Of a DNA stretch of 51,065 nucleotides, positions 1 through 51,065 are shown piece by piece. Source of the DNA: Longimicrobium sp. (GTDB lineage: Bacteria > Gemmatimonadota > Gemmatimonadetes > Longimicrobiales > Longimicrobiaceae); the NCBI RefSeq assembly GCF_035474595.1, contig NZ_DATIND010000134.1, forward strand, positions 1-51,065, given 5' to 3'. The translations under genes were made by a program, and so were the position numbers. Numbering within the stretch: position 1 is the first letter of the stretch; each line of letters begins with the position of its first letter. The notes below the pieces were generated by a model. It was not told the DNA's origin and ran no database searches. It was given only the letters and a program-made list of their open reading frames with translations.

Positions 1-128
1 CCGCGCACCGATTCCGGTGCGAAACAGGACGAAACGGCACGCCCGGAGCTCCCCTGGACGCTGGGCCTGCTGACGACCCCCGGTTTGAGGAGTCGGGCGA
101 AGCCCAAGCACTGTTTTTTAGCATCCTG
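1..128 (+). repeat. 128-bp inverted repeat, left copy
   Basis: These bases are the exact reverse complement of 50934-51061. The outer part contains a small hairpin, CGCACCG-ATTC-CGGTGCG, and a tandem pair of GAAACRGSAC decamers. Reading frame 1 is open to a stop at 130-132 but resembles no protein I know. The inner boundary runs into short direct repeats (TAAGTCC and GGCAGGT units, about 129-153). It is probably a multicopy repeat on which both window ends fall. Confidence 0.9.
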
Positions 129-174
129 CTAAGTCCTAAGTGGCAGGTGGCAGGGGCTGGTGGGGGCGAAAAAT

Positions 175-233
175 GCGAGTGAACTCGCGGCTACAACGGC
201 ACACAGTCCGCCTGCGCGGCGCCTTCGCGGACT
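175..233 (+). repeat. Twin-hairpin repeat, copy 1
   Basis: First stem GCGAGT-GA-ACTCGC, linker GGCTACAACGGCACAC, then arms AGTCCGC and GCGGACT separated by a longer, GC-rich loop than in other copies. It lies in non-coding DNA and faces copy 2 in inverted orientation. Confidence 0.8.
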
Positions 234-298
234 CCATCGGCGCGGGGAGCGGCGGTGGCGCGATCCGGACAGATCGCAGGGATGATGAGGATGGAGAG

Positions 299-329
299 GA
301 GGCCCGGCTGCGGAGTGCGGCCGGGCCTC
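299..329. terminator. Strong hairpin, terminator-like
   Basis: Perfect 10-bp arms GAGGCCCGGC and GCCGGGCCTC enclose an 11-nt loop. No clear T tract follows on either strand and no gene ends right beside it. It could end minus-strand transcripts from the zinc-ribbon gene or plus-strand transcripts from outside the window. Confidence 0.35.
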
Positions 330-389
330 TGTTCCTGATCGATCACGGTGAGTGGGCGGATCAGCACCGCGGCCGGGGACGCCACCGAT

Positions 390-436
390 CTCCGCGAAGG
401 CGGAGAGTGTGCCGTTGTAGCCGCGACTTGAGTCGC
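390..436 (-). repeat. Twin-hairpin repeat, copy 2
   Basis: On the minus strand: stem GCGACT-CA-AGTCGC, linker GGCTACAACGGCACA, stem CTCCGC-CTTC-GCGGAG. Both stems differ from copy 1 by compensatory changes (GCGAGT/ACTCGC becomes GCGACT/AGTCGC). Confidence 0.8.
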
Positions 437-516
437 ATCTTCTCGACCGAAATCCGCATCTTCCCCGCCGAAATCCGCATCTTCCCTCCCCGAATCCCCG
501 TCTTCCTCCCCGACGC
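433..516. repeat. 21-bp imperfect tandem repeat
   Basis: Four decaying copies of a 21-bp unit (core CCGCATCTTCCCC plus GAAAT) begin at about 433, 454, 475 and 496. The stretch lies downstream of the zinc-ribbon gene and overlaps the end of twin-hairpin copy 2. No gene was recognised in 1-556. Confidence 0.7.
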
Positions 517-556
517 GCACCTCCGAACCCGCATCTTCCCCCGTTCGGCTACCGGG

Positions 557-1162
557 TCAGTCGATGAAGCGGCCTTCGGCGGCGAGGGCCTCGAGGAGGC
601 GGCCGCGCTCGTTTTCGTCGCGGGCGGCGGCCTGCAGCGCGGGGGTGGCGTGGTGGCGGGCGCCGCAGGCGCTGCAGGTGACCCACTGCTGGTCCCACAG
701 CCGCTCCTCGCGCCAGGTGCCGGCGCACTCCGCCAGCACGTGGCGGATGCCATGCGCGTCGCTCGCGATCTCCTCCTCCGACACCAGGTCGTACGGCTCC
801 AGCGACGGCTCGAAGTGGCAGGCGTAGCAGGTGAGCACGTGCGGCAGGCCGATGCGCGCGCCCGCGCGCAGCCGCAGCGGGCGGGCGCAGCGCGGGCACT
901 CGCCGGCGAACCACTTCACCACGTAGGCGCCGGTGTAGAAGCGGTGGGCCAGGAACGCGCCGATGCAGAACGACAGCACCGGCCACGGATAATGCGGCGG
1001 AAGCCACACCACGTACGGGCAGATTCCCCAGAACACGCCGATGGACAGCGCCGTCTTCAGCACGCGCCAGGGGTACGGCTGGTAGACGACGCCCAGCCGC
1101 GCCGGCATGGGCGGGTGCGCGCGCAGCACCAGGTGCACCTGCGGGGTTTCGACGTCGGGCAT
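557..1162 (-). CDS. Zinc-ribbon membrane protein of unknown function
   Basis: 201 residues from an ATG with no clear Shine-Dalgarno. A short soluble start is followed by two hydrophobic segments (about residues 35-75). A cytoplasmic part then carries two CxxC pairs (CPRC ... CYAC, 24 residues apart) that look like one zinc ribbon, and a later CSAC knuckle. The C-terminal helix is acidic and basic. No family is recognised. It is separated from the next gene by 247 bp containing a composite repeat, so it is probably its own transcript. The reading frame stays open upstream, but that stretch is low-complexity Arg/Pro and runs through the repeat, so the ATG at 1162 is preferred. Confidence 0.75.
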   Translation of the reverse strand: MPDVETPQVHLVLRAHPPMPARLGVVYQPYPWRVLKTALSIGVFWGICPYVVWLPPHYPWPVLSFCIGAFLAHRFYTGAYVVKWFAGECPRCARPLRLRAGARIGLPHVLTCYACHFEPSLEPYDLVSEEEIASDAHGIRHVLAECAGTWREERLWDQQWVTCSACGARHHATPALQAAARDENERGRLLEALAAEGRFID

Positions 1163-1270
1163 TGGGCGACGTGGGTTCGGCGTGTCCCCCGAAAGGTAAG
1201 GAGCGGGGGACCGGCGCGGCAGGGGCGTCACGGAAGATGGACGATCGATGCGCGTCCGACGCATCCGCGC

Positions 1271-1324
1271 CGCCCTCTCCCCGCGCCTGAGAGCGCTCGC
1301 CCTCTCCCGTTCCGGGCGAGGGGG
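1271..1324 (+). repeat. Composite hairpin repeat E, copy 1
   Basis: About 54 bp beginning CGCCCTCTCCCCGCGCCTGA and ending in the hairpin CTCGCCCTCTCCCGTTCCGGGCGAG. A near-identical copy lies at 46352-46406 in the same orientation. Confidence 0.75.
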
Positions 1325-1409
1325 CGGCCCCGGCGGCGGCGCGGCCTGCGGATTCGATTCGCAGGGACGTTTTCTCGCGCCGGGTGCCCTGCCCTGCTCT
1401 CGCGTGTGG

Positions 1410-2081
1410 CTACGAGCTCGGGGCGCCGAAAGGGGACGCGTCGTAGTGGGCGAGGAGGTCGGCCGGGTCGTCGTAGATGGCGGCGGCGTCCTTGAGCGCC
1501 TCATCGTCCCAGCCGCCGCAGCGCAGCGCGACGCAGCGGACGCCCGCGCGGTTGGCGGCGGTGACGTCGTACGGGGTGTCGCCCAGCATCACCGCCTCGC
1601 CGGGCGCGCAGCCGCCGTTCTCCAGCGCCGCCTCGACGATGTCGGGGGCGGGCTTGGAGGCGTCGGCGTCGGACGACGAGGTCTTCGCCTCGACGACGTC
1701 GGCCACGTTCGCCGCCTTCAGCAGCGCGGCCATGTCGTCCTTGCTGGCCGAGGTGGCCACCACCAGCGTCATCCCGTCGCCCCGCATCCGCTCCAGCAGC
1801 TCGCGGGCGCCGGGAAAGGGGCGGCACCCCGGGAGATAGCGCTCGCGGAAGATCTTTCCCCGCCGCTCCTTCATCAGCTCGCCCTGCTCCGACTCCTCCG
1901 CCAGCCCGGTGAGGCGTGGGAGGACGCGGTCGCCGCCCATCCCGATCATCCGCCGCACCTCGCCGAACGCCACCTCGTGGCCGAACTCGTGGCAGACGTC
2001 CACCCAGGCGTGCGCGTGGGCGTCGTTGGTGTCGATGAGCGTTCCATCCACGTCCAGCAGCACCGCGCGCGGACGGCTCAT
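1410..2081 (-). CDS. HAD-superfamily hydrolase (phosphoglycolate phosphatase-like)
   Basis: 223 residues. Motif I is LLDVDGTLIDTND near residue 7, with the two catalytic aspartates. Motif II is VVATSAS near residue 110, motif III is the lysine in SKPAPD, and motif IV is MLGDTPYDV. A helical cap follows motif I, as in the PGP/beta-phosphoglucomutase subgroup. The substrate cannot be read from the sequence; small phosphate esters are usual in this group. Its ATG overlaps the stop of the upstream FAD/Rieske gene by 4 bp (2078-2081), so the two are translationally coupled. Confidence 0.9.
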   Translation of the reverse strand: MSRPRAVLLDVDGTLIDTNDAHAHAWVDVCHEFGHEVAFGEVRRMIGMGGDRVLPRLTGLAEESEQGELMKERRGKIFRERYLPGCRPFPGARELLERMRGDGMTLVVATSASKDDMAALLKAANVADVVEAKTSSSDADASKPAPDIVEAALENGGCAPGEAVMLGDTPYDVTAANRAGVRCVALRCGGWDDEALKDAAAIYDDPADLLAHYDASPFGAPSS

Positions 2082-3619
2082 CCCTCCTCCGCGTCCAGCC
2101 GCGTCAGCCCCGTGACCGCGGGGCCGTTCAGCACCAGCTCGCCCGTGGGCGAGAAGCGCGAGCCGTGGCAGGGGCAGTCCCAGCTCTTCTCCTCGCTGTT
2201 CCAGTGCACCACGCACCCCAGGTGCGTGCAGTACGCCGAGCACTGGTGCAGCGCGCCGCTGTCGTCGCGGTACGCCGCGATCTTCTTCGCTCCGCGCTGC
2301 AGGATGGCGCCCTCGCCGGGGCGGATCTCCGCGCCGCTGGCCACCTCGCCGCCCAGCGGCAGCAGCTCGGCGAGCTTCGCCGCGACGTCCAGGTTCTCTT
2401 CCAGGAACATCTTGGCCGAGTCCAGCGAGAGCGTCTTCCGGCTGGGGTCGTACAGCTTCTCCCACGGGTTGGGCCGCCCCAGGATCAGGTCGGAGATCAG
2501 CATCCCCGCGATGGTCCCGTGCGTCATCCCCTGCCCCGAATCTCCCGTGGCCAGAAAGACGTTCTCGTGCGTGGGGTCGCGCCCGATGAAGCCCATGTAG
2601 TCCACCGGCTCCAGCACCTGCCCGGACCAGCGCAGCTCGAACGACCGCACCGGAAAGCGCTCGCGCGTCCACGCCTCCAGCCGGGCGTAGCGCTCGGCCG
2701 CGTCGTCGTGGTGGCCGGTCTTGTGGTCCTCGCCGCCCACGATGAGCCACACGGACGACGGATCGCCGTCCACGGGCTGCGTGCGGACGTAGTGATACGG
2801 GTCCAGCGTGTCCCAGAAGAGGATGCGCGGCACCGCCCCCGCCGGGATGCGCCCGGCGACGACGAAGGTGCGATAGGGCGCCTGCTTGGTGTGCATGGTC
2901 ACCCGGTCGTGCACCGGCGAGTTGGTGCACATGACGACGGCCGCGGCGCTCACGCTGAAGCCGTCGCCGCTCACCTTCGGGCGCGCGCCGCTCTCCACGC
3001 CGTTCACGTGGTTGCCGGTGTGGACGCGCCCGCCGGCGGCCTGCACCGCGGTGGTCAGCCCCTCCAGGTACTTCAGGAGATGGAACTGCCCCTGGTTGGG
3101 ATAGCGCAGCGCCGGGCCGCTGTCCCAGCTGTCGATGGGGATGCGGGGGACGATCTCCAGCCCCTGCGCGCCGGCGCGGGTGGCGGCGTCGCGCTCCTTC
3201 TCCAGGAACGAGACGTCGCGGTCCGGGCCCAGGAACCAGTAGCCGTCCACGCGCTCGAAGTCGCACTCGATGGCGTTCTCGCGGACGATGCGCTCGATGG
3301 TGTCGATGGCGCCCTGGTGGCTGTCGTGGGCGATGCGGGCGCCATCCTTTCCGTGCACCTTCTCCAGCACCTGGTAGTAGTCGTCCATGGCGCTGGTGAG
3401 GTGGGCGGTGGTCTGCCCGCTCTCGCCGCCGCCGACGGCGTTGTCGTCCAGCACCACGACGTTCTGCCCGGCCTTCGCCAGGTGGTAGGCCACGCTCATC
3501 CCCGCGATCCCCGCGCCGACCACCACCACGTCGGCGGTGACGTCGCCGGTCAGGCGCGGGAACTCGCGCTGCGGGTTGGTCTGCTCCCAGACGGACAGCG
3601 AACGCTCCGACGACTGCAT
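2078..3619 (-). CDS. FAD-dependent oxidoreductase with C-terminal Rieske [2Fe-2S] domain
   Basis: 513 residues. The N-terminal half is a DAO-type flavoprotein with the dinucleotide-binding GAGIAG at residues 35-40. The last 80 residues are a Rieske domain with both ligand pairs present: C464-T-H466 and C482-P-C-H485. The size and domain order match Bacillus YhfW-type proteins, whose substrate is unknown. A soluble redox role, with electrons passing between flavin and cluster, is inferred. It is first in a two-gene operon with the HAD hydrolase. The start ATG at 3619 leaves about 100 bp before the octamer array at 3721. Confidence 0.93.
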   Translation of the reverse strand: MQSSERSLSVWEQTNPQREFPRLTGDVTADVVVVGAGIAGMSVAYHLAKAGQNVVVLDDNAVGGGESGQTTAHLTSAMDDYYQVLEKVHGKDGARIAHDSHQGAIDTIERIVRENAIECDFERVDGYWFLGPDRDVSFLEKERDAATRAGAQGLEIVPRIPIDSWDSGPALRYPNQGQFHLLKYLEGLTTAVQAAGGRVHTGNHVNGVESGARPKVSGDGFSVSAAAVVMCTNSPVHDRVTMHTKQAPYRTFVVAGRIPAGAVPRILFWDTLDPYHYVRTQPVDGDPSSVWLIVGGEDHKTGHHDDAAERYARLEAWTRERFPVRSFELRWSGQVLEPVDYMGFIGRDPTHENVFLATGDSGQGMTHGTIAGMLISDLILGRPNPWEKLYDPSRKTLSLDSAKMFLEENLDVAAKLAELLPLGGEVASGAEIRPGEGAILQRGAKKIAAYRDDSGALHQCSAYCTHLGCVVHWNSEEKSWDCPCHGSRFSPTGELVLNGPAVTGLTRLDAEEG

Positions 3620-3720
3620 CCCCCACCTCCCCCGTTCACGCGTGCACGATCACCACGCATCCGGACAGGGGATGCGCGTGAGGCAGAGGGGGCGTTGCAA
3701 ACCCCGTACGCGGCGGAAGA

Positions 3721-3784
3721 GAAGTGCGGAAGTGCGGAAGTGCGGAAGTGCGGAAGTGCGGAAGTGCGGAAGTGCGGAAGTGCG
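3721..3784 (+). repeat. (GAAGTGCG)8 perfect tandem octamer array
   Basis: Eight exact copies of GAAGTGCG. An array of the same unit on the opposite strand lies at 4260-4299, and the two flank the four-helix-bundle gene. Related arrays occur at 5608, 35159, 40479, 40604 and, with TAC for TGC, 42979. Confidence 0.95.
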
Positions 3785-3818
3785 TTCGGCGGGAAGTATA
3801 CGTTTGTGGTCGTACAGA

Positions 3819-4250
3819 GTGTGCGGTAAAAAGATCACGTCAGCTACGATTCTGCCCCCGAGAGAATCACTTACACAACGGAGGGGAGATGCAGATCGGC
3901 GGTTCGAAGACCTGGTTGTCTGGCAAAGGGCGCGGGATCTTTCGCTGGCAGTCTACCGCATCACGGATGAAGGACGCTTCAGGAGCGACTTCGGTCTGAA
4001 GGACCAGATCCGTCGTGCGGCGGTTTCCGTCATGTCGAACATAGCGGAAGGGTTCGAGCGCTACAGCCGGAGCGAGTTCCGGCAGTTCCTGGGAATCGCA
4101 CGCGGGTCGGCTTCAGAAGTCCGCAGCCAGCTGCACCTCGCCCGCGGGTTGGAATACCTGAACGAATCCGAGTTCCAGGACCTCTACGGATTGTGCTTTG
4201 AAGTGAGCCGGCTGCTCGCATCCCTTCGCGCCAACACCGGCTCACAATAA
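3819..4250 (+). CDS. Four-helix-bundle protein (23S rRNA intervening-sequence protein type), apparent frameshift at the 5' end
   Basis: The conserved core FEDLVVWQRARDLSLAVYR, then IRRAAVSVMSNIAEG and GSASEVRSQL, identifies the four-helix-bundle/S23 family (usually about 120 residues, role unknown). The only in-frame start near the core is GTG 3819, which has a long unrelated N terminus. A better start, ATG 3889 after GGAGGGGAG, is one base out of frame. Adding one base after GGCGG near 3903 would join it to give MQIGGFEDLVVWQ, a typical family start. A 1-bp deletion or a sequencing error is therefore likely. The gene is flanked by inverted octamer arrays, and is the only plus-strand gene in the first 22 kb. 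Confidence 0.7.
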   Translation: MCGKKITSATILPPRESLTQRRGDADRRFEDLVVWQRARDLSLAVYRITDEGRFRSDFGLKDQIRRAAVSVMSNIAEGFERYSRSEFRQFLGIARGSASEVRSQLHLARGLEYLNESEFQDLYGLCFEVSRLLASLRANTGSQ

Positions 4251-4259
4251 AGCTCTCAC

Positions 4260-4299
4260 GCACTTCCGCACTTCCGCACTTCCGCACTTCCGCACTTTT
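4260..4299 (-). repeat. (CGCACTTC)5 octamer array, inverted relative to 3721-3784
   Basis: Four exact copies of CGCACTTC and a fifth with one mismatch. It ends 2 bp before the stop codon of the minus-strand DUF4097 gene and starts 9 bp after the four-helix-bundle stop. Confidence 0.9.
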
Positions 4300-4301
4300 G
4301 G

Positions 4302-5360
4302 TCAGCTGCGGACGATCTGCACGCCGCCGGAGCCGGTGTCGATGATGAGGCGGCCGCGGCCATCGCCGAGGGTGCCGGTGAAGTGGTCGCGGGCGGAGCG
4401 GCGCACCGCGGCGGGAACGTTCACGTGGATGCCGCCGCTCCCGGTGTCGATGTCCGCCTCCGCCCCGAAGTCCGCGGGGACGGCCAGCGTGACGCCGCCG
4501 GAGCCGGTGTCGATCTTCACGTGGTCGGCGTCGCGGCGCAGGCGCAGGTTCACGGCGCCGCTCCCGGTGTCGATGTCCACGATGCGCGCGTCGACCGCGT
4601 CCAGCCGCACGCCGCCGGAGCCCACGTCCACGTGCAGCCGCGCCACCGCCAGGTCCGTCCCCTGCACGCCACCGCTCCCGGTGTCGATGTCCAGTCCCGC
4701 GCCGCGCACGTTGGTGGCGCGCACGCCGCCCGAGCCGGTGTCCAGCCGGATGTCGCCCTCGGCGTCGGTGACCTCGATGCCGCCGGAGCCGGTGTCCAGG
4801 TTCAGCGGGCCGCGGGTGCCCGTGGCGTGGATGGACGAGGCGTAGCCGTTCACGCGCAGGTCGCCGCGCACGTTGCTCACGTCGACGCGGCCGACCGCGT
4901 TGTGCACCGCGACGGTGCGACCGGCGGGGACGAGCACGCGCACGTCGGCCCAGGCGCGGGTGCCGCTGCCGGAGCCGCGCACCGTCACCCGGCTGCCGCC
5001 GCCCAGGAGCCGGCGGTCGCCGCCGAAGGTGCCGTTGGAGCGCACCTCCACGGTGGTGCTGGAGGTGCGCCCCATCGCCGGGTAGATGACGCGGTCGCCG
5101 GGATAGGCCACGGCCAGGTTGCGGAAGCCGCCCGCCTCGCCGCGGCGGACGGCGAGCTGGCGCGCGTCCTCGCCGCCGCGGGTGAGCTCGACGACCACCG
5201 ACGAGCCGCTCCCCGCCTCGACGCGCACCTGCCCGGCCAGGTTGTACACGGCCACGCGCTCGCCCTCCAGCGTGTAGCGCTCCTGCGCGCGCGCCGGCCG
5301 CGCCGCCAGCACCGCCGCGGCCACGGCGCACGCGCCGATCACTGCCCCGCGCATCTGCAT
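4302..5360 (-). CDS. Exported DUF4097-family beta-repeat protein with DTGSGG repeats
   Basis: 352 residues. A signal peptide ends at ARPARAQ (about residue 25), so the protein is secreted or periplasmic. The C-terminal half is a ladder of eight strands carrying DTGSGG or close variants (for example LDTGSGGIEV, IDTGSGGVTL), as in the DUF4097 adhesin-like beta-solenoid family. No enzymatic residues are visible and the ligand is unknown. GGAGG lies 5 nt before the ATG; a second ATG at 5354 is a possible start. Upstream lies a nonamer array and then the DUF5916 gene in the same direction. A second DUF4097 protein is at 8276-9274. Confidence 0.88.
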   Translation of the reverse strand: MQMRGAVIGACAVAAAVLAARPARAQERYTLEGERVAVYNLAGQVRVEAGSGSSVVVELTRGGEDARQLAVRRGEAGGFRNLAVAYPGDRVIYPAMGRTSSTTVEVRSNGTFGGDRRLLGGGSRVTVRGSGSGTRAWADVRVLVPAGRTVAVHNAVGRVDVSNVRGDLRVNGYASSIHATGTRGPLNLDTGSGGIEVTDAEGDIRLDTGSGGVRATNVRGAGLDIDTGSGGVQGTDLAVARLHVDVGSGGVRLDAVDARIVDIDTGSGAVNLRLRRDADHVKIDTGSGGVTLAVPADFGAEADIDTGSGGIHVNVPAAVRRSARDHFTGTLGDGRGRLIIDTGSGGVQIVRS

Positions 5361-5393
5361 TCGTCCTCCGGGGGTGGGATGAGAACTTCGGAT

Positions 5394-5468
5394 GATTCGG
5401 ATGATTCGGATGATTCGGGTGATTCGGGTGATTCGGGTGATTCGGGTGATTCGGTGATTCGGTGATTC
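5394..5468. repeat. GATTCGGRT nonamer tandem array
   Basis: About eight copies of a 9-bp unit, GATTCGGAT drifting to GATTCGGGT and then a shortened GATTCGGT. It lies in the leader region upstream of the DTGSGG DUF4097 gene. Confidence 0.85.
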
Positions 5469-5499
5469 GGGTGAAACGATGTGAAACGGTGTCGAAAAC

Positions 5500-5547
5500 G
5501 CGAGTGAACTCGCGGCTACAACGGCACGCAGTCCGCCTTCGCGGACT
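5500..5547 (+). repeat. Twin-hairpin repeat, copy 3
   Basis: GCGAGT-GA-ACTCGC, linker GGCTACAACGGCACGC, AGTCCGC-CTTC-GCGGACT. It lies between the two envelope genes at 4302 and 5633. Confidence 0.85.
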
Positions 5548-5607
5548 TCCCTTCCCCGCCATCTCCGCACGTCGAAATCATCCGCGCGAGGAGAACGAAC
5601 GCACTCA

Positions 5608-5631
5608 CGCACTTCCGCACTTCCGCACTTC
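5608..5631 (-). repeat. (CGCACTTC)3 octamer array
   Basis: Three exact copies, ending 1 bp before the stop codon of the DUF5916 gene, the same position relative to a stop as the array at 4260-4299. Confidence 0.9.
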
Positions 5632-5632
5632 T

Positions 5633-8209
5633 TCACAGGCTCACCCACCAGTTCACCTTCACCAGGAAGACGTTCGTGGCGCGGTAGTGCGAGAGCGCGT
5701 CCAGGTCGTGCCAGAGACGGAAGCGGCCGTCGTCCACCGCGCCGTCGCGGGAGTGCGACCAGGCGAAGTACATGGTGGAGCCCAGGCGGTATTCCCAGCG
5801 CAGCACCGCGTTCAGGTTGAAGGCGCGGTAGTCGAAGTCCGGGTTGTCCCAGCTCAGGCCGCTGGCGCGAAAGGTCCCGTCCTCGTCGCGCGTCGTCGCC
5901 AGCGGCTCGAAGCGGTCGCCGAACGCCCGGGCGCGCGGGTCGGCCACCTCCATGAAGCCGCCGTACGTCCCCGCGCTGACGAAGGGCTGCGCGTACAGTT
6001 GCAGCGACAGCGTGGGCGAGAAGGTCTGGTTCACCCGCGCCGACATCCCCACCGTCTCCTGCCGCAGGTCCGCGAACACGTAGTGCGTCGAGCCCGCCCC
6101 GTCCGCCGGCGCGTCCACGTACTGCCATCCCCCCCGGTTCCGCGTGTAGAAGGGCGAGAGGGAGACGGAGGTCCCCGGCGAGGGGCGCCAGTTGGCGTAG
6201 AGGGAGACGTTCCAGCTCCACCCGCCGGTCTGGTCCTCGAGCGACCAGTTGTAGTCGAACGAGCCGTTCAGCGCCTTGCGGTCGTCCGTCCACGCCCCGC
6301 CCCAGCCGTTCGTGGACGCGGGGCGGAGGATGGCCGGGCCGCCGCGCAGCGCGCTGGTGCTGATGGACGCAAGGTCGCGCTCGATGCCGCCGTAGAAGCC
6401 CCAGTAGCTCTTCAGGCTCCACGAGCCGTTCACGTTGGCGCCGCGCTGCGTCAGGTCGCCGCCGAAGTCGCGGCCGTCGAAGGCGTTGAAGTTCACGTTG
6501 AAATTGCGGAACGGCCCGACCGGGTTGAACTGGCGGAACTGGAAGTAGGCCGCGTTCACCACCTCGTCGGCATCGCGCTGGTAGCCCAGGTCGTTCACCT
6601 CGAAGCCGGGGGTGCGCACGATCCCCAGCAATCCTCCCTGCCAGCGCCCTTTCACCCGCTGCAGCGCCCAGCTCCCCGCCCACCCCGCCAGCGACGTCGC
6701 CGCCGAGTCCACGCGCAGGTACGACGCGTCCGGGCGCTGGTAGTAGCGCGCGGGGGATTCCTGCAGCGCGACGATGGCGTCCGTCGATCCGCGGACGTTC
6801 GAGCCGAGGACGTACGCGCTGGCCAGCCACGCGTCGTTCCCCCAGCGGTGGGTGAAGTCCGCCCCGCCGGCGAAGGCGTCCGACGGCAGGTCGCCGATCC
6901 CCGTGCCCCCCAGCGAGCGGTGGACGGCGGTGCCCACGAAACCCAGCTGCGTCTTCCCGCCGCCCATGTCGCGGCGCGCGCGGAAGACGCCGAAGCCGGT
7001 CATCGGCTCCACCACCTGGCTCCTCGCCACCCCGCCGTCCATCACCGCCCCCCGCTCCTCCCCCGTCAGCGCGGCGAGGGTGCCGACCGACCAGCCGGAG
7101 CCGACGCGGCCGGAGAGCTTGGCGGCGCCCAGGATGGTGCTCTGCCGCGGCTGGTCCACGTAGTCGCCGTCCAGCGCGAGGTGCGGGGTGCGGCCCACGC
7201 GGCGCGAGTAGAAGAGCGACTCGTTGGACCCGTCGCCCAGGCCGATGGCGAAGCGGAAGATGTCGGCGCCCTCGGTGAAGAAGGGGCGGCGCTCGGAGAA
7301 GAACGACTCGTACTGCGTGAGGTTCACCTGGCTGGGATCGGCCTCCACCTGCCCGAAGTCGGGGTTCACCGTGGCGTCGAGGGTGAGGTCGGAGGTCAGG
7401 CCGTACTTCAGGTCCAGCCCCGCGGAGCCGTGCAGGTCGGTGGGCGAGTAGAAGGGATCGAGCCGCGTTCCCGGCGCGCGGCGGACGGAGCTGACGGTGT
7501 AGGGGAGGAGCTCCAGCCGGCGGGGAGACGGAAGGTTGCGCATCCCCCGCAGCTCGCCGAAGCGGGCCACCGTGCGCGAGTCGTCCTTGCGCAGCGGCGC
7601 CCAGTAGCTTTCCTCGTTCACCCGGGCCACGGCGCGCGCGCCCTCGAACCCCCACGTGCCGTCCCCGTCCGCGGCGAAGCGCAGCGCGGAGAGGGGGATG
7701 CGGAACTCGGCGCTCCATCCGTGCTCGTCGCGGCTCACGGCCACGTCCCACACCGCGTCCCAGCCCACGTCGTCGTCGGCGCCGTCGGTGAGGATGAAGT
7801 CGCGCTTCACCCCCGCGGGGTTCACGCCGAAGGCGTAGGCGCTGCGCCGGTCGTGGCGCGAGTCGAAGGCCACCAGCAGCCAGTCCGACGGCGACCCCTC
7901 GTCGCGCCGCGTCAGCTGCGAGCGGATGAGCGCCGGCTCGGCGTCGTAGCCGCGCATGGCCACGTAGACCGCGCCGTCGTCGAAGGCCACGCGCATCACG
8001 GTGGGAAAGCGCGAGGGCTTGCCCTCGTCGGGATCTTTCTGGACGAAGCCGGCCGCCGAGTCGGCGGCGGCCCAGACGGGGTCGTCGAGCTTCCCGTCGA
8101 TGGTGGGCGCGCCCGTGGCGGCCGTGAGCCGGTAGGCGGTGAGGGCCTGCGCGGCGCCCACGGAGGTGTCGGCCGCGAGGCTTGCGGAGAGAATGAGCGC
8201 GGCGAGCAT
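5633..8209 (-). CDS. Outer-membrane protein with family 9-like carbohydrate-binding domain and DUF5916 barrel
   Basis: 858 residues from ATG 8209. The signal peptide MLAALILSASLAADTS is followed by a CBM9-like domain (APTIDGKLDDPVWAAA near residue 35 is its hallmark start). A long DUF5916 region follows, with alternating amphipathic strands (NPDFGQVEADPSQVNLTQYE, SERRPFFTEGADIF) and a C-terminal strand ending in Val-Ser-Leu, typical of an outer-membrane beta-barrel. The family is common in Bacteroidota and Gemmatimonadota; the substrate is unknown. An upstream GTG at 8260 would place the start inside the hairpin 8239-8267, so it was rejected. It shares direction with the sigma/DUF4097 operon but sits behind that hairpin. 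Confidence 0.87.
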   Translation of the reverse strand: MLAALILSASLAADTSVGAAQALTAYRLTAATGAPTIDGKLDDPVWAAADSAAGFVQKDPDEGKPSRFPTVMRVAFDDGAVYVAMRGYDAEPALIRSQLTRRDEGSPSDWLLVAFDSRHDRRSAYAFGVNPAGVKRDFILTDGADDDVGWDAVWDVAVSRDEHGWSAEFRIPLSALRFAADGDGTWGFEGARAVARVNEESYWAPLRKDDSRTVARFGELRGMRNLPSPRRLELLPYTVSSVRRAPGTRLDPFYSPTDLHGSAGLDLKYGLTSDLTLDATVNPDFGQVEADPSQVNLTQYESFFSERRPFFTEGADIFRFAIGLGDGSNESLFYSRRVGRTPHLALDGDYVDQPRQSTILGAAKLSGRVGSGWSVGTLAALTGEERGAVMDGGVARSQVVEPMTGFGVFRARRDMGGGKTQLGFVGTAVHRSLGGTGIGDLPSDAFAGGADFTHRWGNDAWLASAYVLGSNVRGSTDAIVALQESPARYYQRPDASYLRVDSAATSLAGWAGSWALQRVKGRWQGGLLGIVRTPGFEVNDLGYQRDADEVVNAAYFQFRQFNPVGPFRNFNVNFNAFDGRDFGGDLTQRGANVNGSWSLKSYWGFYGGIERDLASISTSALRGGPAILRPASTNGWGGAWTDDRKALNGSFDYNWSLEDQTGGWSWNVSLYANWRPSPGTSVSLSPFYTRNRGGWQYVDAPADGAGSTHYVFADLRQETVGMSARVNQTFSPTLSLQLYAQPFVSAGTYGGFMEVADPRARAFGDRFEPLATTRDEDGTFRASGLSWDNPDFDYRAFNLNAVLRWEYRLGSTMYFAWSHSRDGAVDDGRFRLWHDLDALSHYRATNVFLVKVNWWVSL

Positions 8210-8238
8210 CGGGAAATCCGGTCCGCGAAACGTAGGAA

Positions 8239-8267
8239 GGGGGAGGTGAGCCCGGCTCACCTCCCCC
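8239..8267 (-). terminator. Perfect 14-bp hairpin after the DUF4097 gene
   Basis: Arms GGGGGAGGTGAGCC and GGCTCACCTCCCCC around a single central base. It starts 9 bp past the stop of the gene at 8276-9274. No T tract follows, so it may act as a stabilising hairpin, a weak terminator or a processing site between the sigma operon and the barrel gene. Confidence 0.6.
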
Positions 8268-8275
8268 GTACGCGG

Positions 8276-9274
8276 CTACCGGCGGGTGAGTTTCACGTCT
8301 CCCGAGAAGGTGCTCACCGTCACGCTGGCGTCGCCCGCGCCGACCCGCGCGGTGGCGTTGCGGCGGTTCTCGCGCTGCACCCGCGCGCCGGGATAGTCCA
8401 CCGAGATGCCGCCGCTGAAGGTGGTCATCTCCACGCTGGCCGAGGCGTTCGCGGCCAGCTGCAGCGTCACGTCGCCGCTGTGGGTGGTGAGCTCCAGGTC
8501 GGCGTCGCGGGCCAGGTCGCCGGACAGCACGATCCCCCCGGCCACGGTCTGGAAGGTGCCGCTGAGCCCGCGCCCCGTCACCCGGATCCCGCCGCTCACG
8601 CTGTGCACCTCGGCGCGGCCGCGCATCGACGCGATCTCCACGTCGCCGCTCACCGAGCCCGCCTCCACCTCGCCGGTGGCGGCGGTGATGCGCACGGTGC
8701 CGCTCACGCTGTTGGCCTCCACCCGGTCGCGCACGGTGCCGCCGACGGTCACCGGGCCGCTCATGGAGTTGGCCTCCACGCGCTCGGCGGTGGCGTCCAC
8801 GTCCACCGGGCCGCTGCGCGAGACGGCGGTGATGTGCCGCGAGCGCCCGCCGGTCACGCGCACCGGGCCGCTCACCGAGTGGGCCTCCACGTTGCCCGCC
8901 ATCCCGGTGACGGTAACGCCGGCCGCGACCACGTTCACCTCCAGGTCCTTCCGGGCGGGGACGCGCACCTCGATGCTGGAGCCGCGCCCGCCGTGGCCGC
9001 CGTAGCCGTTGCCGCCGCGGGGAACCACGCGCACCACCACGCCGTCGCCCTCGTCCTCCACGTCCACCCGGTCGCGGTCCGAGCCCAGGGTGCCGGTCAC
9101 CTGCACCTGGTTGCGGTCCCACGCCACCACCCGCACCTCGCCGGTGGGGTTCTGGATCTCCACCGCGCCCGTGGGGCCGGTGTTCCGCGTCACGTTCACC
9201 TGCTGCTGCGCCCGCGCCGGTCCGGCGCCCGCCGCCACGAGGGCGGCGGCGGCGATCATGGTCTTGACCCGCAT
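8276..9274 (-). CDS. Exported DUF4097-family beta-repeat protein with SVSG repeats
   Basis: 332 residues. The signal peptide is MRVKTMIAAAALVAAGAGPARAQ. About nine successive strands carry SVSG-type turns (HSVSGPVRV, NSMSGPVTV, GSVSGDVEI, TFSGGISV), the DUF4097 solenoid pattern also seen in LiaG-like proteins. Secreted or periplasmic, non-enzymatic by appearance. GGGGAGA precedes the ATG by 7 nt. It follows the anti-sigma gene by 44 bp in the same direction, so it is probably co-transcribed with the ECF pair and a target of that regulator. Confidence 0.9.
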   Translation of the reverse strand: MRVKTMIAAAALVAAGAGPARAQQQVNVTRNTGPTGAVEIQNPTGEVRVVAWDRNQVQVTGTLGSDRDRVDVEDEGDGVVVRVVPRGGNGYGGHGGRGSSIEVRVPARKDLEVNVVAAGVTVTGMAGNVEAHSVSGPVRVTGGRSRHITAVSRSGPVDVDATAERVEANSMSGPVTVGGTVRDRVEANSVSGTVRITAATGEVEAGSVSGDVEIASMRGRAEVHSVSGGIRVTGRGLSGTFQTVAGGIVLSGDLARDADLELTTHSGDVTLQLAANASASVEMTTFSGGISVDYPGARVQRENRRNATARVGAGDASVTVSTFSGDVKLTRR

Positions 9275-9318
9275 GGTGGGAATCTCCCCGTCGTGTCCGT
9301 GTAGCCTTCAGCTCCGGG

Positions 9319-10119
9319 TCAGAGCTCCACCGCCTGGCGGAGCATCTTCACCTTCGCGTCGTAGGTGGCCCCGAGCATCTGCACCAGCTCGCGGCTGTTG
9401 GGGTCCTTCGCCAGCGCCGCGCGCGACTCGGCGATCGCCTGGTCGATGATGCGAAGGTTGGTCTCCAGCGTCCGCACCGTCTCGGGCGCCATCTGCGCGC
9501 GCCGCGCCTCCAGCACGCCAGCCAGGTCGCCGATCGCCTTCTCGTAGTCCTGCTCGGCGGGGTGGAAGGCCGCGAACGCCGTCCCCTGCCCCGCCGCCGC
9601 CGGCCTCCCGCCGCCGTTCACCGCCGGCGTCGCGGGATCCGGCGCGACCGTCTCCTGCGTCCCCGCCGTCTGCGTCCCCGCAGCCGGGCCGGTGACGTGC
9701 ACCGGCGTTCCGATCGCCACCGGGCCCGCCGGCCCCTGCCGCCGCATCAGCACCGCCGTGACGGCGGACGACGAGGCGACCAGGACCAGCGCCGCGGCCG
9801 CCTGCAGCGCCCAGCGCGGAGGCTGCCAGGGGCGGCGCCGGGGAACGAGGGGGATGACCTTCGTCTCCTCCACCACCGCGAGCTCCGCCATGGCCGCGCG
9901 GGGTTCCAGCCGCTCCGCGATCCCCGCCCACAGGTCGCGCCGCGGGGCGATGCCGGCGGGAAGCGCCTGTGCCATGGCCAGGAGCGAGCGGATGGCCTCC
10001 ACCTCGGCGCGGCACTCGTCGCACGCCTCCACGTGGCGCTGCACCCGCACCCGCTCGATGTCCGGCAGCTCGCCCGAGGCGAAGTCGTCGAGCCGTTCCG
10101 TTGCCTGTTCGTGCGTCAT
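9319..10119 (-). CDS. Anti-sigma factor with zinc-binding ZAS domain
   Basis: 266 residues. The N terminus has the ZAS motif in RHVEACDECRAEV (H-x3-C-x2-C) near residue 28. A cytoplasmic linker, one transmembrane segment (LQAAAALVLVASSSAVTAVL, about residues 105-125), a Pro/Ala/Thr-rich stretch and a helical periplasmic end (EKAIGDLAGVLEARRAQ ...) follow. This is the layout of membrane anti-sigma factors that hold an ECF sigma until an envelope signal. Its ATG overlaps the sigma stop by 4 bp (10116-10119), which supports the pairing. Confidence 0.92.
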   Translation of the reverse strand: MTHEQATERLDDFASGELPDIERVRVQRHVEACDECRAEVEAIRSLLAMAQALPAGIAPRRDLWAGIAERLEPRAAMAELAVVEETKVIPLVPRRRPWQPPRWALQAAAALVLVASSSAVTAVLMRRQGPAGPVAIGTPVHVTGPAAGTQTAGTQETVAPDPATPAVNGGGRPAAAGQGTAFAAFHPAEQDYEKAIGDLAGVLEARRAQMAPETVRTLETNLRIIDQAIAESRAALAKDPNSRELVQMLGATYDAKVKMLRQAVEL

Positions 10120-10670
10120 CGGTCCAGTGCCTCCCTGAGGAGCCGGCGCGCCCGGTGGAGCTGCGCCTTGCAGGTGCCCACGGCCAGGCCGTGCATCTCC
10201 GCGATCTCCTCGTGCTTGTAGCCTTCCACGTCGTGCAGCACGAACACCGTGCGCGCCCCCGGCGGGAGCGTGGCGATGGCGCGCTCCAGGTCCATCGCCT
10301 GCCCCGGGTCCGGCGGGCGGCCGGGAGATTCGTACGCCTCCAGGTCGTCGGTGCCGAACACCCTGCCGATGCGGATCCCCTCGGCGCGCCGGTCGCCCAG
10401 GCACACGTTCACCGCCAGCCGGTGCAGCCAGGTGGAGAAGGCGCTCTTCCCCTCGAAGCTGGCCAGCTTCTGCCAGGCGCGGACGAACACGTCCTGCGCG
10501 AGCTCCTCGGCCTTGGTCCCGTCGCCGCAGATGCGCAGGCAGAGCGCGTACACGCGGTCCAGGTGCTGGCGGTAGAGCTGCTCGAAGGCGGCGACGTCGC
10601 CCTGCTGGGCGCGGCGGACAATGGCGTCCGTCGCCGCGGGGGCCGCGTCTTCAACCAGCATGGTCGCCAT
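10116..10670 (-). CDS. ECF RNA polymerase sigma factor (sigma-E/RpoE-like)
   Basis: 184 residues from ATG 10670. Region 2 spans AFEQLYRQHLDRVYALCLRI to AFSTWLHRLAVNVC, and region 4 holds the helix-turn-helix HEEIAEMHGLAVGTCKAQLH. There is no region 3 and no C-terminal extension, so it is a classical ECF factor. It directs polymerase to a regulon that probably includes the downstream anti-sigma and DUF4097 genes. Other in-frame starts are TTG 10712 and ATG 10661. The 800 bp upstream are repeat-rich and I could not identify its own promoter. Confidence 0.93.
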   Translation of the reverse strand: MATMLVEDAAPAATDAIVRRAQQGDVAAFEQLYRQHLDRVYALCLRICGDGTKAEELAQDVFVRAWQKLASFEGKSAFSTWLHRLAVNVCLGDRRAEGIRIGRVFGTDDLEAYESPGRPPDPGQAMDLERAIATLPPGARTVFVLHDVEGYKHEEIAEMHGLAVGTCKAQLHRARRLLREALDR

Positions 10671-11018
10671 CGAGTCCGGCCGTCGGAGGGTTCGCCGTTT
10701 TCCCGCTGCCAATCTGATGCACGGCGCACCCGGTTGGTTTAAACGGAGATCCGGCGGGCGATCCAGCCCCGGCGCGGCGGCGTGCCCCGGCCGTGGACGA
10801 CCCGCGCTGCGGGAAGGGGGATGAAGAGTACCGCATGGGGGATTCGGAGGAACGTGAGCGGGAGGTCCCGCGGGAAGGTGATGCGGAGGAAGGAGATAAG
10901 ATAATACGTCGCACGCGGTTCGTCAGTCGCGGGGAGACGAATTGATCGGATCGGGGGAGAGAACCAAGCGTCGGGAGGAGACTCAGCGCGAGGAGAAGCT
11001 TCGTCGTAAAGCGGAGAT

Positions 11019-11091
11019 ATCCTGCCCGCCTTGCTGGCCCCCTCCCCCGGCTCCTCCGCCCGCTCCGCGGGGGAGGGGAGAACTCATCGCG
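11019..11091 (+). repeat. Composite repeat G, copy 1
   Basis: Starts ATCCTGCCCGCCTTGCTGGC and ends GGGGAGAACTCATCGCG, with a Pro-codon-like GC-rich middle. An inverted copy is at 37936-38007. The ATCCTGCCCGCC head alone recurs at 15510, 25800 (inverted), 28730 and 46490 (inverted). The gap 10671-11483 holds only such repeats; no gene was recognised. Confidence 0.75.
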
Positions 11092-11120
11092 GGATGGATG
11101 GTGGAGCGATCCCGCCGCGC

Positions 11121-11181
11121 CGCGCCCTCTCCGGCCGGCTCAGGCCGTCCACCTCTCCCGTACCGGGAGAGGTAGCTGGAC
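11121..11181 (+). repeat. Composite repeat C, copy 1 (61 bp, exact)
   Basis: Identical over 61 bp to the reverse complement of 46534-46594. It contains the hairpin CCTCTCCC-GTACC-GGGAGAGG. Confidence 0.9.
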
Positions 11182-11321
11182 GGCATCGCTGCTCCATCGC
11201 CACCCTCCCGCCCGCCTGGCTGGACCACGCTGCGCGACCAGACCTCCGAGCGCGCCGCGATGCTGGGCTGGGCCTCGCGACCCACCGCAGCCGATGAGTG
11301 CACAAGTGCTTGCGCGCCGCC

Positions 11322-11399
11322 ATCGAAGTTACCCCCTCCCGTTATCGGGCCCCGTTATCGGGAGGGGGTACGCGGCCCCAGCCGCGGGGGGAGGGCCCC
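11322..11399 (+). repeat. Composite repeat B, copy 1
   Basis: Hairpin arms ACCCCCTCCCG and CGGGAGGGGGT, then GTACGCGGCCCCAGCCGCGG. An inverted copy is at 16545-16610. This copy has an internal 13-bp duplication (GTTATCGGGCCCC) in the loop. Confidence 0.8.
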
Positions 11400-11483
11400 G
11401 GGGGCGCCGCGGAGACGCACCCGAAGCCCTCCCCTCGCCGAGTTCTGTGAAGCCAACCGTGTTCGGGGCCCCCGCCGGGCCGG

Positions 11484-12977
11484 CTAATCCCCCGCGACCG
11501 GTGCCCCCGCGTCGGCCGTCATCTCCGCGCGGGCGATCTCCACCGCCTGCTGGCGCGGCGCGGGGACGACCGCCGCGAGCGCGGGCGACCAGAGCACGCG
11601 CCGCACCCGCCAGAGCAGCGCCACCGCCACCACGGCAAGCGACAGCACCAGCCCGCTCCAGATCCCCACGTGCCGCATCCCGGTGTGGAAGCCCAGCACG
11701 TACGCCACCGGGATTCCGATCCCCCAGTAGCCGATCAGGGTGATCCACATCGGCACGCGCGTGTCGGCCGCGCCGCGGAGCAGCGAGAGCCCCGTCACCT
11801 GCGCGCCGTCGAACACCTGGAAGAGCGCGGCGGTGAAGAGCAGCGCCGTGCCGTACGCCATGATCTCGCGGTCGCTGGTGTACAGCCCGATCAGCTGCCG
11901 CGGGAAGAGCAGGAACGCCAGCGCGCACAGCGACATGAAGCCGATGGCCACCACGTAGGTGGCCAGCCCCGCGCGGTGCACGCCGCGCCGGCTTCCCGCG
12001 CCCAGGTGGTGTCCCACGCGGATGCCGCCGGCGGCGCTGGCACCCACCGCCACCATGAAGGTGACCGAGGCGATGTTGATGGTCACCTGGTGCGCGGCCA
12101 GCTGCACCGGGCCCAGCCACCCCATCATCACCGCGGCGAACGAGAAGGTGCCCACCTCGGCGCCCACCTGCGCCCCGATCGGCGCACCGATGGCCGCGAT
12201 GCGCCGCATCCGCGCCGGCACCGGCCGCAGCCGCACGCCGCGGAACGGCGACAGCTCGGGGTGCCGCGCCACGTACACGCCCATCACCGCCAGCACGGCC
12301 CAGCGCACGATGCTGGTCGACAGCCCCGACCCCACCACGCCCATCGGCCGCACCACGCCGGGCACGCCGTAGATCAGCAGGCGGTTGCCGAGCACGTTCA
12401 CCGCCACGCCCACGAACATCATGGTCATGGCCACGCGCGTGCGGCCCATGGCGTCCAGGTACACGCGCAGCGCCATGAACAGCATCAGCGGGAGCACGCC
12501 GGGGGCCAGCGCCATCATGAACCTGCCCGCCAGCGCGGCCACCTCGGGGTCCTGCCCCAGCGACAGGGCAATCGGCCGGCCGAGGATCGACGCCACGGTG
12601 ATGGGGATCGATACCAGCACGGCCAGCCAGATCCCCTGCACCGCCACGCGCCGGCACTCGGCGCGGTCGCCCGCGCCGAAGCTCTGGCTGACCAGAGGCG
12701 TCATCCCCATCAGCATCCCGCTCATCGTCACCAGCAGGGAGAAGTGGATGCCGCTCCCCAGCCCGGCCGCCGCCAGCGACGCGGCGCCCAGCGGGCCGAC
12801 CATGATGGTGTCGGTCGTCGTCATCGCCACGCCGCCCAGCTGGCCCACGATGATGGGCCCGGCCAGGCGCAGCAGCTGCCGCACCTCGTGCGCGAACAAC
12901 CGCCCCCGCCGCCGCCGTCCTCCGGGCGAAAGCCCGCCCCGCGGCCTCCCCCGCTCCAGTGTCGCCGTCCCCATCAT
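11484..12977 (-). CDS. MATE-family multidrug/sodium antiporter
   Basis: 497 residues (496 if the second ATG at 12974 is used, which has better spacing to GGAGG). An Arg-rich N terminus is followed by twelve predicted membrane segments in two six-helix halves. Family features include LAGPIIVGQLGGVAMTTTDT in helix 1 and VALLWRV near the end. It would export cationic drugs or metabolites in exchange for H+ or Na+; the substrate is unknown. It stands alone between a repeat cluster and a 32-bp hairpin, so it is probably monocistronic. Confidence 0.9.
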   Translation of the reverse strand: MMGTATLERGRPRGGLSPGGRRRRGRLFAHEVRQLLRLAGPIIVGQLGGVAMTTTDTIMVGPLGAASLAAAGLGSGIHFSLLVTMSGMLMGMTPLVSQSFGAGDRAECRRVAVQGIWLAVLVSIPITVASILGRPIALSLGQDPEVAALAGRFMMALAPGVLPLMLFMALRVYLDAMGRTRVAMTMMFVGVAVNVLGNRLLIYGVPGVVRPMGVVGSGLSTSIVRWAVLAVMGVYVARHPELSPFRGVRLRPVPARMRRIAAIGAPIGAQVGAEVGTFSFAAVMMGWLGPVQLAAHQVTINIASVTFMVAVGASAAGGIRVGHHLGAGSRRGVHRAGLATYVVAIGFMSLCALAFLLFPRQLIGLYTSDREIMAYGTALLFTAALFQVFDGAQVTGLSLLRGAADTRVPMWITLIGYWGIGIPVAYVLGFHTGMRHVGIWSGLVLSLAVVAVALLWRVRRVLWSPALAAVVPAPRQQAVEIARAEMTADAGAPVAGD

Positions 12978-13043
12978 CCCCTCCGTCCATTCCCCGTTCT
13001 CGATCGATCGCTTCCGATTACTCTCAATTCCTCCAGCATCGCC

Positions 13044-13120
13044 GGATCTCACGCGGAGCCGCGGAGACGCGGAGGAGCAGCCCCAACACCTCCGCGTCTC
13101 CGCGGCTCCGCGTGAGATCC
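13044..13120. repeat. Perfect 32-bp-stem hairpin (family F), copy 1
   Basis: Arms 13044-13075 and 13089-13120 are exact reverse complements around a 13-nt loop; outer sequence GGATCTCACGCGGAGCCGCG. Relatives lie at 21919-21993 and about 32809-32875. It lies just upstream of the MATE gene. Confidence 0.92.
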
Positions 13121-13175
13121 AGCCGGGCCTGGAGACGCCGGGATGCAAGGTGATGCGTCGGGCCCCAATAGCAGA

Positions 13176-13206
13176 GGGCCCCGCGGTCCGGTGATCCGCG
13201 GGGCCC
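13176..13206 (-). terminator. GC-rich hairpin terminator after the small membrane protein
   Basis: Arms GGGCCCCGCGG and CCGCGGGGCCC with a 9-nt loop, 28 bp beyond the stop of the gene at 13234. No T tract follows. Confidence 0.6.
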
Positions 13207-13233
13207 CCTTGCTGCCGTCCAGTCGGCGTCGCC

Positions 13234-13542
13234 TCAGTTGCGCTCCTGCGCCTGCTGGGCGGCCGTCATGGCCAGCAGCTTGGTGTCGCCCGCGGAGATC
13301 AGGGCCTCCGCGAAGTCCTGGCGCTCTTCCAGGACGTTCAGGCGGCTGTCGATGGATACCAGCAGCTCGCGAATGCGGTGCGTATCATTCGGGTCCGCGT
13401 TGGAGGCGCGGAGCTTCTGCTGCGTCATCACCTCCAGCAGCGCGCCCAGGCGCTTGGAGAGCGGACGCAGGATCAGCACGGCCCCCGTGGTGAGGGTCAG
13501 CGTGACCAGCACGGTCAGCGAGACGATGTCACCCGAATTCAT
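13234..13542 (-). CDS. Small single-pass membrane protein, coiled-coil
   Basis: 102 residues. An N-terminal membrane segment (IVSLTVLVTLTLTTGAVLIL, residues 6-25) is followed by a cytoplasmic helix with heptad-like pattern (LSKRLGALLEVMTQQKLRAS, RELLVSIDSRLNVLEERQDF). AAGGAG lies about 6 nt before the ATG. No family is recognised. It is a single-gene unit with its own terminator hairpin; the look of a scaffold or division-associated small protein is suggestive only. Confidence 0.8.
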   Translation of the reverse strand: MNSGDIVSLTVLVTLTLTTGAVLILRPLSKRLGALLEVMTQQKLRASNADPNDTHRIRELLVSIDSRLNVLEERQDFAEALISAGDTKLLAMTAAQQAQERN

Positions 13543-13700
13543 GGAAGCTCCTTCAGGTTCGGGGCCGGTGCGGCACCTTCCGCGACCGCGGCCGGGGGGT
13601 CCGGGCGAACGAACCGCCGCACATCACCCCCTTTCGCAAACGTATGCGGAAAGCCCGGAACGGGCAATGCCTTCGCGCAAGGGGGCGCGGGGGACGGGCG

Positions 13701-14336
13701 TCAGGCCGCGGTGGCGCCGGAGCGGACGCCGGCGGGCGCGCGCCGCGGCGATTTCGTCTTCCGCCGCTGCTCCAGCCAGGCGGGGATGCGGATGGCGAGG
13801 AGGACGGCCAGCACCGCGGCGTAGACCAGCGGCTCGCGCACGTCCTTCTTCACCGACCACAGGAAGTGGATCACCCCCAGCACCGCCGCGGCGTAGACCA
13901 GCCGGTGCAGCTTCACCCAGCGCGGCCCCAGCCGCCGGATGCTCGCCTTCGTGGACGTGAGGGCGAGGGGGACGAGGAGGCAGAACGCGGTGAAGCCGGC
14001 GGTCACGTACGGATGCTTCACCACGTCGGCCACGATGTACGCCGGCGCGAACGCCTGGTCGCCCAGGTAGATGAAGAAGTGCAGCACGGCGTAGAAGAAG
14101 GCGAACAGCCCCAGCGGCCGCCGCGCGGCGATCACGCCGTTCCACCCGCTGATGCGCCGCACCGGCGAAACCGCCAGCGTGCACAGGAGGAGGACCAGCA
14201 CCGCCTTTCCCGTGCGGTGGGTGATGTCCTTCACCGGGTCCGCCTCCAGCGTCCCCGTCACGCCCGCCGTGACGAGGAGGACCATCGGCAGAAGCCCGCC
14301 GGTCCAGACGGCGGGCTTCAGCACCCTGCGGAGCAC
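13701..14336 (-). CDS. msrQ: MsrQ, haem-binding membrane subunit of the periplasmic methionine sulfoxide reductase
   Basis: About 211 residues, six membrane segments, with the family hallmark ADPVKDITHRTGK near the start, histidines in AVLHFFIYLG and WVKLHRLVYA, and HFLWSVKKD. It passes electrons from the quinone pool or flavin reductase to MsrP. The start is uncertain: GTG 14336 gives the E. coli length, while a CTG at 14357 would overlap the msrP stop and has GGAGG 5 nt upstream. It follows msrP directly in the same operon. The C-terminal tail is basic (RRKTKSPRR). Confidence 0.88.
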   Translation of the reverse strand: MLRRVLKPAVWTGGLLPMVLLVTAGVTGTLEADPVKDITHRTGKAVLVLLLCTLAVSPVRRISGWNGVIAARRPLGLFAFFYAVLHFFIYLGDQAFAPAYIVADVVKHPYVTAGFTAFCLLVPLALTSTKASIRRLGPRWVKLHRLVYAAAVLGVIHFLWSVKKDVREPLVYAAVLAVLLAIRIPAWLEQRRKTKSPRRAPAGVRSGATAA

Positions 14337-14353
14337 GCGCTCGGCGCCGGAGC

Positions 14354-15280
<927 letters not shown>

Positions 15281-15411
15281 GGGAACCTCTCGTTCTTCGT
15301 TCGATCTGACAGCGGTATCGGCGGCACGACGGATCTTTCGGTGCGGCTCGATCCATCTTCGTGCAAGACAGCCAAAGCGATGGTGGGAGATGGACCTGGG
15401 TGCGTCTCGCC

Positions 15412-15528
15412 GGCGCCGCGGCCCTCTCCCCCCGCCCCCTCCCCAAAACTGCCTGGGGGAGGGGAAGATCTCAGGGTGAGGAGAGGCATCCGCGGCTCCG
15501 AGGCGGCATCCTGCCCGCCTCGCTGGCC
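15412..15528 (+). repeat. Composite repeat D, copy 1
   Basis: Begins GGCGCCGCGGCCCTCTCCCC, contains the hairpin CCCCTCCCC-aaaactgccT-GGGGAGGGG and ends with ATCCTGCCCGCCTCGCTGGC. The second copy is at 28626-28745. It fills the 359-bp gap between msrP and htpX, where no gene was seen. Confidence 0.8.
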
Positions 15529-15639
15529 TCCTCCGATCGGATGCAGGAGCGCGGCCAACGTGATACTCCGTCGCGGGATGCGGCGATGGCGGACGGTCAC
15601 GGGAGATGCGGGGCGCGGTCGCCCGCGCCCCTGATTACC

Positions 15640-16491
15640 TCACCGCGCTGCCGGATCTCGGGCCAGCGCCTCGAGGCGGGCGATGCGCTCCTCCATCGGC
15701 GGGTGGGTGGAGAACCACTTGGTGAAGCCGCCGCCGCTCACCGCCGCGAGCGGGTTCACCTGCGCCAGCGGGGCCACCGCGGGCGACACGTCCATGGGGA
15801 TGCGGTGCGCGCCCATCTCCAGCTTGCGCAGCGCGTTGGCCAGCGAGCGCGGGCGGCCGCTGATCTGCGCGCCCACCGCGTCGGCCTTGAACTCGCGCTG
15901 GCGGCTGATGGCGAGCTGCACGACCATGGCGGCCAGCGGCGCCAGCAGCAGCATGGCGATCATCACGAACGGGTGCACGTCGCGCCGGTCGCGGCCGCCG
16001 CCGAAGAAGAAGCCGAAGTGCGCCAGGTTGCTGATGGCGCCCGCCAGCGTGGCGGTGACCGTCATCAGCAGCATGTCGCGGTTCTTGATGTGCGCCAGCT
16101 CGTGGGCGATGACGCCCTCCAGCTCGTCGGGGCTCACCGCGCGCAGGATGCCCTCGGTGACGCAGACCACGGCGTGCTCGGGGTCGCGGCCGGTGGCGAA
16201 GGCGTTGGGCTGCACGTGCGGCGCGAGGGCGACCGTGGGCATCGGCAGCCCGGCGCGCTGGCGCAGGCGGTCGACCATGGCGTACAGCTCGGGCGCCTGC
16301 GCCTGGTCCACCACCTGCGCGCCGTACATGCGCAGCACCATCTGCGCGCTGGCGAAGTAGGCGAAGAAGTTCATCCCCACGGCCAGCACCAGCGCCATCA
16401 CCAGCCCGCTCTGGCCGCTGATCATGCTTCCCACCGCGCCCAGCAGCGCGGTGAGGCCGGCCATCATCAGGAAAACCTTCACGTTGTTCAT
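15640..16491 (-). CDS. htpX: HtpX-family membrane zinc metalloprotease
   Basis: 283 residues. Two N-terminal membrane helices precede the zinc motif HELAH at 130-134; two more helices (NLAHFGFFFGG, MIAMLLLAPLAAMVVQLA) follow, then REFKADAVGA, whose glutamate is the third zinc ligand. It degrades misfolded inner-membrane proteins together with FtsH-type quality control. AGGAGG lies about 10 nt before the ATG. It fits the stress-response neighbourhood but is transcribed alone between repeats. Confidence 0.94.
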   Translation of the reverse strand: MNNVKVFLMMAGLTALLGAVGSMISGQSGLVMALVLAVGMNFFAYFASAQMVLRMYGAQVVDQAQAPELYAMVDRLRQRAGLPMPTVALAPHVQPNAFATGRDPEHAVVCVTEGILRAVSPDELEGVIAHELAHIKNRDMLLMTVTATLAGAISNLAHFGFFFGGGRDRRDVHPFVMIAMLLLAPLAAMVVQLAISRQREFKADAVGAQISGRPRSLANALRKLEMGAHRIPMDVSPAVAPLAQVNPLAAVSGGGFTKWFSTHPPMEERIARLEALARDPAAR

Positions 16492-16544
16492 CTCTCGTTT
16501 CCTCCTGGATCTGCGGACCTTCTGTTCGATCCGACTTCATCGCG

Positions 16545-16610
16545 GAGCCCTCCCCCCGCGGCTGGGGCCGCGTACCCCCTCCCGATCACGGGAGGGGGTA
16601 ACTTCGATCG
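16545..16610 (-). repeat. Composite repeat B, copy 2
   Basis: Inverted copy of 11322-11399 lacking the internal duplication; hairpin CCCCCTCCCGATCACGGGAG plus flank. It lies in the upstream region of htpX. Confidence 0.8.
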
Positions 16611-16690
16611 TGGCGCTCCGGCAATTGCGCACTCCGTCGCCTGACGTGGGATGCGTGGCCCGGCCCGGCCCTCTCTCCGCGTCCCTCGCG

Positions 16691-17860
16691 CTAATATCCC
16701 TTCAGCCGCAGCACGGGGCGGCGGAAGAGCGGGTTCGGGTTGGTGTCCGCCGCCTTCGCGCCCGGCTTCGTGCCGGCGGGGTGCGACAGGCGGCGGCGCA
16801 TTTTCGCGCCGCGGGTGAGGCCGCCGCGGGTCATCGCCGCGCGCACGTCGGCCGACACGGGCGCGTGCACGACCTCGCGGCGATCCGCGCCGGGGCCGGG
16901 GGAGGCACCCGCATCTCCATCCCCCGAATCCCCACCGCGCTCGTCGTCGCTCGGCGGGGGGCGGAGGAGGGAGAAGGCGATGGAGCCGCCGATCAGCGCC
17001 GCGATCACCGCCAGCGAGACGAGCACGGGCACCTTCACCACGTCGGCCAGCAGCATCTTGCCGCCCACGAACACCAGCACCATCGCCAGCCCCACCTTCA
17101 GGTACACGAACCGGTGCACCACCCCCGCGAGGAGGAAGTACATCGACCGCAAACCAAGGATGGCCATGACGTTGGAGGTGTAGACCAGGAACGGGTCCTT
17201 GGTGACCGCGAAGATCGCGGGGATGCTGTCCACCGCGAACACCAGGTCGGTGACCTCCACCATCACCAGCGCCATCAGCAGCGGCGTGGCCATCCGCCGG
17301 CCGTTCTCGCGGGTGAAGAAGCGCTGCCCGTCGTACTCCGCGGAAAACGGGATCAGCCGCCGCACCATCCGCAGCACGGGGTTGCTCGCGGGGTCGAAGC
17401 CCTCGTCCTTGCGCACGGCCAGCTTGATCCCGGTCAGCAGCAGGATGCCGCCGAACAGGTAGATCACCCAGTGCCAGCGCTCCAGCGCGTACGCCCCGGC
17501 GGCGATGAAGCCGCCGCGCATCACCAGCGCGCCCAGGATGCCCCAGAACAGCACGCGGTGCTGGTAGAGGCGGGGCACGGCGAAGTACGAGAAGATCAGC
17601 GCGATGACGAAGATGTTGTCGACCGCGAGCGACTTCTCCACCAGGTAGCCGGTGAGGAACTCGAGCGCCGGCTGCCGCCCCGCGAACGCCCAGATGGCCG
17701 CGTTGAAGAGCAGCGCCACGCACACCCAGATGCCGCTCCAGAGCGCCGCCTCGCGCAGGCGGACCTCGTGCGCCTTGCGGTGGAACACGCCCAGGTCCAG
17801 GGCCAGCATCGCCAGCACGAAGCCGTTGAAGGCCACCCAGAACCAGATGCTCGTCGCCAT
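16691..17860 (-). CDS. TerC-family membrane protein (Alx/MntX-like manganese exporter)
   Basis: 389 residues. About nine membrane helices include the acidic metal-site motifs of the TerC family: EKSLAVDNIFVIALIFSYF and EVTDLVFAVDSIPAIFAVT (AVDNIF and AVDSIPA repeats). A 75-residue basic, Pro/Asp-rich cytoplasmic tail is unusual. GGGAGG lies before the ATG. A yybP-ykoY riboswitch with its own terminator lies in the leader, which together with the family strongly suggests Mn2+ export rather than tellurite resistance. Confidence 0.93.
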   Translation of the reverse strand: MATSIWFWVAFNGFVLAMLALDLGVFHRKAHEVRLREAALWSGIWVCVALLFNAAIWAFAGRQPALEFLTGYLVEKSLAVDNIFVIALIFSYFAVPRLYQHRVLFWGILGALVMRGGFIAAGAYALERWHWVIYLFGGILLLTGIKLAVRKDEGFDPASNPVLRMVRRLIPFSAEYDGQRFFTRENGRRMATPLLMALVMVEVTDLVFAVDSIPAIFAVTKDPFLVYTSNVMAILGLRSMYFLLAGVVHRFVYLKVGLAMVLVFVGGKMLLADVVKVPVLVSLAVIAALIGGSIAFSLLRPPPSDDERGGDSGDGDAGASPGPGADRREVVHAPVSADVRAAMTRGGLTRGAKMRRRLSHPAGTKPGAKAADTNPNPLFRRPVLRLKGY

Positions 17861-17898
17861 TCCGCGTCCCTCCCTTGTCGTCGGCACCGCAGGGCAAC

Positions 17899-17947
17899 AA
17901 AAAAGCGAGACCCTACGGCACGATGAACGTGCTCGTAGTGGTCTCGC
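17899..17947 (-). terminator. Riboswitch-controlled intrinsic terminator of the terC leader
   Basis: On the minus strand GCGAGACC pairs with GGTCTCGC (with CTACG/CGTAG continuing the stem) and is followed by six Ts, 39 nt before the terC ATG. Its 5' arm (GAGACCAC) is the 3' side of the aptamer P1, so the two folds exclude each other. Confidence 0.9.
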
Positions 17948-18053
17948 CGAGGCAGCTTGCGCTCCTCCCGCGCGTCCGGGGGCGCCGGTGGCACCCCGTC
18001 TTGACGATCCGCGCGATGCCGGCGCCCGCGGGCGCCGGTGGGCTACTCCCCAC
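17938..18053 (-). promoter_or_regulatory. yybP-ykoY (Mn2+) riboswitch aptamer
   Basis: Minus strand: GTGGGGAGTAGC (18042-18053) is the conserved L1 element, followed by a long GC hairpin, then GTCAAGACGG and the L3-type GGCGAGACCAC. P1 pairs GTGG (18050-18053) with CCAC (17938-17941). Known members bind Mn2+; binding would form P1, hide GAGACC and let transcription pass the terminator, switching on the TerC-family exporter when manganese is high. Family assignment is from motif match and gene context. Confidence 0.88.
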
Positions 18054-18069
18054 AATTCGATGTGCTCGA

Positions 18070-18098
18070 ACAATCGGCACGTTCCGGGCCGCGGTCAA
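18070..18098 (-). promoter_or_regulatory. Candidate sigma-70 promoter of the riboswitch-terC transcript
   Basis: TTGACC (18093-18098), a 17-bp spacer, and GATTGT (18070-18075), placing the start just before the aptamer. The -35 is good, the -10 weak. Confidence 0.45.
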
Positions 18099-18148
18099 CG
18101 CCCGCGGGCTCCTCCTCATCCCCCGCTAATCTCCGGCGGGAAAGCGAA

Positions 18149-18174
18149 AAGGCCGCGCGGGGAAGCGCGGCCTT
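18149..18174 (-). terminator. Intrinsic terminator of the TTxxxxEE peptide gene
   Basis: Stem AAGGCCGCGC/GCGCGGCCTT, 6-nt loop, four Ts then TTTCG-like sequence on the minus strand; 27 bp after the stop at 18202. Confidence 0.85.
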
Positions 18175-18201
18175 CTCGTCGGTCCTTCGCGAAAGCGCCG
18201 T

Positions 18202-18384
18202 TCAGAACGCACCGAACGGGTTTTCCACGCCGCTCACCGAGGCAGCCTCGATGGGGTCTTCCTCGCCGACGATCATCGTGGTGGTCGGGTCTTCCTCGCC
18301 GACGGCCAGCGTGGTGGCCTCTTCCTCGCCGATGATGCTGGTGGTGCCATCCTCTTCGCCGATGGGCTTGGTGGTGGAAGGCAT
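18202..18384 (-). CDS. Graspetide-like (plesiocin-type) peptide with four TTxxxxEE units and no leader
   Basis: 60 residues. Four units with exact spacing follow the initiator: TTKPIGEE (4-11), TTSIIGEE (14-21), TTLAVGEE (24-31), TTMIVGEE (35-42). The TTxxxxEE pattern is that of plesiocin-type (group 2) graspetides, whose ATP-grasp enzyme links Thr to Glu by ester bonds. Here the core starts at residue 4, and an in-frame TGA at 18400-18402 rules out an N-terminal leader. The remaining 18 residues end ENPFGAF and could act as a follower. GGAG lies 9 nt before the ATG and a strong terminator follows, so it is a real single-gene unit. No ATP-grasp gene lies in the window. Modification is inferred. 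Confidence 0.75.
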   Translation of the reverse strand: MPSTTKPIGEEDGTTSIIGEEEATTLAVGEEDPTTTMIVGEEDPIEAASVSGVENPFGAF

Positions 18385-18469
18385 GGGTGTGTCTCCGTGT
18401 CAGGGGGGACGGGCGCGCGGCCCGGATTTGGTGGGATGCGGGTCTGGAGCCGCGCCGATGCCGGCGCGC

Positions 18470-18522
18470 TACTCACATCTCCCGCAAGATAATGGCATCC
18501 GCCACCCCGCTCAATCCGCCAC
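18470..18522 (+). repeat. Repeat H, copy 1
   Basis: Core ACATCTCCCGCAAGATAATG, then CCACCCCGCTCAATCC. A diverged inverted copy is at 22021-22074. The rest of 18385-18807 holds this repeat and twin-hairpin copy 4; no further gene was seen. Confidence 0.7.
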
Positions 18523-18717
18523 GCCGTTCATCTCCCGGCATCCCGTATTCCGAACCCCGAGGAAGAATCTGCATACCGCGCACCGGCGGCTGAAGCCGCA
18601 GCAACAACTACGGGAAGCCTCGCAAACTGCGCGAGGCTGTTCGGCCGGCATCGGAGGCGGATAGGCGAACCGGAGGCGTTCTGTTGGCTTGGGTCGAGCG
18701 AAGATGCCGAGGCTGGG

Positions 18718-18765
18718 AGTCCGCGAAGGCGGACTTCGGGCCGTTGTTGCCGCGATTTCAATCGC
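18718..18765 (-). repeat. Twin-hairpin repeat, copy 4
   Basis: Minus strand: GCGATT-GA-AATCGC, linker GGCAACAACGGCCCGA, AGTCCGC-CTTC-GCGGACT. The TT/AA pair is a fourth compensated variant of the first stem. Confidence 0.85.
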
Positions 18766-18807
18766 CCTTCCACGGCCCCGGCACCGCGTGAGATCCGCCG
18801 TTTTCGG

Positions 18808-19740
18808 CTACGCGCGCCCGGCGCCCTCCAGCATCCGGCGGGCGTAGGAGAGCGCGCCGGCGACGGCGTCGGAGACGGCGGGGCGGACCTCGAAATCCTG
18901 CTCGTCGTCGTCCAGCGCGCGCTTCACCACGTCCGCGTAGAAGTCCACGCCCAGCACGCCGCCGTGGAAGACCACGGGAACGGGGCCGCTCCACGGCGCC
19001 ATCCGCCGCGCGAGGGCCACGGCGTGGCGGGCCAGCTCCCGCGCCTCGCGCTCCACCACGCCGAGCGCGACCGCATCCCCCCGCTCCGCGGCCTCGATGA
19101 CGTGCACGGCCAGCGCGGCCACGGCGGCCTTCTCCGAGCGCCCGGCCCAGGGCGGGATGCCGCTGGGCCCGTCCAGCCCCAGCAGCTGCAGGAAGTGCGG
19201 GAGCAGGCTCGTCCCCGCGCCGCGGCCGTCGGCGGCGCGGAGGGCGGCGGCCAGGCCGTTGCGGCCGATGCTCCACGCGCTCCCTTCGTCGCCCACCACC
19301 ATCCCCCATCCCCCGCACCGCTCCACCCGCCCGTCCTCGCCGCGCGCGTAGGCGACGGAGCCGGTGCCGGCGATGATCATCACCCCCGCCCGCCCGCCCA
19401 GCGCGCCGTCCAGCGCGATCTCGCCGTCGGTGACGATGCGGACGCGCCCCGCCACGCCCGAGGCCGCCAGCGCCGCCTCCACCTCGCGCCGCTCGCGCTC
19501 GTTCCCCACGCCGGCCAGCCCCGCGCAGAGGGCGACGGGCTTCTCCACGATGCCGGCCTCGGCCAGCGCCTCGCGGACCAGCGTGGCCAGCATGTCGGCG
19601 GTGGCCGCGGGGTGGCGCGGGTCCACCAGCCCGGCCGGGCCCACGCGCCGGGCCAGCTCGCGCCCCTCGTCGTCGGCCAGCGCGAGCGTGGTCTTCGTCC
19701 CCCCGCCGTCGATCCCGGCGAACACCGGCGCGTCGCTCAC
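18808..19740 (-). CDS. N-acetylglucosamine kinase (BadF/BadG-type ATPase fold)
   Basis: 310 residues from GTG 19740, which overlaps the upstream stop by 4 bp and has GGGGGAG 6 nt before it. The N terminus AGIDGGGTKTTLAL is the phosphate-1 loop of ASKHA sugar kinases, with a second ATP loop at IIAGTGSVAYA and the NAGK-like GGWGMVVGDEGSAWSIG. It would phosphorylate N-acetylglucosamine (or a related amino sugar) at C6. Translational coupling to the glucosamine-6-phosphate deaminase-type gene supports an amino-sugar salvage role. Confidence 0.88.
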   Translation of the reverse strand: MSDAPVFAGIDGGGTKTTLALADDEGRELARRVGPAGLVDPRHPAATADMLATLVREALAEAGIVEKPVALCAGLAGVGNERERREVEAALAASGVAGRVRIVTDGEIALDGALGGRAGVMIIAGTGSVAYARGEDGRVERCGGWGMVVGDEGSAWSIGRNGLAAALRAADGRGAGTSLLPHFLQLLGLDGPSGIPPWAGRSEKAAVAALAVHVIEAAERGDAVALGVVEREARELARHAVALARRMAPWSGPVPVVFHGGVLGVDFYADVVKRALDDDEQDFEVRPAVSDAVAGALSYARRMLEGAGRA

Positions 19741-21710
19741 GCGAGGTCTCCCCCCGTCCCGCCGCCCGCGCCCGCGCCCGCGGGCAGGTGCGCCGCGTGG
19801 TCGCTGGCGCGGCGGCGGCGCGGGGCCTCGGCCAGCTCGGCGGTGGAGAGCGTGGGCCGGTTCAGCGGCCGCCCCTCCTTGCGCACCACGTACGCCTCCA
19901 TGGCGAAGTATTCGGGGAGGCCGAGACGGTCGACGATCCGGGCCGTCGCCGTGTTGCGCTCCTCCACGCGCTGCCAGAACTCGCGGTCGTCCTGCCCCGG
20001 GAACGGCGCCTTGTCCTTCTGGCTCTGGTGCTTGTAGATGGCCATGATCTTCAGCCGCAGCTCCTCTTCCGAGAGCGGGACCAGCACGTCGGCCTCGCTC
20101 ACCGCCCACTCCTGCCAGGCGCCGCGGTAGTACCACATCTCGGGCGCGTCGCCGCTGTACTCGGCCAGCGCGCTCTCCACCGCCTCCAGGCACATGCGGT
20201 GGGTGCCGTGCGGGTCCGACAGGTCGCCCGCGACGAAGATCAGCTCCGGGCGCACCCGCTCCAGCAGCTCCAGCACGATGCGCACGTCCTCGGGGCCGAT
20301 GGGGTCCTTGCGCACCTTCCCGGTCTGGTAGAAGGGAAGGTCCAGGAAGCACGCCTGGTCGCGCCCCATCCCGAAGGTCTCGATCCCGCTCACCGCCTCG
20401 GCCTCGCGGATGCGGCGCTTGATGGTCAGCACCTCGGGGATGTCCACCTGCCCCGGCCCCTTCTCGTCCAGGAAGCGCTCGATCCGCCCCGTCAGCTCGT
20501 CCACCTTGCCGTCGGCCAGCATGAAGTCGCGGTTGAAGCGCTGCAGCCAGTCCAGGTAGCGCCGCACCTCGTGGTCGAACACCGCGATGTTGCCGGAGGT
20601 CTGGTACGCCACGGTGATGCGGTTTCCGTTCTGGTGCAGCTTGTTCAGGATCCCGCCCATCGAGATCACGTCGTCGTCCGGGTGCGGGGAGAAGACGATG
20701 ATCCGGCAGTCGGTGGGCAGCCGGCTCCGGCCGCGCACCTTGCTCAGCAGCTCGTTGAAGATCTCGCCGTTCAGCGGCCCCGCGCTCCCGTAGCGGGCGA
20801 CGAGCGACGACAGGTGGTGCTCGCGGTAGTCGTCGGTGTCCAGCTTCAGGATCGACTTCCCGGTCTTCTCGCTCAGCCAGATGACCGCCTCCATCTCCAT
20901 CTTCCGGTCCCACCTCACCTCGCCCACCACCCACGGCGTCTTGATGCGCGTGAGCTCGGCCGAGGCCGCGGGGTCCAGGTAGAAGGTGGCGTGCGGATGG
21001 TTCTGGAGATACGTCGCCGCCACGTCGGGATCGGGCTCGCCCTCCACCGAGCGGCGGACGATGGCGGCCTTGTGCTCGCCCGTCGCCACGAGGGCGATCT
21101 CGCGCGCCTCGAGGATCGTGGCCACGCCCATGGTGATGGCCTCCATGGGCACGTTGTCCTCGCCGAAGAAGTCGGCCGCGGCGTCGCGCCGGGTCACCGT
21201 GTCCAGGGCGATGAGGCGGGTGCGGCTCTCCACCCCCGAGCCGGGCTCGTTGAAGCCGATGTGCCCCGTCTTCCCGACCCCCAGGATCTGGAAGTCGATG
21301 CCGCCCGCGTCGCGGATCGCCTGCTCGTACCAGCGGCAGAACTCCTCCACCTTCTCGCGCGGCACGTCGCCGGCGGGGATGTGGACGTTCTCCCTGGGGA
21401 TGTCGATGTGGTCGAACAGGTTCTCCCACATGTACCGGACGTAGCTGTGGATGCTGTCCGGCGGCATGGGATAGTACTCGTCCAGGTTGAACGTGACCAC
21501 GTTGGAGAAGTCCAGCCCCTCGTCGCGGTGCAGCCGGATCAGCTCGCGGTAGATGCCGATGGGGGTGCTGCCGGTGGCCAGGCCGAGCACGGCCGGGCGC
21601 CCGGCGGTGTTGCGCTCGCGGATCAGCGCCGCGATGCGCTCGGCGATGGTCCGGGCGATCTGGTCGTACTCGACGATGACGACGGGAACGCGCTCACGGG
21701 TCTGCGCCAT
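19737..21710 (-). CDS. Glucosamine-6-phosphate deaminase fused to a PIG-L/LmbE deacetylase-like domain
   Basis: 657 residues. Residues 1-270 are NagB-like: GLATGSTPIGIYRELI, FNLDEYYPM (catalytic Asp) and GVGKTGHIGFNEPGSG. From about 340, a PIG-L deacetylase domain shows the zinc motif SPHPDDD and later DLSDPHGTHR. The fusion is common in Bacteroidota and Gemmatimonadota. It could combine deacetylation and deamination/isomerisation of amino-sugar phosphates to fructose-6-phosphate, but the second activity is inferred. The C terminus is an unconserved Arg/Gly/Ala tail. It heads an operon with the sugar kinase. Confidence 0.92.
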   Translation of the reverse strand: MAQTRERVPVVIVEYDQIARTIAERIAALIRERNTAGRPAVLGLATGSTPIGIYRELIRLHRDEGLDFSNVVTFNLDEYYPMPPDSIHSYVRYMWENLFDHIDIPRENVHIPAGDVPREKVEEFCRWYEQAIRDAGGIDFQILGVGKTGHIGFNEPGSGVESRTRLIALDTVTRRDAAADFFGEDNVPMEAITMGVATILEAREIALVATGEHKAAIVRRSVEGEPDPDVAATYLQNHPHATFYLDPAASAELTRIKTPWVVGEVRWDRKMEMEAVIWLSEKTGKSILKLDTDDYREHHLSSLVARYGSAGPLNGEIFNELLSKVRGRSRLPTDCRIIVFSPHPDDDVISMGGILNKLHQNGNRITVAYQTSGNIAVFDHEVRRYLDWLQRFNRDFMLADGKVDELTGRIERFLDEKGPGQVDIPEVLTIKRRIREAEAVSGIETFGMGRDQACFLDLPFYQTGKVRKDPIGPEDVRIVLELLERVRPELIFVAGDLSDPHGTHRMCLEAVESALAEYSGDAPEMWYYRGAWQEWAVSEADVLVPLSEEELRLKIMAIYKHQSQKDKAPFPGQDDREFWQRVEERNTATARIVDRLGLPEYFAMEAYVVRKEGRPLNRPTLSTAELAEAPRRRRASDHAAHLPAGAGAGGGTGGDLA

Positions 21711-21918
21711 CTGTTCTCAGCCGGTTCTGCGGGTCCAGTGCGTGTTTGTGAGCGGTCCCGGGCTGCACGCATCGGGCCAGCGAGCGTTCACGGGCGGGGA
21801 AGATGGAGAGGGTCGCCGCGAGTGGGGCGCAATGCGTGTCCGATTTCGTCCCATCGCTCCCGAGGGCGCATTCTGCACGGCAGGATCTCCGCCGCCTGCG
21901 CGAAGGGCCGCCTCAGCC

Positions 21919-21993
21919 GATCTCACGCGGAGACGCGGAGGCGCGGAGGTGCGTGGGAATCTCCTCCGCGTCTCCGCGTCTCCGCGTGAGATC
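21919..21993. repeat. Long hairpin (family F), copy 2
   Basis: 31-bp arms 21919-21949 and 21963-21993 with one G-T position, outer sequence GATCTCACGCGGAGACGCGG. It is in the 389-bp gap 21711-22099, which otherwise holds only repeat H. Confidence 0.9.
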
Positions 21994-22020
21994 CCAGGGA
22001 GGAGGAGGTGAACGCGATAA

Positions 22021-22074
22021 CCGGATTGAGCGGGGTGGTTGATTGCATTATGTTGCGGGAGATGTGTGGATCTC
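22021..22074 (-). repeat. Repeat H, copy 2
   Basis: On the minus strand, CACATCTCCCGCAACATAAT then CCACCCCGCTCAATCCGG, matching 18470-18522 with a few changes. It directly precedes the start of the gene at 22100. Confidence 0.7.
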
Positions 22075-22099
22075 GCGTGAACTCCGGCGGGAGGACGAG

Positions 22100-23281
22100 A
22101 TGCGCGGCACCCCCGGCGCGGCGGACGCGCAAGACGGCCCCGGCGTGGCGACGGACGGCGGCGCCTTCCCTCCCGGGATCCTGACGGCCATCCTCCTCCC
22201 CCAGGACCGTATCGCCCGCGAGCCGCTGGGCCGCTGGGCGGAGCGGCTGTCGCAGCGGCTGGCGCGCGTCCGCGCGGAGATGCGCGCGCCCCGCGCGCTG
22301 GCGCACGCGGTGGGGGCGATCGGCAACAACGCCGCCCTGATCGCGGCGCACGCGGGTGCCTCCGCCGCGGCGCGCGGGCTGTGCGAGCGGCAGATGGCGT
22401 GGCAGCTGCGGCTGGCGCGGCGCTCGCGCGACCGCGCCATCACCGCGCACGCGGTGCAGCCGTGGGTGAACCTGGCGCGGCTGCAGGCGCAGCAGCGCGA
22501 CTGCGCGGGCGCGCTGGAGCGCCTGGCCGCGCTCCGCCGCCAGGCCGGCCAGGACGCGCTGGTGATCGGGTGCGCGCGGGTGCGCCGCGACGACTGGGAG
22601 GTCATGGCGCCCGGCCACGACGCCTTCGCCAGCTTCATGGAGAACGTCTTCGTGCTCGACTCGCTGAAGGCGCTCCTCCTGAACCGCCGCTGGGACGAGA
22701 CGCTCGACTTCGCCGCCGCGCTCCCGGGCGCCACCACGCCCCCGCTGGCGCGCTTCGGCGCGGAGGCGTACGTGGTGGCCAGCATGCGCCTGGGCGACGC
22801 GGAGCGCGCGCGGGCCACCGCCCAGGCCATGCTCCCCGGCTCGCAGACCGTCTTTCCCCTGCGCCTGGCCGAGGTGCACGCCTGCGAGGGCCGCCGCGGC
22901 GAGGCCGCCCGCCTGCTGGTTCCGCTCGCCCGCCTCCTTCGCGACTCCACCCCCGAACAGCGGGCCGATCTGCAGACGCTGCACGTGATGAACCGCGTGG
23001 CCGGCGCCTGCGCCGAGGCCGGCGAGCACGGCGAAGCCCGCGCCCTGGGCCTGCTGGTGCGCCAGGGCGCGGAAACGGCGGGCGACGAGGTGATCCGCAT
23101 CGAGAGCCTGCGCCTGCTCGCGGCGCTGTCATCGGACGCCGAACGGGGCGCGTGGGACGATGCCCTCGCCGCGGCGGAGGAGACGACCGAATACGTGCGC
23201 TACCGCCGGGGTGGCCCCGCGCCCCCGGCCGCCGCCGTCGAGCACCTCCTCCAGCATCTCCACGAGGTGTTCGCGAGCTGA
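22100..23281 (+). CDS. Helical-repeat (TPR-like) protein of unknown function
   Basis: 393 residues from an ATG with GGGAGG 6 nt upstream. Apart from a flexible Gly/Pro-rich N terminus it is almost wholly alpha-helical, with pairs of helices suggestive of TPR units (AVQPWVNLARLQAQQRDCAG, ALLLNRRWDETLDFAAALPG, EVHACEGRRGEAARLLVPLA). There is no signal peptide, membrane segment or catalytic motif. It ends at a strong bidirectional terminator. Rising Arg content and the lack of conserved motifs make a function call unsafe; a scaffold role is possible. Confidence 0.8.
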   Translation: MRGTPGAADAQDGPGVATDGGAFPPGILTAILLPQDRIAREPLGRWAERLSQRLARVRAEMRAPRALAHAVGAIGNNAALIAAHAGASAAARGLCERQMAWQLRLARRSRDRAITAHAVQPWVNLARLQAQQRDCAGALERLAALRRQAGQDALVIGCARVRRDDWEVMAPGHDAFASFMENVFVLDSLKALLLNRRWDETLDFAAALPGATTPPLARFGAEAYVVASMRLGDAERARATAQAMLPGSQTVFPLRLAEVHACEGRRGEAARLLVPLARLLRDSTPEQRADLQTLHVMNRVAGACAEAGEHGEARALGLLVRQGAETAGDEVIRIESLRLLAALSSDAERGAWDDALAAAEETTEYVRYRRGGPAPPAAAVEHLLQHLHEVFAS

Positions 23282-23316
23282 TCGCGGATCGTCCGGCAGA
23301 ACGGATCCGCACGGAA

Positions 23317-23355
23317 AAGCAGAGGAGCAGGGATTCGATCCCCGCTCCTCTGCTT
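23317..23355. terminator. Bidirectional terminator between convergent genes
   Basis: AAGCAGAGGAGC pairs with GCTCCTCTGCTT around GGGATTCGATCCC, itself a hairpin. It lies between the convergent stops at 23281 and 23378. Confidence 0.85.
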
Positions 23356-23377
23356 CATTCTTCCGGCGGACCCGGGA

Positions 23378-23770
23378 TCACCCGTCCGGCAGCAGCTCGC
23401 CCACCGCCTTCAGGCGGCGGCGCATGTGCTTCAGGAGAAGGCGCGCCAGCTCGTCGGCCGAGTCGCACACCGAGGCGTCCCACGCGAAGCCGCTGTCCAG
23501 CGCCACGCCCAGGCTGTCGCTGATCTCGCCGCGCCCGGCGCTCAGGTGGTCGGCGCCGGAGCGCGCGGTCAGGTCGGCGGAGTTGGTCCAAACGCGCAGG
23601 AGCACCTCGGGGCTCCCCGCTCCGATCAGGCGCAGGTCGATCGACTGTCGCGCATCGCCGTCGGGCTGCAGGGGCGCGGGGAGGACCGAGAGCCCGTCGT
23701 GGGTGCGGGTGAGCGTGTCGAACGCCCCGCGCAGCTCCTGGAGGCGCAGGCGCGCCCCGTGGGTGGTCAT
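23378..23770 (-). CDS. Conserved-looking hypothetical protein
   Basis: 130 residues, soluble, no signal peptide. A predicted alpha/beta mix: LRLQELRGAFDTLTRTHDGL, then strands (SIDLRLIGAGSPEVLLRVW), and a C-terminal helix with basic face (LARLLLKHMRRRLKAVGELL). No family recognised. It starts 61 bp after the stop of the response regulator and shares its strand, so the two may be one transcript; an output or partner role is only a guess. Confidence 0.7.
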   Translation of the reverse strand: MTTHGARLRLQELRGAFDTLTRTHDGLSVLPAPLQPDGDARQSIDLRLIGAGSPEVLLRVWTNSADLTARSGADHLSAGRGEISDSLGVALDSGFAWDASVCDSADELARLLLKHMRRRLKAVGELLPDG

Positions 23771-23831
23771 GGAACCCCGTTTCGGTAAGGCCGTGGTGAT
23801 GCCGGGCGATGGGAGACGCGGGCCGCGCTCC

Positions 23832-24212
23832 TCAGCCGCCGGGCGGGCCGATCATCCGCTGGACCTCCGCGAGCACGCGGCTGGGCTGCATGGGCTTGGA
23901 GAAGCAGCCGTCGAAGAGGGAATCGGCCTCCGCCTGCTCGGCGAGGGTGAAGTCGTTCCCGGTGATGACGAGGATGGGGATTGCGCAGGTCCGCTCGTCG
24001 CCGCGCATCCGGCGCGCCGCGGCGAAGCCGTCCATCACCGGCATATCGATGTCGGTGATGACCAGGTCGGGGTGGTGCTCCAGCGCGCGCTCGAATCCCA
24101 GCGCGCCGTTGCACGCCTCCACGATGCGGTATCCGTCGTAGTTGAGGATGGCCGAGAACACGAAGCGCGTGTCCTCGTTGTCCTCCACGATCAGGATGAG
24201 CTTTTTCGGCAT
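23832..24212 (-). CDS. Stand-alone response-regulator receiver protein
   Basis: 126 residues, a single receiver domain (CheY-like) with no output domain. The acidic pocket is E10-D11, the phospho-acceptor D54 in VITDIDMPVMDGF, the switch threonine in ILVITGND and the lysine in FSKPMQP. It would be phosphorylated by a histidine kinase and act by protein contact. GGAGGG is 5 nt before the ATG. No kinase is adjacent; the only one in the window is at 36536. Confidence 0.93.
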   Translation of the reverse strand: MPKKLILIVEDNEDTRFVFSAILNYDGYRIVEACNGALGFERALEHHPDLVITDIDMPVMDGFAAARRMRGDERTCAIPILVITGNDFTLAEQAEADSLFDGCFSKPMQPSRVLAEVQRMIGPPGG

Positions 24213-24370
24213 GCGCCCTCCGGGAGATCCGGGGGCGACACGGCGGTCCGAGGCCTGGACCGAAGCGGAGGGGCGGAAGGGGGGCCCCTGGACTAGGGAG
24301 GAGACGACGAGCCGGCGAATCGCCAGCGATGATGCAATGTCGCGCCTGTAACGCGCCGTGGCAAGCGTGG

Positions 24371-25642
<1,272 letters not shown>

Positions 25643-25682
25643 GGCGGGATGGGCTGGGGTGTGTTCAGGCCGGCTTGGAAGG

Positions 25683-25730
25683 GCGAATGAATTCGCGGCA
25701 ACAACTGCACAAAGTCCGGCTTCGCGGACT
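25683..25730 (+). repeat. Twin-hairpin repeat, copy 5
   Basis: GCGAAT-GA-ATTCGC, linker GGCAACAACTGCACAA, AGTCCG-GCTTCG-CGGACT. It lies 40 bp upstream of the beta-lactamase-like gene. Confidence 0.85.
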
Positions 25731-25748
25731 CGCGCCGCACCACCTCTG

Positions 25749-25818
25749 CGGCTCCGAGACGAGGGTGCCGCCTCGATGAGGGGGCCGGGGGAGGGGGCCA
25801 GCCAGGCGGGCAGGATGC
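25749..25818 (-). repeat. Partial composite repeat with the CTGCCCGCC head
   Basis: On the minus strand it starts GCATCCTGCCCGCCTGGCTG and then runs into GC-rich sequence related to repeats D and G. Confidence 0.6.
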
Positions 25819-25850
25819 ATGCTTTCCCGCACGCCACCTCTCCCTCTCGA

Positions 25851-26408
25851 TCAGGTCTCCAGCTCCCGCAGCACGCGGCACGGGTTCCCCGCGGCGACGA
25901 CGTTCGGGGGGAGGTCGCGGGTGACGACGCTGCCTGCGCCGATCACCGCGTTCGCGCCGATGGCCACGCCGGGGCAGATGATGGCGCCGCCGCCGATCCA
26001 CACGCCGTCGCCGATGGTGACCGGCCGCGCGAACTCGGCGCCGGAGCGGCGCTCCTCCGCGTCCAGCGGGTGGCCGGCGGTGTAGATCTGCACCGCGGGG
26101 GCGATCTGCACGTCCGCGCCGATGGTGATGCGGCCGGGGTCCAGGAACACGCAGTCGTAGTTGACGAAGGTGTTGCGGCCCATCCGGATGTTGTAGCCGT
26201 AGTCGCAGCGGAACGACGGCATCACCACGCACCCCTCGCCCACCTCCCCCAGCAGCCCGCGCAGCACCGCCGCGCCGGACGACGGATGCTCGTCCGCCAG
26301 CGTGTTGAAGCGGGCGATCAGCCGCTGCGCGTGCGCCCGCTCCGCCACCAGCTCCGGATCGGAGGCGCGGTACAGCTCGCCGGCCAGCATCTTCTCCTTC
26401 TCCGTCAT
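25851..26408 (-). CDS. Sugar O-acetyltransferase (maltose/galactoside acetyltransferase type, left-handed beta-helix)
   Basis: 185 residues. The N-terminal MTEKEKMLAGELYRASDPEL is typical of Maa/LacA proteins. Hexapeptide repeats follow (ITIGADVQIAPAVQIYTAGH containing the catalytic histidine, GDGVWIGGGAIICPGVAIG, NAVIGAGSVVTRD). It transfers acetyl from acetyl-CoA to a sugar hydroxyl in the cytoplasm. It lies between two cell-wall lipoprotein genes on the same strand, each separated by a twin-hairpin repeat, so co-transcription is uncertain. Confidence 0.94.
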   Translation of the reverse strand: MTEKEKMLAGELYRASDPELVAERAHAQRLIARFNTLADEHPSSGAAVLRGLLGEVGEGCVVMPSFRCDYGYNIRMGRNTFVNYDCVFLDPGRITIGADVQIAPAVQIYTAGHPLDAEERRSGAEFARPVTIGDGVWIGGGAIICPGVAIGANAVIGAGSVVTRDLPPNVVAAGNPCRVLRELET

Positions 26409-26477
26409 CTCCGCCCTGCTTTCCCAACACGATCAGGAGGCACCATCGCCTCGGAGCCGCCACGATGGCGCCGCGCG

Positions 26478-26525
26478 AGTCCGCGAAGGCGGACTTCGGG
26501 CCGTTGTTGCCGCGAATTCATTCGC
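26478..26525 (-). repeat. Twin-hairpin repeat, copy 6
   Basis: Minus strand: GCGAAT-GA-ATTCGC, linker GGCAACAACGGCCCGA, AGTCCGC-CTTC-GCGGACT. Between the GH3 and acetyltransferase genes, inverted relative to copy 5. Confidence 0.85.
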
Positions 26526-26567
26526 CCTTCCCGCCCTTCTCCGCCTCCCCATCTCCCCACCCGGGGT

Positions 26568-28379
26568 CTACCGCGATGCAGCCGGCCGCATGATCCCCGT
26601 CCCCCGCCGCACCTCCGCGGTGAGGCTCACCGGCAGGCGGCCGCCAATGGGCGCCTGGCCCAGCAGCGCGCGGGCGGCGGCCTCCTGGCACACGGCCTCG
26701 GGGCCCCACGCCAGCAGGTACGCGGGGATCGACGGAAAGGCGCTCAGCAGATACGGGCTGCCGAACGACACCACCACCACCGGCCGCCCCGCGCGCGCCA
26801 GCGACTCCACGAAGTCGCTGAACCCCCCGCCCGCCTGCACCGAGCCGCGGTACTGCACGGGGTTCACGTACGCGGAGACGACGACCACGTCCGCGCCTTC
26901 CGCCTGCGCGCGCAGCGACGCCAGCTCCGCCGCCCCCGGCGCGCCGCCGATTCGCGCCGCCGTCACCGTCCGCCCGCCGCCGGCGAGCGTGGCGTTGAAG
27001 ACCGCGCCCGTCGTGGACCCGCCGCCCGCGTAGGTGATGGAGAGGATGCGCCGCGCGCCCGCCGCGAACGGCACCAGCCCACGCGCGTCGCGCACCAGCG
27101 TGATCGAGCGGCGCGCCACCTCGGCCGCCAGGCGCCGGTGCTCGATGCTGCCGACGGTGCGCCCCATCGCCGCGGGGTCGGCCAGGCGCCCGGCCTGCAG
27201 GCGCAGCCGCGACTTGGCCTCCAGAACGCGCCGCGCGGACTCGTCGATCCGCGCCTCGGTGATGCGGCCCTCGCGCACCGCGCGCTCCACCGCGTCCAGC
27301 ACGCCGGGGATGTCCTCGGGCTGCAGCAGGATGTCGGCGCCGGACTGGATGGCGCGCACGGCCGCATCGCCCTGCCCGTAGCGGCTGGTGAGCCCGCGCA
27401 TGTTGAACGCATCGGTGGAGACGAGGCCGCGGAACCCCATCTCCCCCCGCAGGATGGCCCCCGTCACCTTCGGCGAGATGGAGGCCGGCACCGCGTCGCC
27501 CGCCACGTTGGGAAGGGCGATGTGGCCCACCAGCATCCCGTCCATCCCGGCGGCGATGGCGGTGCGGAAGGGGGGGAGGTCGACCGCGTCCAGCCGCGCG
27601 CGGGTGGCGTCCACCTGCGGCAGCGCCATGTGCGAGTCGGTGTGCGTGTCGCCGTGCCCGGGAAAGTGCTTTCCCATCGCCAGCATCCCGCCGGCGTGCA
27701 CCCCGCGCACGTAGTCGGCGGCGAAGCGGCCCACGCTGGCCGGGTCCTCGCCGAAGGAGCGGGTGTTGATGATGGGGTTCTGCGGATTGGAGTTCACGTC
27801 CAGCACGGGCGACAGCGTGAGCCCGATGCCCACCGCCCGCCCCTCCAGCCCGATCACGCGCCCGACGGCAAAGGCGAGCGAGTCCGAGCCGGTCGCCGCG
27901 AGCCCCATCACCGGCGGGAAGTCGGTGCCCGAGCCGGTGAGGCGCATCCCCGGCCCGCTCTCCAGGTCGGTGACCATCAGCAGCGGCACGCGGGCGCGGC
28001 GCTGCAGCGCGTTCATCTTTCCCGCCAGCTCCGCCGGGGTGCCGGTGGAGATGATGAAGCCGCCCACGCGGTCGCGCTCCACCCAGCGCACCGCCGCGGG
28101 CATGTCGCCCTGCGCCTCGCCGGCGTAACGCCCGCTGATCCACGCCAGCACCATCTGCCCCGCCTTCTCGCGCAGCGTGAGCGACCGCAGCGTGCGGTCG
28201 ACCCATGCCTGGTCGACGGGCGCGAGAGTGGAGTAGCCCGGCGGCGGGGCGTCGGCCGGCTTCACGGCGATGGCGGCGGTTTCCGCGCGCGCGAGCATGG
28301 GCGCCGGCACGGGCTCGCGCGCGCCGGAGCACGCGGCGAGCACGGCGGCCAGGATCAGGATGCGCGGCGGAATGGGCAC
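26568..28379 (-). CDS. Glycoside hydrolase family 3 lipoprotein (beta-N-acetylhexosaminidase, NagZ-like)
   Basis: 603 residues from GTG 28379 (an ATG at 28427 would add 16 residues before the signal). Lipobox LAAC17 predicts a lipoprotein. The NagZ-type acid/base loop KHFPGHGDTHTDSH spans 237-250 and the nucleophile is D323 in VSTDAFNMRG. A C-terminal alpha/beta sandwich (residues 400-600) follows. It would release terminal N-acetylglucosamine from peptidoglycan or chitin fragments outside the cytoplasm, feeding the kinase/deaminase pair at 18.8-21.7 kb. Confidence 0.92.
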   Translation of the reverse strand: MPIPPRILILAAVLAACSGAREPVPAPMLARAETAAIAVKPADAPPPGYSTLAPVDQAWVDRTLRSLTLREKAGQMVLAWISGRYAGEAQGDMPAAVRWVERDRVGGFIISTGTPAELAGKMNALQRRARVPLLMVTDLESGPGMRLTGSGTDFPPVMGLAATGSDSLAFAVGRVIGLEGRAVGIGLTLSPVLDVNSNPQNPIINTRSFGEDPASVGRFAADYVRGVHAGGMLAMGKHFPGHGDTHTDSHMALPQVDATRARLDAVDLPPFRTAIAAGMDGMLVGHIALPNVAGDAVPASISPKVTGAILRGEMGFRGLVSTDAFNMRGLTSRYGQGDAAVRAIQSGADILLQPEDIPGVLDAVERAVREGRITEARIDESARRVLEAKSRLRLQAGRLADPAAMGRTVGSIEHRRLAAEVARRSITLVRDARGLVPFAAGARRILSITYAGGGSTTGAVFNATLAGGGRTVTAARIGGAPGAAELASLRAQAEGADVVVVSAYVNPVQYRGSVQAGGGFSDFVESLARAGRPVVVVSFGSPYLLSAFPSIPAYLLAWGPEAVCQEAAARALLGQAPIGGRLPVSLTAEVRRGTGIMRPAASR

Positions 28380-28625
28380 GTGTTCACTGAACGGGTTGAG
28401 CGGAGAAACTGAACGTCCATCGAACATCCCGTCAAACGCGGTGCCACCGCCCTCCGCGACGCCCGTGCGCGCAAGTCGTTACGGCACATGGGGACGGAAG
28501 ATCAGGGGCGGAGATTCGCCCGCGGAACGGGACGTGTAGGAGATGCGGGGCGACGACTGAGGACGAGCGGCGGCGCGGGATGCGAGGTGATGCCGGCGCG
28601 GAACGACGGACGACGGTGCACGCCT

Positions 28626-28745
28626 GGCGCCGCGGCCCTCTCCCCCCGCCCCCTCCCCCAAAACTGCCTGGGTGTGGGGGAGACCTAATCCCGAGGAGAG
28701 GCTTCGGCTTGGGGTGGAGGCATCTTGCCCGCCTGGGTGGCCCCC
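28626..28745 (+). repeat. Composite repeat D, copy 2
   Basis: About 120 bp matching 15412-15528 (GGCGCCGCGGCCCTCTCCCC start, AAAACTGCCTGGG loop, ATCTTGCCCGCCTGG end). It occupies the gap 28380-28796, where no gene was seen, and abuts the decarboxylase start. Confidence 0.8.
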
Positions 28746-28796
28746 TCCCCGGCCCCGACATTCCGAATCACCATCACCGCAGATCGAATCACCCTG

Positions 28797-30230
28797 ATGC
28801 CATCCGATCCAATCCCCACCCTCCAGCTCTCCCCCGAGGAGATGCGCGCGCTCGGCTACCGCGTCGTGGACATGATCGTGGACGAGGTCGCGCATCTGCA
28901 CGAGCGGCCGGTGGCGGGCGGGGCGCCGCGCGCGGAGATGGAGGCCCGGCTGCGCGAGCCGGCGCCCGCCGCGGGCGTGGGCTGGGAGGCGGCGCTGGAG
29001 CGGGCGCGGCGCGACGTGCTGGGGCCCATGTCGCCGCCCGCGCACCCCCGCTTCTTCGCGTACGTCCCCTCGCCCGGCAACTTCGTGGGGGCGATGGCGG
29101 ACGCGCTGGCGAGCGGCTTCAACCCGTTCGCCGGGGCGTGGGCGACGGCCGCCGGCGCCGCCGAGTGCGAGCTGGTGACGGTGGACTGGCTGCGGGAGGC
29201 GTGCGGGCTGCCCCAGGGCGCGGGCGGCGCGTTCGTCAGCGGCGGGTCGATGGCGAACCTGACCGCGCTCGCGGTCGCCCGGCACCGGCGGTTCGGCACG
29301 GGCGGCTTCGCCGGCGCGGTGATCTACGCGTCGGACCAGACGCATTCCTCCATCGCCCGCGGCGCGCGGGTGCTGGGGTTCGAGCCCGGCCAGCTTCGCC
29401 TCCTCCCGTCCACCGCCGACTTCCGCCTCGACGTCCGTGCGCTGGCCGTCGCCATCGGCGCGGATGCGCGCGCCGGGCGGACGCCCTTCGCCGTGGTCGC
29501 CAACGCGGGGACCACCAACACCGGCGCCGTCGATCCGCTCCCCGAGATCGCCCGCATCTGCCGCGAGGCGGGGGTGTGGATGCACGTCGATGGCGCGTAC
29601 GGGGCGGCCGCGGCGCTCACCGGAGCCGGGCGCGCGCTCCTGGCCGGGCTGGGCGAGGCGGACTCCATCTCCATGGACCCGCACAAGTGGCTCTTCCAGC
29701 CCTTCGAGTGCGGCGCCGTGCTGGTCCGCGACGCGCGGGCGCTGCGCGACACCTTCCGCGAGGTCCCCGAGTACCTCAGGGACAGCGACGTCTCGGCCGA
29801 GGAGGTGAACTTCCGCGACTGGGGCGTGCAGCTCACCCGCGGCTTCCGCGCGTTCAAGCTCTGGCTCTCCATCCAGACGTTCGGGATGGACGCCTTCCGC
29901 GCCGCCATCGACTGGGGGATCCGCCAGGCCGAGATCGCCGAGGAGGAGCTGCGGTCGTCGGACGATTGGGAGATCCTGACGCCGGCGCGGCTCGGCATCG
30001 TCACCTTCCGCTGGCGCGGGGTGGAGATGGAGCCCGCGGCCGGCGACGACCTGCAGCGCCGCGCCACCGCCGCCATGACGCGCAGCGGCTGGGCGATGCT
30101 GAGCACCACCGAGCTGCGTGGCCGCGCGGCGCTGCGCCTGTGCACCATCAACCCGCGCACCACGGAGGACGACGTGCGCGAGACCGTCCGCCGCCTGGGC
30201 CGCATCGCCCGCGAGCTCGCGGAGGGCTGA
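28797..30230 (+). CDS. Pyridoxal-phosphate-dependent amino-acid decarboxylase (group II, aromatic amino-acid type)
   Basis: 477 residues. Group II signatures: HPRFFAYVPSPGNF, FVSGGSMANLTALAVARH, WMHVDGAYG and the PLP lysine K297 in SMDPHKWLF. It removes CO2 from an amino acid such as tryptophan, phenylalanine or tyrosine; the substrate cannot be read directly. The ATG lacks a clear Shine-Dalgarno and an earlier in-frame ATG at 28725 falls in repeat D, so 28797 is preferred. It is followed after 55 bp by the DUF4349 gene on the same strand. Confidence 0.92.
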   Translation: MPSDPIPTLQLSPEEMRALGYRVVDMIVDEVAHLHERPVAGGAPRAEMEARLREPAPAAGVGWEAALERARRDVLGPMSPPAHPRFFAYVPSPGNFVGAMADALASGFNPFAGAWATAAGAAECELVTVDWLREACGLPQGAGGAFVSGGSMANLTALAVARHRRFGTGGFAGAVIYASDQTHSSIARGARVLGFEPGQLRLLPSTADFRLDVRALAVAIGADARAGRTPFAVVANAGTTNTGAVDPLPEIARICREAGVWMHVDGAYGAAAALTGAGRALLAGLGEADSISMDPHKWLFQPFECGAVLVRDARALRDTFREVPEYLRDSDVSAEEVNFRDWGVQLTRGFRAFKLWLSIQTFGMDAFRAAIDWGIRQAEIAEEELRSSDDWEILTPARLGIVTFRWRGVEMEPAAGDDLQRRATAAMTRSGWAMLSTTELRGRAALRLCTINPRTTEDDVRETVRRLGRIARELAEG

Positions 30231-30285
30231 CGGTCAGAATCCCCCCGCCCTCTCCCGTTCCACCCCGCCCACCCCCCACACGCCC

Positions 30286-31326
30286 ATGACGATGCGCAGA
30301 TTCGCCATCTCCCTCACCCTCCTCGCCCCGCTCGCGGCCGCCGCCTGCGGCAGGGACTCGGGCGACCGCGGGGTCTACGAAGGCGGGGCCAGCGCCGCGC
30401 CCACGACGGCGGCGCCGGCCACGGCGCCCAAGCCCGACGCCATCACCAACGGGCTGGAGCAGGGCGCCGTCTCCGCCGACAGCACGCCCGTCGCCCCGAC
30501 GGCGCCTCCCGGCCAGTCCGGCTCCGACACCGCCAGCGCCGCCGCCGCCACGCCCATGATCATCCGCACCGGCCAGGCCACGGTGCGGGTGGACTCGCTG
30601 GAGCCGGCGATCGCGCGGGTGCAGCGGCTGGCGGCGCAGCTGGGCGGCTATGTGGCGAACACGTCCGTGCAGTCCGGCTCGGAGAACGCGCGCGAGGCCA
30701 CGCTGGAGCTGAAGATCCCCAGCGCCAGGTGGGACGCGGCGCTGAACGGGCTGAAGCCGGTGGGCAGGCTGGAATCGCAGCAGACGTCCACGCAGGACGT
30801 GGGCGAGGAGTACGTCGACGTCACCGCGCGGATGCAGAACGCGCGGCGGCTGGAGGAGCGGCTGGTGAGCCTGCTCGCCACGCGCACCGGCAAGCTGGAA
30901 GACGTCCTCGCAGTCGAGCGCGAGCTGGCGCGCGTGCGCGAGGAGATCGAGCGCTACGAGGGCCGGCTGCGCTTCCTCCGCGCCCGCGTGTCGATGAGCA
31001 CTCTCTCCGTCGTGCTGCACGAGCGCTATCCCGTGCTGTCGCCGGGACGGAACCCGATCCTGAGCGCGTTCGCCGAGGCGTGGCGGAACTTCGTGGGCTT
31101 CCTGGCCGGGTTCATCGCCATGCTGGGATGGCTGCTCCCGCTGGCGCTGGTCTTCGCAGCGATCGGCTGGCTCCTGGCCAAGCTGCTGCGCCGCCTCCGC
31201 CGCAACCGTCCGCCGCGCGACCCGCGCGCCGGAAGCTTCCAGCACGGTCCGCCCGCCCCGCCGCCGCCCGGCCCACCCGCCGGACCGCCGCCGAATCCGA
31301 CGCCGCCGAATCCGCCGGCGGCGTAA
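30286..31326 (+). CDS. DUF4349 membrane lipoprotein
   Basis: 346 residues. Lipobox LAAAAC near residue 20, then a Pro/Thr/Ala-rich linker, the DUF4349 domain from about 90 (MIIRTGQATVRVDSLEPA, GGYVANTSVQSG), a coiled coil (LEDVLAVERELARVREEIER), a membrane helix near residue 285 and an Arg-rich then Pro-rich tail. DUF4349 proteins are anchored in the envelope; the function is unknown. It ends at a strong bidirectional terminator. Confidence 0.9.
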   Translation: MTMRRFAISLTLLAPLAAAACGRDSGDRGVYEGGASAAPTTAAPATAPKPDAITNGLEQGAVSADSTPVAPTAPPGQSGSDTASAAAATPMIIRTGQATVRVDSLEPAIARVQRLAAQLGGYVANTSVQSGSENAREATLELKIPSARWDAALNGLKPVGRLESQQTSTQDVGEEYVDVTARMQNARRLEERLVSLLATRTGKLEDVLAVERELARVREEIERYEGRLRFLRARVSMSTLSVVLHERYPVLSPGRNPILSAFAEAWRNFVGFLAGFIAMLGWLLPLALVFAAIGWLLAKLLRRLRRNRPPRDPRAGSFQHGPPAPPPPGPPAGPPPNPTPPNPPAA

Positions 31327-31354
31327 GCCGGGCAAGGAGCCGGAGGGGGATCAA

Positions 31355-31396
31355 AAACGGGAGGGCGAGACGAAGCGTCGTCTCGCCCTCCCGTTT
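31355..31396. terminator. Strong bidirectional intrinsic terminator
   Basis: Arms AAACGGGAGGGCGAGACGA and TCGTCTCGCCCTCCCGTTT, loop AGCG, between the convergent DUF4349 and YceI genes. Confidence 0.93.
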
Positions 31397-31414
31397 CCCG
31401 GTGATGCGCCTGGA

Positions 31415-31978
31415 TCAGGCGCGCACCGCCTGCACCTCGACCGAGATCTTGATCTCGTTGCCGACCAGGATGCCGCCGGTCTCGAGCGCCTGGTTCCAGG
31501 TGAGCCCGAAGTCGCGCCGGTCGATCTTGCCGGTGCCGCTGAAGGCCGCGCGCTCGCCGCCCCACGGGTCCTTGCCGCGCCCGTCGAAGGTCACCTCGAG
31601 CGTCACCGGCCGCGTGGTGCCGCGGATGGTCAGGTCGCCCGTGAGCTGGAAGGTGTCGCCGACGCGGTCCACCGCGCCCTCCACCTTCGTGCTGCGGAAG
31701 GTGATCTTGCCGAAGTTCTCCGCGTCCAGGAAGTCGGCCGAGCGAAGGTGGTCGTCGCGCTGGCCCACGCCGGTGTTGATGCTCGCCACGCCCAGCTCGG
31801 CGGTCGCCACCGAGCGGTCCGGGTGCGTCTCGTCCATGTGGATCTCGCCCGACACGTCCGTGAAGCGGCCCTTCACCGTGGTGATCATCATGTGCTTGGC
31901 CGAGAACTCCACGATCGTGTGCGCCGGGTCGATCGCCCAGATGGTCGCGGTCGAGGTCTCGTTGGCGGTCTGCGTCAT
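31415..31978 (-). CDS. YceI-family polyisoprenoid-binding protein
   Basis: 187 residues, cytoplasmic (no signal peptide, unlike E. coli YceI). Family features are WAIDPAHTIVEFSAKHMMI at the start, VKGRFTDVSGEI, and FTG/SGTGKIDRRDFGLTWN near the end. The fold is a lipocalin-like barrel that binds isoprenoid lipids such as quinones. GGGGAGG lies about 9 nt upstream. A consensus sigma-70 promoter sits 70 bp before it. It is convergent with the DUF4349 gene and divergent from the small membrane gene at 32229. Confidence 0.93.
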   Translation of the reverse strand: MTQTANETSTATIWAIDPAHTIVEFSAKHMMITTVKGRFTDVSGEIHMDETHPDRSVATAELGVASINTGVGQRDDHLRSADFLDAENFGKITFRSTKVEGAVDRVGDTFQLTGDLTIRGTTRPVTLEVTFDGRGKDPWGGERAAFSGTGKIDRRDFGLTWNQALETGGILVGNEIKISVEVQAVRA

Positions 31979-32047
31979 CGTCACATCCTCCCCTGAAGGT
32001 TCATCCCCGGCAGCTAAACATCTGCCGTACAACAATTGCTTACTGCT

Positions 32048-32076
32048 AAGGTAAAACACTCTACGCTCGCTGTCAA
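32048..32076 (-). promoter_or_regulatory. Sigma-70 promoter of the YceI gene
   Basis: Minus strand TTGACA (32071-32076), 17-bp spacer, TACCTT (32048-32053). The perfect -35 and unusually low GC make this the clearest housekeeping promoter in the window; the leader is about 63 nt. Confidence 0.8.
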
Positions 32077-32228
32077 CTGCCTCTGTGCTGAGACAATCGA
32101 CGGATTTCGACCAACGTACGCCAAGCCGAAACACGGCCCTCCCGGACTGCGTACGCGATGCAGATCGATTCCACCCAACGTGCTTCGTCCGCAGCCGGAA
32201 GTCCAGCAAACATCGGGAGGGAGGGGTG

Positions 32229-32444
32229 ATGCAGAGACGCAGCGAGCTGACCGCCGGCCGCGTGCTCGCGATCTACCTCGCGGGAATCGCCGCGGGCGTG
32301 CAGGGCGGCCTGTACCTCTTCGACGTGTTCGACGACGGCGTGGCCGACTGGCGCTCCGGCCTCATCGCCCTCGCCTTCATCGCCGCAGGGCTGGCGTTCA
32401 TCGCCCACACCTTCCGCCGCCGCGCGCCGGTCGCGGCTGGCTGA
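32229..32444 (+). CDS. Small two-helix membrane protein
   Basis: 71 residues after an excellent ribosome site (GGGAGGGAGGGG, then TG ATG). Two hydrophobic segments: VLAIYLAGIAAGVQGGLYLF and LIALAFIAAGLAFIAHTF, ending in RRRAPVAAG. No family recognised. Divergent from yceI; the intergenic region carries the yceI promoter. Confidence 0.8.
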   Translation: MQRRSELTAGRVLAIYLAGIAAGVQGGLYLFDVFDDGVADWRSGLIALAFIAAGLAFIAHTFRRRAPVAAG

Positions 32445-32620
32445 AGCCCCGCTCGCGCACAAGCTCGGATTCCGGCGCATGCCTACGCCGTCAACTGCGT
32501 CATCGGGATGATGGTTCGTCGCCGTGCCGCCAATGGCGTGTGACCGCCGGTCTCGGGCGCGATGAGTGGCATCGGCGAGGGGGACGAGGACGGGGGATGG
32601 ATGCGGGTAGGCGGATCGAC

Positions 32621-32640
32621 ATGTCGGAAATTTCCGACAT
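32621..32640. promoter_or_regulatory. Perfect 20-bp palindrome, possible operator
   Basis: ATGTCGGAAATTTCCGACAT is its own reverse complement. It lies in a 452-bp stretch (32445-32896) with no gene, apart from family F hairpin copy 3. No adjacent promoter or regulator gene is evident. Confidence 0.3.
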
Positions 32641-32808
32641 ATCGAACCGGCATGGAATCAGGGGGATGATCGTCGCCGGCCGTTCAACGGCGCGGCGGGC
32701 TCGCACGAAGGCGAATCCAGCACGACACCATCTTCCGATGACGCAGTTGGCGATGTCTCGGCAGCGCTGACGGCGTGGGCGCGCGCTCATTCTGGATGAC
32801 GATTCCGT

Positions 32809-32875
32809 GGAGACGCGGAGAACGCCGGGCGTGCGGTGAGTTCTCTGCGTCTCCGCGTCTCCGCGTGAGATCCAG
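32809..32875. repeat. Long hairpin (family F), copy 3, diverged
   Basis: GGAGACGCGGAGAA (32809-32822) faces TTCTCTGCGTCTCC (32841-32854) with one mismatch; the right side continues GCGTCTCCGCGTGAGATCC as in the other copies. It is 20 bp from the tex stop. Confidence 0.75.
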
Positions 32876-32896
32876 CGACGCCGGGAGCCGCGGACG

Positions 32897-35158
32897 CTAC
32901 TTCTTCGTGACGATGCGCATCCCGTTGGGGGCGACGCCGGGGCGCGGCGGCTCGGGTGCGCGCTTGGGCTCGGGCTTGCGCGCGTCCGGCTTCCGCGGCT
33001 CCGCGGGCCTCCCCTGCCCGCCCTGCGCCGGGTCCTTCATCGACAGGGCGATGCGCTGGCGGGGGACGTCGACCGAGAGGACGCGGACGGTCACGCGGTC
33101 GCCCGGCTTCACCACCTCGTTGGGGTCCTTCACGAAGCGGTTGGAGAGGTGGGAGACGTGCACGAGCCCGTCCTGGTGCACGCCCACGTCCACGAACGCG
33201 CCGAATGCCACCACGTTGGTGACGGTGCCCTGCAGCACCATTCCCTCCTTCAGGTCCTCCACCTTCTGCACGTCGTCGCGGAACTGCGGCGCCTCGAACG
33301 CCTGGCGCGGGTCGCGGCCGGGCTTGCGCAGCTCGGCCAGGATGTCCTCCAGCGTCGGCAGCCCCACCCCGTCGCCCACGTACCTCCGTGGTTCGATGCG
33401 GGAGATGGCGGCCTCGTCGCCCACCAGTGAATCCACCTTCACCCCCACGTCGGCGGCAATGCGCTCCACCAGCGCGTACCGCTCCGGGTGCACGGCCGAG
33501 GCGTCCAGCGGATGCTTCCCCCCGCGCACGCGCAGGAAGCCGGCGGCCTGCTCGAAGGTCTTCGGCCCCAGCCCGGAAACCTTCGTCACCTCCGCGCGCG
33601 AGCGGAAGGCGCCCGACGCGTCGCGGTGCTGCACGATGCGCTGCGCGACGGTGGGCCCGATCCCGGCCACGTACCCCAGCAGCGCGGCCGAGGCGGTGTT
33701 CAGCTCCACGCCCACGCGGTTTACGCAGCTCTCCACCGTCTCGTCCAGCCGCCGCTTCAGCCGCGTCTGGCTGACGTCGTGCTGGTACTGCCCCACGCCG
33801 ATGGACTTGGGGTCGATCTTCACCAGCTCCGCCAGCGGGTCCTGCAGCCGCCGCGCGATCGACACCGCCGAGCGCAGGGTCAGGTCCAGCTCGGGAAACT
33901 CCTCGCGCGCCACGTCGCTGGCCGAGTAGACCGACGCCCCCGCCTCGTTCACCATCACCACGACCGGCCGCCGCTCCGCGGGCAGGTCGCGGATGGCCTC
34001 CTTCGCCAGCTTCTCCGTCTCCCGGCTCGCGGTGCCGTTGCCGACGGCGATCAGCTCGATGCGGTGCTGCTCCACGATCCGCGCCAGGTCGCGCTTCGCC
34101 CGGTCCTCCTGGTGCAGGTAGACGTGCCCCGTCTCCAGCAGCTGGCCGGTGTTGGAGACGACGGCCAGCTTGCACCCGGTCCGGTACCCCGGGTCGACCC
34201 CGAGCACGGTCCGCTCCCCCGCCGGCGGCGCCAGGAGGAGCGCCTCCAGGTTCTTGCCGAAGATGGAGATGGCCTCCTCGTCGGCCCGCTGCTTCAGCTC
34301 CATCCGCACCTCGACCTCCACCGAGGGGGAGATGAGGCGGTGATGCGCGTCCTCCACCGCCATCCCCATCTGCTCCACCGCGCGGCGGCCCTCGGCGTAC
34401 TTGCGGCGGAGGACGGCGACCAGCTCGTCGTCGGGGGCGGTGATGCGCGCGGTCAGGAACTCTTCGCTCTCGCCGCGGCGGATGGCGAGGATGCGGTGCG
34501 AGGGGAGCGCCTTCACCGGCCCGGAGAAGTCGTAGTAGTCCTGGAACTTGCTGACCTCGTTCTCCTTCCCGCGCGCGGCGCGGCTCTCCATCACCCCCTT
34601 TGCCCACACCTGCTCGCGCACGTACGCCCGCGCCGCCGCGTCGTCGCTGACGCGCTCGGCGATGATGTCGCGCGCCCCGGCAAGCGCCTCGTCATCCGAC
34701 GCGACGCCCTTCTCCGCGTCCACGAAGCCGGCCGCGGCCGCGCGCAGCTCCGCATCGCCCATCTCTCCCGCCCAAAGCAGCTCGGCGAGGGGGAGAAGGC
34801 CCTTCTCGGTGGCGATGGTGGCGCGGGTGCGGCGCTTCGGCTTGTAGGGGAGATACAGGTCTTCGAGCAGCTGCTTGGTGTCGGCGCGATCGATGGCCGA
34901 CTTCAGCTCGGGGGTCAGCTTCCCCTGCTCGTCGATGGACTTGAGGATGGCGGCGCGGCGGGCGTCCAGCTCGGCCAGGTACTCGTGCCGGTCGCGGATG
35001 TCGCGCAGCTGCACCTCGTCCAGCTCGCCGGTGGCCTCCTTCCGGTAGCGGGCCACGAAGGGGATGGTGTTCCCCTCCAGCAGCATCTCCAGCGCGGCGC
35101 GGACCTGGGGCGTGCGCAGGGAAAGCTCGGCGGCGATGCGGTCGGCGTACTGGGTCAC
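32897..35158 (-). CDS. tex: Tex-family RNA-binding transcription accessory protein
   Basis: 753 residues from GTG 35158. The N-terminal helical domain, YqgF-like RNase H fold (VLGVDPGYRTGCKLAVVSNT near 325), helix-hairpin-helix pair (ALLGYVAGIGPTVAQRIVQH, VSGLGPKTFEQAAGFLRV) and S1 RNA-binding domain (EGMVLQGTVTNVVAFGAFVD near 640) are in the usual Tex order. A basic Pro-rich tail follows. It is a highly conserved cytoplasmic protein acting on transcription or RNA handling. No Shine-Dalgarno is visible because the octamer-like array starts immediately upstream. Confidence 0.95.
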   Translation of the reverse strand: MTQYADRIAAELSLRTPQVRAALEMLLEGNTIPFVARYRKEATGELDEVQLRDIRDRHEYLAELDARRAAILKSIDEQGKLTPELKSAIDRADTKQLLEDLYLPYKPKRRTRATIATEKGLLPLAELLWAGEMGDAELRAAAAGFVDAEKGVASDDEALAGARDIIAERVSDDAAARAYVREQVWAKGVMESRAARGKENEVSKFQDYYDFSGPVKALPSHRILAIRRGESEEFLTARITAPDDELVAVLRRKYAEGRRAVEQMGMAVEDAHHRLISPSVEVEVRMELKQRADEEAISIFGKNLEALLLAPPAGERTVLGVDPGYRTGCKLAVVSNTGQLLETGHVYLHQEDRAKRDLARIVEQHRIELIAVGNGTASRETEKLAKEAIRDLPAERRPVVVMVNEAGASVYSASDVAREEFPELDLTLRSAVSIARRLQDPLAELVKIDPKSIGVGQYQHDVSQTRLKRRLDETVESCVNRVGVELNTASAALLGYVAGIGPTVAQRIVQHRDASGAFRSRAEVTKVSGLGPKTFEQAAGFLRVRGGKHPLDASAVHPERYALVERIAADVGVKVDSLVGDEAAISRIEPRRYVGDGVGLPTLEDILAELRKPGRDPRQAFEAPQFRDDVQKVEDLKEGMVLQGTVTNVVAFGAFVDVGVHQDGLVHVSHLSNRFVKDPNEVVKPGDRVTVRVLSVDVPRQRIALSMKDPAQGGQGRPAEPRKPDARKPEPKRAPEPPRPGVAPNGMRIVTKK

Positions 35159-35188
35159 GGAAGTGCGAGAGTGCGAAGGTGCGAAAGT
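35159..35188 (+). repeat. Degenerate GAAGTGCG octamer array
   Basis: GAAGTGCGAGAGTGCGAAGG then TGCGAAAGTG: four units with A/G drift at positions 1-4. It abuts the tex start codon. Confidence 0.75.
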
Positions 35189-35297
35189 GGGGATGCCGAG
35201 CCGGCGCGGGCGGCCGCTCGTCAGGGCGGGAATCTACTGCGGGGCGGACGCGGATTGCAGGGTTGACAGCGGGGGATGGATCGCCTCTCCGCCGTCC

Positions 35298-35795
35298 TCA
35301 TCCCCCGCGCGCCAGGCGGACCGCCGCGGCCACGATGACGATGCCGACGGCCGCGTTGGTACGCGCCAGCCACGCGGCCCGGCGGCGCGCCCGCAGCGCC
35401 TCCGGCGTCCCCGCGGCCAGGCGGCCGGCGAGCGGGCCCAGCCAGAAGTCGTGCAGGGCGGAGACGGAGATCATCGCCGCGACGGAGACGAGCTTCCAGG
35501 CGAGCGCGTGGCCGTACGCGGTCGCCCAGAACTCCGCGCGGAGGATGGCGCCGCCGCGGAAGGCGCCGGTGAACGCCAGGTTCCCGACGCCCGTGGCCAC
35601 CAGCACCGCGATGGCGCCCCACCCGACGCCGCGAAACCGCCGCCCGATCTGCGCGAAGAGCCGCGCGCGCAGCTCCGCCGGCTCCACGGCGCGCAGCGCC
35701 GGCGCACCCACCGCGGCCAGAAAGAACATCCCGCCCAGCCACAGCATCGCCGCCATGACGTGGATGGTGACGTTCAGGAGATACAGGTTCCGCAT
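35298..35795 (-). CDS. CopD/DUF4149-like integral membrane protein
   Basis: 165 residues with four membrane helices: YLLNVTIHVMAAMLWLGGMF, GWGAIAVLVATGVGNLAF, ALAWKLVSVAAMISVSALHD and NAAVGIVIVAAAVRLA. Conserved-looking histidines (H13, HALAWK, ALHDFWLGP) recall copper-resistance CopD and DUF4149 proteins, so haem or copper binding is possible. It starts just after twin-hairpin copy 7, with no clear ribosome site, and lies 139 bp before tex. Confidence 0.78.
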   Translation of the reverse strand: MRNLYLLNVTIHVMAAMLWLGGMFFLAAVGAPALRAVEPAELRARLFAQIGRRFRGVGWGAIAVLVATGVGNLAFTGAFRGGAILRAEFWATAYGHALAWKLVSVAAMISVSALHDFWLGPLAGRLAAGTPEALRARRRAAWLARTNAAVGIVIVAAAVRLARGG

Positions 35796-35815
35796 CGATG
35801 CATCATCCGGGAAAG

Positions 35816-35860
35816 GCGAATGAATTCGCGGCAACAAAAGCACGAAGTCCCTCCGGGACT
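35816..35860 (+). repeat. Twin-hairpin repeat, copy 7
   Basis: GCGAAT-GA-ATTCGC, linker GGCAACAAAAGCACGA, AGTCC-CTCC-GGGACT. It forms an inverted pair with copy 8, 95 bp away. Confidence 0.85.
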
Positions 35861-35955
35861 GCCATCCGAGACCTGCCCGGTCGAGAAGCCCCTGCCCACC
35901 CGGCCAGGAGCCCTGCCCACCGCGCAAGCCGGCGCATCGGCGGATGCCGGGGAGC

Positions 35956-36000
35956 AGTCCCGCAGGGACTTTGTGCAGTTGTTGCCGCGAATTCATTCGC
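35956..36000 (-). repeat. Twin-hairpin repeat, copy 8
   Basis: Minus strand: GCGAAT-GA-ATTCGC, linker GGCAACAACTGCACAA, AGTCCC-TGC-GGGACT. The second stem is AGTCCC/GGGACT instead of AGTCCGC/GCGGACT, a compensated change. Confidence 0.85.
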
Positions 36001-36032
36001 CCGGCAGACCGGTGGTGACTTGTCACGCCCGC

Positions 36033-36488
36033 TCAGAACTTCTCCCCCTTGGCCTCGCGCAGGTGGCTGCCGACGGGGCGGATGCGGCCCCACATGGTCC
36101 AGAAGTAGAGGACGAGCCCCGCCGCCTGCCCCACGCCGCCGGCCAGCACGATCCATCCCAGCCACGGCACCCGGACCCACGCCCGCGACATCTCCGCCAC
36201 GAACCGCGCGCCCGTCGACAGCGCCAGGATCCAGTACGCCGCCTCGATGCGCGCCGGGCGGTAGCGGGTATCGTCCTTTTCCGGGCGGAGAAAGAGCCAG
36301 AGCGCCACGCCCAGGATCAGGAACATGACGAAGCCCACGAGCACCGCGTGCGCGTGGGCGGAAACCAGGTACGGGCTGGGCCAGCGCCCGCCGACCTCGC
36401 GCATGGCCAGCATCCACACCCCCAGCACCAGCCCGGCCAGGCCGAAGCCCAGCCCCGTCTTGATGAACCTGCGGACGAGGGAGTACAC
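36033..36488 (-). CDS. Small haem-copper-oxidase subunit I-like membrane protein
   Basis: 151 residues from GTG 36488. Four membrane helices; the second carries SAHAHAVLVGFVMFLILGVA, resembling the histidine-bearing helix of cbb3/NorB-type oxidases. It is far too short for a catalytic subunit and lacks the six-histidine set, so it is a paralogous small protein of the sort often found in this group. It lies 47 bp after the histidine kinase on the same strand and may share its transcript. Confidence 0.75.
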   Translation of the reverse strand: MYSLVRRFIKTGLGFGLAGLVLGVWMLAMREVGGRWPSPYLVSAHAHAVLVGFVMFLILGVALWLFLRPEKDDTRYRPARIEAAYWILALSTGARFVAEMSRAWVRVPWLGWIVLAGGVGQAAGLVLYFWTMWGRIRPVGSHLREAKGEKF

Positions 36489-36535
36489 GCGTCACCCCGC
36501 TCCGTGGCGGTGTCCGCCCGCCGTGCGCTCGGCTC

Positions 36536-37660
36536 TCACGCCGCGGTCGCCTCCAGCGCGGGCCGTGCGGCGCGCGCGGGGAGCCGGTCCGCCGCGCCGG
36601 CGACGGGAATGCGCACCTTCACGCGGGTGCCGGCGCCCGGCGCGCTCTCCACCTCCACCGCGCCGCCCGCGTACAGCGCGCGCTCGCGCATCCCGAAAAA
36701 GCCCAGGCAGGGCTCGCGCGCCTCCGTGTCGCCCACCTCGAAGCCGCGGCCGTCGTCGCGGATGGTGGCCACCACGCACCCGCCCTCGCGCGCCACCTCC
36801 ACGCGGGCCTTCGACGCGCCGGCGTGGCGCAGCACGTTCGACAGCGCCTCCTGCACCACGCGGTACAGCGCCAGCTCGCCGTCGGCCGCCAGCATCCCCC
36901 CGGCCCCGGCGTCGCCGCGCACGGTGATCTCCACCCCCGAGTGGGCGGCGACGCGGCGGCAGTAGCCCTCGATGGCCGGCACCAGCCCCACCTCGGCCAG
37001 CGTGGGCGAGTGCAGCATCCCCGCGAAGTCGCGGATGCGGTCGGTGAGCCCCACGATGTCGTCGCGCAGCGCGTCCAGCAGCTTCTCGCGCGCCGCCGCG
37101 CCGGTGCTGCGCCGCGCGATGCGCAGCCGCAGGAGGATGGCCGACAGCGACTGCGCCGTCTCGCCCTCCAGCTCGTGCGCCATCCGCACCCGCTCGCTCT
37201 CCTGCGCGCGGAAGGCGCGGGCCGCCACCTCGCGCAGCCGCTGCCGGTCCGCCGCCAGCCCGTCGAGCAGGCGGTTGAAGACCCGGATCACGCGCTCCAG
37301 CCGCGGGTCGGCGATGCGCGGCAGCGGCGCGCGGGCGTCCATCTGCCCGCCGGCCACCTTCTCGGCGGCGTGCTCCAGCGCGTCGAGCGGGCCCAGCGCC
37401 AGCCGCAGCACCGCCGCGTACAGCGGCAGCGTCACCGACGCGCAGACGGAGCCGATGAGCAGGAAGAGCGCGACCGACGCCAGCTCCGGCGCCCCGCGCA
37501 GCAGGCGGCCGGCCGCGGCGGCGCTCGCCGCGGCGACCAGCACCACGATGGCGGCGTTGGCCAGCAGCACCTTGTAGAACAGCGGCATCCGCAGCAGCAC
37601 CCGCCCCACCCCGGGCCGCGCGCGGCGCTTCCGATTCGGTCCGTACCACGTCGTGGGCAT
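36536..37660 (-). CDS. Membrane sensor histidine kinase (HisKA_3/NarL-partner type), orphan
   Basis: 374 residues. Two membrane helices (about 28-50 and 60-85) with a very short outside loop, a HAMP linker (LGPLDALEHAAEKVAGGQMD), the dimerisation helix with H162 in ERVRMAHELEGETAQSLSA, and a HATPase domain (EALSNVLRHAGASKARVEVA N box, IRDDGRGFE, LGFFGMRERA). The H box reads AHELEGE instead of the usual (A/R)ELHDE order, so the phospho-histidine position is unusual. AAGGAGG precedes the ATG. No response regulator is adjacent. Confidence 0.9.
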   Translation of the reverse strand: MPTTWYGPNRKRRARPGVGRVLLRMPLFYKVLLANAAIVVLVAAASAAAAGRLLRGAPELASVALFLLIGSVCASVTLPLYAAVLRLALGPLDALEHAAEKVAGGQMDARAPLPRIADPRLERVIRVFNRLLDGLAADRQRLREVAARAFRAQESERVRMAHELEGETAQSLSAILLRLRIARRSTGAAAREKLLDALRDDIVGLTDRIRDFAGMLHSPTLAEVGLVPAIEGYCRRVAAHSGVEITVRGDAGAGGMLAADGELALYRVVQEALSNVLRHAGASKARVEVAREGGCVVATIRDDGRGFEVGDTEAREPCLGFFGMRERALYAGGAVEVESAPGAGTRVKVRIPVAGAADRLPARAARPALEATAA

Positions 37661-37848
37661 CGCCCCTCCTTCACCCTGATACGCGGATGCCCGGGGCACA
37701 CGAACGATCTTCCCGGGCCCTTCGCCGGGAAGAAAGCTACCCGCCCCCGCGCCGCCGGTCAGTCCGCGCGTACCTGAAACCGCTGTAGGGTGCCTCCCTA
37801 CCGGCAGCGAGCGGGGAGATGGGGAAATGGGGATGGTCGCGCCGCATT

Positions 37849-37898
37849 CCCCCGAATGAAATTCGGGGGCAACAACCGCACAAAGTCCCTGCGGGACT
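37849..37898 (+). repeat. Twin-hairpin repeat, copy 9
   Basis: Longer first stem CCCCCGAAT-GAA-ATTCGGGGG, linker CAACAACCGCACAA, AGTCCC-TGC-GGGACT. The GC clamp GCG/CGC is replaced by CCCCC/GGGGG on both sides. Confidence 0.85.
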
Positions 37899-37935
37899 GT
37901 CGTCCAGCATCGGACGCGCTCCGAAAGCCTCTCCG

Positions 37936-38007
37936 CGCGATGAGTTCTCCCCTCCCCCGCGGAGCGGGCGGAGGGGTCGGGGAAGGGGGCCACCGGGCGG
38001 GCAGGAT
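37936..38007 (-). repeat. Composite repeat G, copy 2
   Basis: Inverted match to 11019-11091. It lies between twin-hairpin copies 9 and 10 in the 498-bp gene-free stretch 37661-38158. Confidence 0.75.
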
Positions 38008-38082
38008 GCTTCGAACGAGAGCAGATGCCGGCTGGCATTCCGCCGCGCGAATGCCTCGGGGGGTGGAGAATGCAAAGGCCGC

Positions 38083-38130
38083 AGTCCCGCAGGGACTTTG
38101 TGCTTTTGTTGCCCCCGAATTCATTCAGGG
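38083..38130 (-). repeat. Twin-hairpin repeat, copy 10
   Basis: Minus strand: CCCTGAAT-GA-ATTCGGGGG, linker CAACAAAAGCACAA, AGTCCC-TGC-GGGACT. Inverted partner of copy 9, 29 bp beyond the CDF stop. Confidence 0.85.
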
Positions 38131-38158
38131 TTGAAGAGTGCGGATAGTCGCGCTTTCC

Positions 38159-39217
38159 CTACGGCTCCCCCGTCGGCCGGTTCGCGCGCTTCTGCTCCAC
38201 GGCCGGGTCCCCATCCCCCTGCGTCCCGTCCCTCCGCCCGCCTCCCTCCGCCCCGCTGTCGCCCGGCACGGGGGCGGGGCGGCCGGCGCGGAGGCGCTCC
38301 AGGCGCACGTCCTCGAACGAGACGGGGTCCTCCAGCGGCTCCAGGTGCGTGAACACGGTGGAGTTGGGGATGGCGTCGCGGATCTCCTCCTCCATCCGCT
38401 CCAGCAGCTCGTGCCCCTTCTGCACGCTCCACTCGCCCGGCACCAGCACGTGCACCGAGACGAAGCGCCGCATCCCCGCCTGCCGCGTGCGCAGCGCGTG
38501 GTACTCGGCGCCCTCGGGCGCGTAGCGGTCCAGGATGCGCACCACCGTCGCCCGGTCGTCCTCGGGGATGGCGGTGTCCAGCAGCCCCAGCGCCGAGCGC
38601 CGCATCAGCCCGATCCCGATGCGCACCACGTTCAGCGCCACCACGATGGCGATCACCGGGTCCAGCCAGTGCCACCCGGTGAGCGCCACCGCCGCCACCC
38701 CCGCCATCACCCCCACCGTGGTCCATACGTCGGTCAGCAGGTGGTGCGCGTCGGCCTCCAGCGCGATCGAGCGGTAGCGGCGCCCCGCGCGCAGCAGCCG
38801 CACGGCCACGACCAGGTTCACCACCAGCGCCGCCGCGGAGATGGCGATGCCGAGCACGGGGTCGCGCACCGGCTGCGGGTGCATCAGCCGCACCGCCGAC
38901 GAGTAGGCGATGCTCGCCGCGGCGATGATGATCAGCGCGCCTTCGAAGGAGCTGGCGAAGTACTCGGCCTTGCTGTGGCCGTACGCGTGCTCCTCGTCCG
39001 GCGGCCGCGCGGCCACCGTCAGCATCGCCAGCGCCATGATCGCGGCCGCCAGGTTCACCAGGCTCTCCAGCGCGTCCGACAGCAGCCCCACCGAGCCGGT
39101 GACCAGGAACGCGCCGAACTTCAGCGCGATGGTCACCACCGCGGCGGCAATGGAAAGCCAGGCGAAACGCGTCAGGCGGGGCTGGTCGGTCACCGGATGG
39201 TGCGGCGCGTGGGTCAT
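38159..39217 (-). CDS. Cation diffusion facilitator (zinc/iron/cobalt efflux)
   Basis: 352 residues. Six membrane helices with the metal-site motifs SDALESLVN (helix 2) and [10 protein letters not shown] (helix 5, HxxxD), [11 protein letters not shown] between helices 2 and 3, and a C-terminal cytoplasmic domain ([20 protein letters not shown]) with metal-sensing histidines. It exports divalent cations in exchange for protons. The last 40 residues are an extra hydrophilic tail. Upstream gene-free DNA (39218-39626) holds the sigma-54-like promoter on the other strand. Confidence 0.93.
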
Positions 39218-39394
39218 GGGCGTGTGGGAAGCGCGCGAAGCTGGCGAACCGGACGGGTATCCGCAATGCACGGGCCCGCCCCTCGTCCATCCGGAAGCAG
39301 TTTCAGGGCGGGGGATGAGGATGACGGAGCAGTCCGACGCGATGGCGTGTTTCTGCACATCGGGATGCGACTCAACGAGATAGCTGCACCCGGA

Positions 39395-39413
39395 ATTGGC
39401 ACGCGCGTTGCAC
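39395..39413 (+). promoter_or_regulatory. Sigma-54 (-24/-12) promoter
   Basis: TTGGCACGCGCGTTGCACTT contains TGGCAC (39397-39402), a 5-bp spacer and TTGCA (39408-39412), the exact -24/-12 layout. Expected start near 39422. No other sigma-54-like site was noticed in the window. Confidence 0.7.
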
Positions 39414-39421
39414 TTCCCCTC

Positions 39422-39466
39422 TCCCGCCGAAGACGGCTCCCGTGCACCGCACGGGGGCCGTTTTTC
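39422..39466 (+). ncRNA. Candidate very short RNA between the sigma-54 promoter and an intrinsic terminator
   Basis: About 45 nt: a short leader CTCCCGCCGAAG, then a 13-bp hairpin (39433-39445 with 39449-39461, one G-T pair) and a T5 run. No plus-strand gene lies upstream for the terminator to serve. It may instead be an attenuator for the lipoprotein gene at 39627. Confidence 0.45.
39433..39465 (+). terminator. Intrinsic terminator
   Basis: ACGGCTCCCGTGC-ACC-GCACGGGGGCCGT followed by TTTTT. Confidence 0.85.
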
Positions 39467-39626
39467 GTTGAGGAAGGCCCCGTCCGTGGTCCATCCAGAC
39501 CTCGAGGGGCGCTCCTGGTTCCGTCGCGGACGGGACCCCGCGCGCTGGCCAACGCGCGGACCGGGCGCCGGTGGATGAGCGGGAGCCGGGCCGGACGCAC
39601 GAACCCGAACGCGACCGGAGGTCGTC

Positions 39627-39836
39627 ATGAGCCTCATCTCCCGCTCCGCCCTGTGCGCCGCGCTGGTCGCGGGCGCCGCCGCCTGCTCGCCCCCGACCTT
39701 CGCCACCACCGGCCGGTTCGCCGGCTCCCGGGGCCCGGCGTGCGTCTACTGCTCCGGCGGCTCCCGCGACTGGCAGGCGCCCAGGCTGACCGACCGCGCG
39801 CCGGCCGCCGCGACGCAGGGCCCCCTGAACCGCTGA
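39627..39836 (+). CDS. Small lipoprotein
   Basis: 69 residues after GGAGG (6 nt spacing). Signal peptide [20 protein letters not shown] with lipobox AGAAAC and then [11 protein letters not shown]. The mature part is short, Gly/Arg/Pro-rich, with two further cysteines (ACVYC). No family recognised. A hairpin at 39922-39957 probably ends the transcript. Confidence 0.75.
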
Positions 39837-39921
39837 ACGCGCCCGCGGGTGCTTTCGTCCATCGCCCTCGAGCGCGAGATTCCGCCGGGACCGGAAACGA
39901 CGTAGACCTCCAGGCCGATGC

Positions 39922-39957
39922 AGGGGACACGGGGAGACGACGCATCTCCGTGTCCTC
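39922..39957 (+). terminator. Probable terminator after the small lipoprotein gene
   Basis: AGGGGACACGG pairs with CCGTGTCCTCT (one mismatch) and is followed by TTTC; it ends 28 bp before folK. Confidence 0.6.
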
Positions 39958-39984
39958 TTTCACTCTCCGCGAATCCGACCGACG

Positions 39985-40479
39985 ATGGCAGGCGACGCCC
40001 ATCCGCCCGTGGAAGTCCTCCTCGGCCTCGGCGCGAACCTCGGCGACCCGCGCGCCCAGCTGGCGCGCGCCGTGGACGCCCTGCACGAGTTCGTCACCGG
40101 CCTGCAGGCGTCCTCCATCTACCGGACCGAGCCCGTCGGCCACCGCGACCAGCCGGACTTCTACAACCAGGTCGTGCGGGGAACGACGACGCTCTCCCCC
40201 GGCGCGCTGCTGGACCGCGTGCTGGCGGTCGAGGAGGAGATGGGACGCCGGCGCACCTTCCGCAACGCCCCGCGCGTCATCGACATCGACATCCTGGCGT
40301 ATGGGGACGAGGTGATCCGCACGGAGCGGCTGACGGTGCCGCACCCGGGGATCGCGGAGCGCGGCTTCGTCCTCCATCCGCTGGCCGAAGTGGCCCCCGG
40401 GTGGCGTCATCCCGAGCGTATGCAGACGGCCCGGGAAATGCTTTCGGCGGCGGCGCTGGAGCGGGTGGAAAAGATCTGA
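39985..40479 (+). CDS. folK: 2-amino-4-hydroxy-6-hydroxymethyldihydropteridine pyrophosphokinase
   Basis: 164 residues, the normal length. Signatures: LLGLGANLGDPRAQLARAVD at the start, SSIYRTEPVG, QPDFYNQVV, and the HPPK motif RVIDIDILAYGD (metal-binding aspartates). It transfers pyrophosphate from ATP to the pterin alcohol in folate synthesis, in the cytoplasm. The stop is followed at once by an octamer array. Other folate genes are not in the window. Confidence 0.96.
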   Translation: MAGDAHPPVEVLLGLGANLGDPRAQLARAVDALHEFVTGLQASSIYRTEPVGHRDQPDFYNQVVRGTTTLSPGALLDRVLAVEEEMGRRRTFRNAPRVIDIDILAYGDEVIRTERLTVPHPGIAERGFVLHPLAEVAPGWRHPERMQTAREMLSAAALERVEKI

Positions 40480-40509
40480 AGTGCGAGAGTGCGAGAGTGC
40501 GAAAGTGGG
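40479..40509 (+). repeat. Octamer array GARAGTGCG type
   Basis: GAAGTGCGAGAGTGCGAGAG then TGCGAAAGTG, starting at the folK stop. An inverse array (CTCGCACCTTCGCACTTTCG) lies at 40604-40624; together they bracket 95 bp without a gene. Confidence 0.75.
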
Positions 40510-40696
40510 CGGCGTCACCGCGAGATGAGTCTTCCGGCCCGGCTTCGGCATAGATGGATGAAGGGAACGCACCAGAACCGGCAACGCGTCGGGCCCACAC
40601 CCTCGCACCTTCGCACTTTCGCACCCGCTGTTCCTTGCAGGTTCACACCCGCTCGCTTAACTCTCAACCGGGCTGCGGCAGGCCCGAAACGGACGG

Positions 40697-41854
40697 ATGA
40701 CGATTTCGCCGCGGGACTTCACCGTAGGGGTCGAGGAAGAGTACCAGCTCGTCGACGCGCAGTCGGGCGACCTGCGCAGCCGCGCCCGCTGGGTCATCGC
40801 CGGCGACTGGACCGGGCAGGTGAAGCCCGAGATGCAGCAGCACACCATCGAGGTCGAGACCCGGGTGTGCGAGGGCACCCACTGCGTGCGCGAGGACCTG
40901 GCCCGCCTCCGCTTCCAGGCCGCCACCGTGGCCGGCGCCGAGGGGCTGCGCATCGTGGCCGCGGGAACGCACCCGTTCGGCGCGGCGGGCGGGCACCCGT
41001 TCACCGACGCCGAGGTCTACCAGGCCATCCGCGACGAGTACCGCGAGCTGGCCGAGACGCAGACCATCTTCGGGATGCACGTGCATGTGGGCGTCCCGGC
41101 GCACCTGGACCGCACGCGCGTGTCCAACGCCGCGCGGTTCTATCTCCCCTACCTGCTGGCGCTTTCGGGCAGCTCGCCGTACTGGCAGGGGCGCGACACC
41201 GGGTACTGCTCGTTCCGCACGCTCCTCTGGCGGCGCTGGCCCCGCACCGGCGCGCCGCCGCGCTTCCAGGACGCCGCCGAGTACGAGCTGCTGCTGAAGT
41301 GGCTGGTCGAAACGAAGTGCGTGGACGCGCCCGGCCGCATCTACTGGGACCTGCGCCCGCACCACAAGTACCCCACGGTGGAGTTCCGCGCCGCCGACGT
41401 CACCCCGCGGCTGGAAGACGCCGTGGCCGGCGCGGCGCTGGCCCGGGCGGTGGTCGCCGGGATCGCCGCGGGAATCCTGACCGAGCCGCGGCTCCCCGCC
41501 TCCGTCGCCCAGCCGCTCCTGGGCGAGAACTCGTGGCGGGCCGCGCGCGACGGGACCGGGGCCGAGCTGGTGGACCTCTTCGCCGATCGCCCGCGCACCA
41601 TCTCCGCGCGCGACGCGGTGCTCGGGCTGGCCGAGCGGCTGCGGCCGCTGGCCCAAGAGCTGGGGGATGGAGATTCGCTGGCGGCGCTGGAAGACGTGTT
41701 CGACCGCGGGTGCGCGGCGGTGCGGATGCGGCGGGCGATGGACGACCTGGGGGGCGACCTGCGGCGGCTGGCGCTGTGGGCGGCCGACGAGACCGTGCTG
41801 GGGCTGGGCATGGACCGGCGAAACGAGCAGCGGCTGGAAGAGACCACCGTATGA
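40697..41854 (+). CDS. Carboxylate-amine ligase, YbdK/glutamate-cysteine ligase type 2 family
   Basis: 385 residues. FTVGVEEEYQLVD at the start, GMHVHVGVPAHLDR in the middle and TVEFRAADV are hallmarks of GCS2/YbdK ATP-dependent ligases, which join glutamate to an amine such as cysteine (weakly for YbdK). The physiological substrate is unknown. Its stop overlaps the aroB ATG by 4 bp (41851-41854), so they are coupled. It is not an ATP-grasp enzyme of the graspetide type. Confidence 0.93.
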   Translation: MTISPRDFTVGVEEEYQLVDAQSGDLRSRARWVIAGDWTGQVKPEMQQHTIEVETRVCEGTHCVREDLARLRFQAATVAGAEGLRIVAAGTHPFGAAGGHPFTDAEVYQAIRDEYRELAETQTIFGMHVHVGVPAHLDRTRVSNAARFYLPYLLALSGSSPYWQGRDTGYCSFRTLLWRRWPRTGAPPRFQDAAEYELLLKWLVETKCVDAPGRIYWDLRPHHKYPTVEFRAADVTPRLEDAVAGAALARAVVAGIAAGILTEPRLPASVAQPLLGENSWRAARDGTGAELVDLFADRPRTISARDAVLGLAERLRPLAQELGDGDSLAALEDVFDRGCAAVRMRRAMDDLGGDLRRLALWAADETVLGLGMDRRNEQRLEETTV

Positions 41855-42978
41855 GCAGCAAGCAGCGCATCGCCATTCAGCTTCCCGAGCGCCCCGGCCG
41901 CGGATACGAGATCCTGGTGGGGAGCGGCCTCTTTTCCACCCTGGCCACCATCCTCTCGCGCTTCTGCCCCGCGCACCGCTACGCCGTGGTCACCGACGAC
42001 CGCGTGGCCGAGTTGTACGCGGTGAAGCTCTCGCGCATGCTGCACTCCGCCGGCTACCGCGCCGACGTCTTCGCCTTCCAGAATGGCGAGGAGCGGAAGA
42101 CGCGCGACACCTGGGGGCTGGTCGGCGACGCCATGCTCGAGGCCGGCATCGGGCGCGACGCGGCGCTCATCGCCTTCGGCGGCGGCGTGCCGGGCGACCT
42201 GGGCGGCTTCGTGGCCGCCACCTACATGCGCGGCCTTCCCCTGGTCCAGGTGCCCACCACGCTGCTGGCGATGATCGACTCCTCGGTCGGCGGAAAGACG
42301 GGGGTCGACACGCCGGCGGGGAAGAACCTGGTCGGCGCCTTCCACCAGCCGCACGTGGTGGTCGCCGATCCGGACCTGCTGCACACGCTCCCCGATGCGC
42401 ACATCCGCGCCGGGCTGGCCGAGGCGGTGAAGCACGGCGCCATCGCCGACCCCGAGTACCTGGAGTGGATCGAGTCCGCCGCCGCCGACCTGCTGGCGGG
42501 CGACACCGACGCGCTCACCCGCCTGATCGTGCGCTCGGTGGAGATCAAGGCCGAGATCGTGAAGCGCGACGAAACCGAGACCGGCCCCCGCAAGCTGCTG
42601 AACTTCGGCCACACCATCGGCCACGCCATCGAGGCGCTCTCGGGCTACGCGCTCCTGCACGGCGAGGCGGTGGCCATCGGGATGGTGGAGGAGGCGCGCA
42701 TCGGCGAGCGCTGCGGCATCACCGCGGCGGGAACCTCGGCGCGGCTGCGCAAGGCGCTCACGCGGCTCGGCCTTCCCACCTCGCTCCCGCTGGAGATGAA
42801 CGTGGAAGAGGTGGTGGACTGGACCCGCGCCGACAAGAAGGCCCGCGAGGGCCGCGTGGAGTACGCGCTGATCGAGGCCATCGGCGCCCCCGCCGTGGGC
42901 CGCGACGGGCGATACGGCTCCCCGGTGGCGGACGAGACGGTGATGGAGGTCCTGGGCGGCGTGGGCAATCGCGCCTGA
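41851..42978 (+). CDS. aroB: 3-dehydroquinate synthase
   Basis: 375 residues. NAD-binding and active-site motifs: NGEERKTRDTWG, FGGGVPGDLGGFVAATYMRG, VPTTLLAMIDSSVGGKTGVD, GLAEAVKHGAI, and LNFGHTIGHAIEAL plus LLHGEAVAIGMV (zinc ligands). It converts DAHP to 3-dehydroquinate, step two of the shikimate pathway. Coupled to the ligase gene upstream; a heptamer-like GARAGTACG array follows the stop. Confidence 0.97.
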   Translation: MSSKQRIAIQLPERPGRGYEILVGSGLFSTLATILSRFCPAHRYAVVTDDRVAELYAVKLSRMLHSAGYRADVFAFQNGEERKTRDTWGLVGDAMLEAGIGRDAALIAFGGGVPGDLGGFVAATYMRGLPLVQVPTTLLAMIDSSVGGKTGVDTPAGKNLVGAFHQPHVVVADPDLLHTLPDAHIRAGLAEAVKHGAIADPEYLEWIESAAADLLAGDTDALTRLIVRSVEIKAEIVKRDETETGPRKLLNFGHTIGHAIEALSGYALLHGEAVAIGMVEEARIGERCGITAAGTSARLRKALTRLGLPTSLPLEMNVEEVVDWTRADKKAREGRVEYALIEAIGAPAVGRDGRYGSPVADETVMEVLGGVGNRA

Positions 42979-43012
42979 AGAGTACGAAAGTACGAGAGTA
43001 CGGAAGTACGAA
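42979..43012 (+). repeat. GARAGTACG octamer array
   Basis: AAGAGTACGAAAGTACGAGA then GTACGGAAGTACG: four units as in the GAAGTGCG arrays, with TAC for TGC throughout. Confidence 0.8.
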
Positions 43013-43051
43013 ACCGCGGGTGGCGCGATGAAGGCGACGTCGCACCGATGA

Positions 43052-43099
43052 AGTCCGCGAAGGCGGACTGCGTGCCGTTGTAGCCGCGAGTTCACTCGC
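43052..43099 (-). repeat. Twin-hairpin repeat, copy 11
   Basis: Minus strand: GCGAGT-GA-ACTCGC, linker GGCTACAACGGCACGC, AGTCCGC-CTTC-GCGGACT. It lies between the convergent aroB and secG genes. Confidence 0.85.
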
Positions 43100-43148
43100 A
43101 TCTTCGCGAACACAGTATCCACCGATATTCCGATCCAGTACAACAGAA

Positions 43149-43181
43149 AACGGGCCGGCTCCGCGAGGGAGCCGGCCCGTT
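43149..43181 (-). terminator. secG intrinsic terminator
   Basis: AACGGGCCGGCTCC and GGAGCCGGCCCGTT with loop GCGAG; on the minus strand it continues into TTTTCTG. Confidence 0.9.
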
Positions 43182-43205
43182 CTGCGTTCCTTCGAGGCCG
43201 TGCGC

Positions 43206-43697
43206 CTACTGCTTGGGCGCGGCCGGCTGGTTGGCCGGGGCGGGCGTCTGGCCGGGCGCCGGCGCGGGCGAGCCCGCGTTGGCCGTCGCCGGGTCGTTGC
43301 CGCCCTGCACGGCGGCGGGGGCGGGCGCGGCGGCCGGCACCGGGCCGGTCCCCTGCGCCTGGTTCGGCGCGCCCTGCGTGGTCCCCGGGATCGGCTGGCC
43401 CGCGGCCGCCGGCGGCGCGGCCTGCTGCAGCCCCTGGCGCAGCACCGAGGTGGGCCGCGTGGCGCGCGCCGACATCAGCGACAGCGTGAAGGCGATGGCC
43501 ACGAAGATCCCGCCGGCCCACCACGAGGCCTTGTGCAGGATGGTGGTGGCCTGGCGGCTGCCGAACAGCGTGTCGGAGCCGCCCCCGCCGCCGCCACCCA
43601 TGGCGGCCAGGCCGCCGCCCTTGCCGGACTGCAGCAGCACCACGGGAATGAGCACCAGCGCGTCGATGACCAGCAGGATCAGCAGAAGAGTGAACAC
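43206..43697 (-). CDS. secG: Protein-export membrane protein SecG
   Basis: 163 residues, about twice the minimal SecG. Helix 1 LLLILLVIDALVLIPVVLLQ, the conserved SGKGGGLAAMGGGGGGGSDT loop, LFGSRQATTILHKASWWAGG and helix 2 AIAFTLSLMSARA form the core (residues 1-80). The remainder is an Ala/Pro/Gln low-complexity tail. It is the accessory subunit of SecYEG. A sigma-70 promoter and an intrinsic terminator bracket it. Elsewhere secG often directly follows tpiA; here a peptide gene intervenes. Confidence 0.94.
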   Translation of the reverse strand: MFTLLLILLVIDALVLIPVVLLQSGKGGGLAAMGGGGGGGSDTLFGSRQATTILHKASWWAGGIFVAIAFTLSLMSARATRPTSVLRQGLQQAAPPAAAGQPIPGTTQGAPNQAQGTGPVPAAAPAPAAVQGGNDPATANAGSPAPAPGQTPAPANQPAAPKQ

Positions 43698-43746
43698 GGA
43701 AGCGTCCGGTCGAGTCGGGGTGACGTCAGGGATGGCAAAGCTTTGA

Positions 43747-43774
43747 AATTTAGCAGGATGCGCCCTTCCGTCAA
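43747..43774 (-). promoter_or_regulatory. Sigma-70 promoter of secG
   Basis: TTGACG (43769-43774), 16-bp spacer, TAAATT (43747-43752), about 43 nt of leader to the ATG. It starts downstream of the peptide gene stop, so secG need not be read from the glycolytic operon. Confidence 0.75.
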
Positions 43775-43827
43775 CCCGTCCCCACCCGTCCCGGGCGGCG
43801 GCGCGGGGCCGCGGCCCGGGTGCCCGC

Positions 43828-44103
43828 TCACCCGCCGAAGCAGACGCAGGTGGGAGGCGTGCAGGCGAACTCGGTGTTCGGCTCGTAGCAGTAGTCGCCC
43901 AGGGTGCAGGTGCCCGCGCGCCCCGTGCAGTTGATGCACGTCTCGTCGCCGCCCTGCGTGTACGTGCCGCACGAGTCCATCCGGTCGGTGGGAAAGCACC
44001 AGGCTTCCGAGTGCGCCCGCACCGTGCCGCGCGCCCGCCTCTCCGCCGACGTCTCGAACGACTCCACCTGCAGGGTTTCGACGTCCAGGCTGATCTTCTT
44101 CAT
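43828..44103 (-). CDS. Cysteine-rich lanthipeptide-like precursor (pinensin-type leader)
   Basis: 91 residues from ATG 44103, with AAGG upstream; GTG 44133 is an alternative that would bury the leader. The leader [20 protein letters not shown] resembles class I lanthipeptide/pinensin-type leaders (KKxSLxxxxLxVESFET). [10 protein letters not shown] follows, then a core with nine cysteines (36, 45, 56, 59, 66, 72, 81, 86, 88) and many Thr/Ser ([27 protein letters not shown]). Dehydration and thioether formation are inferred; no LanB/LanC gene lies in the window. It sits alone between tpiA and secG. Confidence 0.78.
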
Positions 44104-44135
44104 GGAAGCACCTTCCGGGGGCGGGTTGGACACGC

Positions 44136-44156
44136 GCCCGCGCGAAATGCGCGGGC
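44136..44156 (-). terminator. Hairpin just upstream of the peptide gene
   Basis: GCCCGCGC-ATTTC-GCGCGGGC on the minus strand, 33 nt before the ATG. It may be a second stop for tpiA transcripts or a leader hairpin. Confidence 0.4.
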
Positions 44157-44178
44157 TTCGCCGGGTGGGGGGAGTGCG

Positions 44179-44213
44179 ATCCGGCGCGAAGGAAGGTTAC
44201 CCTCGCGCCGGAT
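44179..44213 (-). terminator. Terminator-like hairpin after tpiA
   Basis: ATCCGGCGCGA and TCGCGCCGGAT around a 13-nt loop, 66 bp past the tpiA stop. No T tract. Confidence 0.6.
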
Positions 44214-44278
44214 GGCGATCAACAGCTGGCGGAAGAAGTTTGTCCCGGCCGGTTCACGGCGCCGGCGCGCTTCGCGAA

Positions 44279-45045
<767 letters not shown>

Positions 45046-45049
<4 letters not shown>

Positions 45050-46263
45050 GAAGCGTCCCGGTCCGAGAGCGCGGCCACGCCGGGAAGCTCCTTCCCTTCC
45101 AGGAACTCCAGCGACGCCCCGCCGCCGGTGGACACGTGCGACATCCGCGCCTCCAGCCCCATCTCGCTCACCGCCGCCGCCGAGTCGCCGCCGCCGATGA
45201 TGGTGGTCGCGCCGGCGTCCGTCGCCGCGGCCACCGCCTCGGCCACGCCGCGGGTGCCGTCCGCGAACTCGGGGACCTCGAACACGCCCATCGGCCCGTT
45301 CCAGAGCACCGTTCCCGCGCCCTCCAGCTCGCGGCGGTAGAGGTCCACGGACCGCGGGCCGATGTCCGCCACCATCCGGTCCGCGGGGATCGCCTCGCGC
45401 GACACCACCTGCTTCTCCGCGCCGGCCTCCAGCCGGTCGGTGACGATGCAGTCGACGGGGAGGACCAGGCGGTCGCCCGAGCCCTGCACCAGGCCGCGCG
45501 CCATCTCCACGCGGTCGTCCTCCACCAGCGAGGTGCCGGTCTGCAGGCCCATCGCGCGGAAGAAGGTGTTCGCCATCGCCCCGCCGATCAGCAGGCGGTC
45601 GACCTTGGGAAGGAGCGCGGTGATGACGTCGATCTTCCCGCTGATCTTGGCGCCGCCCAGGATGGCGACGAACGGGCGCTTCGGGTGCTCCAGCGCGCCG
45701 CCGAGGTATTCCAGCTCCTTCGCCATCAGGAACCCGGCGACGGCGGGCTTCCCTTCCCCCTTCATCACCTCCGCGACACCGGCGGTGGACGAGTGGGCCC
45801 GGTGCGCGGCGCCGAACGCGTCGTTCACGTACACGTCGCCCAGCCCGGCCATCTGCCGGGCGAGCTCCCTATCGTTCTTCTCCTCGCCCGCGATGAAGCG
45901 CGTGTTCTCCAGCAGCAGCACGTCTCCATCCCCCAGCTTCCGCGTGGCTTCGACGGCTTCCGGGCCGACCGTCTCGCCCACGAAGGCGACGTCGCGGCCC
46001 AGCAGCTCGCCGAGCCGCGCGGCGGCGGGGCGAAGCGACATCTCCGGCACCGGCTTCCCCCTGGGGCGGCCGAAGTGGGAGAGGAGGACGATGCGCGCGC
46101 CGTTTTCGATCAGGTACCGGAGCGTGAGCACGGTGGCGCTGATGCGCGTGTCGTCGGTGATCCGGCCGTCGGCGTCGAGCGGGACGTTGTAGTCCACGCG
46201 GACGAGCACGCGCCTGCCGGTGAGGGCGCTCTTCGGCAGGTCGTTGAGCGTGAGCTTGTTCAT
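45046..46263 (-). CDS. pgk: Phosphoglycerate kinase
   Basis: 405 residues. [13 protein letters not shown] near residue 19, [51 protein letters not shown] and [13 protein letters not shown] give the full two-domain set. It transfers phosphate from 1,3-bisphosphoglycerate to ADP. Coupled to tpiA by a GTGA overlap. A 456-bp repeat-filled gap separates it from gap. Confidence 0.97.
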
Positions 46264-46351
46264 CGTTCGGTGCCGTGGGTGGAGGAACGGCGATTCAGGT
46301 GATGGGGATCGCGGTCGATCCCGGGCTTTCCGTGCACGTCCGACAGCCTCG

Positions 46352-46406
46352 CGCCCTCTCCCCGCGCCTGAGAGCGCTCGCCCTCTCCCGTACCGGGCGA
46401 GGGGGG
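46352..46406 (+). repeat. Composite hairpin repeat E, copy 2
   Basis: Near-identical to 1271-1324 (loop TACC for TTCC). The gap 46264-46719 holds this, a CTGCCCGCC head at 46489-46512 and repeat C; no gene. Confidence 0.75.
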
Positions 46407-46533
46407 CGATCCAGCATCCGCGCGACCTGCAACCTCTTCTCGCACCGACAATTGCAGTGCGACGGATGCCCGGCTTCGCGCTGAGTTGGGGCCAGCCAGG
46501 CGGGCAGGATGCGCCCCGTTCAGCGCCGATCCT

Positions 46534-46594
46534 GTCCAGCTACCTCTCCCGGTACGGGAGAGGTGGACGGCCTGAGCCGGCCGGAGAGGGCGCG
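46534..46594 (-). repeat. Composite repeat C, copy 2 (61 bp, exact)
   Basis: Exact reverse complement of 11121-11181, 35 kb away. Confidence 0.9.
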
Positions 46595-46669
46595 AGGCGG
46601 CGGAATCGAGACGACATCCATCCCGCACCATCCCGCACCATCTCTCCGCCTTCCCTCCTTCCCGCAAAC

Positions 46670-46707
46670 ACGAAGGGCACCGGCGCGCGCGTGCCGATGC
46701 CCTTCGT
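46670..46707 (-). terminator. Hairpin after gap
   Basis: ACGAAGGGCA and TGCCCTTCGT around a GC-rich loop, 13 bp past the gap stop. It would separate gap from pgk transcription unless read through. Confidence 0.6.
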
Positions 46708-46719
46708 CGTGGTCCAGCC

Positions 46720-47745
<1,026 letters not shown>

Positions 47746-47781
47746 TTACTGGATGCGAAAAAAGTCCAATGCGAAAAGCGG

Positions 47782-48615
47782 TCAAGACGAGCGCGGAGCC
47801 GGAGCGCCCTGCCGCTCCAGCTCCGGAACCACGCGGGCGAAGGTGACCACGCTCGCCACGCGGGCGCCGGCCGCCAGGAGCGCGTCCACGCAGGCGAGGG
47901 CGGTGGCGCCGGTGGTCCATACGTCGTCCACCACGATCACGTGCTCGCCGCGCAGCTCGCCGGCCGCGCCCGGCGGCACGGCGAAAGCGCGCGCAACGTT
48001 AGCCCGCCGCTCGGCGGGATGCAAGGCCGTTTGGCTCCCCGCGGAGTGCGTGCGAAGGAGCAGGTCGGTGCGCAGCACGCGCCCCGTGCGGCGGGCCAGC
48101 CCGCGCGCCAGCAGCCCGGCCTGGTTGTAGCCGCGCTCCCGCAGCCGCGCCGCGCTGGTGGGGATGGGAACGACGATCTCGGCCTCGGCCTGCACGTCGG
48201 CGGGAAGCTCCAGCGCGGCCATCCGCGCGGCCATGGGCTCGGCGGCCGCCTCCCAGCCGCGGTACTTCAGCGCGTGCACCATGCGGCGCGGCGCCTGGCC
48301 GATGGCGAAGGCGGAGCGAATGGCGCGGATGGCGGCCGGCCATTCGGCGCAGGTGCGGCAGGTGGGCGCCGGCTCGCGCCCCCACGGCACCGGGCTCCAG
48401 CAGCGCGGGCAGCGCGGCGACGGCAGGGGCCGGCACCGCAGCCAGCAGAGGCGGCAGATCACGCGCTCGCTGTCGGCGGTGTCGATGGGCTGGCGGCACG
48501 CCACGCACACCGGCGCGAACACCAGGTCCAGCGCGCCGGCCAGCAGGTCGCGCGCGAGCGCCGGCAGCGGCGGGAGGGGCGGGGTCGATGGTTTCGGCGG
48601 GCTCCGCAGGGGCAT
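47782..48615 (-). CDS. ComF-family phosphoribosyltransferase-like protein
   Basis: 277 residues. An N-terminal zinc-finger region has several CxxC pairs (CVAC, CRLC, CPRC, CRTC), followed by the PRTase fold: IVVPIPTSAARLRERGYNQA and the PRPP loop VIVVDDVWTTGATA. ComF proteins act in DNA uptake or recombination after transformation; the reaction is not defined. ATG 48615 is preferred because upstream in-frame sequence runs through twin-hairpin copy 12. Probably co-transcribed with gap. Confidence 0.92.
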   Translation of the reverse strand: MPLRSPPKPSTPPLPPLPALARDLLAGALDLVFAPVCVACRQPIDTADSERVICRLCWLRCRPLPSPRCPRCWSPVPWGREPAPTCRTCAEWPAAIRAIRSAFAIGQAPRRMVHALKYRGWEAAAEPMAARMAALELPADVQAEAEIVVPIPTSAARLRERGYNQAGLLARGLARRTGRVLRTDLLLRTHSAGSQTALHPAERRANVARAFAVPPGAAGELRGEHVIVVDDVWTTGATALACVDALLAAGARVASVVTFARVVPELERQGAPAPRSS

Positions 48616-48713
48616 GGGGATCGGGGGATGAAGGGTGATTGGATTGTGATGGCGATGGCGGTCGATAGTTTCGCGCGGAGATCGGGTGCGGTGCTCGCCC
48701 CGAGCCTCCCCCG

Positions 48714-48761
48714 GCGAATGAATTCGCGGCAACAACGGCCCAAAGTCCGCCTTCGCGGACT
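48714..48761 (+). repeat. Twin-hairpin repeat, copy 12
   Basis: GCGAAT-GA-ATTCGC, linker GGCAACAACGGCCCAA, AGTCCGC-CTTC-GCGGACT, upstream of comF. Confidence 0.85.
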
Positions 48762-48916
48762 CCCGTCCTCCGCACCTCTGCAGGTGCGATGCATCTCCGC
48801 GGGGATTGCGCGGGGCGCGCACCTGCGTGAGGGATGCGCGCCCGAAGGGCCGGGACGCCGCCGCGCGCGCATCGATGCCGAGGAATCGCACGCATGCCCG
48901 GCGCGGCGGTGGCCCG

Positions 48917-48985
48917 GCGCCGTTGGCAACAGCTGTATCGTTGCCTACGGCGCGCGCAGCCCGGTTTGGCGCCTAAGCGCCAAAC
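48917..48985 (-). terminator. Two consecutive strong hairpins after the DUF2207 gene
   Basis: Hairpin one is GTTTGGCGC-TTAG-GCGCCAAAC (48964-48985 region). Hairpin two pairs GCGCCGTTGGCAAC (48917-48930) with GTTGCCTACGGCGC (48940-48953), one mismatch, 9-nt loop. Neither has a T tract. They lie 44 bp past the stop at 49029. Confidence 0.6.
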
Positions 48986-49028
48986 ACGCCCAAACCCGCG
49001 GTTCGATCTTTTCGATCTTCCAGAAGCA

Positions 49029-50870
49029 TCACCAGCCGCCGCCCCCGCCCCCGCCGGAGCCGCCGCCGCTGGAGCCGCCGCCCCCGCTGCCGCTGCTGCT
49101 GGGGCTGCTGGACATGGTGCTGGCGGCGCTGCTCCCCAGGCCGCTCATCTGCGAGCTGAAGTGGCTGGCGCTGAAGCTGTTGTAGCCGCCGCTCCCGGCG
49201 TACCAGTCCGGCGGCTCGCGGTACAGGTTCTCGAAGGCGCTCGCCCAGCGGCCCTCCACGCCGAAGGCCATGGCGTGCGGCAGGTACCGCTCGAACATCT
49301 GCGGCCCGGTGATCATCCGCCGGTAGCGGTCGCTCTCCACCTTCGACAGGAACTCGCGGAAGCCCAGCGCCGCCTCGCGTGCCCGCGCCCCCTTCTCCGT
49401 GCGCGCCGCCATCGCCAGCCCGAAGAGGAGGACGACGAGCCCGCTGGTGAGCCCGCCCACGGCCACGGCCACGGGGTTGAACCACGCCCACCCCGAGTCG
49501 GCCAGCGTGACCGCCCCGATCACGCTGAGGAAGCAGAGCACGATGCCGCCCGCCACCCACGCGCCCTTTACCGTGTCCGGCCGCTTCAGGTAGTAGCCGC
49601 GCTCGATCAGGCGCTCGAAGATGGCGGTCCGGATCCCCGGCAGCGACGCGTAGAACTTGTTCTTCAGCTCCGACAGGCGGATGCAGGGCTGCGTGGCGGG
49701 CGCCGCGTCCACGAACTCGCTCGCGCTCACGCCGCCGCCGCCGCCGGCCGCGGCGCGCGCGGCGCCCTCCTTCACCACGCCCCACGCGGGGCCGTCGCTG
49801 GCGCCGGTGAACAGCGCGTCCAGGAAGCGGCGCTCGTGCGTCTGCAGCCCGGTGGTGCTGTCCGTCAGCTGGTGGAAGCGCCAGTCCTGGCTGGAGAGAA
49901 GGCCGAAGAGGTGCTTCTCCTGCACCTCCTCGATCCCCACGAACCCGCGCACGGCCAGGTCCACCAGCGTGGAGGTGATGTCGCGCAGGTCGGCCTTGTT
50001 GTCCACCAGCGTGCCCAGCTCGGCGGGCGTCATCCCGTCCGGCGGCGCGTAGCCCACGGCCACGGGCTGCTCGCGCGGGTCGCGGCCGTGCTTCGACCAC
50101 CTCCGCAGCATGCCGAAGAAGGCGAGCAGGGGAAGGAAGAGCGGCCAGAGGGCGAGATAGCGCCGCGTGCGCAGCTCGGCCTCGCTGGGGCGCGGCAGGA
50201 TTCCCGGCGGCCAGCTGACGGAGACGGTGAGCCCCTCGCTGGACGCCAGCGTGCGCGTGACCTCGGCGGTGACCACGTTGCCGCGGACGCTCACCGCGGC
50301 GTCGTTGCTCTTCGATCCCGAGTACCCGGTGTACGCCGACACGTCGGTGGGGTCCACGCCGGCGGGAAGGACGATGCGCGCCAGGACGTGCTCGATGGGG
50401 AACGCCCAGCTGTTCCCCGTGGCGTTCCAGTACAGCTCGTCGTGCGCGCCGCCGCTGTCGGCCGCGAAGGCGTAGCGCACGGCGTTGCTCACCCGGTACC
50501 GGATGACCACCGTGCGCTCGGCGTCGCTCGCGCCGGGCACGGCGATGCGCACGCGGCGCGTCCACCCGTCGGGCTTCTCGCGCCAGAACCGCAGGTCCTG
50601 CCCCGCTCCGTCAGTGACGGCGAGGACGTCGATGTCGAGCTTGGCCTTGACCCCCTGCGCCGTCATGTGCTGCAGGGAGATGTCGCGGAAGATGCCGTTC
50701 CACGTGCCGGTGAAGTAGACGCGCAGCGTCTCGGTGACGTCGGTCGTGCCGTCGCGGTTCACCACCGCGTCGATGCGGTAGTCGCGGATGGTGATGTCGC
50801 GCGCCCACGCCCGCGCCGGGGCGGCGAGAGAAGCAAACAGCGCGAGCAGAAGGAGCAGGGCTCGTCGCAT
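49029..50870 (-). CDS. DUF2207 membrane protein with glycine-serine tail
   Basis: 613 residues from ATG 50870. A signal peptide (MRRALLLLLALFASLAAPARAWA) precedes an extracytoplasmic DUF2207 beta domain (RDITIRDYRIDAVVNRDGTT, GTWNGIFRDISLQ). Membrane helices lie near 245 (YLALWPLFLPLLAFFGML) and at 430-480, with a cytoplasmic winged-helix-like stretch between. The C terminus is low-complexity Ser/Gly ending in Trp, typical of the family. Function unknown; an envelope role is likely. No ribosome site is evident. Confidence 0.93.
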   Translation of the reverse strand: MRRALLLLLALFASLAAPARAWARDITIRDYRIDAVVNRDGTTDVTETLRVYFTGTWNGIFRDISLQHMTAQGVKAKLDIDVLAVTDGAGQDLRFWREKPDGWTRRVRIAVPGASDAERTVVIRYRVSNAVRYAFAADSGGAHDELYWNATGNSWAFPIEHVLARIVLPAGVDPTDVSAYTGYSGSKSNDAAVSVRGNVVTAEVTRTLASSEGLTVSVSWPPGILPRPSEAELRTRRYLALWPLFLPLLAFFGMLRRWSKHGRDPREQPVAVGYAPPDGMTPAELGTLVDNKADLRDITSTLVDLAVRGFVGIEEVQEKHLFGLLSSQDWRFHQLTDSTTGLQTHERRFLDALFTGASDGPAWGVVKEGAARAAAGGGGGVSASEFVDAAPATQPCIRLSELKNKFYASLPGIRTAIFERLIERGYYLKRPDTVKGAWVAGGIVLCFLSVIGAVTLADSGWAWFNPVAVAVGGLTSGLVVLLFGLAMAARTEKGARAREAALGFREFLSKVESDRYRRMITGPQMFERYLPHAMAFGVEGRWASAFENLYREPPDWYAGSGGYNSFSASHFSSQMSGLGSSAASTMSSSPSSSGSGGGGSSGGGSGGGGGGGW

Positions 50871-50903
50871 GGGCAATGGCGGAGGAGGGGAGAGGAAAGG
50901 GCG

Positions 50904-50931
50904 AAGTCCTGAGTCCTAAGTCCTAAGTCCT
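50904..50931 (+). repeat. (AAGTCCT)4 heptamer array
   Basis: Units AAGTCCT, GAGTCCT, AAGTCCT, AAGTCCT, directly inside the right 128-bp repeat. The left repeat has a single TAAGTCCTAAGT at the matching place. Confidence 0.9.
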
Positions 50932-50933
50932 AA

Positions 50934-51061
50934 CAGGATGCTAAAAAACAGTGCTTGGGCTTCGCCCGACTCCTCAAACCGGGGGTCGTCAGCAGGCCCA
51001 GCGTCCAGGGGAGCTCCGGGCGTGCCGTTTCGTCCTGTTTCGCACCGGAATCGGTGCGCGG
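50934..51061 (-). repeat. 128-bp inverted repeat, right copy
   Basis: Perfect reverse complement of 1-128. Four more bases (AAGC) continue to the window end, so the repeat extends outward on at least this side. Confidence 0.9.
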
Positions 51062-51065
51062 AAGC

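Follow-up and report, generated by a model that had tools for sequence, protein, structure and literature searches.

Graspetides are ribosomal peptides crosslinked by side-chain esters or amides, and the core of plesiocin, one of this class, is made up of tandem TTxxxxEE repeats. In microviridins, the leader motif PFFARFL binds the ATP-grasp enzyme, and many graspetide leaders share the motif Phhx(1,2)h, P-hydrophobic-hydrophobic-x-aromatic (PMC8939145). In fuscimiditide, the ThfA leader is likely recognised through its tetrapeptide RPFG, and when this leader is moved behind the core it still works, at half the native rate (PMC13003496). A C-terminal leader has been treated as an engineered, unnatural arrangement (PMC13003496, JACS 2026).

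The window analysed here, a stretch of 51,065 nucleotides from Longimicrobium sp., contains a gene that resembles several of these systems in part. With plesiocin and its enzyme PsnB (7drm, 7drn, 7dro, and 7drp) it shares tandem TTxxxxEE units and a single ATP-grasp enzyme, for which PsnB is the nearest solved structure. It differs from plesiocin, which has an N-terminal leader, in having a C-terminal tag and no leader, and in being unlinked to its putative enzyme. The engineered ThfA1 precursors of fuscimiditide (PMC13003496) likewise have the core first and a PFG-containing recognition sequence last. These are artificial, their 67-residue leader having been relocated whole, whereas the arrangement here is natural, the follower has 18 residues, and PFGxF is the C terminus. 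In common with the microviridins and other Phhx(1,2)h graspetides (PMC8939145) there is an ATP-grasp peptide maturase and a recognition-like motif of P-F plus an aromatic residue, but the motif is C-terminal and not in the first 30 residues, and the core is TTxxxGEE and not TxKxPSD; neither the PFFARFL leader nor the TxKxPSD core of microviridins was found in the peptide sequence. The bottromycin-type RiPPs (PMC10885120) also have a C-terminal follower and no N-terminal leader, but their enzymes and chemistry are unrelated.

The order of core and likely recognition sequence is thus reversed relative to the characterised graspetides that could be compared. A core of regularly spaced Thr, Ser, or Lys donors placed N-terminal to Asp or Glu acceptors, and a peptide maturase linked to such precursors in the genome, are both graspetide features that are present; the N-terminal leader, a defining feature of graspetides and of plesiocin, is absent from the window gene. 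The system resembles a plesiocin-type graspetide in its enzyme type and core, and because the leader is absent it is called a variant and not an ordinary graspetide. In a literature search, the core-first arrangement was reported only as engineered, with earlier notice in graspetide surveys being possible, and neither a graspetide paper naming Gemmatimonadota or Longimicrobium nor a natural follower graspetide was found. Searches for graspetides seek an N-terminal leader near the enzyme and could therefore overlook precursors that are orphans or have the core first.

Sequence features of the precursor gene

The gene is a minus-strand open reading frame at 18202-18384 (-), stop codon included, and encodes a 60-residue peptide, MPSTTKPIGEEDGTTSIIGEEEATTLAVGEEDPTTTMIVGEEDPIEAASVSGVENPFGAF. 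A sequence-only reading of this DNA had described four exactly spaced TTxxxxEE units, and these are borne out, starting at residues 4, 14, 24, and 35: TTKPIGEE (residues 4-11; 18352-18375 (-)), TTSIIGEE (residues 14-21; 18322-18345 (-)), TTLAVGEE (residues 24-31; 18292-18315 (-)), and TTMIVGEE (residues 35-42; 18259-18282 (-)). When the composition of the peptide was shuffled, none of 200,000 sequences had four TTxxxxEE units and seven had three. The translation also agrees with that reading in having an 18-residue follower after the last EE (residues 43-60; 18205-18258 (-)), ending in ENPFGAF. Based on a tail pattern search and on tail conservation, NPFGAF-COOH (residues 55-60; 18205-18222 (-)) is proposed to be a recognition tag. 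The GC content by codon position (0.60, 0.50, and 0.85 for positions 1, 2, and 3) has coding character. No model in Pfam or NCBIfam matched the peptide, and neither the tail nor a consensus core had a match among PDB sequences.

A ribosome-binding site, GGAG, is present as previously claimed (18393-18396 (-)), at a normal distance from the start. An in-frame TGA lies six codons 5′ of the ATG (18400-18402 (-)) with no ATG, GTG, or TTG between the two, which excludes an N-terminal leader, again as had been read. The proposal of an intrinsic terminator holds only in part. A strong hairpin lies 3′ of the gene (18145-18178 (-)), the region folding with -37.2 kcal/mol (z -3.4), but its T tract is weak and a consensus terminator scan called no site behind the gene, therefore an intrinsic terminator is only plausible.

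Homologous precursors

By searching 61 related genomes, using the tail pattern, and then reading locus by locus, 18 precursors were found in seven Gemmatimonadota genomes of one family. In all 18 the core begins 2-8 residues past the Met, and in seven, including the window gene, there is no alternative ATG, GTG, or TTG before the upstream in-frame stop. Together the peptides contain 68 strict TTxxxxEE units (shuffled mean 0.73, maximum 6), the commonest being TT-L-A-[VLI]-G-E-E. Every one of the 18 ends in [NDS]-[PA]-[FL]-[GS]-x-[FY], with P in 16, F in 17, G in 17, and an aromatic residue at the C terminus in all. When homologues are aligned, as the sequence-only reading had suggested, the TTxxxxEE spacing is kept and the precursors are leaderless, the syntenic orthologue included. 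Of the observations that would have spoken against that reading (homologues with leaders, loss of the spacing, or a genome with no ligase), none was made at the locus or in the family; N-terminal extensions are present in distant relatives in other phyla. Peptide matches in other families of the order had E-values of 0.1-1 and were mostly inside long unrelated reading frames, and were rejected as chance.

Some of the family precursors are short, with one strict unit and a cysteine-containing half unit. Short tagged peptides of this kind lie by the enzyme at L004:9920-10204 (+), L035:3034-3153 (-), L042:9828-9941 (+), and L043:9860-9982 (-), and have Cys within the units or next to them (TLACGEE..CEE); this Cys possibly forms an additional crosslink, such as a disulfide. 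An orphan, leaderless, 224-residue precursor at L040:7861-8535 (+) (G001:C133), where a short contig ends, has 13 strict TTxxxxEE units and the tail NPFGHY.

Association with ATP-grasp genes

An ATP-grasp gene of about 300 codons adjoins 13 of the 18 family precursors, at eight loci; the other five, including the window gene, are orphans. At these loci the enzyme is directly behind the tagged peptides, in the genome of the window (G000), G001 (two loci), G004, G006, G008, G009, and G015. Enzyme and peptides occur in the same seven of 21 family genomes (7/7 against 0/14, Fisher p 8.6e-6), although the p-value is indicative only because the genomes are mutually related. The tandem TT-x3-GEE pattern, searched for in DNA, gave 36 matches, all of them in enzyme-bearing genomes and confined to the family precursors and to the bromoperoxidase fusions described below; the backwards control gave none.

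The genome of the window has two such enzymes. The search for an ATP-grasp macrocyclase that the sequence-only reading had called for finds an ATP-grasp of the peptide-maturase type at G000:C24:32373-33266, directly behind two short peptides that carry the tag of the window peptide, which are also the other ENPFGAF-like open reading frames it had called for. The tail pattern has three copies in this genome, each in a family precursor (backwards control, none). The second enzyme, on contig C152, lies by a protein with no tag. In G001:C270, a single enzyme, 67 % identical to that of C24, is by both short and window-like multi-unit tagged peptides. Because the two peptides beside the C24 enzyme end in the same tail, this enzyme most likely acts on the window peptide in trans, on the simplest reading through the shared tag. 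Since the window gene is not beside an ATP-grasp gene, this pairing rests on the tag and on genome content; the genome is a draft of 163 contigs with 3.95 % estimated contamination, although in G008, too, orphans occur together with an enzyme. Earlier, a core-first graspetide and an orphan modified in trans had been offered as alternatives; the evidence from these genomes favours the two combined.

Proposed tag recognition

It is likely that the window gene encodes a natural core-first, follower-last graspetide, directed by its tag and modified in trans by the PsnB-like ATP-grasp enzyme of C24. With its four TTxxxGEE cores first, its 18-residue follower with NPFGAF last, and no N-terminal leader, the precursor would be a reversed one. 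The macrocyclase (G000:C24:32373-33266) would dock on the C-terminal NPFGxF tag and, with ATP, would join Thr side chains to Glu side chains within each unit. By analogy, NPFGAF resembles PFFARFL and Phhx(1,2)h as well as RPFG, from which we infer that the enzyme docks on the tag and crosslinks the units upstream, although the G in PFG does not fit the second hydrophobic position of Phhx(1,2)h (PMC8939145). The predicted product would consist of plesiocin-like hairpin bicycles, with up to two esters per unit and eight in total, from an orphan peptide modified by an enzyme that would also serve its two short neighbours on C24. The follower may be trimmed off or left uncut. The mature product is probably a multivalent peptide resembling a protease inhibitor.

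The enzyme alignment was also scanned against 84,980 species genomes, giving 33 loci in Gemmatimonadota, Cyanobacteria, Acidobacteria, Bacteroidetes, Proteobacteria, and Cerasicoccus. Outside the family, the precursors adjoining the enzyme often have at least 10 TTxxxGEE units, and the tail [PA][FL]Gx[FYR] is present at 25 of 28 readable loci, for example SPFGRY in Moorena, GPFGWY in Okeania, NPFGSF in a Thermoanaerobaculia MAG, and NPFGRR in Rhodobacteraceae. The three loci with no tag are all in Bacteroidota and each has an N-terminal extension. In cyanobacterial and alphaproteobacterial precursors, the TTxxxGEE units are preceded by an N-terminal domain of some 110 residues and followed by a C-terminal PFGx[YR] tag, and those of Aquabacterium have a leader-like start plus the tag. 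In the precursors tested, the domain had no match in Pfam or NCBIfam; it is shared by the precursors at L074-L080, L083-L085, L091, and L093-L099, the genes of which end just upstream of the ATP-grasp gene. The precursors of groups 34, 35, and 41 in PMC13097080 are long, repeat-rich, or large, and the cyanobacterial branch may be among them. With 25 of 28 tails conserved, no element outside the core is conserved as often as the C-terminal tag, the N-terminal part being variable. The N-terminal domain or leader-like start in many tagged relatives means that the tag might serve something else there.

Two further members of the system have core-like units and no tag. In the window's own genome, upstream of the second ATP-grasp gene, G000:C152 encodes a 646-residue protein (L066:8407-10347 (-)), residues 97-549 of which match vanadium bromoperoxidases (E 6.5e-98) and the last part of which reads TTAQTGEECPTTSPVGEESTYDYAGEESTYDYAGEETTYDLIGEESTADYYGEEN... 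The same pair of bromoperoxidase fusion and ATP-grasp gene is found in G008:C173 (fusion at L044:1596-3515 (+)). Both fusions have C-terminal tails of TTxxxGEE and STYDYxGEE repeats and are encoded directly upstream of a second ATP-grasp gene of the same clade, therefore the tag is not needed by every member. In each fusion, a folded enzyme may carry a graspetide tail that is crosslinked. A literature search found no graspetide-haloperoxidase system and no enzyme with a graspetide-like tail beside its own ATP-grasp gene.

These fusions and the three Bacteroidota precursors, all with the core and no tag beside enzymes of the clade, bear on the possibility that the peptide is a graspetide modified in trans by an enzyme that recognises the repeated core, the units being the most abundant feature, and that NPFGAF serves for export, as a follower-protease site, or for stability. 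This is considered unlikely, because none of the 18 family precursors lacks the tag, be they neighbours of an enzyme gene or orphans and with one unit or thirteen, and because it accompanies the enzyme clade in five phyla. The tagless members have an N-terminal protein part instead, and no common protease or transporter was seen by the enzyme at the loci inspected by reading. Recognition of the tag is therefore preferred for the window peptide. Somewhat better than an even chance is given to the broader proposal of a natural follower-directed class, in which one enzyme clade in at least five phyla would read a C-terminal PFGx[F/Y/R] tag. This would have allowed the precursors to shed the leader in Gemmatimonadota, to disperse over the genome as orphans modified in trans, and in two genomes to end up, tagless, as a vanadium bromoperoxidase tail.

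Enzyme identity

The six enzyme copies searched against NCBIfam match the ATP-grasp ribosomal peptide maturases of TIGR04187 with E-values between 1e-18 and 1e-22, short of the curated cut-off; for the enzyme itself this is the best match (1.7e-20, below the curated cut-off), with RimK at 4e-5. In a profile search the nearest PDB sequence is 7drm (9e-30), an entry titled PsnB in the fold search. An AlphaFold2 model of the L069 enzyme, from a named relative (pLDDT 92.8), has PsnB as its top match by both Foldseek and VIA-align (Z 22.6, 26 % identity). The ATP-grasp catalytic residues of PsnB are retained, and K133, K172, Q204, R213, R235, D269, K271, E282, and N284 of PsnB are kept in all 40 clade members. 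The clade is separate and far from PsnB, on a long branch with about 26 % identity; several inner forks of the tree are weakly supported, therefore no order of gain or loss is claimed.

When folds are compared, RimK with substrate (Z 21.5) ranks just below PsnB (Z 22.6), therefore the function of the enzyme is not settled by the fold alone. Such RimK- or LysX-like ligases act on protein C termini, and the enzyme might then add residues to the C-terminal carboxylate of ...GAF, leaving TTxxxGEE uncrosslinked. This is very unlikely, as neither RimK nor LysX is the best sequence match, the peptide-maturase models scoring far better, and the motifs D-x-K and N-x-S-x-M-F are common to the enzyme and PsnB. 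Likewise, such a ligase leaves unexplained both the strict TTxxxxEE spacing and the variation among F, Y, and R at the C terminus.

Conservation of the orphan locus

The window gene stands alone. It is flanked at one end by a TerC-family gene and at the other by genes for a BadF-type kinase and a protein of the glucosamine-6-phosphate-isomerase type. A similar peptide adjoins the same kinase and isomerase genes in a second species (G008:C170). The two coding sequences are 78 % identical, compared with 59-61 % in the flanks, and there are 11 synonymous codon changes; in the aligned units every TT and EE is kept, as is every residue of NPFGAF. The syntenic orthologue is also leaderless, with AAGGAGG just ahead of the core. 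The absence of an adjoining ATP-grasp gene, and a number of units unlike that of the syntenic copy, could be taken as signs that the gene is an orphan copy in decay, or one left unmodified, and now lacks a function. This is highly improbable, since the identity of the coding sequence above that of the flanks, the synonymous changes, and the kept motif residues point to a conserved orphan and not to debris, and since start, ribosome site, and stop are all intact. A misread start concealing a longer N-terminal leader, for which there are the N-terminal extensions of some relatives in other phyla, has a near-negligible probability and is rejected for the window gene by the upstream TGA, barring a sequencing error in the contig, six more family members likewise being not extendable and the orthologue having its AAGGAGG directly before the core.

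Elsewhere in the window, a small open reading frame at 43828-44133 (-) has a weak match to the pinensin lanthipeptide leader model NF038180 (E 4.8e-4, below the cut-off), and similar open reading frames are present at L041:18340-18591 and L043:15628-15945.

Conclusions

If the preferred reading of a tag-directed, core-first graspetide is true, the N terminus of a substrate would stay free when an ATP-grasp crosslinker is directed by a short natural C-terminal tag. The tag would then be a compact tool with which to cyclise proteins as well as peptides. As the bromoperoxidase fusions suggest, crosslinking of a folded protein's tail by such an enzyme may already occur in nature.
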